In this document: positions 1-64,000 of the stretch, one piece after another | How the letters are laid out: every line of letters starts with the position of its first letter | Numbering within the stretch: the first letter of the stretch is position 1 | DNA from: Orbilia blumenaviensis | Taxonomy: Eukaryota; Ascomycota; Orbiliomycetes; Orbiliales; Orbiliaceae | Assembly (NCBI GenBank): GCA_036872755.1 | Contig: JAVHNS010000001.1 | Span: 2,976,001 to 3,040,000 of the forward strand | Reading direction: 5' to 3' | DNA length: 64,000 bases | Made by a program: the position numbers and the translations under genes | The notes under the pieces: model-generated | What the model was told of the DNA's origin: nothing | Database searches by the model: none | Seen by the model: only the letters and a program-made list of their open reading frames with translations

Positions 1-306
1 GACATCCTCCGACAAGCCTCTTTCATTAAATGGGCTTATCAATCTAATCTGATTCTCAATTGTGTTTCCACAATGCCCCGGTGTCACAAATTAACCTATA
101 TCGATTCTCGGCGAATAATCTTAAGACTACTCAATAACGCCTTTGCAGAGAAGGATATGCTACCCACACTCGGCGATCCATCGATCACTCCTGAAGAACG
201 AGAAAAGGTAGAGCAATGGGATAAGGAAATTGTTAGGCTCTACGCAGACGTTGCCTTTCTACGGAGGAGCAAGAGGTCGGAGGATGTTATTCTATGGGTT
301 CGGTAA
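1..306 (+). CDS. 3' end of an unidentified gene (5' truncated by window)
   Basis: The frame ending at the stop at 304-306 is open back to base 1, so the coding region may start outside the window; the first ATG inside is at 73. The visible 101 residues hold a mixed charged helix-like segment (EEREKVEQWDKEIVRLYADV) and a basic tail. I recognise no family. It could also be a chance open frame, because no splice site or neighbour supports it. Confidence 0.3.
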   Translation, partial: DILRQASFIKWAYQSNLILNCVSTMPRCHKLTYIDSRRIILRLLNNAFAEKDMLPTLGDPSITPEEREKVEQWDKEIVRLYADVAFLRRSKRSEDVILWVR

Positions 307-647
307 AAACCTTTAAAACAGGGAAATAGAGTCAATATCCGAGCTATCGAGTTATCTCTCATATAAAGAAACTTGTAATCGGAACTAGAGGCGTATTCCC
401 TTTACGTAGATGGCACAGCTTTATTGAATGTAGGTACTTCTAATTTCATGTAAAACGATTCGTTCTGGTAAACTAATTGCATAACTCTATTTCCAGATAC
501 TCGCCAGGGCATGTCCAGCACGTTGAACCCCGGCCTAAAACAGTCGCATTCCCAGACGCCACCAAACGGCCCAAAATCAAATCCCATGCATATGTATTCA
601 AACAATAGTAACCTTAAAAATTCAAAATCAGTATGGCAAAACTCCAA
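307..647. other. Intergenic; no supported gene
   Basis: Nothing convincing is seen. A minus-strand frame (402-647) encodes a GVWECDCFRPGF-like stretch but has no ATG. It lies directly downstream of the small Lys-rich ORF, so it could be that gene's continuation after an intron, but I could not find a compelling splice pair. Confidence 0.4.
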
Positions 648-968
648 CTACGCGATCACCTGCAATATTTCCATGATCCAATCAGCCTCAACGGCATCAT
701 CGTCTCTTCCCTTCTTCCTGTTTCTCCTCCGCTCTTTCTTCTCTTTTTTCTTTCGTTCTGCTTCCTCCTTCCCGCCGACGTCTCCGTACATTATCCAATT
801 TGCGGCCTTGATGGAACCGTCTAGGACTTTCTCCCCCTTAGATTTCTGCGACCCAGTATTCACTTGGTTGTCTGTCCCATCGGTTCGAGTTTGGGACATG
901 GGCGGTTCTTGAGAAGGGTTTTGAATAGTATATGGAGATGCCTGGTAATTAGGTGAACCAGGAGTCAT
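648..968 (-). CDS. Small Lys/Arg-rich hypothetical protein (106 aa)
   Basis: The ATG is at 968. The first half is Pro/Ser/Gln/Thr-rich and looks disordered. A segment with GSIKAANWIMYGDVGG follows, then a strongly basic cluster (ERKKKEKKERRRNRKKGR) and an acidic end (DDDAVEADWIMEILQ). The order of disordered head, KKEKK cluster and short hydrophobic tail matches the two small proteins at 10635-10904 and 12474-12815, but the Cys tail is missing here. The last codons (CAG/GTGATC) could be a splice donor, so the true C-terminus may lie further down. No known domain is recognised. Confidence 0.45.
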   Translation of the reverse strand: MTPGSPNYQASPYTIQNPSQEPPMSQTRTDGTDNQVNTGSQKSKGEKVLDGSIKAANWIMYGDVGGKEEAERKKKEKKERRRNRKKGRDDDAVEADWIMEILQVIA

Positions 969-2108
969 TGTGTGAGGTATAGTATTTGCGGCGTTGATTT
1001 TTGAGGTCGCTGGATGGCTGGATACGCGAGGCCAGTTAGACTAGTTGTTTAGGCAAAGACCTCTCAGTGGCTATTTGGGACAGCCAGTTCGTTAAAGACG
1101 CAGTCTTACTGCTCTAGCTATAATTGCAAGGTAATGTTCTAAACTCCCAGGGGAAAAACGACTTTGATAGAGCCAGCTGGATAGGGAGATCGATCTGTAT
1201 TTATATCGTCTTAATGAATTGAAATAGATGTTTTATTTAACAGTTAATGGATGGTGCCGATATAACAAGCCAGGAACATGCCTTTTATATATTCCCGGAT
1301 GTTGCAATGGAAGCCTCCTCTGGCAAAGTTTCAACGTCAAGTCCTTGCCTATAAATCATAACGTTAAGACCTTAGCCCTGCTCCTGAGCAATAAGAAAAA
1401 GTTTACAGTGATAATCCGTGCCGTCTATATCCAATAAAATAAGGTGATATCCATGTAATTGAGCCATGGCACTCGTGTTGCGTGAGGAGACCATATGGTC
1501 ATACCAGCTTCGCCTTACATTGACATCGATTTACCACGGTATGCCATGGAGCCCGAGGCCGCCGTGCTCTCCAAGCCCTTAGAAATGGTATATTAGAGTG
1601 CTGAATAACATGTTTAAGGTTCACGATCATTAAAACCGGGCCGCTCAAACTTAACGGTTTCACCGACGCTAAGCATCTCTATTTCCCGATTTGGTCGCAT
1701 TTGGTCTTCGCCTACGCACAACTCGGGCTGTGCACAGCACCAAGCTTTACTTGGCGCAAGAGGAACGTTCGGCACTTAGAATAATCAACTTGTTGCATAT
1801 AGATAAGCACTTGGCAGTAGCACTATGTACTTTTTGGTGATAACTGTTAGACGGATAAGGCATACTTGAGATATCTGGATACGACTATTTTTATAAAGAC
1901 TGTGTCCTCGAGAAAGCAGTTTTATTCCGGTCTATAATACAAGCCCATATAGTGCACCATATAAAAGACAGCAAATCCAGTATATTCCAAGCCCTTGTTT
2001 TTTTTTTTTTTTTTCAAGAGGTTGATTTCCGTAAACGCCAGTTTAACCAAACGCCCATATGCCAAAATATCAAATATAATATACTACTATCTTATAACCC
2101 CTCTATAG
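969..2108. other. Intergenic with poly-T tract
   Basis: No ORF with coding character. A run of 17 T lies at 1998-2014. The stretch ends at the catalase stop codon and so includes its 3' flank. Confidence 0.5.
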
Positions 2109-4114
2109 CTAATCCAAGGGTTTCTTATTCAAATTTTCGATAGTAATCTTGATCTTCTCGGCAATAATCGGGTAGACATTGTTGAACATTCCTATGCATA
2201 TCGGAATTCGTATTAGCTGATCCTGTATGAGCGAAAGATCTGTCAGTACAAAGTCGGGGTGACGTACCAAGTGCCTTCTCTTGAACTTGTGGGATAGCGC
2301 CCCTCAAATGGCAAGACACATTATAAACAAAATGTTCTTGCTGATTATCTTGTTTTCCAAGCATGTCCCAGAACATTCTAGCCTGAACAAAGTCGTCGTC
2401 TACAACCTCGCTCGTAAATCCAACAACACTACCGACCCACTCTTCGTGTCCGCCGACTTTATACCCCTGTGCCCCAACCTTACCTGCATACTTAATTGGT
2501 TTAAGATCTGAGCCCACATAATTTGGGTCGCCGCCGTAGTTGTCGGTGAAAGTCATGAAGCCGTCACGCTGGAAGGGGCAGTAGACGCGGGAGACAGCGC
2601 GGTTGCATGGAAGCTGTTGGTAATTTACACCAAGCCGGTAACGGGCCGCATCATTATAAGCGAACATGCGGGCTTGGAGCATTGGGTCGGCGGATGGCGC
2701 GATTCCGGGAACCATGTTCGAGGGCGAAAAGGCAGCCTGCTCGATCTCGGCAAAGTAATTCCCAGGCTTGAGCTGATGTTAGTATTATGCCATGGTTGTC
2801 AGATATTGACTGAAGAAGGATTCTTACATTTTTATTAAGAGTAAGTTTTGCAACAGGAATTAATGGGAAATCAGAATGTGGCCATATTTTGGTCATGTCG
2901 AAGATATTCCAGCGGTAATTTTCGGCCTGGGCTGGGGTCATAACTTGGAAGAAGAAGGTCCATGATGGGAATTCGCCTTTGGCAATACATTCGTAAAGGT
3001 CGGCGCCATGAATACCCGGCGCCTCGCCCGCTAACTTGGTGGCTTCATCGTTCGTAAGGGTCTCGACACCTTGGTTAGTCTTAATGTGGACCTTTACATA
3101 GTGGAAAGTTCCGTCCTGTAGTCGCCACAATTAGCCAAAAACTCTCTAGAATACGCCAGGTGGTGACAACTAAATGCCCACCTCTTTTGTAATTTTATAT
3201 GTATGGCCACTGTAAGCATTAAGATGTCTAACAGTCTTCGGGGTACCACGGTCACTAAACAAAGCCATAATAGCATGGATTCCCTCCTGGTTGTTATTAT
3301 GAAAGCTAATGGTTCACTGTCAGCAAAAGCTCTTTCACTGATCATAAAGCACAACAAAAGATATTGGCTAGCATACTCCCAGAACTAGACAAGGCTACTG
3401 TTAGCATCGTGGAATGAGAAGTGCTGGACTATTATAGGGGAATAAATCTCTTACCATAGTAGGGTCCCCTTGGTTAGTTACTGGATGTCTCTTGTGTGAT
3501 CGGTTGAGGGAGGGGAATTTAACTGGATCCCGAACAAAAAATACAGGCTACATACCAATGGTATCAACTGTCAACAAAACTGCATTATGGAACCTAGAAA
3601 CATTAATAATGGTCTGGAGAACTTACTATACTGTTAAATACGAAATCTTGATTTCCCTCTTCCGTAAAAATTTTCATACCCCAACCTCTAACATCTCGAA
3701 CAGTATCTGCGCCTCCTCTCTCTGGCCCAACAGTCGAAATTCTCAAAAGAACCTTCGACTTCTTCCCAATACCATCAAGGAACTTGGCGTCAGTAAGCTC
3801 AGAGATATCGTGTGTAACCTCGAATTCTCCCCATGCGCCAACGCCAGCGGCATGGACCACTCGCTCTGGAATTCTTTCACGGCTAAAGTGGGCGAGGGTC
3901 TCTATAAGTTGAGTATCTTGCAGGAGCATAAGACCCTTAATCCCATTGCTGCCGAAGTGTTGGGCTGTGGAGGCACTGGCATAAGGAACGCCTATCAGGA
4001 TTGATCACTAATTAGTTTTAAATCCTCAATACAATACGGATATATAGATATTTCATGGAATGATCGATCATTAAACGCACCCTCGGCTAAGGTATATGTT
4101 GGAGCGGAGTCCAT
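2109..4114 (-). CDS. Heme catalase, divergent, 8 exons
   Basis: Encodes a small-subunit monofunctional catalase (H2O2 to water and O2) of 497 aa. Exons on the minus strand are 4081-4114, 3627-3991, 3455-3547, 3377-3384 (8 nt), 3182-3305, 2828-3115, 2268-2766 and 2109-2191. They total 1494 nt, in frame throughout. Splice choices were set by alignment to the family, and branch sites such as TGCTAAC and TACTAAC are visible. The distal His is in [10 protein letters not shown] (about H58), the active-site Asn in FNSIPVFF (N131), and the heme-ligand Tyr in RMFAYND (Y341). FSDRGTP, the NADPH/heme-side signature, is intact. Unusual changes are RDVRGWG for the common RDPRGF, EEGNQD for EEGNWD, FNSIP for GNNTP, and [10 protein letters not shown] for Y-x-DTHRHRLG. 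No signal peptide is seen; the C-terminus LDKKP/KKPLD-type has no clear SKL. It is divergent from the GMC gene 1.65 kb away. Confidence 0.93.
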
Positions 4115-5769
4115 AATGATTGAAGTGATCAGATATGAATTTATTAATGAGAAGAGAAAATCAGAGAAATTTATAGGTATTTTGTTTCTATTTGAATTTG
4201 ATTGCAATTAAGATGCCAGTTGTTGGTCTCGAAAGAAGCAAGAGAAACTCATGGGTTAATATATACTTGAAATCAATGCTGAACAAAACTTGTTCTGCAA
4301 GAGTTTTGAGATATTTCTAGCAACGTCTCCAATGGCTCCAGATACGACTCGATAGAATTCGTACAGGAATTGAATGGGCAAATGGACTGACTACGCGATT
4401 CGACGCTTGAAGCTCGCTGAACAACAACGTCACGATATTGGGAAGTGCTAGACGTATAAACGCGTATGCAGGTGGATGCAACCTGATGTCATAACACAAA
4501 ACACCCCGGCAATTTTGTTGCATATTTTTCCGGTAGCACCATTTGGAAGTTCGTTAATTCGCCGACTTTTCGAAATTAATTTTTGAAGCACCTTAGGAGC
4601 TCTGTAACATCGATAAGTCCCACTCTTAAGATCCTTTGTAGAAACCACATCCCCTGTAATATGGAGTGCATAGTAGCTTGCAGGATGCGTCCCTCGAAAA
4701 GCAACTGAATAAGTTCGAGCAATACTTAAATCTATTCGTACGAAGATCTACACTGTTGACTAATCTTTGACCCTGAGGACAGGGTCTGGAAATGCATCCC
4801 GAACGTTTCCCACAGGCTATTCCGAAGCTGTCCGCGCTTGTAACACCAACTAGCTAGCATCTTGCCGCGTCACTCTGCCTGAACCAATAGGCGAGTTCGA
4901 ATATCTACTACCTTTCCGTCTACATCCGAACCCCGGCCGAAGCTAGCACAACTCTGTCACTAGCGCTTTCTCGCCGAAAGCTTGTAACCTTAAATCTTGC
5001 GTTACACCTGCCCTTCGCTATGGGCGACTGCAGTTTCCGCTTCAATTCCGCATGCTAAAACCCACCCTAACAGGGTCTCAATCCTCGAGCCTCCGTAGGG
5101 CTAAATATGCACGATTACATATGCCGCCGTGTGGTATTTAGATTTCATTGGTGGAAAATTTGTTAGCGTGTAGAATTGGGGAATTCGGACGGCATAGAGC
5201 AAGGATCTTGTAAATTCGGTTGCACGGCAACATTCCATTAAGCTTCTTTCGAACTTTACTAGTATCAAACCTTCGGGATACCTCGATGTCGCGACTTGAG
5301 ATATACGAATGTGAAGTTGAGCACACGTCAACCTGCTCCGAACATGCCGTCAATGAATTGCAATTCATCATATCAATATCGTACCTTTTCGAGATATGAT
5401 ATCATAACTACAAAGAAATTGTGTAAAATTGGGAGATTCATAAAAAAGATAAATAGATCTGAGATTTCCCGAAGCTGAGAACAAAATTACTATCATCAGC
5501 ATTAATCACAATAACTTCGAAAGTACAGCATCAACTCGAATATCCAGCATTCTTCACTATCTTCACTATTTTTAAAAACCCATAACCGCATACATATGTC
5601 AATACATCATATCGCATATCGATATATATCATACCTTTAGAACTCAGAACAGTTTCTTCGCAAGCCAAACTTTTTAAATATATACTCTTCTCTTATCTTC
5701 TAATTCAACCAGAACCCCTCCTACCCCCAACATAATATTTTATTAATATCTTAATATCAATATCTCAAA
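4115..5769. other. Divergent intergenic region between catalase and GMC gene
   Basis: No coding ORF is seen. It must hold both promoters. A TATA-like TAAATATATA is at about 5675-5684, followed by a C/T-rich leader up to the GMC ATG at 5770. Confidence 0.5.
5670..5769 (+). promoter_or_regulatory. Putative core promoter/leader of GMC gene
   Basis: TAAATATATA lies about 90 bp before the ATG. A pyrimidine-rich leader follows, and the immediate start context is TCAAAATGCC, an A at -3 as usual for fungi. This is inferred from sequence only. Confidence 0.4.
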
Positions 5770-7524
5770 ATGCCTGTTGTTACCAGTATCGCCAACAGTA
5801 CCCACTACGATTTTATTATTGTTGGGGGTGGTACTGCAGGAAATGTTGTCGCCGGTCGTCTCGCCGACAATCCGAATGCCACTATTCTCATTGTCGAGGC
5901 TGGTGTCGGCAACCCGCAGCAAATCGAGGAAATCATGACTCCATCTAATGCCATGAGCCTTCGTGGCTCTAAACACGACTGGGCTTATAAGACTACCATC
6001 GTTAAGCGTGACGATTACGAGCGTATCGAGAAGCCGAACACTCGTGGTAAAGCCCTTGGCGGTAGCTCTTCCCTTAATTACTTTACTTGGATTCCAGGAT
6101 GCAAAGCTACTTTTGATTATATGGAGGAATATGGTGGCGAGGACTGGACTTGGGACAAGCTCTTGCCTTATCTTCGCAAGTCGGCTACCTATCACGATGA
6201 CGAGGGACTTTACCCCACCGAGCTCGCCAAAATTGGCTCTGGTGGCCCACTCAATATTTCCCACGCCGAATTACTACCTGAGTTAGCACCTTTCCGTGAT
6301 GCTTTGACCAAAGCTTGGTTGTCGCAGGGTGGAACTCTTACGGAAAATATTTATGATGGCGACATGATCGGCCTTACTCATTGCGTCGACTCTATCTACC
6401 AGGGCCGTCGCAATGGTTCCTTCCTTTTTGTACCAGATTCCAAGAAGAACATCACCATCTTACCTGAAGTTCATAGCAAAAAGCTCATTATTGATAAGGC
6501 CAGCTTGACCGCCAAGGGTGTTACTGTTATTGATAAGAACGGCGAGGAACTTAGTTTCTACGCTGACCGCGAAGTTATTCTATCTCAGGGTGTCTTCGAG
6601 TCACCCAAACTTCTCATGCTCAGTGGTATCGGCCAAAAGAGCCAACTTGAGAAGTTTGGCATTGAGGTGCTCCTCGATTCACCACACGTTGGTCAGAATT
6701 TGATTGACCACCCAGCCGTCCCGTTCGTTCTTAAGGTCAAGGACGACCTTTGCATGGATGATGTCCTCCTTCGAAAGAACGAAAAGAACTTCGCCGCCAA
6801 GTCCACTTATGCTAAGGACCACTCCGGCCCTGTCGGATCTGGTCTCCTCGAACTTGTTGGTTTTCCACGTATCGACAGCTACCTCGAAAAGGACGCCGAG
6901 TACAACCGACGCAAGGCCGCCAATGGTGGTCTTGACCCTCTTTCCCCGCACGGTCAACCCCATTTCGAACTTGACTTTGTCGGAATGTTCGGCTCTGCTT
7001 TCCAATGGCACTACCCTATTCCTAAACAGGGCTCCCATATCAGCGTCGTTGTCGATCTAGTCCGTACCATCTCTGCACCTGGCGAGGTCACACTCCAGAG
7101 CGCCGACCCCCTTGTCCAACCGGCCATTAATCTCAACTTCTTCGCCGATGAGCTTGACATTATTGCTATGCGTGAGGGTATTCGTTTCAGCTACGACGTT
7201 CTTACCAAGGGCGAGGCTTTTAAAGATCTTGTAGTTGCAGAATACCCATGGGAGATGCCATTGGACGATGACAAGGCTATGCGCCACGCTGTCTTGGATC
7301 GGTGCCAGACTGCTTTCCACCCTCTTGGTACCAACCGTGTCTCTAAGGATATCACCCAGGGTGTCGTCGACGACAAGTTCAAGGTCCACGGTATTAAGAA
7401 CTTGAGAGTTATTGACGCCTCAGCACTCCCAGTTATGCCTGATTGCCGTATTCAAAACTCTGTTTACATGTGCGGCGAGAAGGGCGCTGACGATATTAAA
7501 GCAGCTCATAAAGATCTTTATTAG
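5770..7524 (+). CDS. GMC-family FAD oxidoreductase (584 aa)
   Basis: Intronless glucose-methanol-choline oxidoreductase, a flavoprotein that oxidises an alcohol or sugar and passes electrons to O2 or another acceptor. The N-terminal ADP-binding loop is IIVGGGTAGNVVAGRL (about aa 16-31). GMC signature 1 lies around GKALGGSSSLNYFTWIPG and signature 2 around GVFESPKLLMLSGIG. The catalytic pair is H517 in FHPLGT and N563 in RIQNSVYMCGEKGAD. There is no signal peptide, so an intracellular enzyme is likely, closer to choline dehydrogenase or alcohol oxidase types than to secreted glucose oxidase. The length is normal for the family. Codon use is rich in C/T-ending codons, suggesting good expression. 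Its neighbours are a catalase (divergent) and an FAD monooxygenase. The substrate cannot be read from the sequence. Confidence 0.92.
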   Translation: MPVVTSIANSTHYDFIIVGGGTAGNVVAGRLADNPNATILIVEAGVGNPQQIEEIMTPSNAMSLRGSKHDWAYKTTIVKRDDYERIEKPNTRGKALGGSSSLNYFTWIPGCKATFDYMEEYGGEDWTWDKLLPYLRKSATYHDDEGLYPTELAKIGSGGPLNISHAELLPELAPFRDALTKAWLSQGGTLTENIYDGDMIGLTHCVDSIYQGRRNGSFLFVPDSKKNITILPEVHSKKLIIDKASLTAKGVTVIDKNGEELSFYADREVILSQGVFESPKLLMLSGIGQKSQLEKFGIEVLLDSPHVGQNLIDHPAVPFVLKVKDDLCMDDVLLRKNEKNFAAKSTYAKDHSGPVGSGLLELVGFPRIDSYLEKDAEYNRRKAANGGLDPLSPHGQPHFELDFVGMFGSAFQWHYPIPKQGSHISVVVDLVRTISAPGEVTLQSADPLVQPAINLNFFADELDIIAMREGIRFSYDVLTKGEAFKDLVVAEYPWEMPLDDDKAMRHAVLDRCQTAFHPLGTNRVSKDITQGVVDDKFKVHGIKNLRVIDASALPVMPDCRIQNSVYMCGEKGADDIKAAHKDLY

Positions 7525-8844
7525 TTGTACATTCAATCAATTTTTTCATAGGATGGGTCTGTTTCTTAATTGTTTAGAAAATTTCGAAAATGGGGAGTTT
7601 AGGTTCTGATTTATTCTCGGTCGCGCAGTTTGTTGTACTTTTGGGTATTCAACGCATAAACATAGATAGTTTCAAAGGGTCTTTTCTTTCGGCGTCAAGG
7701 TTTTGCAGTTGTTACATAAAATATATAAAACTATAAAATTTGAAGCATGACCATTCAAACTGAAGCTTGTGCCCGAAATGCTACCTATTACTCCTAAGGG
7801 TATAACTTAACCCAGTTGCGTTGATGGCACAGATAACCACTGATCATTCGAGGCCTGAACCAACGAGAACAGCTTTAACCCTTTTTCCCTTATTTGATCA
7901 ATTGATAGTTGTGGGAGTATGGTCCTATGGTTTTCTCATATATTCAAAATTAACAGACACTGTTCTTAATCTAATCCAAGGTTGAATTATTTAGTCCAAA
8001 CCGAAGCCAGATTTTTGTCATTCTTCCAAGGCAAGCTCCAATCAAAAAAGCTGAAGGCCTATGGTGTCATCGCTGCAACTAGTTGTGTTGCAAACCACTT
8101 TCCAGTAGGGTCACGAGCATAACTGTGTTAATTAACGTTAATTTAACATAGTTATGCAGCTTGGAGGTACACTGCGCTGGGGCTTGGACAAAATCTGTTT
8201 TTGTGATTTCACACGGCGAGCTAGCTGGACAGAAACCCAGGTGCTAGCACGGCCAGTCTACCGCATACATAACACGCTGGCTAATGACGAAGATTTTATA
8301 TTCCGGTCCCCGAATCTATTGTCCAAAGTTATAATATACCTTCAACTCCATAATACTGCGCCCATTCACGACGTGGCTTCAAACCGAAGTGTGGCCAATG
8401 ACTAACCAATATGCAGTAACATAATATGCAAATACGAACGGACGCCGCGGCCTCCTTCATAATTCCAACAAATCCCGGCAGTACGAAGGATTCTCCCGAA
8501 TTTTTTTCGCTCGAATATTCTCACCGATTTTAATATCACCATTAATAAATACGTTTATCGGCGCAATGAAGACGCCGAGATCTCGCACATCGGGAACCAA
8601 TTTGAATCCGACCTTGAGTCATGATGTCAATGATTTTATTTCGGCTGATGTATGGTGTTACGTACTCAGTGGTGCTACTAGCTGAATGTGAATATGTGGT
8701 CTAAGGGAATGGATATGATCTGAATTTTATATAAACGTCCAAGAAGCCTTGGGTTTGAAGCCAAGCTGTATGCTCAAAGCTTATTTTCTTGTCCTGCGAT
8801 ATAACTTCTTTTTATAATTAGTCAGAACGCTGATATCTACGATA
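7525..8844. other. Intergenic between GMC gene and FAD monooxygenase
   Basis: No supported ORF. A TATA-like TTTTATATAAA at 8725-8735 sits about 110 bp before the next ATG. Confidence 0.5.
8725..8735 (+). promoter_or_regulatory. TATA-like box of FAD monooxygenase
   Basis: An A/T-only element 110 bp upstream of the 8845 ATG, in the usual fungal spacing range. There is no experimental support. Confidence 0.4.
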
Positions 8845-10131
8845 ATGCGCGTCTTAATCAGTGGTGCAGGTATAGCCGGCCCTTCCCTCGCCTGGTTCCT
8901 CGCTAAAGCAGGTGCCCGTGTCACTACAGTCGAAAAAGCGCAAGCCCTCCTCCCCCACGGTCAAAATGTTGACATTCAGGGCAGCGCCAGAAAAGTGCTT
9001 AAAAAGATGGGACTAGTAGACGAGGTCCTGAAATTCAATACTACAGAAAAGGGTACACAGTTGATAGATTCCAAGGGCCGACCATTCGCCCCATTCCCAG
9101 TTCAAAAGGGAACTGCCAATAGTTTCACCTCAGAATTTGAGATTTTGAGGGGCGATTTAGCGGCAGTGTTTTATAATGCAACAAAGGACCACCCGAATGT
9201 TACCTACTTGTTTGATACGACTGTAAAGGAGGTCATTTCAAATGATGATGTCTCCGTTAAAGTCGAGTTAAGCAATGGAGATGTCCAGACATACGATATT
9301 TTAGTCCTGTCCGACGGTCAATGGTCAAAGCTTCGAAAACAATGCTTCCCTGAAGACGCTGTCAAAGTCGTCGATAAGGACATGTTCGCCGTTTACTGGA
9401 CTATCCCTCGCATACCAACCGATAATGACTGGTGGAATCTCTACGCAGCTCTAGGGCGTAGAGTCATCAGTTTACGACCAGATCCACATGGCACAATTAG
9501 GGCAATGTTTACCCGGATGCCTATGAACGAAGCTCATAGACAGGAATGGCTGACGGCAGCCAGAGGAGACAGGGCGACACAAGAGACGCTCCTACGAAAG
9601 GAATTCACAGATGCGGGGTGGCAATCGCAGAGGTTGTTGGACTCGATACCTACAGCACCTGACTTCTACTTCCAACCGATGCAACAGATAAAAATGGCCA
9701 AGTGGTCAACAGGTCGTATTGTCTGTTTGGGGGATACAGCATACGCTCCGACTCCACTTACTGGAATGGGTACCTCACTGGCTATCAACGGCGCATATGT
9801 CCTAGCCGGGGAGTTAAGCAAATTAGAAAATGGTGAACACCCCTCAAAGGCATTCGATGCCTACGAATCAATATACCGGCCTTTCGTCGAGGAAAAGCAG
9901 CAGATTCCATCACTTCTTCCAGGCTTTGTGCATCCAAATACTGCGCGACACAGATTTCTCATCAATACTCTTGCCTCTGCACTCTCAAAGGTAGTGAGGA
10001 CGCCTTGGTTAGCAAATAGGCTTGCGAAAATGGTTTTTGACGAGAGCGATCATGAGGATTTCCCTCTACCGAAGTATCCAGTTTTCGAGGAAGAACCTGC
10101 TGTCAAGGCTACCGAGCTGAATACCCAATAG
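8845..10131 (+). CDS. FAD-dependent aromatic-type monooxygenase (428 aa)
   Basis: Intronless class A flavin monooxygenase (PHBH/TetX-like), which uses NAD(P)H and O2 to hydroxylate a small, often aromatic, substrate. The Rossmann dinucleotide loop GAGIAG is at aa 7-12, followed by VEKAQ with the acidic ribose-binding residue. The FAD-ribityl motif CLGDTAYAPTPLTGMG lies around D297. Length and domain order fit soluble single-component enzymes. There is no signal peptide, and no membrane anchor is clear at the C-terminus. It lies tandem to the GMC gene with 1.3 kb between, so it is probably transcribed separately. The substrate is unknown; such genes are common in secondary-metabolite and detoxification loci, but no synthase gene is in this window. 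Confidence 0.9.
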   Translation: MRVLISGAGIAGPSLAWFLAKAGARVTTVEKAQALLPHGQNVDIQGSARKVLKKMGLVDEVLKFNTTEKGTQLIDSKGRPFAPFPVQKGTANSFTSEFEILRGDLAAVFYNATKDHPNVTYLFDTTVKEVISNDDVSVKVELSNGDVQTYDILVLSDGQWSKLRKQCFPEDAVKVVDKDMFAVYWTIPRIPTDNDWWNLYAALGRRVISLRPDPHGTIRAMFTRMPMNEAHRQEWLTAARGDRATQETLLRKEFTDAGWQSQRLLDSIPTAPDFYFQPMQQIKMAKWSTGRIVCLGDTAYAPTPLTGMGTSLAINGAYVLAGELSKLENGEHPSKAFDAYESIYRPFVEEKQQIPSLLPGFVHPNTARHRFLINTLASALSKVVRTPWLANRLAKMVFDESDHEDFPLPKYPVFEEEPAVKATELNTQ

Positions 10132-10634
10132 ACAACGAGCATCGCCGCTTGGGTCTCTACGCCAGGTCATACAAAGCCTCAAAACATATCCTTATTCATG
10201 CTCCTCAATGGGGCTCCCAATATCCAGCTCCAGCCTCTTGTATGAAGCACTCCACACTTTCTGTTTCAGGAGTATTTCTATCTTTAGAATAATAGTAATG
10301 CGTATTCATATTCCCATAAAGTACATTATAAATTGTAGTAATGATGTGTGTGATATGATCATCGGGTATCCTCGTATTCATAATAGGAACGGACGAAACG
10401 CGAGACAGGAATGAAGTAGCACAGGGAATCATATTGTAGCAACAGAGAAAGTCTATGCTCTCGAAAACAGGGTTATATACATTGATCATAGCGTTTGTAA
10501 GGCATATCAAATTGAAGATTAAGGGCTATAGGCTGTAGGTTTTATAAACTCAGTTCCCTACTAAACTAACTCAGGCCATATGTCAGTAAGGCCGTATAAC
10601 CGTTGAGAAAATAAAACAAAATGCGATAACTAAC
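10132..10634. other. Convergent 3' intergenic region
   Basis: No supported gene. A 101-codon minus frame (10205-10510) lacks coding character. Confidence 0.45.
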
Positions 10635-10904
10635 CTAACAGCCCGTACAGCAAGTTAACATTCCCATGATACATTGAGCGAATAGGCACCCAGTACAGCA
10701 TCCAGCGACTGCCTTGCTTTTCTCTTCTTCCTCCTTCTTGTCTTCGGCTAGCCTTTTAGCATCTTGAGCATTTGTGCCATCTTGTTGGTTTTGTGAGGGT
10801 GTGGCATTTGACATTGGTGGAAGGGATTCGTAGGCAGGTGCCGGAGTGTTTTCTTTTTCGCCGCTGGCGTTGTGGTTTTCTTGTTCGCGGAGAGGCTGCG
10901 ACAT
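10635..10904 (-). CDS. Small Cys-tail protein (89 aa)
   Basis: The ATG is at 10904. The first about 45 residues are disordered (Asn, Pro, Gln, Ser). A charged helix-like segment follows (AKRLAEDKKEEEEKSKAVAG), then a short hydrophobic Cys-rich tail with GCCTGCLFAQC and LTCCTGC at the very end. The architecture resembles cysteine-rich transmembrane modules (CYSTM-like), where a tail of this kind associates with membranes or is palmitoylated; that is inference. It shares its plan with the protein at 12474-12815. Function unknown. Confidence 0.65.
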   Translation of the reverse strand: MSQPLREQENHNASGEKENTPAPAYESLPPMSNATPSQNQQDGTNAQDAKRLAEDKKEEEEKSKAVAGCCTGCLFAQCIMGMLTCCTGC

Positions 10905-12473
10905 TGTGGAAGATTCGAAACGGGGTTTGGCTCCTTAGAGAAGAGAGTAGATATGCAGGAGAGAGGGTACGGGATTTGCTTTAGAAGATGCTCGTAAACT
11001 TATAGAAAGGAATTCGAAGTGACGCGTCGAACAATGAATGGACGGGCCTACAGAGTAGTGGAGTCGAGTGGAATAAATGGCCGATATATATAATTCAAAA
11101 ACGAGAAAGAACTCAGACTTCGCTCAGTAATAATAGCTATTTAGGTACCAGTACTGCAGTATATGAAATTGCGCCGCTTGGTTTGAGACTGATGGAATTG
11201 ATGGTTTGGGGAAATATTTGGCATATCAGATTTGGTTCTGGAAGATAATATATATAGATATTCATACCGTTTGCATAAAATACGGAAAAGATACTAATCT
11301 CTCACAATCCTATTGTAAGCACCAAAGTTACACACGGATACCTTGTCTTAGTATGTTACTCCATGCCCACCGTACATGGGTCGACTTTACAGATCAGGAA
11401 GCTGGGAAAGTGTTGACGGTAGCCCTCTGCGGTGCATAAGTTATAACGGGAGAGGCTGATGATTAAGCGTGGGCCGCAGCAATTGCTTTACAACCGCTCC
11501 TTATTGGATAACCCTTTGGAAAATCACCGCTATATGCAGAGTATAAGTCGGATAGGTTAGGTATGTTAAGGAACCCGGCCTAGAACGTAATCATATGCGG
11601 CTTGTATAATATATATCGTACGGATTGACGTCATAATACAATTATTAACTTTGTATATTTTCTGACATATTTTTAATCAATTCGAATCTTTTCAACATAG
11701 TTTTTGAACGAGGCTAGGCCGACATCTTAAAATGTTCGAATGTCCCTGACTGAAGCTACAGTTATGACAATATTTATTACCTGCCTCTGTTGGAATTTAT
11801 ACGAGCTGTGTATCCTTAGGCGCTTGGCGGTGGCAAGCTTTTGCGCCTTTGGATCGACAGTAGCTTAAAAACGTCGTCTAGAATACCAGAACTCTGGAGC
11901 CTTGGTCGGTAAACGGCTATAAAACTGCATTTTTGTCTTTTAGTTAGTGCCTCAATCGGGGTTTCCGAAAATTTAAAGCGCTCGCAAAAAAGGCCAGTTG
12001 CCGAAAGTGGCATTAGGTAAAATATCAAGTTATCAACTGTACGTAACATTTTGGCGTTATACGTTAAGAGACTGGTGTATAAAATTCAAAGAAATTCCTG
12101 GTGAACAACTGGCAAGGCCGGCTGGTCAGGCTTGGCCCCATGGCCTGCAGGTTATATTAATTATATCCTTAGCGTCATTCCATGGGTATATGCATATCGT
12201 GGTAGGGTTCACGTAAATGAGTACATGAAAGTTGTAAATTTCTAATTTTTCTTGATGCTATAGTCTCTAGAGAATTTAAACTAGTCTAAAATATTCACCT
12301 CCAAAGCTGTATAGGACCTATATGTTTCCACAAAATTGAAAAAAAAAAAAAACCAAAAAAAAGCTAAAAAAAACTTCAACGGTAAACTTGAATATAATCA
12401 TCTCGCTATCTAGTATTGTGCCGGTCCTGCCATAAGCATATATGCATATTTGTTCCTCTCCTGCCCCCACCAC
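10905..12473. other. Intergenic between two small Cys-rich genes
   Basis: No supported ORF. TATATATAA-type DNA near 11084-11092 may be the promoter of the 10635-10904 gene. A-rich runs occur at about 12338-12372. Confidence 0.45.
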
Positions 12474-12815
12474 TTAACAATCGCAGCAACAGCAACAGCA
12501 GCCAGAGTCGCAATCACATGAACAACCATTACCATTGCTATGGCTCCCACTTCCCCTTTGCCTGCATGTCATCGTTCTCAGGCACCCTTCGATACAGCTA
12601 GAGCACCAATTGACGCATTCTAGGATGCCTTCCATGGTTGAGTAGCCGTCACCTTCACCCTTCCTCTCTTTCTTCTTCTTCTTCTTGTCTTTCTTGTCCT
12701 TTTTTGCCTGCTCTCGCTCCCATTCTGCATCTTGTTGGATGGGGTCTTGTCTTTGATAAGTCATTTGAGGCTGTGTGGGTGGAGTGTTGGTTGGGAGGAG
12801 CTGTTCAGAAGCCAT
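12474..12815 (-). CDS. Small Lys-rich, Cys-tail protein (113 aa)
   Basis: The ATG is at 12815. A Gln/Pro/Thr-rich head is followed by a strongly basic block (EREQAKKDKKDKKKKKKERK). Next comes a Cys-bearing segment (ECVNWCSSCIEGC), then a tail rich in Ser, Gly and Asn ending in CDSGCCCCCCDC. It has at least fourteen Cys. A TATA-like stretch (about 12901-12916) lies about 95 bp upstream. The poly-Cys end could bind metal or be multiply acylated. No family is recognised beyond the resemblance to the 10635-10904 protein. Confidence 0.65.
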   Translation of the reverse strand: MASEQLLPTNTPPTQPQMTYQRQDPIQQDAEWEREQAKKDKKDKKKKKKERKGEGDGYSTMEGILECVNWCSSCIEGCLRTMTCRQRGSGSHSNGNGCSCDCDSGCCCCCCDC

Positions 12816-15712
12816 TGTGTGTAGATTTTATAGTGATATATATTTGTATTTGCCAGCGCAGTGCAGTAGGCAGTTTTTGCGTGCGTATAGGTTGAATAGA
12901 TATAAATTTATATAAAAGATGAATATTATTTGCAATTTGATTTTTTGTTTGTTTGCTAATTCAAGCTCAGGAAGGGTTTGCTGACTGAGGACCAAAGTAT
13001 TGATGCCTCTTGAGGGTAAACTACAAGATTCAGGGTGTTTGAGAAGGAGGTATATAAGATAATTCAGAATCGAATGACCAAGGTAAGACTATGATATGCT
13101 GGATATCGAATCGATAGGGCAATGCTAGCTTTGAAGTCGTGTTGGTTCAGGGAACTGGTTACACGAACCTTAACCTTGCTAGCCGGAGCTTATATAATGA
13201 AGGCCCGCATAGTTTCGAACAACTTCGCGACAAGAAATCAATGAATTAACAAAAAACTTCAAAATTAACCTTAAGGATTGAGACGCGTAATGAACAGCCA
13301 TAGGCTATCGCAATCACTTTCGTCGGCGAAGTAGGTTTTTGGCGCCGTCAAGACATTGAAAAGGGAAAAAAATCCCTTTGATGGCGTACTTTGAAGGGAT
13401 CACAGGGCGAAGTTTTTTTTTGGTTCAGCCCTCACATACTAATTTGCGCCAGTTGCGGCTGAGTTTGATGCAAAAAAACCACTGACATTCACGACTTAGT
13501 AATTAACCGTCGGAGTTGAGTATTTCAACTGCATTGCGAAAGCCCAGAAGCTTGGGTGCAGGCCAATTGGTGCTTATTTTTGAACTCTTCAAAATGCCAA
13601 TGCTGTTTATGTTTCCAGGGAAGCTTAACCAGATGCGATGGAGCTGTGGGTATGGCACATGTGCAAATTTGAAAGTGTGACCACATTGAAGGCCTACGAT
13701 TATCGCGGCGAAGCACTTCAATACTGCGGCGTTGATAGGTGAGTTCGCCAAGGCCAAGGCCTGCGCTCAGATCCCCTGAGGTTCTTGAAGAATTGCTACG
13801 TTTGATACTTTGGTGAGAGGGTGGGAGATCTAGGTACCTGCAAGCTATGTATGATCGACGAGCAGGACAGGGTATCATATCAGCCGATACCAATATCGTC
13901 CATGTGAACTTCAGAGCCGAGTTACTGGTATACTAAGGAAGTCCTTAGTTAAGCTTAAGCTCGAGGAGGAGGAGGACAAGGCATGTCCTAAATTTAAACT
14001 TGACCTTAGCTTCGCGGTGTCACAGACACGGATGCCAACTTAGGGCATCCGACGTAGCGACTAAAGTAGTAATATCCAAATGCATGATTGATGCGTCGGT
14101 AGATTGAAACTCGTGCAACATTGAACGATTAGTGAGATGCAAAAACGAATGGTGTGGCGGCATATGCCTATTGGTATCACTTGTTTAACGGTAACAAGTC
14201 TCGATAAACCACCAAGAGCCCTAATCTGGATATCTGTAGGTACCACTTAATTTCATAATCAAACAGGAACGGCTGGCTGGCTCGTGTTCAACAGATCAGA
14301 TATCGTGCCCCCCAACGGGTTTTTAGAGCTTGCGGACCACAAAAAAAAATTTTTTTTTTTTTTTTCTTCACTCCCTCTCTCCTTCAATTCTCTCAATTGT
14401 AATTGGCTATAGGCATATGTACACGCAACATAGCATTAGTTAATGCAATTGATCTGCGTGGTGATAACATGATAGTTGGTTGATAGAAAACACCCGCCTG
14501 TGGAAGCGGAAGATACCAGATGTTGCGGTATTAATATAATATTCTAGTACAAAATCTAGATACGACAAATTAACACATAAGATTGAGGGACCAAGGAAAA
14601 TATTCTTTACAAGCTACGCATACTGGGATATGGGTGCGTATTTTATAAAGAGATGCCTGGCTCCGATTCGACATGATATTATCATATTGGGAATGAATAT
14701 CTGTGTAAGGAAATATGTATATGTAATCTCGGGTTCATTCCTCAGAATCCAGAATCGAAACCACGGAACTAAGGCCCGATCATATTTACGATAATCATGA
14801 ATTCGAACCAGGAATCTGCAAGTGCTTTTCACCATTTCTGATGGCAAGCAAGCTGCGGGTGTTTCGCACAAATTGGGGCGACCTAGTTTGTTGGATCCTG
14901 GTCAAATTTGCCTTAGCCGTGTACCGTTCGCGAGATACCGTTCCCATATATAAGATTCGAAGACCGTGATAATGATATATTCGAGTTGATATATATCCCA
15001 CTTACTAACACGCGCACATGATTCCTTGCCTGGCATTCTTCTTCCTCTTCAAATCTCCATCACGGACATCAGTTTGAAACTTCAACTTCGAGCCCTATTA
15101 ACTCCTTCAGGACTCGCATTCCTGTCCTGCAACCAGGTAACATAGCGTGTTATATGCACGAGGCAAGCCCGCCCAAAAACGGTGCCAAAGTGGGTCCTCG
15201 GCTGTTGCCCAGTTCAAATTCGTCAGGGGTAAAGGAAAGATTCTTTCGCCTGCACCCTCGGTGTCATTCCACTGCCCGTTCGCACTGCTAAATAAAGCGT
15301 CTTTGCCTGCATCGACGTGGGCCTTCCTTGTTTTCCTCCTCTGGTTGTCTACCACCCTCCCTTTTCTGACCTGGTCGTCGAAGCTCACTCTGCTCTTTTG
15401 CGGTTTTGTTTCCGCTGACTCTCCTTTTTACCCTTACTACCCGCCGCTTCAAAGCAAAAAATAGCAATCGGCCTTGAAGGCTGAGAACTTCTTGTTTGTC
15501 TTGTCCTGTTTTCGTTTTCTGCGAACTTGGATCTTACGGCTGAAGGATTCCCTTCGAAACTTTGCAGTGTGATCCAGCCAAAAACTCGAAACTGTCACTT
15601 CCGAACCAGACCAAACTTTCACCCTCTCACGGACACTCATACTTTCTTTCCTAAACTTCACTCATACCCTGACCAGATTAGTCCACGGGTTCTTTCGATA
15701 GTCTGCGACACC
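12816..15712. other. Long intergenic region and 5' leader
   Basis: No gene with coding support. Two overlapping minus frames at 13503-13893 (84 and 122 codons) have no splice or domain support. An A9/T-run at 14341-14365 can fold into a hairpin. From about 15270 the DNA becomes C/T-rich, which fits the promoter and leader of the gene starting at 15713. Confidence 0.45.
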
Positions 15713-17230
15713 ATGGACGAGAAGGTACCGTTCATCAGCGCCGACGAGCGCAAGGACATCGACCTAGAAGGCCTACCCGACATTCAACCTCAGAACCAAA
15801 AGCAAGAGCCTTCACGACGATATCGCCTATTACTTGTAATCATTAGCTGGATTTCATTCCTGGCCTTTGTCCGACTGATCTTTTTCGTTATCGCCATCTG
15901 GGACTGGAGGGCTTTCTTCGCCTGTTCTCACCATGCCCACCATCACTCGGCACAGTCGCTCCCTGATGTTCGCCCTCCTTCGATGCCGATGTGTGACTAC
16001 TACGCGCTCAAAAACTATAAATCTAACAACGCAGAAACACAAAAGCTTCTCATCCAGGACATCGTGGCAAAGGCATTCCTAGGCGCGAAGGACCCGGATG
16101 CTTACTTCCAGAGCCGATATGGAGTCAAGAGTGGGATGTATAATGGGATTTTCCGACCGGGAGATATGTGGGAAACACCAGTTGATCTCACAAAATACTT
16201 CGATGGAAGCTTGAATTCTACCAACGTTGACGGAAAGCCGACACAAGTGAACTTTCTCACCACAAAGACTTTTACAGAGTATGGAAGGGAATACCCGGTC
16301 GGGAATGAGATGTTCATGCATATGATCAAGGGAATGCAGACATATATTGCACCGATGCTAGGATGTTCGATCTATGGTAACACTGTCAGCCGATACTCGG
16401 GCACCAGGAGTCTCAAGGAAATCCACAAATATATGGATCTCGGAAAGAACTTCGAGTGGGCTTACTTCACCCATCAGCTTCAACTCGGCTCCCTCGCGGG
16501 TGGCAAGTTTTCGGAATATGATTCCGCACTTTTTGAACTCTACCTTGTTGACAAGTTTGGACCAAAGTTTGTTGATGCTTCACATAAGAAACTCTCCGCT
16601 CCATTTGAAAACCCAGAGCTTGAGGCTTCCATTCTGCCTCCCAGACTCGATGAACAGGAGCTATTGAAGAACGTCAAGGCTGCAGGCGACGTCTTCTTTG
16701 GAGGTGTCAAGAAGGAAAAGCGTTCGTTCGAATCTTTCGAAACGCCAGTTCAGAACGCCCCTTCCCGTGTTAAACGCCAAAACTTCAGTAGCGCCCCGCC
16801 ACCACTGACTACACCGGTACTAGCTCCATCCCAAACTGGTGCCGCCGCCACTGCAGCTGCAACTCATGAGACGACACAGTCTGTGCCATCAAATATCCTT
16901 CCAATTGCGCTTGGCGCTGGTATTGGTGCCGGTTTGGGCGTGATTATCATCGGCGCTGTTATCGCCTACCTCGTTATTAGGAAGAAGAGGATTGAAAAGC
17001 GAAAGAGCATGCCACAACTTAGCCTCAAGACAGGTATCGAGATGCAGAAGAAGGACAGTGTTAGCAGACGGGTTGACCGAAGCGAACACGGAAACGTAGT
17101 GGGCAAGCCCAAGGATTATGATCATCAGAAGATGGCGGAACAGGAGGAACTTGAACCCCCACGAAAAGGCCATAAGAAGAACGAGTCAGTTGGTGTCAGA
17201 AGCGTTAGATTCAGTCACACTGAGGGATGA
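15713..17230 (+). CDS. Two-membrane-segment protein of unknown function (505 aa)
   Basis: The start is placed at the ATG at 15713 (context GACACCATGG); the frame is open further up, to 15527, but has no earlier ATG in good context. A charged N-terminus of about 36 aa precedes a hydrophobic segment (about aa 38-64). A domain of roughly 330 aa follows that starts with a CDYYALKNY motif and contains GVKSGMYNGIFRPGDMWETP, YGREYPVGNEMFMHM and a GCSIYGN segment. A Pro/Ala/Thr-rich linker leads to a second hydrophobic segment rich in Gly and Ile (about aa 394-423), then a basic, KRKS-containing cytosolic tail of about 80 aa. Both ends would face the same side if both segments span the membrane. I do not recognise the central domain. 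Lys-Arg pairs (VKR, KEKR) before the linker could be Kex2 sites. Confidence 0.85.
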   Translation: MDEKVPFISADERKDIDLEGLPDIQPQNQKQEPSRRYRLLLVIISWISFLAFVRLIFFVIAIWDWRAFFACSHHAHHHSAQSLPDVRPPSMPMCDYYALKNYKSNNAETQKLLIQDIVAKAFLGAKDPDAYFQSRYGVKSGMYNGIFRPGDMWETPVDLTKYFDGSLNSTNVDGKPTQVNFLTTKTFTEYGREYPVGNEMFMHMIKGMQTYIAPMLGCSIYGNTVSRYSGTRSLKEIHKYMDLGKNFEWAYFTHQLQLGSLAGGKFSEYDSALFELYLVDKFGPKFVDASHKKLSAPFENPELEASILPPRLDEQELLKNVKAAGDVFFGGVKKEKRSFESFETPVQNAPSRVKRQNFSSAPPPLTTPVLAPSQTGAAATAAATHETTQSVPSNILPIALGAGIGAGLGVIIIGAVIAYLVIRKKRIEKRKSMPQLSLKTGIEMQKKDSVSRRVDRSEHGNVVGKPKDYDHQKMAEQEELEPPRKGHKKNESVGVRSVRFSHTEG

Positions 17231-17857
17231 TCTTACCGCGATTCTGAACATGGCTTGGGTTTGTTTAGGTAAAGGGGTATATGCTCGGTCTCTCATATCT
17301 TTTTTAGGAGTTTTTCCTTACCATTGATGTTTTTATGTTGTCGGTGATGGGTAACGTTTTACTTCACTTCTTTCCTATCGGCGACTTGGATAATTGCGCC
17401 TTTTTATTATTAATGAAGGTTGTATATATACGGTTAACGCGACCTTTCTTCTTTTTTTGTCTTCATCCTTCTCATCCTTCATTGGCTTTTACTCTTTCTC
17501 TGATACCCTTCTTTACGATCATTCATCCCACATTCGTACTGCGCCTTGTATGCTGGTCACTTCGAGCCAATACATTACACGATGCACTCACAACTTTAGC
17601 ATGTGTGTCTTCCTTTATCATAGTTGTTTTTTTTTTTTCTTTTTCTTCTCTAAGTTCTTTTACTCGTGGTTCTTTATCATTGAGCGGCTACATAACACAA
17701 AAAACCGAAGGAATGTATAACCTAAAATTTAATGAAAGCAGGAATGCAGAATGATTTCTGAAGTACATATTTAGCCCTTTCAATGGGTCTTTTGATACAA
17801 ATATTGGATAAATCAGTAGCCTATATGGCGCAAGCAAAGATGATGATACACGGCAAA
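17231..17857. other. Convergent 3' intergenic region, T-rich
   Basis: T- and C-rich DNA with several poly-T runs. No supported gene. Confidence 0.5.
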
Positions 17858-19111
17858 TCAGGTTATGAACGACTCTCGGTCCGTTGGTTTTTTCCAATCA
17901 CCAGGCTTCATCGCTGCCCCTACCACAGCATTACTCACAGCCTTCCGTAGCCCGTCCATTCGCTCCCAATATGTCTCCGGTTTGTCGTCCTCGCCGTCCC
18001 CACTTAGAGTCTCAGGCTCCTCGTCTTCCCCGTCTGTCCTATTATCCTTCTCATCAAGCCCATAGTAGCGCTCCTCGAGCTTTTTTATCCAATTAAAACC
18101 AATATATCCTGCATCCTCATTCTCTCCTTCTTCCCTTTCTTCAGCGCCATCATAGTTCGCTGTTCCTGGGAACACAAACTTCTCTTCAGCTCCGGCATCT
18201 TCTTTGACAACCCCGTTTCTATTGCTACTCTCGCCTCGTTTTTGAAACCTCTCCATTCGTATCCTCTCACATAAGCTCAGCTCTCGTTCTTCTTTTTTAA
18301 GACGCTCTTCCTTCAATCTCTTCTCCTCATTCAGGCGATGTATCTTGTCCCAGAACGTAGCAGGACTTGAGAAACGATACACTGCATCAGACGAGGCTAC
18401 TGATTCATCAGAACGTATGAATGATGTGATAGGTGGCGGAGGCGGAGAGAAGCTTTCACGAGCCGAAAAAAACGATTGTGCTGGTGAAGAGGTTTCAGAC
18501 CTTGGTGGTGGTGGTGGTGGAGGAGGAGGAGGAGGAGGAGATGGGATGTTGACATCAAAGTTAAATTGGGAGATTGGAGAGATGTCGTTGATGATTGGGG
18601 GTGCTCGGGAGGTTGCTGTTTGGGCGTTGGAGTTTGTTCTGAATTGGAGGGTTGTGGTGGGGAAGTGTTGGAAAGGGAGGGGCCAGTCTGAGGGAGTTAA
18701 CTTGGTTCCGGGGGCTAGTCCATTGCGGGTACTACTGGTCCCGCGGTCAGAGGTACTACTAGAAGATTGTCTGGGGGGGCCTGTGGAAGCCTGTGACGGT
18801 TGGTTTAATAAGAAGTCCTTTGGGATTGGCGGCACTGGTGGTACTGAGGTTGTGGATTTAGGACTAGCAGGGAGTGGTTTTGACGAATAGATCCCGGAGA
18901 TTCGGGATTTTAGTTGAGATAGCTTGGAGCCCTTTTTGGCATCATCTTCAATGGGCTGGGATAATATATCTGTATCTTCTTGCTTATCACAAACTTGTCC
19001 ATCCCTAGGATTTTTGGACTTTGACTTTTTGAAGGATGGGATTCGGCGGAGTTTTGAGAATGATAGGCCTCTGCTTCTCGGGTATGGCGGAGCTTCGTTT
19101 GAGGAATCCAT
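17858..19111 (-). CDS. Disordered Pro-rich/coiled-coil protein (417 aa)
   Basis: The ATG is at 19111. The N-terminus has basic blocks (KLRRIPSFKKSKSK). A long Ser/Pro/Thr-rich disordered part follows, including a run of about thirteen Pro near aa 190-203 that could bind profilin, SH3 or WW partners. A charged heptad-like helix follows (LNEEKRLKEERLKKEEREL, about aa 260-285). The tail is acidic and ends in a conserved-looking WERMDGLRKAVSNAVVG segment. The FNWIKKLEERYYG segment may be a short folded motif. No enzyme domain is seen. The Pro run is encoded by a GGT/GGA microsatellite on the plus strand (about 18503-18540). Function unknown. Confidence 0.75.
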   Translation of the reverse strand: MDSSNEAPPYPRSRGLSFSKLRRIPSFKKSKSKNPRDGQVCDKQEDTDILSQPIEDDAKKGSKLSQLKSRISGIYSSKPLPASPKSTTSVPPVPPIPKDFLLNQPSQASTGPPRQSSSSTSDRGTSSTRNGLAPGTKLTPSDWPLPFQHFPTTTLQFRTNSNAQTATSRAPPIINDISPISQFNFDVNIPSPPPPPPPPPPPPRSETSSPAQSFFSARESFSPPPPPITSFIRSDESVASSDAVYRFSSPATFWDKIHRLNEEKRLKEERLKKEERELSLCERIRMERFQKRGESSNRNGVVKEDAGAEEKFVFPGTANYDGAEEREEGENEDAGYIGFNWIKKLEERYYGLDEKDNRTDGEDEEPETLSGDGEDDKPETYWERMDGLRKAVSNAVVGAAMKPGDWKKPTDRESFIT

Positions 19112-19876
19112 ATTTGATAATTTTCTTATATACTAGGAATATTAGTTCCAATATAGTTGGATAACTGACTAGACTTGCCCAAAGAAGGAGTGTATCTATC
19201 ACTCTGAGAGTGTCGATATCTTTTGGTGCTAGATTTTAACGCCGTTGAGGCCTTGGTTGGTGCAGATGACAAGGCACAGACGTTCAACTCTGTGATGACA
19301 GAGTAGTTTTAACCCTACACTTATTAGCTATCAATTTGGAGATCGTCACCCTTTGGGAACAGTTGATGTAAATAGTATATCTCAGAGTGCTCTTTTCCAT
19401 GTGGTCCACACGTGGGGATAGTCGACTTAATAATTGTGAGTGCATATTGTGTTGTACCTGTTGTATTTCGTCAGCCGCGAGTTGTTGCTGCAGGAGCATT
19501 AGCTCGATGCGTCTATCCCCTTGCGGATAGGATAGTATGAATTGATCTAATTATGGCTTCACAAGCATATGTGTATGCAGGGGGTGTTCTACTATTCGCT
19601 CAAGAAAAAATGATAATGTATGTGTGTACGTGTGAATTTGAAGTCTGGCCCGCCAGTTGACATTATGCAAATGTTGACAACCATGCCCAGTTCATTAATA
19701 CCCATTTCCCATGTCTATGAAAGTAATAAAGAAAAACGCCTATGCTAATAGAGAGTAGGTAAATACAGAAAGAAAGAGTAAATATGGAAATGACATGAAA
19801 TGAAATATTCGTAAGCCGTATATCGTAACCAATTTTTTTTTTTTGTGTTTTTTTGTGTGTGTTTGATGAGATAGTT
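19112..19876. other. Intergenic, promoter of 17858-19111 gene
   Basis: No supported ORF. It carries the 5' flank of the gene to its left and the 3' flank of the gene to its right, both on the minus strand. Confidence 0.45.
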
Positions 19877-20632
19877 TTAGTTGAGCTTCCACTCTTCCTT
19901 GCCCTTGTTGCGTCCTAACCATCGGCCGACCTTCTTCCTACCCTTTTCTCTCCAAGTGGTGGCGTACATTCCTCTCTGCAAATCCTCGATATAAACCAAC
20001 GGTCTCTTGATGTTCAAGAAGACATAGGTACCGTCCCATAGGATCCAAGCACACCTCTTGAAATCAGCCCACTTGCTGAGCTTCTTTCCTCTAACACTTT
20101 CCTCATCACTGAGGTCAAACGAAAATGTCGAATCCGAACAACAAGCTGAATCGGGGGTACGGGGTCGTCTATAGACGACGTCCCAAACAACCTTCCCGTC
20201 TGAGGTATGATCATGACTATCAATATCAACGGGTGAGACTTTGTCGTTGAAAGTTTGGGTTCCTCTGCACCCGAAATCCAGACTACCATACCTATCACTC
20301 CCCCTAGTGCTACTAGCCCTCGAACTGCTTCTTGATCGAAGACTTTCTTCGCTTCCTGTGAGGTATTCAGAGTGGAGATAGATTTGTCGGATTGGAATGT
20401 ATGTTTTTGAGGCGTGGTGGTAGAGGCCTACTGCGTCGTCCCGAAGCATTATTGAGGCTTCGGTGGCGGAGAGGGTGGGGTCTGTGGCTGAATTTGTGAT
20501 TGTGATTGGGAAAGAGGCGTCCCGGAGAGCCCAGTCTCGGTTTACAAGTCGGATACCACGGACTGTGAATGTGATTTCGGGTGTTGTTGGTGGTGGGGGG
20601 ATCATTGGTGGTGGGGGGAGTCGAGAAATCAT
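19877..20632 (-). CDS. Hypothetical protein (251 aa)
   Basis: The ATG is at 20632, and no intron is needed. A Pro-rich start (RLPPPPMIPPPPTT) is followed by a beta-rich-looking region (EITFTVRGIRLVNRDWALRD) and a Ser/Arg-rich disordered block with SRSSSRASSTRGS. A second folded part around VVWDVVYRRPRTPD and WILWDGTYVFLNIKRP follows, then a basic C-terminus. No family is recognised. It could be a fast-evolving lineage-specific protein. Confidence 0.65.
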   Translation of the reverse strand: MISRLPPPPMIPPPPTTPEITFTVRGIRLVNRDWALRDASFPITITNSATDPTLSATEASIMLRDDAVGLYHHASKTYIPIRQIYLHSEYLTGSEESLRSRSSSRASSTRGSDRYGSLDFGCRGTQTFNDKVSPVDIDSHDHTSDGKVVWDVVYRRPRTPDSACCSDSTFSFDLSDEESVRGKKLSKWADFKRCAWILWDGTYVFLNIKRPLVYIEDLQRGMYATTWREKGRKKVGRWLGRNKGKEEWKLN

Positions 20633-20988
20633 TTTTGTTGGAGAGTGTGTGTGGGGGGTTATCGATTGAAGATAGCTCGATACCGGGCTTTTGATACGAG
20701 TGAGAGACAGGTAGCTAATTTGATACTGTACTATCTAAGTACTAATTTGGTATTGATGAAAATAAAGAATGAATTTCTAGATCCCGCTGGGAGGTTATTA
20801 TATCTCAAAGAAAAAGCGATAGTGGTTTAGAAAAAAAAAAAAGAATGGAGAGAATGAACGACTGTGATGAAATTCCTGTTTCGAACAGTTTTTTTGGCGA
20901 CAGAAAAGTTTCAGTTGGGACCAGCGAACTTTATAAGTCTTTCGCTGTGTTGAACTACGGCTTCACCGTCGGCGGGCTACAAGACATT

Positions 20989-21030
20989 TCTCCTGCAGGG
21001 GTAGCAAGAAAAAACTGTACCTGCAGGAGA
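20989..21030. repeat. Inverted repeat / stem-loop
   Basis: TCTCCTGCAGGGGTA and TGTACCTGCAGGAGA face each other across about 12 A-rich bases. This gives a stem of about 13 bp with one extra G. It could act in RNA as a terminator-like or processing hairpin. Function is unknown. Confidence 0.6.
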
Positions 21031-21097
21031 AAAGGAGGAGCCACCGCCCTTGTGTGAGGCAGCGTGGTCCCTATCAGCTGGGCTCCCGCCGATGAGC

Positions 21098-21126
21098 GGC
21101 TTTTTTTCTTGCAAAGAAAAAAACTG
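21098..21126. repeat. T/A palindrome
   Basis: A TTTTTTTCTT stretch is followed after GC by AAAGAAAAAAA, giving a short A/T stem-loop. GGCGGG near 20971 pairs with CCCGCC near 21087, so a larger fold enclosing this area is possible. Confidence 0.5.
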
Positions 21127-21309
21127 AACAGCGCACGCATACACATTCCAGAAGGGTCTATCTGCATAACGAAAACCATTCTATTGGTCTATGCCACCTC
21201 CTCACCTAGCCGAGCCACAAGAGCGGGAAGACAGAAGAAAACAAAAAAACAAAAAAAAAAGTTCCGGGCTTCTGGTCGAAACGTGGCTCGGTTAGCCCAG
21301 TGGGCTGTG

Positions 21310-22493
21310 CTAGATCGTCGGTTCCTCCCCTTTGCTTAGCGGTTCGAAAATTTTGGTCCACAAATCATGCTCTTCGCCCACGATGTACGTCATTTCCAGG
21401 TCCTTGTATCCGACCCGAGATTCTGGAACCTTTTCCATGAGTCGCAGGACTTGGATTACCTCGTCCAATAGGATTGCCTTTCCGACTGTGGCGGAGGCGC
21501 CCATGTCGTGAGAAATGTGGACGACGTGGACGTGGAAATGGTAGTAAGATGGCTGATAGTGGACGTAGATTTTGAGAAGATCTCCTGGGATAGAATACTT
21601 CTCAGAAACAGCGGTTAGGACTTTGGTTCGTAGAGTGGTAAGGAAGGGGATGTGTGTTGGTGTGAAGTCGCGAATCGAATAGATATCAGTTCGGTGGACA
21701 ATGACCGAAAGATAGAGTGAAGTAAGAGTTACAAGATCCCATTTCCTATATGTATGAAAATTCAAGATTGTGAGACAACTGGGTACTGATATTAATCGGC
21801 TACGGATCAATCGCTTGGATCCTGTCGCGTAGGTACGCGAGGATACGCAACCCCTACCCCAGTCCATGGCGATAAGATACACGTATTGTGGCGGAGGGGC
21901 TTGACACTTACAGATCTGGTAACAAGATAAACCCCAGCTCTTTATCCTCATCTTCGTAGATGATTTTTTCGCTTTCAGCTTTATGGTCCAGAATGTTGTA
22001 GACCCAGTTCAATCTACCTCCTTCAGTTTTCTGCTTGATGTACTTCGTGACATACTTCTCGTAGATTTCGGGAGTCTCCACGACCATGTGAATTTTCTGT
22101 GCTGAATATTTCTTGATGTGTACTTCGGTACAAGGATAGATCAAATTGACCTTAACAGCAGCATTAGAGGTGGCTGACTGAGCAATCGTACCCATGAACC
22201 AGTGGTATATGTCATTCTTCTGAAGAAGGTTCAAAGAGAGAAGGCCTTCTTCAGAAGAGACAAAGTTCTCAGGTGATGCAATACTAAATGCTGTCTTTTC
22301 GGCAGTTATGATTGCTGGTTGCCCATTAATTGTTCCCAGAAGGTTGAGGCTTTTACGGCCGGTATCTATATTTTTTCTGTTTAGTAACCGTCTACCAAGA
22401 ACATTCGTTTAACCCAAAATGCGGGGACAGACCTTGATTCAGGATACGCTCGAACTTGAAGGCGCGAAGGTCTTGCTCTGGAGTGCTCGCCAT
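21310..22493 (-). CDS. dcs1: Scavenger mRNA decapping enzyme (DcpS/Dcs1), HIT family
   Basis: Hydrolyses the m7GpppN cap dinucleotide left after 3'-5' mRNA decay. Exons are 22433-22493, 21912-22365 and 21310-21745, total 951 nt, 316 aa. Start MASTPEQDLRAFKFERILNQ matches the family start. The first intron has a TTACTAAAC branch, and the second (166 nt) joins LLPDL to KWD in frame. Family landmarks include LLGTINGQPAI, YHWFMG, KELGFILLPDLKWD and VHYQPSYYH. The HIT triad HxHxH is HFHVHVV at about aa 241-247, with H243 as the likely nucleophile. It is cytoplasmic or nuclear. It is divergent from ATP25 over a 397-bp shared promoter. Length is slightly below the yeast and human enzymes. Confidence 0.94.
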
Positions 22494-22890
22494 CGCGTAA
22501 AACTCAATTTCGAAGCTCAATATATCCTCTTTCAAATCGTATTTGGTGTTTTTCTTTGTTATCCAGAGATCGTGAATACTATTGAGGTTGTTGTTATTGG
22601 GAACCAAGAACTTATGTTTGTTCTGGATGTGCCCCAACGAGACCAGATGGAGTTGAAGTATCCCTGTCCACCCTGCCAAGCCTTTCATTCCCGTGTTGAA
22701 AGTGTTGTATTATGTGACCAGAACTATCCAGAAAAGGAAAGTTTACCGAACAAAATTTCACAAAAGCCTTCGGAAGCCATGCGAAAGCGGCGGCGAATTC
22801 GAATATTAATTTGAAGGGAAGTTTTTAGTCTGGGACTACCAAGAATTAAAACTTAACCCTCCCACCATACACATAACGATTCGACATAAG
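22494..22890. promoter_or_regulatory. Shared divergent promoter of dcs1 and ATP25
   Basis: These 397 bp separate the two start codons on opposite strands, so it must serve both housekeeping genes. No clear TATA is seen, as is common for such promoters. Confidence 0.55.
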
Positions 22891-25800
22891 ATGCCATTGT
22901 CGGCATCCCGCCAGCTCGTACCACCGAAATGGTGCCCGTCCTGCTCACTGGCTTTGCTCCGAGCCTTTGCTTCGGTATGTGGAACGACACTGCCTGCGCC
23001 TGCACGACGGGTCGGAGGGAGTAGATATCGCCACTTGAGTTCTCTGAGCTCAAAAAATGGACGGCTGAGGATTGGTCGAAATCCAGGGGGGATAAATGGG
23101 ACCTGCTCGGGCCCAGTCGCTACCCAGAGATCTTATGGGTCAAATAATGGCAAGAATGACTATGAAGAAGAAGAATCCGGACCGACAATGGAAGAGATAG
23201 AAGAAATCAACGAAAAATGGGAAAAGAGCGGTTTAAAAAAAGCATTCCGGAATTTTGAAGCAGACCTAAAAGATTTATCACTAAAGAAGATGCAAGAGAT
23301 GGAAGAGGAATCGATAGCGGATATGCTACGGGGAACGCCACATTTACCTCAAAATACTGAGGAACCAAAGCTTAAGCCAAAGACCGAATTGGATCTTGCA
23401 ATTCAGAAAGAACTGGACGAAAGACTTGAAAGAATGCGACAGACTGCTGCCCGTAAACGAGAGGCGGCCATCAAGAAGGACGACCGTGAGCTTGTAGCAA
23501 AACAGGCAGAAGCGGATGCTACGAAGACCGAGGCAATAACGGCCGACAATCATGCTAGCACCTTAATGAACGCCAGCGAGGAGGACATCGAAGGCGCGAG
23601 TGAGATAATAGAAAGAGAAGAAGGAGAGATATATGATACCAAGGAAGGGCTTGAGGGGGTGGAGGAGGTAGAAATTTGGGAAGAACAGGAGGATGGAGAA
23701 ATTGAATACCGGGCAGCAGAAGAAGAGGATCTCGAATACAGAGAAAGGGACGGAGAGTATATAGAACACAAGGCGGAAGGGAAAGAGAGCATTGAACACA
23801 GTATAGAAGAAGAAATCGAAGGTAGGGCGGAAGAGGAAGAAGATATCGAATACCGAGCTTCAGAACCCGCGGCGCCCTCTCCAACATCAGATGGCACACC
23901 ATGGTATCTTCAATCGCCCCTCCAACCTGCACCTCGCCGCTTTGTCTCCCCACTTATTGAACAAATGCCCGAGCTTCCGCCAAACTCTCCAGCGCACTTG
24001 GGCACACTCCTCAACTACCTGATTAAGGACCTCTCGCTGTCCAAAATTAAAATTATGGACATACGGGGTTTGGAGCCAACCCCTGCTCTGGGACCGAATA
24101 CGATCATGATCCTTGCTACTGCAAGATCTGAAAGACATATGACTATTGCATCTGATAAGTGTTGCAGATATATGCGGGGTATTTTGGAGGGTACACAAAT
24201 ATTTGCAGATGGGTTAATTGGCCGTGGGGAAATTAAGCTACGCGAGAGGCGTGAACGCAGAAAAGGAAAGAGAAGAACAGCAGAAGACGAAGAGGCTCTA
24301 AGAGTTGGTTGGATCTGCGTCAATTCTGGCCAGGGTATTGTAGTTCAAATTATGACTGGGTGGAAGAGAGAACAGTTGAACCTCGAGGGACTGTGGTCGA
24401 GAAAGATCCACACTTCCATGAAGAGAAAATTAAAGGATAAGCTCCTGGCTGAAGGTCTCAGCGAAGACGAAGTCAGAACAATAGTGGCAAAGGAACTTCC
24501 AGAACGATTGGATATGGCGCCAGAGTACGATGCACAAGAGGACGCAGCTGAAGCAAGGAAAGTTGAGGCGAAACTCATCGTGTCTGAAATTCTCCCACCA
24601 CTGGAAGATCCACCAAGGGTTGGAATGGAAGAGTATCAAGATGTCCTAAAGGTTGTGGAGTTACATTCAAAGTCTAGGAAAAAGCAGGAAGGCAAACGGT
24701 ATATCGACATACCCGCCGTGAAGCAGAGGAAGCTCACCTGGAGAGAGAAGCAGAAGCAACTGAACTCCGTTTCTTTCTCTACAAAATATGCTTTCTCAAC
24801 TAGCGCACGACAGTACAGTACATTTGTGGAAACCATCCCGGCTGCAAATCTATTGTCACTTCTAAATCCAACTCGCAAGGAAGAGTTGCCGATAGAGGAA
24901 CTGGTAAGACAGGGCAGATATCAAGAGGTCCTTAAGGCATATCCACGTCCTCGGACTGATGCGCAAGCTACATTAGTTCTGCTCGCCCACCTGAACCACC
25001 TCATCCTAACACCACGAAATATCGCTACTACGACTCTCTTATCTCCCAATCCCGAACAGCTCTATTCTACTCCCTTCTTTAAGTCTTTCATGCTATCTTT
25101 TCCAAAGAGGCCAGCCCCAACACACAATCACATCCTCACCCTCCTACACATCTACGCTCATGACATCTCGCCGCTGTTGTACACTATCAGGAAGTACGCT
25201 ATCAGGCCTTCTGAAATTCTTCAGAGCGGCCACCAAGTTCCGCTTATCACCTACCATGCCATCCTTCGGGCACTTGCGACTTCTGCATCTTTGCGGGGAG
25301 ATGAAGCCAAGTCCTTAACTTATTGGACAAACCGTACCACCGACACAATCTCTATCATGACACTTTACATCCTTCGAAAGATGGATGTAACAGGCATCGA
25401 GGTTGGAAACGATCCAGAAATCTTTGAGAGCCTTTGGTTAGCTATGGCCCCGCGGGATACTTTGGAATACATTGCTACTCTGGGTGATGCACGTCTTAGA
25501 GGCGGGGTGTTAGACGACTCTGAACCCTTCAGCAGAGCTCTGGACCATAGGTTGGACTTATATAGAACCTTCCACCGTATATGGTATGATCCTTTCAAGT
25601 TTATACCGGCTGAGTGCAGCTATTTCCGAGGTCCCCCAGTGGAGGAAGATGTTCTTGAAAAACTGCTGCACAAGAAAATACAATATCCACCGGAGAACCC
25701 GAGGGGGGCATACCAATCCTTACCGAGTTATCTAGTAACTATGTTTGTAACTTTGGCAAGAGCAAATGGGTGGGGCCGTCTAAAGGGTCTTTGGAGATGG

Positions 25801-26112
25801 TTACCTGGGAAAGGTGTGAGGCGGCCAAAGGCGCTATACGCGCTATACCTTGAGCTTCTCGCGAGGGAGGCGGAAGTGAGAGCTATTATTGAAGGATTAA
25901 GGTTTTTACTGTCGGATTATGAGAAGGAGTATGCTGGTAGGGAGGATGTGTCTGATGGAATTGCGGAGGCTCTGGTGGCTTGCGTGGGGTTTATTGAGAC
26001 CGAGGTGCCCGGAACTGGACAGGAATTTGGGAACTGGAAGAGGCGGAGCGAGGCTTTCTTGAGTGGGGGGACCGTTACGCGTGAGAAAGGAAATTATACC
26101 TATGTTATTTAG
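22891..26112 (+). CDS. ATP25: ATP25-like mitochondrial protein (ATP synthase assembly / OLI1 mRNA stability)
   Basis: Intronless, 1073 aa. In yeast, Atp25 is cut in mitochondria. The N-terminal half has an RsfS/iojap-type fold and aids Atp9 ring assembly; the C-terminal half (M domain) stabilises ATP9/OLI1 mRNA. Here an Arg/Ser-rich presequence (aa 1 to about 50) precedes a charged helical part. A very acidic repeat-like insert follows (about aa 235-330, EEEDIEYR/EHKAEGKE units). The RsfS-like domain is at about aa 369-500 (HLGTLLNYLIKDLSLSKIKIMDIRG, then VGWICVNSGQGIVVQIMTGWKREQ). At about aa 628-645 there is a second presequence-like stretch (FSTSARQYSTF). The helical M-type region runs to the end. 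It is longer than typical ATP25 because of the insert. The assignment is strong for the RsfS part and weaker for the M domain. Confidence 0.85.
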   Translation: MPLSASRQLVPPKWCPSCSLALLRAFASVCGTTLPAPARRVGGSRYRHLSSLSSKNGRLRIGRNPGGINGTCSGPVATQRSYGSNNGKNDYEEEESGPTMEEIEEINEKWEKSGLKKAFRNFEADLKDLSLKKMQEMEEESIADMLRGTPHLPQNTEEPKLKPKTELDLAIQKELDERLERMRQTAARKREAAIKKDDRELVAKQAEADATKTEAITADNHASTLMNASEEDIEGASEIIEREEGEIYDTKEGLEGVEEVEIWEEQEDGEIEYRAAEEEDLEYRERDGEYIEHKAEGKESIEHSIEEEIEGRAEEEEDIEYRASEPAAPSPTSDGTPWYLQSPLQPAPRRFVSPLIEQMPELPPNSPAHLGTLLNYLIKDLSLSKIKIMDIRGLEPTPALGPNTIMILATARSERHMTIASDKCCRYMRGILEGTQIFADGLIGRGEIKLRERRERRKGKRRTAEDEEALRVGWICVNSGQGIVVQIMTGWKREQLNLEGLWSRKIHTSMKRKLKDKLLAEGLSEDEVRTIVAKELPERLDMAPEYDAQEDAAEARKVEAKLIVSEILPPLEDPPRVGMEEYQDVLKVVELHSKSRKKQEGKRYIDIPAVKQRKLTWREKQKQLNSVSFSTKYAFSTSARQYSTFVETIPAANLLSLLNPTRKEELPIEELVRQGRYQEVLKAYPRPRTDAQATLVLLAHLNHLILTPRNIATTTLLSPNPEQLYSTPFFKSFMLSFPKRPAPTHNHILTLLHIYAHDISPLLYTIRKYAIRPSEILQSGHQVPLITYHAILRALATSASLRGDEAKSLTYWTNRTTDTISIMTLYILRKMDVTGIEVGNDPEIFESLWLAMAPRDTLEYIATLGDARLRGGVLDDSEPFSRALDHRLDLYRTFHRIWYDPFKFIPAECSYFRGPPVEEDVLEKLLHKKIQYPPENPRGAYQSLPSYLVTMFVTLARANGWGRLKGLWRWLPGKGVRRPKALYALYLELLAREAEVRAIIEGLRFLLSDYEKEYAGREDVSDGIAEALVACVGFIETEVPGTGQEFGNWKRRSEAFLSGGTVTREKGNYTYVI

Positions 26113-26272
26113 AGGCTGGTATAATACCATGTATATAGTTAGGCGTAATTATGAATGTAAGATATTGCATGTTGGGTTGGATTCAAGCCTTCTGTACTTG
26201 CATGTGAGTGATGCAGTTTTGTAATTTTGCAGTTTGTGCTATAATAGGATGGCAGCACACCCTCGGCTGAAA

Positions 26273-26600
26273 TTACCAAATCACCGGAACGGTCTTCAGG
26301 GTTTGACATGAGCTCGGAGGACTAGTCGTCGAAGTAACATTGATCTCGTGAGGGTGGTCTCTACTCAAGGGGTACATCCGAGAACTTAAGTCCCTACTAT
26401 AGCTCCAGCTTGTGCTAGCTCGGCCTGGATATAATATTTCTCGAACTATTTCGTCTAGTGGTAATCCGGAATTCCCGAATACAAAAATTTCCGAGCGTAT
26501 ACCTGATTAAGTCTATAGCTACGTCTGACTCATTAAAATTTACGATTTCAGCTGTCTGGGGTGGTTCAGAGTCTTCAGCCCACTGAGGTTTTGTAGCCAT
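26273..26600 (-). pseudogene. Possible small frame-interrupted gene
   Basis: The ATG at 26600 opens an acidic protein-like frame (WAEDSEPPQTAEIVNFNESDVAIDLI in part). This then gives way, near 26510, to a plus-one frame that reads protein-like (IRSEIFVFGNSGLPLDEIV, then LYPGRASTSWSYSRDL) down to a TAA at 26273. No GT-AG intron I tried restores the frame. Explanations are a real frameshift, a sequencing error, or chance. No family is recognised. Confidence 0.25.
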
Positions 26601-27301
26601 GTGAGTTGGGTGTGTATCACTTTTTAGCTGGTGGAATTACCCGTGAAGGAAGGAAGGAATGAAGGGAGGTCGCATGTTTACCTTCGCTTTCTGAGGTTAC
26701 ACAAGGGACAAACTATAGGAAGGGCGCGTCATATTATAGGTACCCTTAATAAAATAAACTAGCTATAGCCCTATACAATGACGTTTGGCTTTGCGGATTT
26801 TGGTTGCTATAATGCCCTCGAAACCGTACAGTGCGTTTTATCGCTCAGGCCCGTCGAGGGCTTATCTATATCTTGCTCAACCGGGTTGTTATAGGACCGC
26901 GGAGAAGACGAAGCTAAGGATCCCTTGAGAGAAAAAGAAAAAAAATTATGATCCAAAGTTGTTTTGAACCTCGTAAGACATAGAAATGCAGCTGTTTAGG
27001 TCGCGGTTTCGAATACGTAGGCCTCACGGCTACGTGTATATAGAGGGGTCAGGTAGCCAGGAAGAATCCGTGGGTTGATAGAGAGATGACGAGTCCCATT
27101 GAAAAGCACAATGCGCAATAGGGACTAGTACAATTCGAAAAAAGATATTAAGAGCTTTAGGACTAGTAAAGTACTGTCTGATATTCGCCATCAAGTTGCA
27201 TCATTATCAGCCAACTACATGATCACAAGTTTTGTTCGTACAACCAACTTCGTAAGCGTCTCCAACGCCGTTCGCTGATTTGTCAGCTGATAATGGGACA
27301 G

Positions 27302-27310
27302 ATCTGATAA
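27302..27310 (+). promoter_or_regulatory. ATCTGATAA, SreA-type GATA site
   Basis: An exact match to ATCWGATAA, the extended GATA site reported for SreA/Urbs1-type iron repressors. It is 2.8 kb upstream of the SreA start codon in this window. Function is inferred only. Confidence 0.35.
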
Positions 27311-27793
27311 CTAAAGCCAAGCGGTAGTATTGAACGCTAGACAACTTGGCTCCAAGCCCTTCTTCAGGGATCGCGGCAAGTGCGCGCCAGTAGGAATGTT
27401 CATATATATGCTGACCTGCACTAGCGAGGCCTCAACAAACGCTCTAGGCTGCTTCGGGTAAAGCACCCTTGGATTGTTTTCTGTGAATGACCCCGTTGGA
27501 TCACGCAGCTCAGGAGGCTCCTTACTCCAACAATTTTTTTCGATTTTCGCCTGAAGTTTCCTTTTCTTTTTTTTGTCATCTTTTTTTTCCACACTGATCA
27601 CACGTCCGCGGATGTAAACCTGGAATCATTTTTCTTTAATACCTTCCGAAAAGCGAGACTGACCTGGTTTTGCAGAAAAGCTTGATTTTGGGCTTCAGAT
27701 TTCCCCTTATCGGACGACAAACAGCTGTGTTGGATTTTGGTGAGTGAAAAGGAGTTGTGTGGGGAAGTTAAGGCTGACGCCGCCGCGCCTTTT

Positions 27794-27802
27794 TATCAGA
27801 TC
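27794..27802 (-). promoter_or_regulatory. ATCTGATAA on minus strand, SreA-type GATA site
   Basis: TTATCAGAT on the plus strand reads as ATCTGATAA on the minus strand. A second TATCAGAT copy follows within 10 bp. It lies about 2.3 kb from the SreA ATG. Confidence 0.35.
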
Positions 27803-29335
27803 TATCAGATTTGATGCAGTTCCCTATCTCGCGATAATCAGTTGGGCGTTCCCTTTTGTTTTGCTCTTTGTTGAACTGCGGCGAACTTCTTTTTTCATAT
27901 TTTTTAATTCAAATTTTACGCGCACGCTCATGCGATCGGGATACTAGATGGCTAGAAGGGACCGAATGCTTGGTGTCGAGCGCGGTTTCCGAGATATCTT
28001 CGTTGTCGCCGGTTTCTGGCGCCCCGGAGGTGTCGAAGATGTCCCGGAAGACAACTTAAGCTCCTTTTGTGAAGGAGATGGTTACATTCTCAGGAAGGAG
28101 GACCCGAGTCCGTCAGTATTTTTGTGGAGGTGCACCAGTACACATGCATCCAGACATGTACATGAGCCGGGTAACTTAAGGTCTCTCCAACAGGAGCTTC
28201 AGTTCTTAAGGTTTATCGTATATTGTTTTGGAATCCACACACTGGATCGCAAGGCCACAGTTGCGTCTTGCTCCTTGTGATTCACGCAGGCTGGGTTAGC
28301 CTTTATTTTTGTTCGATGTCACTGATGTGATATCATTGGCCTCCGTTGGGGGGGTGGTGGACTGGGAAGGGACTCTGTTTTCTGGCATTCTCGGAAGGGT
28401 TGAATCTCGACATGGCTTTTCAGCTCGAGTATTCTTCTTTGAAAAGCTGCGGAGCATCGATGTTTAAGGGTGTAAAAGGCTAAATGGATTGTTTCCCATT
28501 TCCTTCCCCCCTTCTTCTTGTTCTTGTTCTTGTTCTTCTGCCGGATTGCATTTCTTGACCGTGGATAAATGTCCAACGAGACCACTGGATCAAGGTTCGT
28601 TTCCCACAAAATGCGAAAGCAGTATTAGGAATAATGTCATCCAGATTGAACATGGCCTAGCTTGGACGTTAGATGTTGGGGCAGCAGGACGGACCACTAC
28701 TTTCGCGGGGAGACCGGCAACCCTAGCCTAGTGTGCCAGTTGCGCATGAGGATGGCCTGGGGGTTCATGGTGGATCTTCGATTCCCGAACATTGGCGTCC
28801 AAGCCGATACCCATACTCTGCTAGCTAGTGGCCCACTGCCTGCTCTGTCCCCTCATGGTGGTGGGAGCTATGTATATGCAGTTGGCCATCTAGCGAGTAG
28901 GTAGTTTCACTGTTTTTCGTCGCAGTGTTTCCCAGGGAGGAATTACTGGAAGTCCCAAGATGAATACATTCATCTACCGGTCCATCAATCAACCAGTGAT
29001 TAGTCAAATCAATCAATCAATCGAAAAATACGCCCACCCACCCCACCCGTGCCGGGGGGGTGGCAGGACCACCACCATTGACAACCCGACAAGTTGACCG
29101 GGTCGAGCCCCTGCGTGCAGCTGCCTTGCCTGGGAACACCTTTGTCAGAGAGACTTTCCTGATCCAATCCGTTTTTCGCGGGTTGACCAATCGACGGTGG
29201 TGCAATTGCATTGGTCGTAGTTATTAGTGTGTGTGCTGTGGGTTTTAATTTATAATGGAAGTCTAATAATTTATTTTGCTGGTCCGCACCAACAGAGAGT
29301 TTCCAGCGAGCGAGCGAGCAAGCCAGCCGTCAACC

Positions 29336-29374
29336 AGTCAACAGGCCGGCCAGCCAGCCAGCCAGCCAACCAGC
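29336..29374. repeat. CCAG/CCAGC short tandem repeat
   Basis: Four or more imperfect AGCC units sit within the C-rich upstream region of the GATA-factor gene. Confidence 0.5.
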
Positions 29375-30099
29375 ATCGCACCATTTCCCTTCCTCTTCCC
29401 GCCTGCCATACCTTCCATCAACCTCTAACCTCGACATCACCAGCTTCACCGACTTTCTTCACCGACACCTCCACCGACATTTCTGTTATCCGGCTCTGCT
29501 ATCACCGTTCATCGCGTCACTAAATCTACGCCTTCATCTTCTCCGTCGACATTTTCCTAGCTCTAGAATCGCTACTTCCTGCCCCCTGGCTGTCTTCTCT
29601 CTCGCCATCCACGTTCGACGTTTCTATTCCTCTCTCTCTTCTCGCTCGCGACCAAGGATTCCTAGCCCTGGATCACCTTCCTCCTCCTTCTTGCTGCTGT
29701 TATCTAATCTATCTCCAATTCTTCCCTGCTCTATTATTCGCCTAGGAAATCCTCTGCAAGGACCTGCAACTTCCGAGACAGAAACATTTTAATCTAGTCA
29801 AATAGCTTCCTTTGATTCGTTAATACAACTGGATCTCTCAGCTCAGCTGCTTTTACATAATAACGCCCGCCACCCGTCGATTTTCTGTGCCACTTTTCGG
29901 CATCAACGATTGTTTCACTAGACAGCTTTCGAAGCTCGCAAAGGTCTGTTGGACTTTCGGCATCACCGTATCTAGCAAGTCTTCGCGATCCTCGATAACC
30001 CTTCGATTGGATACGTTTCCATAACGTAACGTCCAGCTATCGTTACAATCGAGGACACACCTCTCCTTTTCATACAATCTTAGGGGACGACTCGGGCCT

Positions 30100-32242
30100 A
30101 TGCCTGGGATGACAGTGGACATCATGGCGAATCCGGAACCGCACGCCGACCAGCAGTCTCCTTCTCCGTACATGTCGACACCTGAACCTACCCACCAAGG
30201 AACCGGGGCAGATAACACCGACCATCAGATCGAGACCATCGTATCGAAGTCGATACACCCTACAGTAGCTTCATTGAAACAAAACCCCGAGCAACAGATC
30301 GATCCTAGTCTAGATGCGATCATGGAAGATGTCTCGGCTATCGGTACCCCGGCACGGAGCCACGACGAACGATCACAATCAATGGACGTCCAAATTCCGG
30401 ACCGACCAGTCGAAGATTCCTTTATTGACCGTCGAGATGAAAGCCCCAGCGAGGCGCAGAGCTCCCCTGGACAGGGATATGCCTATGAAGAGCCACAGAA
30501 CCTCGAACAGCTGGCGACTGCAGCTCACGAAAGCGCCATGGCCTCGACGGCTGTGCCACAGTCGAAGGGACAAGTTTGTTCGTACGTGGATGTTTTGGTT
30601 TTTTCCCCACATTACAACGCTTCCTTTCGCTGCTAATAATACCCCTACATCAACAGGAATTGCGGGACCACAAGAACTCCTTTATGGAGACGGGCGCCGA
30701 ATGGCTTGACAATTTGTAATGCATGTGGCCTTTACCTAAAAGCTCGCAATGCGGCCCGTCCAAGTACGCTTAAACGCCCTCCTAACTCTGTATCCATTGG
30801 TGGGGAAGGACCTATCCCTATACCGGCTGGCCAGGCGCAGGCCAACACACATGCCGGCGCACATTACGTCGCGGACAGCCACCTCGCTCCTGGCACTTGT
30901 CCTGGAGGGGGAAAATGTAATGGGACGGGTGGCCAGGATGGATGCCACGGCTGCCCCGCTTACAACAATAGAGTGTCGAAGGCTGCTAAGTTTGTCGTTG
31001 CTGCGAATGGTTCGAATGCTTTCGCTGTAGATGGTTCACAAGGACAGTCAGCGACTGGCAGCTTTGGCGCCAACAGTGGTGGCAGCCAGAACGGCGAAGG
31101 TCACACGATTCCGAGACCGGCCAATGGGCCCCAGCTAGCAGAACCAAGAGTTGATGCAGCTGGTCAGACGACGACAGCTGTCCCTGCCTGTCAAAACTGC
31201 GGGACCACGATAACACCGCTGTGGAGGAGGGATGAATCTGGGCACACGATATGCAATGCATGCGGTAAGTTTAACAAATTTTCGTTTATATCCTCTAGAC
31301 GGAATTAGACGGAGCTTGATTCACAGTAGTCGAGCGTCGAAAAAAATTTTCATTACTTGTCTTTTCGTCATGAACTCGTTTTCCAGGAATCCGGACCGGA
31401 GGTCTGTCTACGCGAATTATTTGCAGAGGCTAATTGATCACAATGCAGGGCTCTATCATAAGCTGCATGGAGTGCATCGCCCAGAGACTATGAAGAAAAG
31501 TGTGATCAAGAGACGAAAGCGTGTTGTCCCACCAAGCCATTTCCCCCCTCCTCCGATACCGCGACATCCCCTCGCACGGCCGGAATATCCAAGTCCACAA
31601 CGACAAATCCTCCCGAATGAATACCAACATTCTCCCCATTCTTCTCCTCAACCATCTGGCTATCCATCCCACCGCGACGACGACACCAGAATGTCTGATA
31701 CAGAAGATCCATCACGCCCCAATTATCGGGCTGCTATGATCGGTCCCGATCCGAGTTTGGTGAATTCAGGCCGATATGCCCCTCAGGACTTCACGAACTA
31801 TCGGAGCATGGGCACCACATTAGCCCCTATGACAAACAGTCAGGCCCCAGACGACTTAAGGCTTTCTCCGTTGCAATCTGGCACATCACCAAGTGTGGGT
31901 AGGAAGAGATCTCTGAGCAGCGGTTCTCAAGTGTCTGGAGAACCTACAGATACTTCTGGGGGGACGCGCTTACAGAGTATCAGCTCAATCCTAAACCAGC
32001 CTTCCACCATGGAGCCACAGGCCCTCCAAATGTCGGCAGACCCAGCCGTCAAACGGCAACAGCTTCTGACCCGCAAGCGGCTCGCAGAGTCTGAAATGGA
32101 GCGAATCAATCAAGAAAGCGAGAGAATTGAGAGAGAGCGTAGGGAGATAGAGCGATTGCTCGAGAGCTGTGAGGTTGAGCTCAAAGAACTGGAAATCTCA
32201 GTTGAACCCCCAGCACCAATTGAACCGAATCCAGGGAATTAG
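30100..32242 (+). CDS. sreA: GATA-type siderophore/iron repressor (SreA/Urbs1/SRE family)
   Basis: Represses siderophore synthesis and iron uptake genes when iron is sufficient, acting in the nucleus. Exons are 30100-30581, 30657-31264 and 31449-32242, total 1884 nt, 627 aa. Both introns fall inside or next to the zinc fingers and are fixed by them. Finger 1 is C160-x2-C163-x17-C181-x2-C184 with [17 protein letters not shown]. Between the fingers is the diagnostic Cys-rich iron-sensing region C242-x5-C248-x8-C257-x2-C260 ([19 protein letters not shown]). Finger 2 is C339-x2-C342-x17-C360-x2-C363, continuing as [18 protein letters not shown] basic KRRKRVVP signal follows, then a long Pro/Ser-rich part and a C-terminal coiled coil ([20 protein letters not shown]), as in the family. 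Alternative ATGs occur at 30109 and 30124. Confidence 0.95.
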
Positions 32243-34793
32243 TGTTTCCCCAACGAAGATTTCTAGCCCATAGGATCACTAGAACCCAGGGCTTCAACGC
32301 CAGAATTGCCAGCACCGAGCACCGAGCAAAAAATGACCCAGGAAACACAAATACTGGAGCCCATGCTGCCGCCTGGGGATTAGTATGCCCAAGGTGACGG
32401 TGTGCTGGCTCCAGTACATCAACCACCACTCCCCACAGACCTACCGACCGGCGCTTGTCGTGAGACAAAGCGCAGACTCAGATTTACGGACGGCCGCCAT
32501 GACAAACTAGAGCGCGTCGCCACCGGATACGGCTACGCGGAGCAGTTCCGTCGTAGGCTGTCCAAACTCCCCATCCGGCCTGCAGCACCCAGTGCTCGGC
32601 CAGAGGGGAGAATTGGCAGATTCTAAAACTAAAACCAAATAAAACCCAACCAGGTCTTAGTTCGCCACCCCTACTCTGCCTTCAGGCAGATTGATATCCC
32701 ATCGTCCCATGGCTTACACCAAGAGCCGATGCTTTCCGAGAAGACATAATCCGGTAGGTGCTACAGCATTCGCGGCTTAGATTCCGCCAGTTTGCTGTAC
32801 ACTCGACTTTGGGTTCTCCATTGGGAGATCTCTTGTATACTACTTATTTGTGTTACTTTTCCACTTGCTCCTTGCACGAGTCCTTCTACCCGCGTAAATG
32901 GGTCTCTACCATGCCGATTACTCGACGACTCTCCACCCTGCTTTTAAAGCTCATGCATTGCCTCTCTAACAGCTTTCATTTGTCTCATCTCACTTCCAAC
33001 TTCACATCCGCTGTTCCCCGTTGTCTAGAGGCCCCTTCGCCCTTCAAATTTTCCAGGACTCCCGGAGAACGATTGCTCTGCATGTTATACATTTATCTTT
33101 GCCTATGCGTTTTCTCATTCTGTTATGCTTTATGATCCGAAATGGGTTCCGGATTCATTGTTTTTTGCCCAGCAAAACCTAAAATTGCTCTCGCATATTA
33201 TACAGGATGCTTAGACGATCGGGGTTTCCTTTCAAGGTAAAAGTGGCGAATTTTTTTTGAATTTTTTTTTTTTTTTCTCTTCTTGTTCCAAAAATCGTTT
33301 TCCGGGGCATCTGTTTTTTATAGACGATTTGAACACGAAGATTACGATGGGTACGAAAATATGTTTTCTTCTTCTTTTTTTTCTTGTAACTAATATGGTG
33401 CTCTATTCTGGGCATATCTATTCATCGTTGGTTGTTTGATGGAAAGATGGAATCTAGGAATGCTTTGCTGAGATATCCGTCTACCCTCGCGCCAAAAACG
33501 ATACAGCAGGGCGATGTTTGATGCTTCTTCTTGGCTCACTTTATTTTTTGTCTTTTTTTCATTCAGGTGGAAGTGTATGATAGAGAAGTACGAATTCAAA
33601 TGTGATGATTTAACATGGCCAGCTGGTCGTTTCAAGGCGTAAGGCGCTCCCACCCATCTTTTTTCTCAAATATTTGACCTTTGAGTAGATTTGCCTGAGG
33701 TCGACTAACGTTGCCCCAAAGGCATTAAATCACATAAAATGTAGCATCTGATGCGCTTAGTTCCAACAGAATACTCATATCCGGGTTCTAGCGCCGAAAC
33801 TAGATACAATCTTACACTTGTTCGGTAGAGCGATATCGCAATGCAAAATTTATGGTTTCAGGGAACACCGCCGCAATTGTTATAAAAGTGTTGTTTTCCA
33901 TATCTTAGATCGAAGATGAGCTTATCATCAAGGCTGATTTCTATTCCTCGATAGGCTGGATTAAGTAGATTTGGTACGCGCATCAGAACCCGAGACTTTA
34001 TAAAACATGCAACTGGTCTCCGTGACACTTCCAGATTCTCCTCCCCTTCTTTTCCCCCAGCTCAACTGCAACCTATGCATATGACATGGTTCTGTAATTC
34101 TACTAAATGCGAAATATGTAACAATAAGCTCCAAGAAACTTGAGCTTCTTAAATTTTGTCCTCATAATTAATCATATATGAGAACAGGTCCACATCTTCG
34201 CTTCACGAGCCAGCCTCATGAGTTCGATATAAATATAGAAATTAAGAATCGCCTATATAGTATCTAATATAGGTATGCGCATATGCCTTACCGATTCAGA
34301 ATACAGGCGCCTAAGCTAAGCGTATCGGTAATCTCTACGGATCAAAGTACCAACTTTCTATGTATATGTTAGTAATTGTTAACCGGTACAAGTATACGTA
34401 CTTGAGGTTTACGTTATGCACTCGGAGAAATATATATATACGACCGTATAGCTATCCTGTGCCGCTGTTTCTTGAAGGAATATCGGGCTCAGGGGTGCCT
34501 AGTCTTGGATATAAAACAACTAGTGGATATGAATATATACTACTATCTATATCGATCTCGTGCCATGGATGGATGCCCTGCCCCTTGCAAGCTTGCTACA
34601 TCTTATAACTTACCGTTAATAATAGATCGAGCTTTCACTTTATGCGGGATATTGATACCCACTTTTCTATGAAACCATGCCACTATCTCCTGGTTGATAA
34701 CGATACTTAGAATTTACGGCATGTAACAAATATATATCATATATCCGTAGCCAACCTCAGCTGTATATTTATCAAGAAACAACTTTGTGAGAG
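32243..34793. other. Intergenic, T-rich
   Basis: Several poly-T runs near 33250-33390. No ORF with coding support. Confidence 0.45.
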
Positions 34794-36282
34794 ATGCATC
34801 AGTCAAAACAGATACTACCGGTCTATTGGGTCTCGCAGTTGTTCTTCTTTTTCAGTCAGGTTCCAGACCCAATAATAGCTGTACCATGCCCTACATGGAC
34901 TACAGTGACTGTAAAACCGGATGCTGCTTTGGGTTCCGATCAGTGCACGGCAACGAAAAGCATACCAGTATCAAACCTAACAGTTCCGACTTCGCGAGCT
35001 AGCGAACTAGTGCATAAAACGACTTATCACAGCTCAAAAAATCTATCGACTGCGGCGACGACGACGGCTTTACGGAGTAAAAATGAATCTAGGCTTTCCA
35101 TTTCAAGAAGACGCAATGAAATGATCGATACCCTCACATCAAATACACTAAACCCTCAAGAAAATCAAACCACCATACTTGACAAAACCAACACGAAAGA
35201 ACCCTTGTTCAAAACTCGAAATGTGCAAGCAAGATACGGAGGCCACTCTTCATTCTACGATGCCACAAGTTTCTACGTCGAGTGCGATGCACCAAGATCG
35301 GTCCTAAGTGATTACGAAATCCCCCAGAACATCCCTGGTATCACACCAAGCCATTGGCCCCACTGGGCTGAATGGCCACGAGAACGTGCTATGGACCAGA
35401 TTTATATTTATCAGTCTAGATGCGAGGCTTGTAGGTGTGGTGAAGGCGGTATTTTGGAACCATTGCCTTCAACACACCCAGATAATGAGGATTGCCCTAA
35501 TGATGATTTTGTGATGGATTGTATTGTTGTATATGGTATGTATTGGTTTAGTCTCTTAGTATACGAGTATTGGTTATGTGCAATGGAAAATTAAAACTCT
35601 GGTTTAAAAACCACCCTGAAATCCCTAAACAAGTACAAAAGCAGCATCTAGGCTGACAAATATAACTCGAAATCCAAAAATTATATATATATATACCATA
35701 GGCTGCTCCTGCCACACAGACTTGTTTTCTGCATCACCAGACCCTGAGAGAGAATCCTCGCCGCTCATGATGTTCTCACCCGAATCCGAAACCGAACCAC
35801 CACTACTACCACTACCAGTAGCCGCACCTATACCTGTACAAGAAGAAGCCAGGATGGTATTATTTGCCGAGGAGCACCATCTTCCCGATATGGAAGGAAC
35901 CCAGGCGTTGATAACGCAGGCGGCAATCAACAGGTGGCTGATAGCTCATGGCCATAGGCCTAATCCCACAGAATTTGATCGGCCACCGGAGCCGGAAGAG
36001 TGGGAACTTGCAGATGATGAAAGTGATCCATATTTTTTAGAGGGGCCGGGTAGGCATCCGGATATACATGACCGGCGGAACCTATTTTCTGGCGGGCTAT
36101 ATCGTGGTAGCGGGAGCGGGAGCGGAATTGATATAAGTAGGAATTTCAAAAGGGACAACAAAGTGCGATCTGGTGGGAGTCTGGCTACGGAGGGAGGTAA
36201 TAGCAGGAAGAATACTTTTCCCGGAGAGGATGAAGGTAGTAGTACGCGTGGACGAAGGTGGAATCTTATGAACTCGATCTAG
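34794..36282 (+). CDS. Probable secreted protein with CxxCxC/YGCxC Cys motif (440 aa)
   Basis: Exons are 34794-35535 and 35702-36282 (1323 nt). The splice joins CIVVYG to CSCHTDL, making a C-x5-YGCSC motif that I know as a recurring pattern in secreted proteins of filamentous ascomycetes, paired with the upstream SRCEACRCGEGG. This supports the intron. The N-terminus has a basic start and a hydrophobic core (ILPVYWVSQLFFFFS), consistent with a signal peptide. A Ser/Thr-rich part follows, then the conserved Cys region (aa about 200-255), then an acidic/Pro-rich tail ending in GSGSGSG and basic residues. Function is unknown; an effector-like or surface role is possible. The first exon start is uncertain. 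Confidence 0.65.
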
Positions 36283-37404
36283 GCCCATATATACTCTCAT
36301 ATATTATAATATATGTGGTAACATACTACATGCACCATCTCCATAAATCAATTGGCTTAAGATTGGGAAACTTTTCGATTTCTTATTTCCACTAGTCATA
36401 TGCATTCTCAACACTGTTTAAACTCCCAGCTTTGTGAGCGATGCGGATAGATCGATGATGAAGCCAAACCCTTGATTGACAGTCCAATTACTTCAAACTG
36501 TAAAATGTTTAGTGTATTATAATATTAGGGAGTTTAGCCAATTCTCAAGTCTCAATGGCCGATAGAAATTGACATATGGCTTCTCGATAGGGATAGGGAA
36601 TATAAAAGCCAACGAACTGGTAACACTAGTCCTGGGACTGAGACCACTGGCGACAATTCTACACTGACATGAAACCCCGAGGAGACGGATGGGCACCTGT
36701 GGCACAACTAGTCATGGGGAACCCCAAAATTTGCCTCCAACATATTGATGTTCCATTACAGAAATCAAACTTTTATATTGATCAGGAATGTTCTGTCAAT
36801 TCTTATCGACATTACATGGCGTGTGATTGTATCGTGGAATACATATGCCAAAACAAATATTTTGTTAAACATGCTGAGCCGATGGACAAGAAAGATATGG
36901 TTTCCTACCCACTTACAATCTGTGAGCAACGCTTGAATGGAGATATCGTAGACCAACCCCTCGCAAGGAAAAGCCTGATACTTAATTTCGTCCTAAAAAT
37001 TGACGGGGTATGCTCAAGCCACCCAGGAGAAGCAAATAGATATCATCCACAAGTAATAGGACAACATCTTGTCAGTAGCCCACAAACCCATCAAAACCCC
37101 CGAGTAGTCACAGGAGGGTCGAAGGAGACCCAAGCGTTCTCGTAAAACAAGAGAGAGAGGAAACACCAGTGTTAAACAATTCAAAAATAAACGTTAAACG
37201 TAATAAAAGGATGCATACCGCTTCGCCAAACGCCTCCAGCACCAGTATGCTTCAGAAAGGGGGGAAAAGAAGATGAAAAGAAGAAGAAGAGCAAAATAAT
37301 TCCAAGTCCAAAGAAATTCAAGTGAGAATAAGAAAGTCACCCAGGAATTTTGATTCGAGTGGTGAACAAATCTCGGATCCGAGAATCGTCTGTTTTTACG
37401 GCAT
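36283..37404. other. Intergenic with one weak ORF
   Basis: A plus frame at 36669-37145 (158 codons, ATG start, several Cys) has no recognisable domain and is overlapped by open frames on the other strand. I do not call it a gene. The right end is the 3' flank of the histone variant. Confidence 0.4.
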
Positions 37405-38322
37405 TTATCTTCGAGCGATCATTTGGCGTAACTTTTTCGGTCTCCTGCTAGAGGAAGGATCATCAAAGCCGTAGATAGTCCTCCCTTTCTATAAACCTCT
37501 TCGTTAGCGCATTTTGCCATCCACGTTACAGTAATTTTAGAACATACAATATTTAATGCGTGAACAACCTAACAAGCGGGGTATTAGCATCTTCTATGGA
37601 GTCATGACGTTGTGATAGCACTACTTACGTCGCTGGTTGTGACAGTCTTCCTCCTGGCGTGCTCGGTGTACATAACACAGCTTTGGATAACAGGTTTTAA
37701 GTAATCCTTAATCACTTTTCTTGCTTCCTCGTAAATCGATGCACTTATCCTCTTCACGCCTCCCCGGCGAGCAAGGCGACTGTATCCGAAGCAGGATACA
37801 GATGTTAGCCACGTAATAAATCACCATCCTAAGGGCCGGATTGCTTACCGGATGGCTGGCCTGGCTGTATTTGAGGAAGAAAGTTGCTATTAGTTTCTAG
37901 CAACAAACCTGAGATATCACCAGAAGGTACTTACTAATTCCTTGGATGTTATCCCTGAGAATCTTCCGGTGACGTTTATTCATTGAAAGAACACCCAAAC
38001 CCTTGCCTCCCTTCCCTCTCCCTGGCACCGGGTGACCGGCAGGAGTCTTTCTCGCTATAGAGCTGAGTGTAACCCTACTGCCACTTGCACCTATGCGACT
38101 GCTTTCGGCAGCGGTCTCCGGCACTCTAAAAACCCGATGGACGTTCAGGCTGGCTGAGGCTGCCTGTGCAGGCCGAGTGGGAGTGCTCGTGGCGGAGCCA
38201 CGCACAAATGCTATTGTAGACGAACCAATTGGCCTCGGTGGAGGCATCCCACCTGTTCTCGTCAAACCAGTCGGACCACGCGCGGGCGCATTACGCCCAG
38301 CTAGGTTCCTCCCTGGCGGCAT
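37405..38322 (-). CDS. Divergent histone H4 variant with long N-terminal extension
   Basis: Exons are 37935-38322, 37849-37864 (16 nt), 37629-37779, 37548-37568 (21 nt) and 37405-37488; 660 nt, 219 aa, in frame. Introns of 59-70 bp each have a branch-like CTAAT/CTAAC. Residues 1-99 are a Pro/Arg/Ala/Gly/Ser-rich extension. From aa 100 the sequence follows H4: [55 protein letters not shown] and GRTIYGF. Positions equal to H4 K5, K8, K16, R17, H18, R19 and K20 are kept. K12 is lost (GLGVLSMN in place of GLGKGGA, with one extra residue), and K31 and K77 are Arg. Helix 2 differs ([20 protein letters not shown]), including a Cys. A 19-residue basic tail ([19 protein letters not shown]) replaces the final GG. 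It should pair with H3 in nucleosomes; any special site or stage is unknown. A divergent H4 (H4v) is reported in Neurospora. Confidence 0.9.
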
Positions 38323-39674
38323 TGTTGAGTGGTAGGCTATTAGAATGTAAACAATCAGCTTAAACTCTGTAATCTGTTAGGCGGCCTTTAGATAAATAGA
38401 ATGGAGAAAAGGTTCGTACCAAATAAGTGGCAGCTGTGGCGTAGTCACACCGCCAAAGGATCAAATTGCATATAACGCTCAATTTGAATAACGTCGTAAC
38501 CAATGTGTGAAGGCAAAAAACTTTTGAGCTGGCAACACGATAGTTTGTGTTGTTGATGTGGTATTCCCCAATACGATGAAGCTCAATTTAAAGGTAGAAT
38601 AAGGAAAGGGAGGAACAGCCTTTAACCGAAGATGGGCATATGAGGAGGAAAGAGGATCTTACAGGAGAAGACCGGCAGAAGCAACCGGAATGATGGGTGT
38701 GCAGTTCTTGAGGAGCACTTAGGATACGTGTCGATGACGGAGACGATGGTGTGGTGTTTTGGTGTAGGGACCGCAATGAAGGAGCCAGTTGGATTTTGGT
38801 GTGAGCGTGTTGGCAGGCGCTTTTCAGGCACCCTTTCTTTGTCTGTGCCACCCCCCTGCACACGCTTCCCACTCTCAAAGCTAAGTCAGGCACCGTTTAA
38901 GTTAACCTGCTCAGAGGATTTAATGTATAAGCAATTGGTTAGGTACTTAAGCAAGTAATTAAATCTCCCATATCGTGGAAGAAAAAGCCATCTGTTCTGA
39001 ATTTACTGTGCTCTAGATCTAGATCGATCTTTCCAAAGAGCATATCGATGCCTAGGTATATTTCGAATTATCTACTATTTAAAGCCACTGGAAGCTCATT
39101 GCCCTTGAATTCTAGAAGCCACTCACGCATTCCGACCTTTACAGCATTACATGGGATCATATGAGCGCCCAGATGGATGTATATACGTATATACTTTCCT
39201 TCCAATTTCAAGCAATATACCGGTACACGAAGAATTCATCAGCAAATGAGAAAGGTTGGCGAAATTATATCCAAGTGGTAGGCTACACAAGCCACTTTGG
39301 CCCACATTGACATCGCCGCTGGGCCATTGCCACTGCCCTGATTATCTGGGGCGATATACATATTTCCAAACTATATTATATTCATAGTCTAATACTTTTG
39401 ATCGAGCATAATTTAGTAGTTTACAAACTTAAACCAATTAAACCTGCTGATAAAAGCATTGGAACCAAAAGAAAGGAAAGGAAAGGAAAGGAAAGGGAAG
39501 AAGAATAAGAAGAGGAAGAGGGAGACCAAATATCCCTTCCCATTATTGACGCATGGAAAGTATCAAAGATGATACGAACGGCGTAGCTAATGGTTAGAAC
39601 TGGGCTGTGGAAAAAAGCGGTGGCGTCAACCTCCATCTCTGCTATATTATATTCATATTCTCCTGAATATTGAA
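38323..39674. other. Promoter side of H4 variant and intergenic DNA
   Basis: No supported ORF. A GAAAG repeat lies at 39471-39496. Confidence 0.45.
39471..39496. repeat. (GAAAG)5 microsatellite
   Basis: Five GAAAG units in a purine-rich tract near the 3' side of the next gene. Confidence 0.7.
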
Positions 39675-40992
39675 TTACGCGGCCTGGGCTGATGTTAATG
39701 TGAAGCCATGGAAAATATTGAACGGGGGAAGTGGTGTTTGGGAGGATGTCACTTGTACAGGGACTTCGTCTAGCAATGGCACACCCGATGTAAATACGAC
39801 CGCATTGCCTTCAAGCTTGCAGGTGACATAATTACTTGAGCCTATCGTGCAGATATATGGCGTATAACCTGAGAGAGTACCAGGCGGATGAAAAATAAGC
39901 GCTTGTGTCGTCATAATGAACATCGCATTACCGACCGCGATTTTTAGTTCGCCCAGGGACCACATATATAGGTAGCCATTGTGGTCGATTCCAAATTGCT
40001 TAGCAAGTGAACTAGAAGTAGTGAACATCGCCTCTTCGTCACCAATTGCCATATTGAGAAAGGCAGTTCTTAGCACGCCAAAAGCATACGTATCGAATCG
40101 TATGGTCCCAGTATTACTGGGTGGAGGGGCAGGGTCGACAGTAGTTGTAATTGTACCTGTCCTGGTAGTGATAGTCGATGTTATAATGACCGTGGTGGTA
40201 AAGATTGTGGTCTTCTTTGTTTCTACGGCTTCGGAGAGGGTGCTCAATCCGGTGACAGTTACCGGGAATGTTACTGTTGATGTTGGCACCGGAGCAATGA
40301 TAGAGCTTGGAGTGACGCCGATACAGCGACATGCGCTTGAGAAACGAATAGTCCCGGAGCACGGAGTCGCATACTGCGGGAGAGTTGCTGATGACGGGCC
40401 ATCGCCATTGACCGATCGTTTGATTTTGAGTGTTTCAATAACCGGGCCTCTCGTTACAGTGGTTGTCACCCACGTTAAATCCATCCTAGGGCTCACCGCA
40501 GTGAAAGTATCATAGCGCGTTTCGGTGATAGTAACAGGGATCGTTATAATATTTGTTTCTGGGATAGTGGAATATTCTGTTACCGTTCTACAACAAAAAA
40601 TAAGAATTTAAGTTATTAGTTTATTTGCCCCAAGATCAAATCTATGGTGGAGGATGCGCATATATATGCGATCTTGGCTTACGTGGCAGACGGTGTAACG
40701 GTGGTCCAGAGAAAACTTTGGCAATCTGAGGTTGCTTGCGCCAGGCGGGTCGGTAATTGCGTAGCTCGTAGGGCTGTCGAAGATCATAGTGTTAGCATTA
40801 ACATTCTTAATTCATCCATAGATTTCTGGAGTCTCCAAAACAAAATTCAAACCAAGATTACGCCTAAAACCAGGTAGAAAGATAATTACCTCTTAAACAA
40901 TTGTCCGCATTACATGGCGCCCGCTTCTCAACTACTGCTGCTGATACCGCCGACGCTGCCCCAAGCGCAAAGACAAGAAATTTCAGAGCCAT
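39675..40992 (-). CDS. Secreted Thr-rich protein with CNADNCLRAL motif (368 aa)
   Basis: Exons are 40890-40992, 40683-40773 and 39675-40587 (1107 nt). The first exon encodes a signal peptide (MALKFLVFALGAASAVSA), a Kex2-like VEKR site and the start of CNADNCLRALRATQLP. This motif heads many ascomycete secreted proteins, and it is completed only after the first splice, which supports the model. A DCQSFL segment and a long Thr/Val-rich region follow (TVTEYSTIPE, TTTVIITSTITTRTGTITTT), with a Cys-bearing RFSSACRCIGV segment. The last about 140 aa look globular (IGDEEAMFTTSS, NHNGYLYMW-like, YTPYICTIGS). No catalytic family is recognised. It is likely O-glycosylated and cell-wall-associated or secreted. 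Confidence 0.8.
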
Positions 40993-42647
40993 AGCGTATA
41001 CGTAACAAACCTTCTATCAATTCTTAAGAACAGAAAACAAAAAGTCTATAGAGATATTGATAGATGGGGAAATTACTTAGACAGTCCGATCAGCCTGGGA
41101 ATCTCCGTTCTGTCTAAGGTAAATCCCCTAATTTATACAAAATAAAACTTCATCAACCCTATGCTAAGGCCTCGCGCTCCTGAAGTCATGCATGCATCTA
41201 TGAATGCGGCTGAAAGCTACCAAAGGGATTTTGTTACATTGGTGGCGGTTGAATTGAGCGGACAATAGCTAGATTTGGAGAGTTGCGCGCGAAGGCAGGA
41301 GTCTGGGCCGCCAGACTGGGAATCGTGTAGAATATTTGTTGGTTGTCATTGGCCATATTAACTAGAAGGCGATCTCTAGTTACTCTGCCAAGTGAAGCCT
41401 CGTGCTGCAATTTCGGCGCCAGAACTTTAATGAAATGACTCGCAACGTGACTGTTTTAGTACTGCGCACATCGGAATAGCTGAAGAATCTCTACTAGTTA
41501 GCCGGAGGAATTTGCAATGTGGAAACTAGATCTAGATCCAACAAGATCAAAGGCCAGTTGGGTGCCGAAACAAGTCCTTATGCGTTTTCGGAACTTTGTG
41601 CCCCACTTACATACATATGCATCCATGTATGCATGCATATCTGAAGCTGCAAGGACTTCATAACTGAATTGCCATTAATGGCCTTAACAGGCATGTATGC
41701 CTTGGCGCGCTGCGGCTGAATGTACATGCAAGTACTTAGATTTGAGGCTACACAGTGTTCACGGTAGCGTCGAGGTCTCGCTTGTTCTCTCTAACTACTT
41801 TTGTTGGAGGTCCGAATATGCTTTTGCGCTTTACGTAAATTTGCCCCCCCCCAACAACAACATTAAGCATGCTTCGACTAGTGATAGCTACCGCCAAACC
41901 TGCATTTAGCCCCGAAATAAAGGAAACTAATAGTCAATATTGGTCTCGAGACGTAAACCAGCCTCAACGAAGCAGAACACTTCGTTGGAAATGCGCTTAA
42001 GCCTTATTTGTGATTGCTTTGTAGGCTTCTATCTCTAGGAATGCAGAATCTAAATCATTTGGCTAAAGTTTTTTTCGGGCAAGGGACATTTTCCCCCACA
42101 ATTAATTTCCGGAACCCCAATAACTTGCAACATTAAGCAGCATACGCCTGGGTGGTCTTATGGCAATATTGGGATCCTGGATGGTTATAACGTTACACAC
42201 GTAGATCTTAATCCCAAAATGCAACAAGACAACGCAGGAGGTTTTCAGGTGTTGGGTAATGCTTAGCCTCACCTAGCTCAATAGTCGTGTTCTTTTACAG
42301 GATATACCTACCTAGGTTTAGTGGTTTATTATAGAAAAAGGCCGAAAGGTGCCGAACAAGGTCAAGAAGAGGTTTCCCCCAATACACTTCAGCTATTTAC
42401 AGAAAAAGACTGATACTCTTTTACATCGAAACACAGAGTTGCGACTAACCGTTAACCGTGAACCGCGAACGCGGAACAGGTTTAACTTAGCCAACGTTTA
42501 GGCTACGCGCTGCGCAGCACAAAATCCAGCGTCACCCCCAAGTGCAGACATCCGCATGCACAGTGACATATTGACACGCACTTGCACTTAATCATAATGT
42601 ATGCCATTGCATAGCTATCAACCTACTACTAAGACACCACGGGCCAC
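40993..42647. other. Intergenic between two secreted-protein genes
   Basis: No supported ORF. A TGCAT-rich imperfect palindrome lies near 41610-41642. Confidence 0.45.
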
Positions 42648-46030
<3,383 letters not shown>

Positions 46031-47101
46031 ATGAGGTCTTCGATCTTCTTCCTCTCTACCCTCCTCTCAGGAGCATCCACCGTCCTGGGACACGCATACA
46101 TCAAAGAAATGGTAATTGGTGGCCAAACTTACGCCGGCTTCGACCCATTCTACCAAGCCTCACCCCAAGGCATCGTCCAACCCTGGGATACCCGTAACCG
46201 TAACACCGACGGTCCCATGCGACTATCTGACGGTGACGGCATCATCTGCGGCCGTAACCCTACCCCAGCCCAGAATATTGCAAAAGCACAGGCAGGAAGT
46301 CAACTCACATTCCGTTGGTCGAGGTGGCAGCAGAATCATCAGGGTCCGATTATTACATACCTTGCGGACTGTGGTGGAGACTGCAAACAAGCGCGAGGCG
46401 CTAATTTGCAGTGGTTCAAAATCGATGAAGTCGGGCTACTGCAGCAGGGTTTCTGGGGAACAGACCAGTTGATCCGCCAGGGTTATGAGTGGAAAATTCA
46501 ACTTCCCCAGAATATAAAATCCGGGCAATACCTAATGCGCCATGAAATGATTGCACTGCAATTCGCAACCCAACAGAATGGTGCACAATTCTTCACTTCC
46601 TGCACTAATCTTGAGATCGAAGGTGGTACAGGTCAGACTGTGCCTCAGGGTGTAAGACTACAAGATTATTATAACGGGGGTACCCAGGGTCTGTTTGTGA
46701 ACATCCAGGGCTTGGGATCTTACCAGATCCCCGGACCACCGCTTACCCAGGGCTTGGGGATTACGCCGAGTGTGCAGTTGAACGATGGGAGCAATAATAA
46801 CCCCAGCTTTCCAAGGACATTCCCTAATGAGCCGACTGATGATAATGGTACCACACCCAATGTGCATTTGGACTATGCCGGCGGTGTCTCCGGCGGTAGC
46901 CAGCAGGCTCAGCAACAGCAACAGCAAGGACAACAGGGACGATATGTTTACTACCCTGGGTATGGATATTACTACGTATACAACAAGAGAGATATCCACA
47001 GAGAGGGACATCGTGATGGGCACAGGAATATGAAGAGGAGGAATCATCTGAGGAGAAGGATAGTGGCTGCTGCTGCTGCTGTGAAGGCAGAGAGTGCGTA
47101 A
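46031..47101 (+). CDS. AA9-type lytic polysaccharide monooxygenase, atypical active site (356 aa)
   Basis: AA9 enzymes use copper and O2/H2O2 to cut cellulose and related glucans. This one is intronless. The signal peptide (aa 1-20, ending VLG) exposes H21, the N-terminal copper ligand. The second brace ligand is H103 in NHQGPIITYLADC. IKSGQYLMRHEMIALQ and NGAQFFTSC match the conserved AA9 core, as does KIDEVGLL. However, Q177 stands where the outer-sphere His of ALH is usual, and F188 replaces the axial Tyr of QxY; Q186 is kept. After the catalytic domain (to about aa 225) there is a Pro/Gln-rich linker. The tail is Gln/Gly/Tyr-rich and then His/Arg-rich (REGHRDGHRNMKRRNHLRRR) and has no CBM1. 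Activity may be altered or the protein may have another copper role. Confidence 0.88.
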   Translation: MRSSIFFLSTLLSGASTVLGHAYIKEMVIGGQTYAGFDPFYQASPQGIVQPWDTRNRNTDGPMRLSDGDGIICGRNPTPAQNIAKAQAGSQLTFRWSRWQQNHQGPIITYLADCGGDCKQARGANLQWFKIDEVGLLQQGFWGTDQLIRQGYEWKIQLPQNIKSGQYLMRHEMIALQFATQQNGAQFFTSCTNLEIEGGTGQTVPQGVRLQDYYNGGTQGLFVNIQGLGSYQIPGPPLTQGLGITPSVQLNDGSNNNPSFPRTFPNEPTDDNGTTPNVHLDYAGGVSGGSQQAQQQQQQGQQGRYVYYPGYGYYYVYNKRDIHREGHRDGHRNMKRRNHLRRRIVAAAAAVKAESA

Positions 47102-48177
47102 GTTACATTTGTAATTATTAGTGACGGAGGCATACCCATCTCTCCTTCTCTCTTTTGTTTTCATTTTTTCATTTTTTCGTTTAGTTAAAGCGAGGGGTTC
47201 TGAATTCATATTTATATCATATATACAATACCATCTGAATTTTAATTTCGTGAACGCCACATGTGCGTAACAATATTACTTGCTTGAATTCTGGCTGTAA
47301 TCACCCTGCAGTCTGTGAAATTATAATTAGACATTCCTCCAAAAATGAAACCATCGGGAGCATGACACCTGCTAGATAAATACAAATTCTAAGGCTGCCT
47401 GGTATTTTCCGTCAGCAAACGCTTGACGTTGCAAAGTACCAGTCAATGCATAGTAATTATTGGTATATACTGGTGTATCTATGTACTAATCTGATGCTGC
47501 CCAAAACTAAAACAAATACGAAGGAGGAGCCTAGTCGGCTGCTTTAACTCTCTGCTGGCCTCCAGGTTTCCCCGCCATAAAACTGCGCTCTCTTCCCCCC
47601 CCCAAGAGAAAAAAAAAAATGTAAGTGGATAATGCAAAAGTAAAGGAGTTGGAAAGGACCTCAAGGAAGGAAGGAAGGAGAAAAAAGACCTGTACAAGAA
47701 TAGGAGGCGATGAAGGAAAGGAGAAATGATTGAACGACCAGGTGTAACCAACATAGCTAAAAACAACAAATTAAACAGAAAGCCCTAAAATTAAAACCCA
47801 TAATGAGAGAAGAAAAAAGCCCTGTTCCAATGTGTGGTGTCGCCGAAATATCAAGAGAGAAAAAAAAGAAAGAGAAAAAATATCAAGTATCGTGAGCCAC
47901 CTGCTGACTCCAGCTATCAGGTTGAAATGTAAATTCGAAGAAACAGGCCGTGATGTTGGGATTCGGTTTCAGCCGGCAATCGTTGTATAACCCAGGCCCA
48001 TATATGTCGGTCGCTAAGAGTTGCAGTCAACCCTTCTTGGTATGCAGCGGCCCGCCAATCATGTCCACCGAAATCCAAATCACCATCGTCAAAACTTGGA
48101 GAAAGTGTGCCAGGTTTACTGATCCTTCCCAAATTTCTGCGAAATACGTCTGACCTGTCCAGAAGTTACCCACGCCA
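47102..48177. other. Convergent 3' intergenic region
   Basis: Purine-rich A/G stretch at about 47580-47720. No supported ORF. Confidence 0.5.
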
Positions 48178-49072
48178 TTATAATATAACGCATCGGCAGC
48201 CCGGACTCGGTCTTTCGCCGGTCCTCCCGCTATTCCCGTTGAACCCAGTGAATTTTCCAGTCTTTGTTGTTACTTCATCTTCTGCGATATCAGCGGGCCG
48301 TAGGCTGAGATGCACGACATTCGGTGAATCGAGGTTTAATCGGCAGTCTAGAACCCAAATAATCGGTTTAGTTAACTTAGCTTGTAGGGGTGTTGTCGTA
48401 TCAGGAAGGTATTTGGAAATTACCCTTGAGTAAGCTTTTATCCTCCAATAACCTGCCAAGTAATATTAGACGTATCAGGTGCGGGCTGGCAGGTTGTTTT
48501 GTCATTAATTCCTCTACGGTTTCAATAATATCGATGTATCAGCAGCCGCTCAGTTGAGAGTGTTCTAAGACGTATCAAGTGTCGGAATAATTACCCTCTT
48601 TCCAATCCCTCCAGATGCACTCTTTTAGGTTGTATACCGTCATCATCATCGCATCTTCGTGAGGCACGTTGTGTCGCTTGATGTACCCCGGATTTAACGT
48701 GAAAGTGGAACGTGCGCCAGATAATATTAACAAGGTGATCACGATACCCGGCGTTGTGTCTTCGGGCTGTGATGACGATTCCGGTATGGCAGCAGAAATA
48801 GAGGATGTGATGGCATTTTCTTCGGATGCAGCGACAGTCTCTTGGGCTCCGTCGACGGGAGGACTTGACGTGGTGGCCAAATGGAGGGATTTCCTGGCCT
48901 CTTCTTCGAATCTCATGGCGGATTCCATTGCTAGAGGGGTTGTGGCGATTATCGAAGACTCAGGTTGGACGATGGATGTTCTTGGAGAGGTTGTATCGAT
49001 GGGAGGTGGAGGCTGTTTTGGAGATGTCGGAGAGGCCGATGGGGGTTGAGTGGGATCGGATTCCCCCGGCAT
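48178..49072 (-). CDS. UBL3/MUB-like membrane-anchored ubiquitin-fold protein (245 aa)
   Basis: Exons are 48595-49072, 48424-48513 and 48178-48347 (738 nt). The start MPGESDPTQPP precedes a disordered Pro/Ser/Thr-rich region of about 125 aa. Then comes a ubiquitin-like domain (Rad60-SLD_2/UBL3 type): GIVITLLILSGARSTFTLNP, ECIWRDWKEEELMTKQPA, IRLILLGRLLEDKSLLKDC and NVVHLSL. The protein ends in CRCVIL, a CaaX box with Leu that predicts geranylgeranylation, with a nearby Cys for palmitoylation. In the animal and plant relatives these proteins sit at membranes and recruit partners such as E2 enzymes. Splices are set by the conserved fold. The frame is open far upstream with a Pro-rich shadow, but 49072 is the sensible ATG. 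Confidence 0.9.
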
Positions 49073-51750
49073 GGCTCGTGACAGTGTCGGGAACAACGTA
49101 CGGGACCAGGATGGGTAAATTTGAGCAGATCTGGCGGAATAGTATCGACGTGAATGAAGATGAAAGTTTGGTGGCGGTAAGGCGACAGTAAAGAAAGATT
49201 CGTCCCCAGCAGGTGTGTATGTGTGTGTGTATGAAGTACGTATGGAGTATTTGTTTTCAAGTAAATAACAAGAAGTACTTAAACTTAAGTGAGTAAGTGG
49301 TGTAGCAAGGTGCAGTGACGGTGACAGCCCTGCGGATAGCCTTTCTGTTCGTTCGCGATGGGTGAGTTGAACCCGATTCAGGCAAATGTATTGACCCCAA
49401 GACACGGTACCGGAAACGTCTAAAGTCGAAAGAGCTCGTAGGTGAGGGTTTTTAGTGGTTGGTTGGAAGTAGCGAATACGATGGGTTATTATGTGGGTAT
49501 GCCAGTGTGAAGTAGGCTGTGATAGTGATACGATAGGACGATATAAGGAGAAAAAGAGGAGGCCGAGAAGGAGGAGGAGGAGGAGGAGGAGGAGGAGAGG
49601 AAAAAGAAGGAGGGAGGATGGAGATGGCAACGGAGATGGATGGAGATGGAGGTGAGGACGGGGATGGGGGGAAGGCCAGACCAGGCCGGGCCAGAAAGGG
49701 GGCTGGCCGGTGTTGTTGTTTTTTCTGCCTGGCAAATTCCACAGTTTGGCCAGCCTCACAACGGCGGCGGCGACAACGATGTCATCTAGATCTACTAAAA
49801 AAATATATATTTTTGGGAGGAAAGCTTATAAATTCGAAATTTCGCTCCAAGAAAACTAGGCCGGGGAAGAATCCGATCTGTCAGGATGCGGCGAAGTTAT
49901 CGGTCGGTCGACGGAATGACTTTGGATTTCAACAGGGGCCAGGGCTGTTCACGGCTGTGGTGCAGCTTAACCAGTACAGTGGGTAAAATAGCACTGATGA
50001 AGGCTATTGCATATGCATTCTTCTGCACGAGCACAGGAACAGCAGCGGCGGGGATGCTTGATTAGTTATATTTCCAAACTGGCGATGCAATGAATGAATG
50101 GGTCAACGAACGAACAAATGCAATGAAAGAGGTGGTATTAGATAGATACTAATTATAGCTGACTAGCCAGAAGGGAGTATCAACAATAGTGCACTTAATC
50201 AACATCAATCAGACTGCTCTTCCTGAGGTTATATCTTTTGGTGATACATAAACCTATAAGTAGAAGTTCAGAGGCATCTATGAGTGTTCATACTAAATCT
50301 ATAAATACTACAGCAGTAGAAAAGCGTCTCTCTCTCTCTTTGAGTGTATAATACGGTACTTATATAACCCCCCGAGCTGTTTGTGTACAGATGCGGACAA
50401 AACTCATATACATTCTCAAGTTGGTCAAAGTATATCACTACCAATAGGTATCAGCTTCTAATATTGTTGAGAATATATTTGGTCATGTCTCAAGTTTCGT
50501 ACTTCAAAGTCGACGCCTCCTATTTCAGTTCTTAGTCGGACTGTCAATAGTATAGGCATATATGGTACTCTCGCTTGTAAGCTGAGATGCAAGCTGCCTG
50601 AGAAAAAAGAAGTAAATAACCTCTTTCTGTTCTCCCATTGAGCGTGTGAAAACTGAACTTTGGACATCGGATCTGGGATTGCCATCGATAACCAGCTTGT
50701 CCGATTATCTGACGAGGGGGGCGCAGCGGCGTGGGAAGAGCGCGAGACTAGGGTAAATCTTGGTCTCATTGCAGGCGCTATGCATATGGCAATGTCCTAG
50801 GTACACCTAAAATCAGGCGTATCAATCACGAAAAGGGTTCATTCAAGAGTGCATCGATGCATATTAATTGATTCAATCAGAATCCAGTGCTCGAGCCTAG
50901 AACACACCGAGGGCAAGCTCCCAAGAGTTATGTTGGGGGTAGGTATGATAACCAACGCTGCTAGCCAGCTTAGCTTTGTGTGATGTAGATGAGGTTGTTC
51001 GATCTGGGAGCTCAAGCTCGAGCTTGGACTCCCGCTGATTCTTTAAATTTAAATTTAGATACAAGGTCAGTAAGTATTTACGTATTTATTCCCAGAACTC
51101 TGTTCATTTCCTTGTCTAGGTAAGTGCTACATCTAGATCTAGAGATGCATTCCTCTTGAAACCCCTATAAAAACAGGCCAGGGCGCAGTCCCAAAGATTA
51201 ATAAAAATTAAGTGAGGCCGGAGGGCCGGTCACATGTCATGGCTATCCAGCTCTGCAAGTGCAAGTTTACATGCAGCTGCGCAGCCGACATCAATGCCAG
51301 ATACATGCTATGCCAAGTCATATTGCTTGGTAATCGACGGCACTGGTGAACGGCTTCCCCACAGCTAAGCCCCAAAGCACCCTTGCCCACAATTACGTAG
51401 CGTTCGCAACCCGAACAGTTAACTGTAGCACAAGTGACGTCGAACCAGCACAAGGTTCTTACCAACTAGCAACTACACCGCACTACACAACCAATACACT
51501 GATATACCACTCTAACACCTTTTGTTTAAAAAGTCAATTAATTGCGATTGTAATCCGAGTCTTCATTGTTTCACGGCACGATGATAGAAGGTAATAAATG
51601 TTTTTGGTTGATATACTAGTTAGAAAATATATTATATTATATATTATACAAATGCAGCTATTCGAGATTGGGCTGGGGTAAATGGACTGGCCCTCAGCGA
51701 ACGAGGAAAAGGAGAAATTAATGATGGAAAGCTACCACTTCGCGAGTGGC
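49073..51750. other. Intergenic, includes GGA microsatellite
   Basis: It contains the upstream region of the UBL3-like gene, which on its coding strand is C/T-rich, and the 3' flank of the DUF6923 gene. No supported ORF. A TC repeat lies near 50326-50341. Confidence 0.45.
49569..49599. repeat. (GGA)n microsatellite
   Basis: About ten GGA/GAG units in a purine-rich plus-strand tract, reading CCT/CTC on the transcribed side of the UBL3-like gene's upstream region. Confidence 0.75.
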
Positions 51751-54257
51751 TTATGGGACTGGAAGCTGCGGCTTGGCGATTTGCCACACACAATGAGCGC
51801 CATCAGTTGAGATAGCGTCCAATTGCACTTGCGAGCCAGTCGAGACCGTAACTGGTTCGACCTCTGGGGTAAAGATATTGACTTTGAAAATCTGACCAGA
51901 CTTATTATGAAGGGCATACAAGTCACCATTGACATCAGCGTAAACCGAGCCAAAGGAACCATCCACAGATGTTTTGGTATCGTAGACCTTCAGTGTCACA
52001 AAGGTAGATGTAGTATAATCAAATCTGACCAAGCGGAGAGCGCTACCCTGAGGATTATTGACCTCGTCGGGCACCAGGCTGTATAAAGAATCACCGCCAC
52101 CAGGAATCGAAGCCCAGTCGTATGGGTAAAAATTGTCCACCGTCACTCGGCCGCTTCGGACAACTGTACCGAAAGTGCCAGTGCTGTTGAAGGGATTGAC
52201 ATCGACTTGTATCCAGTCCTGATATGTGGCACCTGCCTCAACAAACTCCTTACTCAAAACCCACATTTGGCCATTTGCATCAACATCAATCGCCGTGGCT
52301 TCCTTTGTGAAGTTAACAGAGGCGCCGAGGTCTACTCCTCTACCATCTCGAGCGATACGGACGATTCTACTAGTATCCCTAGTCATACCATAGATGTAAT
52401 TGTCCAACGAATTGTAGCCGACACCACCAAGCTGTGCGCCGTTACCCAAAACATCACCCCTGACAAGGGTTCTTTCTCCACTCGCGATATTGACGCTGTG
52501 GAGATTTTGGTTAATCGCTAAGTAGCCAAAGTTGTCGCATTCGAAGGGCTCGCCAAAAACTTCAGTTTGAATAGGAGGCACGATGTATTGAATAACAGTG
52601 GCTGTGCCATCTACACGAGTGCTTCCGGCACCGTCTGTTGGCTGAATTGTAGTCCTAACGCTGGAAGTCCAACCAAGGGTGTATGTCACAGTTGGGATAG
52701 TAGTGTATCTGATTTCAGTGACGGTGCCTCTGCTATCAGTAATCGTGGCCCCTGTGTCATCAGTAGGGAATGCTGTAGTGGTAAAAACGCCGGTTCCGAC
52801 TAGTGTGATTGTAGTGGAGGCTGGGACGCTGGGAGGGGTTGTGATTGTGCTACTGGTTGTGGTTGTGGCTGTGGTGGTGGTAGTGGTGGTGGTTGGAACA
52901 GTGGTAGAGCTGCTAGTGGTTGAGCTGCTAGTGGTTGAGCTGCTAGTGGTTGAGCTGCTAGTGGTAGTCGAGCTGCTAGATGTTGTCTCACTAGTAGTAG
53001 TAGAGCTACTGGATGTAGTCTCACTGGTAGTAGTGGTAGTGCTGCTCGAGGTAGTCTCGCTGGTAGTAGTAGTGCTGCTCGAGGTAGTCTCGCTAGTAGT
53101 GCTAGAGCTGCTCGAAGTAGTCTCGCTAGTAGTGCTAGAGCTGCTGGTAGTTGGCTCACTAGTAGTAGTCGAGCTGCTTGAAGTAGTGGGGCTGGTGGTT
53201 GCGGAGCTGCTAGGAGTTGTGGTGCGAGTGGTGGTTGAGGGTGTGGTAGTAGCTCTGGTGGTCGTAGTTGAGGATGGAACGTATTTGGTGACAGTTGCAG
53301 TCACAGTGACATACCTCGTCGAGCGGATGGTAGAAGTTGCTGTGTTATAGACAACCTGGGTAGCAGTCGAATAAACAGTTCCCGTGATGTGGATGGTAGT
53401 AGTCCTCCACCTGGTGGTTGCTGCATTTGCAATTGTTTTCACGACAGTCCTAGTCTGAGTCTTATACTGATTCACATAGCTTGTGGGTACAGCAACAGTC
53501 TTTGTTTTCAGTGGCAGTACTTTAGTGGAGACCTTAGTCTTGGTCACGAAGCAGCCTATTAAGGTTCGAAAACCGTTAGCGTCATGATATCGAAATACAG
53601 CTTCTCTACCCAGTAGGAGGGAATGGAGGGTGATTTTAACACTTACTGCAGGTCTTCGGGATGTTGTAGCGCTTGAGCAAACGACCAGAACTTCCAGATG
53701 TGGTAGGAGCATTGCCAATAACGGTGACAGTGGCAGTGGCGGTTCTTGTTTTAGTAGTCCACCTGAAGACGTATATAGGCGTTAGCGAGTGTACCTTGTT
53801 AATATGGTATGCTCTTAGGCTGTTCTTTATAGCCGTCGGTATTTCATAGTTTTTTAAGTTTGATAGTTAAAACTTACACAGTGGTCTTCGTACTCTTGGT
53901 GCTCAAAAGTGTCCTCGTGAAGCGCTGGGTCTTCCGGTTCGATTTGGTGACAGTCTTAGTAAGAGTGGCAACCTTGCAGGCAGTTTTAACAGTCCTGGTT
54001 GAAGTCTTGGTCTGCCAACGGGTCCAGGTGGCCTTCCCCTTCTTGACGTATGTCGTAGTAGTCGGCGCTGGCTTTGTGACAGTGCTCGTGCATGTTGTAT
54101 AAGGAATCTTGTTCGAAGAGAAATATCTTGAACAGCTGGATGATGAGGCCGCAGAATTGTAAAGTTTCAAGCAGCTGGCAGCGGGTTTAGAACAACTCCC
54201 CGCCACGACTGCACCGGCAAGAAGAGCCAGCTGCAAAACTCCCTGTAAGAGAAGCAT
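51751..54257 (-). CDS. Secreted mucin-like protein with C-terminal DUF6923 domain (766 aa)
   Basis: Exons are 53878-54257, 53647-53762 and 51751-53555 (2301 nt). The signal peptide is MLLLQGVLQLALLAGAVVAG. A short Cys-rich head follows (CSKPAASCLKLYN, SSSSCSRYF), then a Thr/Lys/Arg-rich region with repeated TxTK/TRTV units through exons 1-3. Next is a long Ser/Thr tandem-repeat stalk (ETTSSSS units, about aa 325-425), then a globular C-terminal domain. It starts at CDNFGYLAINQNLHSVNI, with LGGVGYNSLDNYIYGM, IDVDANGQMWVL and VYADVNGDLYALHN repeats of a beta-propeller type (DUF6923). It is probably a heavily O-glycosylated cell-surface or adhesive protein. I see no GPI signal. Confidence 0.85.
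52895..53170. repeat. Ser/Thr-coding minisatellite in DUF6923 gene
   Basis: First four 15-bp units (GAGCTGCTAGTGGTT type, about 52908-52965), then longer imperfect units of roughly 35-45 bp coding SSSTTTSETTS. Copy number is likely to vary between strains. Confidence 0.75.
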
Positions 54258-57200
54258 CTTGTCGTTTCGATTGTCCGATGGACTTTTTACACACCGCTAT
54301 CTTCGCTAACCTCTTATCTTCCAAAACGAGTGGAACAGAGATAAACCGACGAGGGTCTCGAGGATATCGACTGGTGGTTGAGAAAAATATACATAGCGAA
54401 GGAACATGTCAACCTTTTATACATTCTTCGTTTCTGAATGCGGTTATGGTGTTTGTATCCTGCACCCCCATTTTCTATCAAATACCTAAAGCGGGGTCCG
54501 TTGAGGTCCGCATCAATCAGTCATCCAGGACATTGCAATATTGATTGAGCTCTGTAGCCAGGGCGCGAAAACCGGTCAAATCGATCGCGCGATATAGAGC
54601 CAACCTCCTATCAACATACTGAAAGGGAAATCCCCTAAGGATTTCCGTGCATCGAAGTGCCAGGCCTTGTCCGGGGGCGAACGGAGGGATAGCCTAACAT
54701 CTACAAAAGTAATATCTTAGGATCAGCCTAGACGTTTACTTTTGAGACGAAATTCCGCCACCAATGGCGCTTGTTATGTGAGTACTAGCACATCGGGTGC
54801 GCCCCTTAATTAATCTGTCTCTCGCTTCGAGCTCGCTTTCTCCATCGAGTCTACCGTTTGACTGCCTATTCACCGGTTTTCCGATCATTCAATAATGTCG
54901 ATATTACCACAAACGGGAGGCCGTACGCATATATACTGAAATGAAGGATAGATATCAGGTCGTATCAATTACGACTACTAAAACCCCAGGCCAAAAGTGG
55001 CTGATTCTTGCGGATCAGGCAAAATTTTGAAGAAGCATTATATCAGGAAAACGGTCTCGTCATTCAGAGCGAAATGTACGCGAACCCCTTCTCCACTATA
55101 AACCTTAAGGACCGAGACATCAGTGAAGGCCACAAAATATATTTTTGGAGAATGTCGCTATTGACATGGGTGCGCACCGAGGCTAAAAGGCACCGGATGG
55201 CCAGAGTATATATTTCTTTTGGCTGGCGCAACAACAAAGTATTAGCATCGCGCTGGTTGTCGTCGCTGCACAACGCTCATGCACGTACTGCGTACTGTGT
55301 ATAGGCGCATAGGGCCCACCATGTTTGGTTCGAATCAGATATGTCCTACCGCAATTCAATAGGGGCTTGCTAGGATCTGGTTCGGATGAGCTCCATGGTA
55401 GTTTCCGGCTAGTCAACACACTTTTGCCAGTTGACCTTGTGTTATTTTTTCGTGGTCCTTTATAGAACGTCGAGGACATAGTATTAGGATGCATTGAAGG
55501 ACAAAATATTTGATTCAAACTTTTTTGTTTGCAAATTGTGAACTATCAACTTTAACTAATCATGATCCCAAGTTTTCCCTTCTCTTAGGTTCAGTGCGCT
55601 TTTAGTGAAGTTGGAAGTTTGAGTATTGTTGGCTGACTGTCGGCGAATTTTAGTCAGTTCAGAATTAACTTCCCCCCCTCCTAGACAGATATCGGAAAGG
55701 CGCGACAAGACAGCTCTAATCTACATTATGCTATTAAGAAGGATAGTCTAATGAACCCTGGCCCGTGCGACAATAAAAGGCAGCGTATTATAAACAAATC
55801 GGGCTTAGCCCGTCGCCAATTTCAAGCCTCAATTCCACCACTTGCTAACATTTTGTTTCGTTTGAATATGCGCATATGCCCCGCGTGCGCCAAGAACCGC
55901 CATAGTCTGTCTAATGTCTATATTTATCTTGAGGCTCCTTCAGCCAATTCTTTCTCTTCAAGCATCAATGCGACTGTTTACGAGAAAATATTACCGATAG
56001 CTTTTCACAGAAAGCTTTTTTTTTTACTACAGTTCTTCTTTCTTTGCAATAAGTCAACTATAGTTCCGATCGTTGGGTCTAGATGAAAGCGACGCCGATC
56101 AATAATGGACCAAATGGTTCTCCGTAAACGCACGGCTTGGAATGGAGTTTTCCAATTCTCTTTCCCGTTGAAGTTATCCGAGTTCTCATAAGTGCGCCTC
56201 CAACTAAACCATCTATGGGTAGCCCCACCAGCCGATGCTCAGGTTTTCTTTTGGAATACACATCCACCAAGTAGAAATTTTCCGAACCTAGATGGGATTT
56301 CGAAGTGTTACCTAAAGCTTATATAGTCAACTCCTTTTATATACATTTTTCTTAAAACCGTGCCATCAATGATCTAATGAGTTAGGAACCTAGCGCCAAG
56401 CCCCTGAATTACTTGAAATGTAAAATGGTCCCTGAAAATGACGGAGAGACAAAAAGAAATACAGTAGACCCAGCCCCTTGGCATATGGTATTCATTGAAT
56501 TGAAGGGGCGAACCTTTCGGTCACGATAACTAGGAACTTGTAAATATGCGCGCTAAGTACACCAACTGATTATGTGTTTGTATAGGGGCAAGGAGAACCG
56601 GGCCAGCGAATAAGCTTAAAAGCGACAAGCCATGCATGTTCCTAGTCTACTGCAGAGCAACAGCTCCTGCCGTGAACCGGACATTTTTCTAGCATGGCCC
56701 ACAGAAAGTCTAGAAGCCATTGTGCGGGCTATGCTACCCTCTACGAAATCCCAACAATAAGAGTCCCAGAGACTTTTCTGTAAACAGTGAGGATCTACAG
56801 GTGGGTTTGTTTATATAGAGATCCATAATATTAATGTTAAATGAGGGCGGTCGATAAGTCGCAATCATAAATTGTTTTTGTCCCGAGGACTATAAATTAC
56901 ATTGATTTATATTAATTTAAAAACCACGGGTAGTCGAGCCATGTCAGACTGGAACCAAAATTCGAGAAGTAATCCGTCAATCGCAGGCGGGATTAATGAC
57001 GAATGTTATTGCTACAAAGTTGCAGGAGGAATGACTTAGCCAGTCACACGTGCACACCACTTTTGTTTTTTTTGTTAGATGTAATTCAGGTAGCTAGCTG
57101 CCTCAAGACAACTCAGATAGGAGAGAAATCAATTTATATTATTTGGTTCCCATGAATTCAGCACTCCAGATTCGTTTATTCCAACCGAAGGATAATGAAA

Positions 57201-60054
57201 TGCGGTTGCAAATCGCAGCCGCTTGTGCTCAGCACCGACTAGCATTAGAGAGAAAATAATACAAGCCTCCTCTGCTAAAATGTCCATCTCGTATAATCAT
57301 GCGGGCATGCGGCCATTGCATCTTTGAGATATCGATCGATGGCGCCCGATTCAATGGCGTGATCGTTAAAGTGAGGGACTTATGTACGTAGCATCTATAT
57401 CGATTGCCCAACCCCATAGGGTTTGGTATAGTGGCACAATCCCGTTCAGCCTACACTCGCAGGCCAGCCTCCCCGAAATGCATGTCAAAATCTGTACTAA
57501 GACTTATTATGCCAATTAGATATATATAGGTAGAAAAGAAATCCATCGATGCAAGCCCATGTATGTATGTATGTGGACGGCATTGTGCGATTGTCGTCGG
57601 ATAGGCGACTTCTACAGGAATGGTTTCGATCAGCCTCATCCGTGGATGACGGGCCCACTGATGTTAGGCAGACTGTCAGGCGAGAGGAAGAACAACGGGT
57701 CGGCTGGATAGATTTGCCGTTGTAAGTTTGAGGGGACAAGCTATGGACTGCCAGTAAAGCTCATCCGCGAATCAAGATGTTATGCAAAGCAATACAAAGT
57801 CGCAAATGTAGTTTGTCTCGTTAAGGCTGGTTCACGAGACCAGTTTGTCTAGTAAATGTAATGCAGCTTCAACCCTGAGCAAAGTTTAATCTTGTCGACT
57901 AATATAATATAATCATATTGCGCAATTACATATTGCCCGATTCCAAATATTTAAAGGATCTACAGTAAACAAATGACCTACTATGCGCGCGTTACGGTCT
58001 AACGAGTTACCGGATTGCTATTCATTTAAATTTACATGTATTTATAAAATACTGGGTCCAACAATCGCAATTATTGACGCTGTGCAGCTATAGACTATGT
58101 CATTGTCAGGGTCTTCCTTATTTTATGATTAGCTGGCTGATAAGATGATGTTTTGACACATAATTTGTGCATAGTATACTGTTAGAACATATTTAGTGTG
58201 GGCCTGTGGGATAAATGTAGGCATAGCACCTCCATTCTAGATTGCAGATAATGCATGCATGGAAATTTCGAAAGATAAGAAAATTATGTTAGTGCCTAGG
58301 CATATAGTTGGAATCGTATGGAGTTAACGTTCATGGGTTCGAACTTTCTTAGAACCAAGACTTCAACTCACTCCGAAGTACTTCAACTGTATATTGTAAC
58401 TGAACTTCATACGGAAGTGGCTAAGTCTTGGGATCCGGATATTGATAGAATATCTCCTTAAACCGGGGTAAGGGCTCTGGAAGGGTACAGAGACCGATTG
58501 CGCCAACCGCCATAGGCTCTCAGTGTCCACAGACGATATTATGAATGGAGAGTAACGATAGCGGACCCCGATGGCTACGGTTACAAGCTAGTTTTATACA
58601 TATAATTTTTCAGTTTTCATACTAGACTTATTCAATAGTACAGTGGGATATAGATGAGGTAATTTTGAATTATTGTCATTAATTTTGGTTTTACAAGCTC
58701 AGTAGACCAAATAACACATCAAAGTTCGGTTCGAGACAAAAGTTATAAGGCATTATCGAGTGTTAGTGCTTGTACCATGCCGGAGTTAAGTTATTCCCTT
58801 CTCGTTCTAAATCTTGCTTTTGGAATCGGGACGGCCGTACAATAAGGCCCTGGCCAATGCTGGCCAACTAATATATATTAGATTTGTCTTTTAGAAATAT
58901 ACAAACTGTAAGCTGCATTTAATATTTGGTCTCGAGATCTCGTAAGCTACATTCTGAAAGACTTGAAGCTATATAGCCCTATAATATATATCAAAGCCTT
59001 TACCTGCTAGTGCAGTATTGCAATTATGTATACATATATGCATATACGACCTACAATGAAAGCTCATTGATTTGATTCGAAGCCTCCCGGCCCGAAATAA
59101 ATATCTCAAAGAAAATATTGAGGAACTCTGTACCCACTTATCTGCTCTTAAAGCTGCCCAGGGTGTATATACTAGCCCGCTGCGGACATCTAGTTGACCT
59201 TTGCTATTGGAATTTATTGCCGAGGGCCCAATTGCAATTGCCCTCTTAAACCCGAATGCTGAATTCGCCCGATATATCCTTTGGTTGCCCTCGCACTTCG
59301 ACAATTAAAGCTAGTGGCATAAAGTTATCACGAAAGCCATTCTGTGACGGCAATTGCAATCCAATTAGGTAATAGTTTGAGTTCACAGTCGGTGCTTATC
59401 CGCCACAAATTACGCCACAAGCCACATTTCACACCATAACATGTACATAGAGGTCAATGCGGCATTGGTCATATACAGATCGTACGAGATCGTTTTCAAA
59501 CTTACTGGGGTATAGCCGGTACATGTCGGCATATGAAGACGCATGTGGGAAAACGGGAAAGAGGTCGGCATCGGCATTGACATGGCATGCGCAGTCGAGT
59601 ATGTTACAGACACCTGGAATTGCATATACAGCGCAATTGCGGGTACGTCAAGGGGGCCATGTCCCAACGCCAAGCTCGCTGTGCCTCCAAAACCCCCCAA
59701 TGCAATGTGCGCAATTGCAAACGAAGTTAACACTCGAGCCCTCCCGCAGGCCCGGCCTGACCTGATCTGATCTGAGCTGAGCTTCCTCGTGCCATCTTAT
59801 ACGTCCGTCCTGGTCTCGCCGTCCTACATACGTATTATTATGCGAGCGAGTAAAGGGTACTTAGTAACCCCACAAAAAGGGATATTCTTTTGATCAGGCT
59901 TATTGTATTTGAATATTTCTCAGCTCGAATTCAATGCTTCTTACTTCTTTAGCTTCTTCTTCACCTTTCCCCTCATCTTCAGCTTCTTCTGTTGGTTCTA
60001 GGTATAGATCTGGTTCTGCTCCTTGTCCGTCTATCCGTGGAATCCGGAGCAACC
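54258..60054. other. 5.8-kb gene-poor, AT-rich region
   Basis: No ORF has coding character; the longest are about 110 codons, without ATG context, domains or splice support. The first part is the DUF6923 promoter and the last about 150 bp, C/T-rich, is the leader of the F-box gene. A GTAT microsatellite lies at 57561-57574. I saw no transposase or reverse-transcriptase remnant and no long terminal repeat. Confidence 0.5.
57561..57574. repeat. (GTAT)n microsatellite
   Basis: Three and a half GTAT units in the gene-poor region. Confidence 0.6.
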
Positions 60055-61569
60055 ATGGGTTTAAAGTCCCTTAAGCAGAGGTTCGCCAAGCGGTTATCTA
60101 TCTCCGGTGGTTCTACCTCGTCCTCCTCACGACATTCAGCGTTGACGTCGACATCTCTCCAGGATGCTCCTCCTTTACCACCAGCATATGAGGATGTGCC
60201 TGTTTTTGCAACTTCAATACCGCCTGAGCAGATACCGTTTCTGCCATATGAAATTATTACTGGTATGTAATACCACCACCCCCCCCTGGCATGCTGTTCT
60301 TCTGGTTATTGCATATATATTGCTGGCTATTATGCCCGCTACCATCGATTATTGTCGACGACGGGTCTAAAAAATGGAATTGTGTGCTTGCTAGAAATAA
60401 TATACTGGGCGATCACTCCTGCGTTCGACGAATACCGTCAGCATGAATCGGCAATCCACGTGCAAACACTGCACCACATTGCCGCCGTCTCTCCAGCTTT
60501 TCTCTCGATAGTTCGGCGTATTTGTCGTGAAGCGCCTGAGATCCCTCTCGCCCACCGCAGTGTGCCGTGTCGAGACTCTCACCACGGCTCGGTTTGCACT
60601 TTCGAAACAGCGGCTGCCTGGATGCCAATTTCGGTTCTGGCTGGCATATTCAAATTAAACATCTTCGATAAGGAGAAGAAGTTTGGAAGGACGATTGCGA
60701 GAGTCCAAGGCTTCCAACCGAACCTTACGGCTTTGATATTCCTGTTATGGAATAGGCAGGCGATGGAGCGGATGCCGGATGTGCCGCGGCATGGCATATA
60801 TCTCCCATATCCTGTGCCGTTTGCGACGCACAACCACCATAGAAGTATCAACAAGTTCAACATCGTCCTAAAGGCTCTGGCGAATTGTCGACATTTGAAA
60901 TTTTGCTATGTACGCCTATCGGTGCCGGCTTTGCATTGTAGTGCCCAGCATCTTCTGGATGCCGTAAGAACTATCGCTCCGACGAGATATCTTGAGGTCA
61001 ATATGCAGATCCTGGGGTGGGGCGGAGGGGAAGAACACCCCGCGTTGCCGGGTTTTTGGGCTAAATTACCACTTGAGATTTTGAAAGCGGGGTTGACGAG
61101 GGGTGCGAGCCGAGTTGATATTTATAATTTCAGACTGGATGATAGGCCTGCAACAGAGAGGTCTAAGGAAATGGTGTGTCCAGGAAGCATTGTGAATTTC
61201 ATTCGTGCCCGGCAGATACCTGATGGAATTGTTACTACAGAGGGAGGAGGGGTATTCGCGCAGCTGACAATAGGGGGAGGGTTGGATTTCTCCGTAGGGG
61301 TATCATCAGCTTCGGGGAGTGGAGGAAAGATGGGGAAGAATCTGCTTAAACCGGCAAATAGGGTAGTTGTCAACCCGTTTATGTATTCTCTGACAGCGAT
61401 CAGAGACGGACAGCTGGAATGGATGGGAGATGGGGAGAAATTTGCAGCCAATCATTTTCTTGAACTCGCATTGAGGGATGGAGTTGAGATTGGGACAGCG
61501 GAGAGGAGGCGGATAGAAGAGGAGTGGGGGCAGGAGGATGTGGCTGATACTGCTGCAGGACCGTGTTGA
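60055..61569 (+). CDS. F-box-like hypothetical protein (460 aa)
   Basis: Exons are 60055-60262 and 60395-61569 (1383 nt). The ATG has a strong context (CAACCATGGG). A basic Ser-rich start (KQRFAKRLSISGGSTSSSS) leads into a PPLPPAYEDV segment, a PPxY-type match. Then comes IPFLPYEIIT, which the splice joins to EIIYWAITPAF. The combined segment resembles the start of an F-box (LPxEIxxxI), and the intron cutting it supports the model. The remaining about 370 aa has FGRTIARVQGF, HLKFCYVRLSVPALHC and LGWGGGEEHPALPGFW segments, as in fungal F-box proteins of the leaf-surface 'hypothetical F-box' kind. If a true F-box, it would link a substrate to an SCF ubiquitin ligase. The substrate is unknown. 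Confidence 0.65.
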
Positions 61570-63500
61570 ATAAATATCATTAGGATAAAAACCCTATCAA
61601 CCCATCCTTCTTTTCGCTGAAAGAGTGAATTCAAAAAGACATGTATATGATTGGGAGGAATGAAATTGGAACGGTATAACTAGTGTATGAGTATGAGTTA
61701 GTCTTAGTCTCAAGTATGAGTATGAGTATGAGTATGAGTATGAGCTGTGAGTGTCTTGATGTTTGGTTAATTTAACAGCCGGGTCGCACCCGGAGCGGAG
61801 TTGAAGCGGATTTCGGCCAGAAGCCTGCACATCCGCAGTATATTATGTTATCGATAACACCTGGTCAGCTGAGCCGAGTCCTACCAGCGAGCACCCATTT
61901 GCGGCTGTTGGTTAGCTTGAATTCGATGGGAAAACAGACGTGCAGACTAACTAGCACCCGTCCTAACTGCCAGACTAGTTTCTGGGTGCCGTTGTCTGGG
62001 GCCCGAGAGTTTTGGAATGAAACATGAATCTCATTTTATATTATATTACTTCCCTGTGCGGGACAGCCCACAGTTGGCCATGCAGGCCAGACTGGACCAG
62101 ACCGAAACCTGCCGGTTGTAAGTATATCCGTAGTTGGTGAGAAGGAGGAGGGTATCAATGATGCACTTATGTAGATGGCCCCTCAGCTCTAATGCAATAT
62201 AATTCGATCGAGTTCGTCAATGTTAGCTGCATGCATGGTCCTCAGCATACAGCAGGCAGTATACCAATAGCTTGTAGGAGAGTAATTGCAACCCGTAGTA
62301 TATTACATACGGCTACATGTATTCAGTATAAAACTGGCTAGTAGCTGTCAGCGGATACCATGAGAGTGGTTCGCACCGTGCCACGATCGATCCAGCTAGC
62401 TAGCCAGCCAGCATTAATATATGTATAATAGGGTACGTCGTAGTATGTGATGGCATATCCCAGTCGGCAACTGCAGGATTCGAGTCGGTTCGAGGCTAGT
62501 TCGGTGCATGATATTGACCATGGCCCCAGGTCATTGTTTAACTATAGTCGACACATGCCATGCACTGCACTGCACTCACTATATATACGTAACACTAGTG
62601 ATAAGTAACTATCAGGCACTAGTTAAGTAGTAAGCCAGTAGATACCGACTTACTAAACTAGTGTATCCAACGTCCAACCAACCGTCGAGTACGTACGTAA
62701 CCCAAGTAAGAAGTGTACCTACTTTTTAATTCGTCCAGGAAAGAGGGAGAGCTCGAGAGTAGTTAGTTAGGTTAGGTAAGTAGAGAGGGTCTCAAGTGCA
62801 GAGGTGAGACAGCCAGCCCAGCCAACACTGGCAAACACTTTCTTCTCTCACGACAACTTCCAACTCTCCTTCTCTCTCTATCAAATCAACCTCACATCAT
62901 CAAACCCTCAACCTCAACTTCCAACCATCTCCCGCTCCGTCACTCCCGTCCTGGCGACAAAAACCAAAAACCTTTATCGTTTTCTGCATCAGCTATTCCA
63001 GCATCCGATTCAGTCGACTTGATTCTATCCATCAGTCTCACGAGACACCCCTCTGCATCAGCTTCGTTGACCAACATAGCACACCGAAATCGCCCCCTCC
63101 AGCACCTTGCTGGCCTGGCCTGGCCAAGCACCCACTTCCTTCACCAAATAAAAAATCTAAAAATTTAAAAAAAATAAAATAAAAAAATCTAAAAAAAAAA
63201 AAGTCTCTGTCAATATCAATATCTATAGCTTCTACTGCACGGTATAACACTAGTCGACTACTTCTCGAGTCATCGTATCGTATAATCCACCCTCTCAAAA
63301 GCATACTCCCGTCACTTCGACGGCTCTTCGCGTCCCCGATATCTCTCCCGCGGCCACCCCTGGTCCGGGGCAAGCGCTGACCCACCAACACTTACGTCCA
63401 TCTTACTCCTCGTATCGACACCGCCCAAACGGCTTCTTCTATCCTTTCATCGACCACTAGCAACCATAACTTGGGCATATTTCTACCCAATTGACCCGGC
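61570..63500. other. Intergenic with repeats; leader of the last gene
   Basis: An AGTATG repeat lies at 61713-61745. No supported ORF. From about 62800 the DNA is strongly C/T- and CA-rich, consistent with a long 5' leader for the gene starting at 63501. A and T runs occur at 63160-63200. Confidence 0.45.
61713..61745. repeat. (AGTATG)5 microsatellite
   Basis: Five perfect hexamers just 3' of the F-box gene, with degenerate copies before them. Confidence 0.75.
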
Positions 63501-64000
63501 ATGGGTCTCAGATATACAATCGAGGACTTGCTCCTCATAAAAAACTCCCCTTTGGTCGAGAAACCGCCTTCGTTACCTCCATTAGAAGAATGGATGGGGT
63601 ATGCAATCTCTCTTTCCTTCCCTTCCACTGCCATGTGTCACCAGTCCCAACGTATATTGTCCCTGAGGACGAGATCTGACCAGCTGCTAATCTCCGGTAA
63701 ATGATATAGCACACCTCTACCAACACGGCCTACTCCGGCACCGAGAAAGCCGGGCGAAGAGCTTGGCGTAGATGATAAGGACAGGTACAGTTCACAGCAC
63801 CCACTCCAACCAAGGGAATAGCTCGAGACGACCATTTACTGTTCTAACCGAATATCAAATGGAATATTTCTGACATTTTGGCTTTAGTACCCGTAGGACT
63901 GGTTTTGGTCACACATCTCGAGGATCAGGTATTAACAAAATACTAGTGTCGGTTTCTTCCCTTATAACCCCGCTAATCCACGGGAAAATCCAGATGACTT
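63501..64000 (+). CDS. 4E-T-like eIF4E-binding protein, N-terminal part (3' truncated by window)
   Basis: Exons visible are 63501-63598, 63710-63784 and 63888-63928, with a GT donor after the third, so the gene goes on beyond the window. The translation begins MGLRYTIEDLLLIKNSPLV, which holds the eIF4E-binding motif Y-x4-L-phi (YTIEDLL), in the same position and style as the 4E-T family (RYTKEELL). It continues LPPLEEWMGTPLPTRPTPAP and then RRTGFGHTSRG. Proteins of this kind bind eIF4E in the cytoplasm or P-bodies and repress translation. Introns of 111 and 103 bp are in frame. The length of the full protein cannot be judged. Confidence 0.62.

Follow-up and report, generated by a model that had tools for sequence, protein, structure and literature searches.

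A probable Orbilia orthologue of the ascomycete histone H4 variant H4E, with a long N-terminal extension and replaced H2B-facing residues

What kind of histone is encoded by a five-exon gene of Orbilia blumenaviensis (Orbiliomycetes, Pezizomycotina) in which an H4-like fold follows a long N-terminal extension, and how might it be used? The gene lay within a 64-kb window (the whole stretch of DNA analysed, 64,000 nucleotides), where a first-pass annotation had placed it at 37405-38322; these coordinates were exact, and the strand, which that annotation lacked, was minus (Table 1). Its five-exon model was borne out by an open frame, clean splice sites and the NCBI annotation of the same gene, TWF730_000855, a 'hypothetical protein' identical to the predicted 219 aa, although this record comes from the same genome and backs the gene model solely as an independent annotation. 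UniRef names the 219-aa protein 'Histone H4'. The introns were 59-70 nt long, with 5' ends GTAAGT, GTAAGC, GTAAGT and GTATGT and 3' ends CAG or TAG, and each of the four contained a CTAAT or CTAAC branch-point-like motif. Exon 1 held the start codon, the 100-residue extension, an internal canonical tail and the beginning of the histone fold. About 98-99 residues preceded the place of canonical Met1, in agreement with the extension of 99 residues first proposed; the basic C-terminal tail was likewise present as described, as were the equivalents of K5, K8, K16 and K20 and the loss of K12 in this protein.

Table 1. Features of the H4-like gene, its window and related loci (window positions unless a contig, C1, C4 or C18, is given)
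Feature	Position	Strand	Description
H4-like gene	38322-37405	minus	five exons, 660 nt, product 219 aa
Exon 1	38322-37935	minus	388 nt; residues 1-129 and first base of T130
N-terminal extension, residues 1-100	38322-38023	minus	related extension in 7/7 orthologues
Internal 10-residue canonical H4 tail sequence, residues 101-110	37993-38022	minus	identical in 7/7 orthologues
Intron 1	37865-37934	minus	phase 1, codon of canonical T30; i2 of H4E gene model
Exon 2	37864-37849	minus	16 nt; diagnostic H4E exon
Intron 2	37780-37848	minus	phase 2, codon of canonical R35; i3 of H4E model
Exon 3	37779-37629	minus	151 nt; carries D68S, A69C, T71M
Intron 3	37569-37628	minus	phase 0, after canonical D85
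Exon 4	37568-37548	minus	21 nt; carries Y88H, R92I
Intron 4	37489-37547	minus	phase 0, after canonical residue 92
Exon 5	37488-37405	minus	84 nt with stop; fold end and basic C-tail (19 residues past YGF)
svf1	C1:3051535-3052077		only Svf1_C match in genome; 37 kb from H4E gene
Dynein heavy chain	C1:3127638-3129368		only DHC_N1 match in genome; 113 kb from H4E gene
Canonical H4 gene	C4:2179928		introns in codons 3 and 73
Canonical H4 gene	C18:899121		introns in codon 49 and after codon 98; read up to GFG near end
GMC oxidoreductase frame	5770-7524	plus	Pfam match
DcpS C-terminal domain frame	21310-21951	minus	Pfam match
RsfS frame	22891-26112	plus	Pfam match
GATA zinc finger frame	30706-31308	plus	Pfam match
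AA9 polysaccharide monooxygenase frame	46031-47101	plus	Pfam match
DUF6923 frame	51751-53718	minus	Pfam match

A part of exon 3 recurred far from the gene. A tandem array of a 54-bp unit (9.7 copies) occupied C1:18763-19329, starting 18.8 kb into the contig. Every unit contained a 31-bp piece almost identical to that at window 37657-37687; at the array edge a 60-bp match (57/60) covered 37628-37687, the end of exon 3, stopping at the splice donor. The array is an open frame that translates into YTEHA-like repeats. The piece matched only two places in the genome, exon 3 and this array, and the direction was likely from histone gene to minisatellite. An Rfam search found no match within the 64-kb window.

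The H4-like fold claimed for the protein was upheld by BLASTP against a canonical H4, with 62 of 84 fold residues identical (4e-43). A profile of five orthologues matched histone H4 chains in the PDB (E 1.7e-51), and the best 60 of 100 matches were all named histone H4. The Pfam Histone model scored 20.0 bits, under its cut-off of 26.4, and the TAF model, at 23.9 bits against a cut-off of 21, was the sole one above its own cut-off; we take these scores to show the extent of the protein's divergence. A CENP-T or TAF histone-fold protein was rejected as an identity, since the CENP-T_C model reached 25.2 bits, below its cut-off of 28.1, and the PDB matches listed were H4 chains; a separate CENP-T-like locus was found elsewhere in the genome, on contig C10. 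Nor is the product a canonical H4, which is nearly invariant at 102-103 aa, as it has 219 aa and 15 positions changed in all seven orthologues. AlphaFold, run from five sequences, gave a poor model (mean pLDDT 51.7) in which the extension was without structure and helices were predicted, at low confidence, at residues 116-140, 148-168, 174-178 and 183-192. The earlier proviso that a canonical H4 might occupy this locus came to nothing, both canonical H4 genes being located elsewhere. Next to the one on C18, on the opposite strand, was an H3-like exon pair, a putative H3 (C18:897155-899486), from which we infer the usual divergent H3-H4 pair.

The gene is almost certainly the Orbilia orthologue of H4E/H4v, an H4 variant of ascomycetes, and its product is a member whose N-terminal extension is long. 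The assignment is drawn from sequence: four intron positions and phases match and the gene is linked to svf1 and dynein. H4E was described across Pezizomycotina by Flipphi et al. 2024, corresponds to N. crassa H4v and A. nidulans HheA, and is illustrated in figure 2 of that paper with A. oligospora (Orbiliomycetes) among the species included (PMC10878826). The gene model given there outside Eurotiomycetes has a 16-nt exon with phase-1 and phase-2 introns, parts of 88 and 63 nt, and a 21-nt exon with phase-0 introns (PMC10878826); the window gene had the same layout, with 16 nt (phase 1/2), 151 nt (88 + 63) and 21 nt (phase 0/0). Four of the seven model introns were present at exact positions and phases, and the three absent were i1, the one dividing 88 nt from 63 nt in the model, and the phase-1 intron at the 3' end. 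No intron position was shared with the two canonical H4 genes of the genome. In Eurotiomycetes and Dothideomycetes hheA is reported between nudA (dynein heavy chain) and svf1 (PMC10878826), whereas on C1 the order was H4E, svf1, dynein, all within 115 kb, with H4E outside the pair. The joint chance of linkage to both genes was about 1e-5 on a uniform-placement estimate, and this loose linkage supports orthology despite an order unlike the published one. Intron positions and linkage thus place the gene in the Neurospora H4v family at which the first reading had hinted, published as H4E in 2024; a new histone family was rejected, as H4E is already published and the introns match. Flipphi et al. 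report that no stable H4E tree was obtained (PMC10878826).

Seven orthologues were compared, from O. blumenaviensis, O. javanica, A. megalospora and A. conoides, two O. oligospora clusters and one further protein, the six named ones all being Orbiliomycetes. In the predicted proteins the extension is conserved in all seven retrieved, with 98-109 residues ahead of the canonical tail and 13-14 K/R against 2-5 D/E; that of O. blumenaviensis is basic (13 K/R, 2 D/E) and rich in Pro, Gly, Ser and Thr. Mean pairwise identity was 0.62 over residues 1-60, 0.43 over 61-100, 1.00 in the canonical tail, 0.84 in the fold (residues 117-200) and 0.54 in the C-tail, which carried 6-8 K/R against 2 D/E in every protein. 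The earlier doubt about missing homologues or relaxed selection is answered by the existence of these proteins and the identity of their folds. Invariant in the extension were G9, RGP 15-17, GGMP 24-27 and RG 41-42, and six of the seven began MPPGR, the seventh (P0005) being without the first six residues. Among the tail lysines K5, K8 and K20 were invariant, K16 was Lys in 4/7 and K12 was lost in 7/7. A TPxR motif (CDK-like or SPKK-like) was rejected, occurring in only five of the seven and in neither O. oligospora protein. Searching with the extension alone gave five matches among 129 candidates, all within the seven, which is weak evidence for absence elsewhere since the search missed the two extension-bearing O. 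oligospora proteins; a search for H4E-specific C-end words gave four matches among five candidates, all Orbilia, and reached no H4E from other classes. No report of an Orbiliomycete H4 extension appeared in the literature listings, although it may already be visible in the figures or supplements of the H4E paper, which include A. oligospora H4E (PMC10878826).

Of 86 fold and end positions, 15 departed in all seven orthologues from the canonical H4 of the O. blumenaviensis genome (49, 54, 58, 64, 67, 68, 69, 71, 83, 84, 88, 92, 93, 101 and 102). Four replacements were found in every one: D68 by S or N, A69 by C (the helix-2 Cys picked out in the first-pass annotation), Y88 by H, and R92 by I, A or T. 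In segments 64-76 and 83-93, 10 of the 24 positions were changed in all seven, compared with 5 of the 62 outside them (Fisher p 0.00065, with segments set after the changes were seen and positions that are not independent). As a control we used the other 115 proteins of the homologue list, with 232 H4 copies outside the orthologue set, in which D68, Y88, R92, R67 and T71 were kept in 232/232 and A69 in 220 (Ser in the other 12), a sample biased toward canonical sequence because it holds mainly plant and animal gene models picked by H4 likeness and few fungi. The genome's single H2B match retained the residues that, on the H2B numbering we assume, face H4. D68 and R92 are critical for hydrogen bonds to H2B (PMC11494296); contacts described for H4 include Y72, E74, H75 and R92 to H2B in the nucleosome, and D68, D85, Y88 and R92 between H4 molecules in the H3-H4 octasome (PMC9659345). 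Y72, E74 and H75, likewise H2B-facing, were kept in 7/7, so H2A-H2B docking may be only mildly weakened, or re-tuned. The canonical H4 DNA contacts named as R36, I46, K79 and T80 (PMC10878826) were unchanged in all seven. The interface change, in a comparison that covers these seven orthologues, may be confined to Orbiliomycetes.

Given a canonical H2B in the genome and replaced H2B-facing residues in H4E, we propose that H3-H4E particles hold H2A-H2B dimers only weakly. H4E would pair with canonical H3 and bind DNA as H4 does, forming open or short-lived particles that might be tetrasome-, hexasome- or loose nucleosome-like, and its basic, disordered extension and C-tail would contribute contacts to DNA or chromatin proteins; the variant is probably low in amount, made outside S phase and present at few sites. 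This scheme of DNA-binding particles with a weak hold on H2A-H2B and extra DNA-binding tails is tentative, and we would sooner expect it to fail than to hold; over the explanation as a whole, H4E identity together with that mechanism, our belief and our doubt are about equal. The A. nidulans protein is reported to be nuclear, to meet H3 in a BiFC assay and to be unable to replace H4.1, and was modelled by Flipphi et al. within a normal nucleosome (PMC10878826). A special-chromatin or stage-specific role, as the first reading supposed, stays hypothetical. A bolder version of the mechanism seems to us decidedly improbable: Orbiliomycete H4E would have given up normal docking of H2A-H2B and, with H3, would build a separate kind of DNA particle poor in H2A-H2B, which the extension shields or anchors and which serves some special state, for instance the starvation-triggered switch to nematode trapping. 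Any tie to that switch is speculative. Expression of the A. nidulans gene is reported to rise at 37 C under nitrogen starvation (PMC10878826). A nitrogen-control (GATA) reading of the Orbilia gene was rejected, as the 1 kb upstream contained three HGATAR sites against a window mean of 3.3, without enrichment.

Alternatively, the tails might be the point, H4E forming ordinary nucleosomes in which its basic extension and C-tail serve to compact chromatin or to mark it, a reading for which the extended tails of sperm-type histones offer a comparison. The excess of basic residues in both tails across the seven orthologues fits, as do the identity of the first 60 extension residues and their invariant motifs; residues 61-100 are far less alike, TPxR is missing from both O. 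oligospora proteins, and the changed H2B-facing residues are left unexplained. On balance we think this rather unlikely. A conserved yet largely dispensable duplicate, expressed at a low level and with no important role, would agree with the reports that deletion and overexpression of hheA in A. nidulans had no detectable phenotype and that H4E was lost in Penicillium, Ophiostomatales and Botryosphaeriales (PMC10878826). Against it, the high average identity of the fold, with changed residues common to the orthologues (C69, H88, D101 and D102), argues against neutral drift, and we give this alternative only a small chance.

Most improbable of all is a gene-model artefact or pseudogene, with the extension untranslated or the gene decayed, for which the start of P0005 at alignment residue 7 might be cited. 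All five exons are open, with canonical splice sites and branch motifs; the shared MPPGR start and the invariant residues ahead of M26 also count against an artefact, and P0005 runs uninterrupted across four junctions although it comes from contigs of at most 1,829 bases, from which spliced RNA is inferred. We therefore rejected a pseudogene on the open frame, splice sites, conserved orthologues and fold identity; as judged from sequence, the gene is real and intact.

Under the preferred reading, an H4E with weakened H2A-H2B docking, these proteins matter: variants of H4 are uncommon, and those of Orbiliomycetes focus the question of what H4E does on one interface. The family itself is known but enigmatic, and the clade-wide extension and interface change are apparently the new part. 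The common losses at D68, Y88 and R92 define a single interface to examine in vitro, and the long conserved extension could be used to raise antibodies and to find partners. Should the interface reading be right, it would explain why H4E fails to replace canonical H4; should the sub-nucleosome reading hold, eukaryotes would have an H4 variant dedicated to making sub-nucleosomes.

Among known systems, the canonical H4 of the same genome shares most fold residues with H4E, as counted above, but is without extension or C-tail and keeps K12, D68, A69, Y88 and R92. A. nidulans H4E/HheA has, like the Orbilia protein, an H4 fold with lengthened tails; its gene, too, contains 16-nt and 21-nt exons of matching phase, is linked to svf1 and the dynein heavy chain, and is separate from two canonical H4 genes. 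The A. nidulans variant differs in having 5 extra N-terminal residues rather than about 100, few tail lysines where the Orbilia protein has the 10-residue canonical tail whole, and a place between svf1 and dynein where Orbilia has the order H4E-svf1-dynein; the Orbilia gene is without the TIPSS insertion and three model introns. N. crassa H4v is named as the H4E orthologue of that species in PMC10878826. The H4 of Cotesia plutellae bracovirus, as described in the same paper, also has an N-terminal extension, of 38 residues, but is lysine-rich and of insect origin (PMC10878826).
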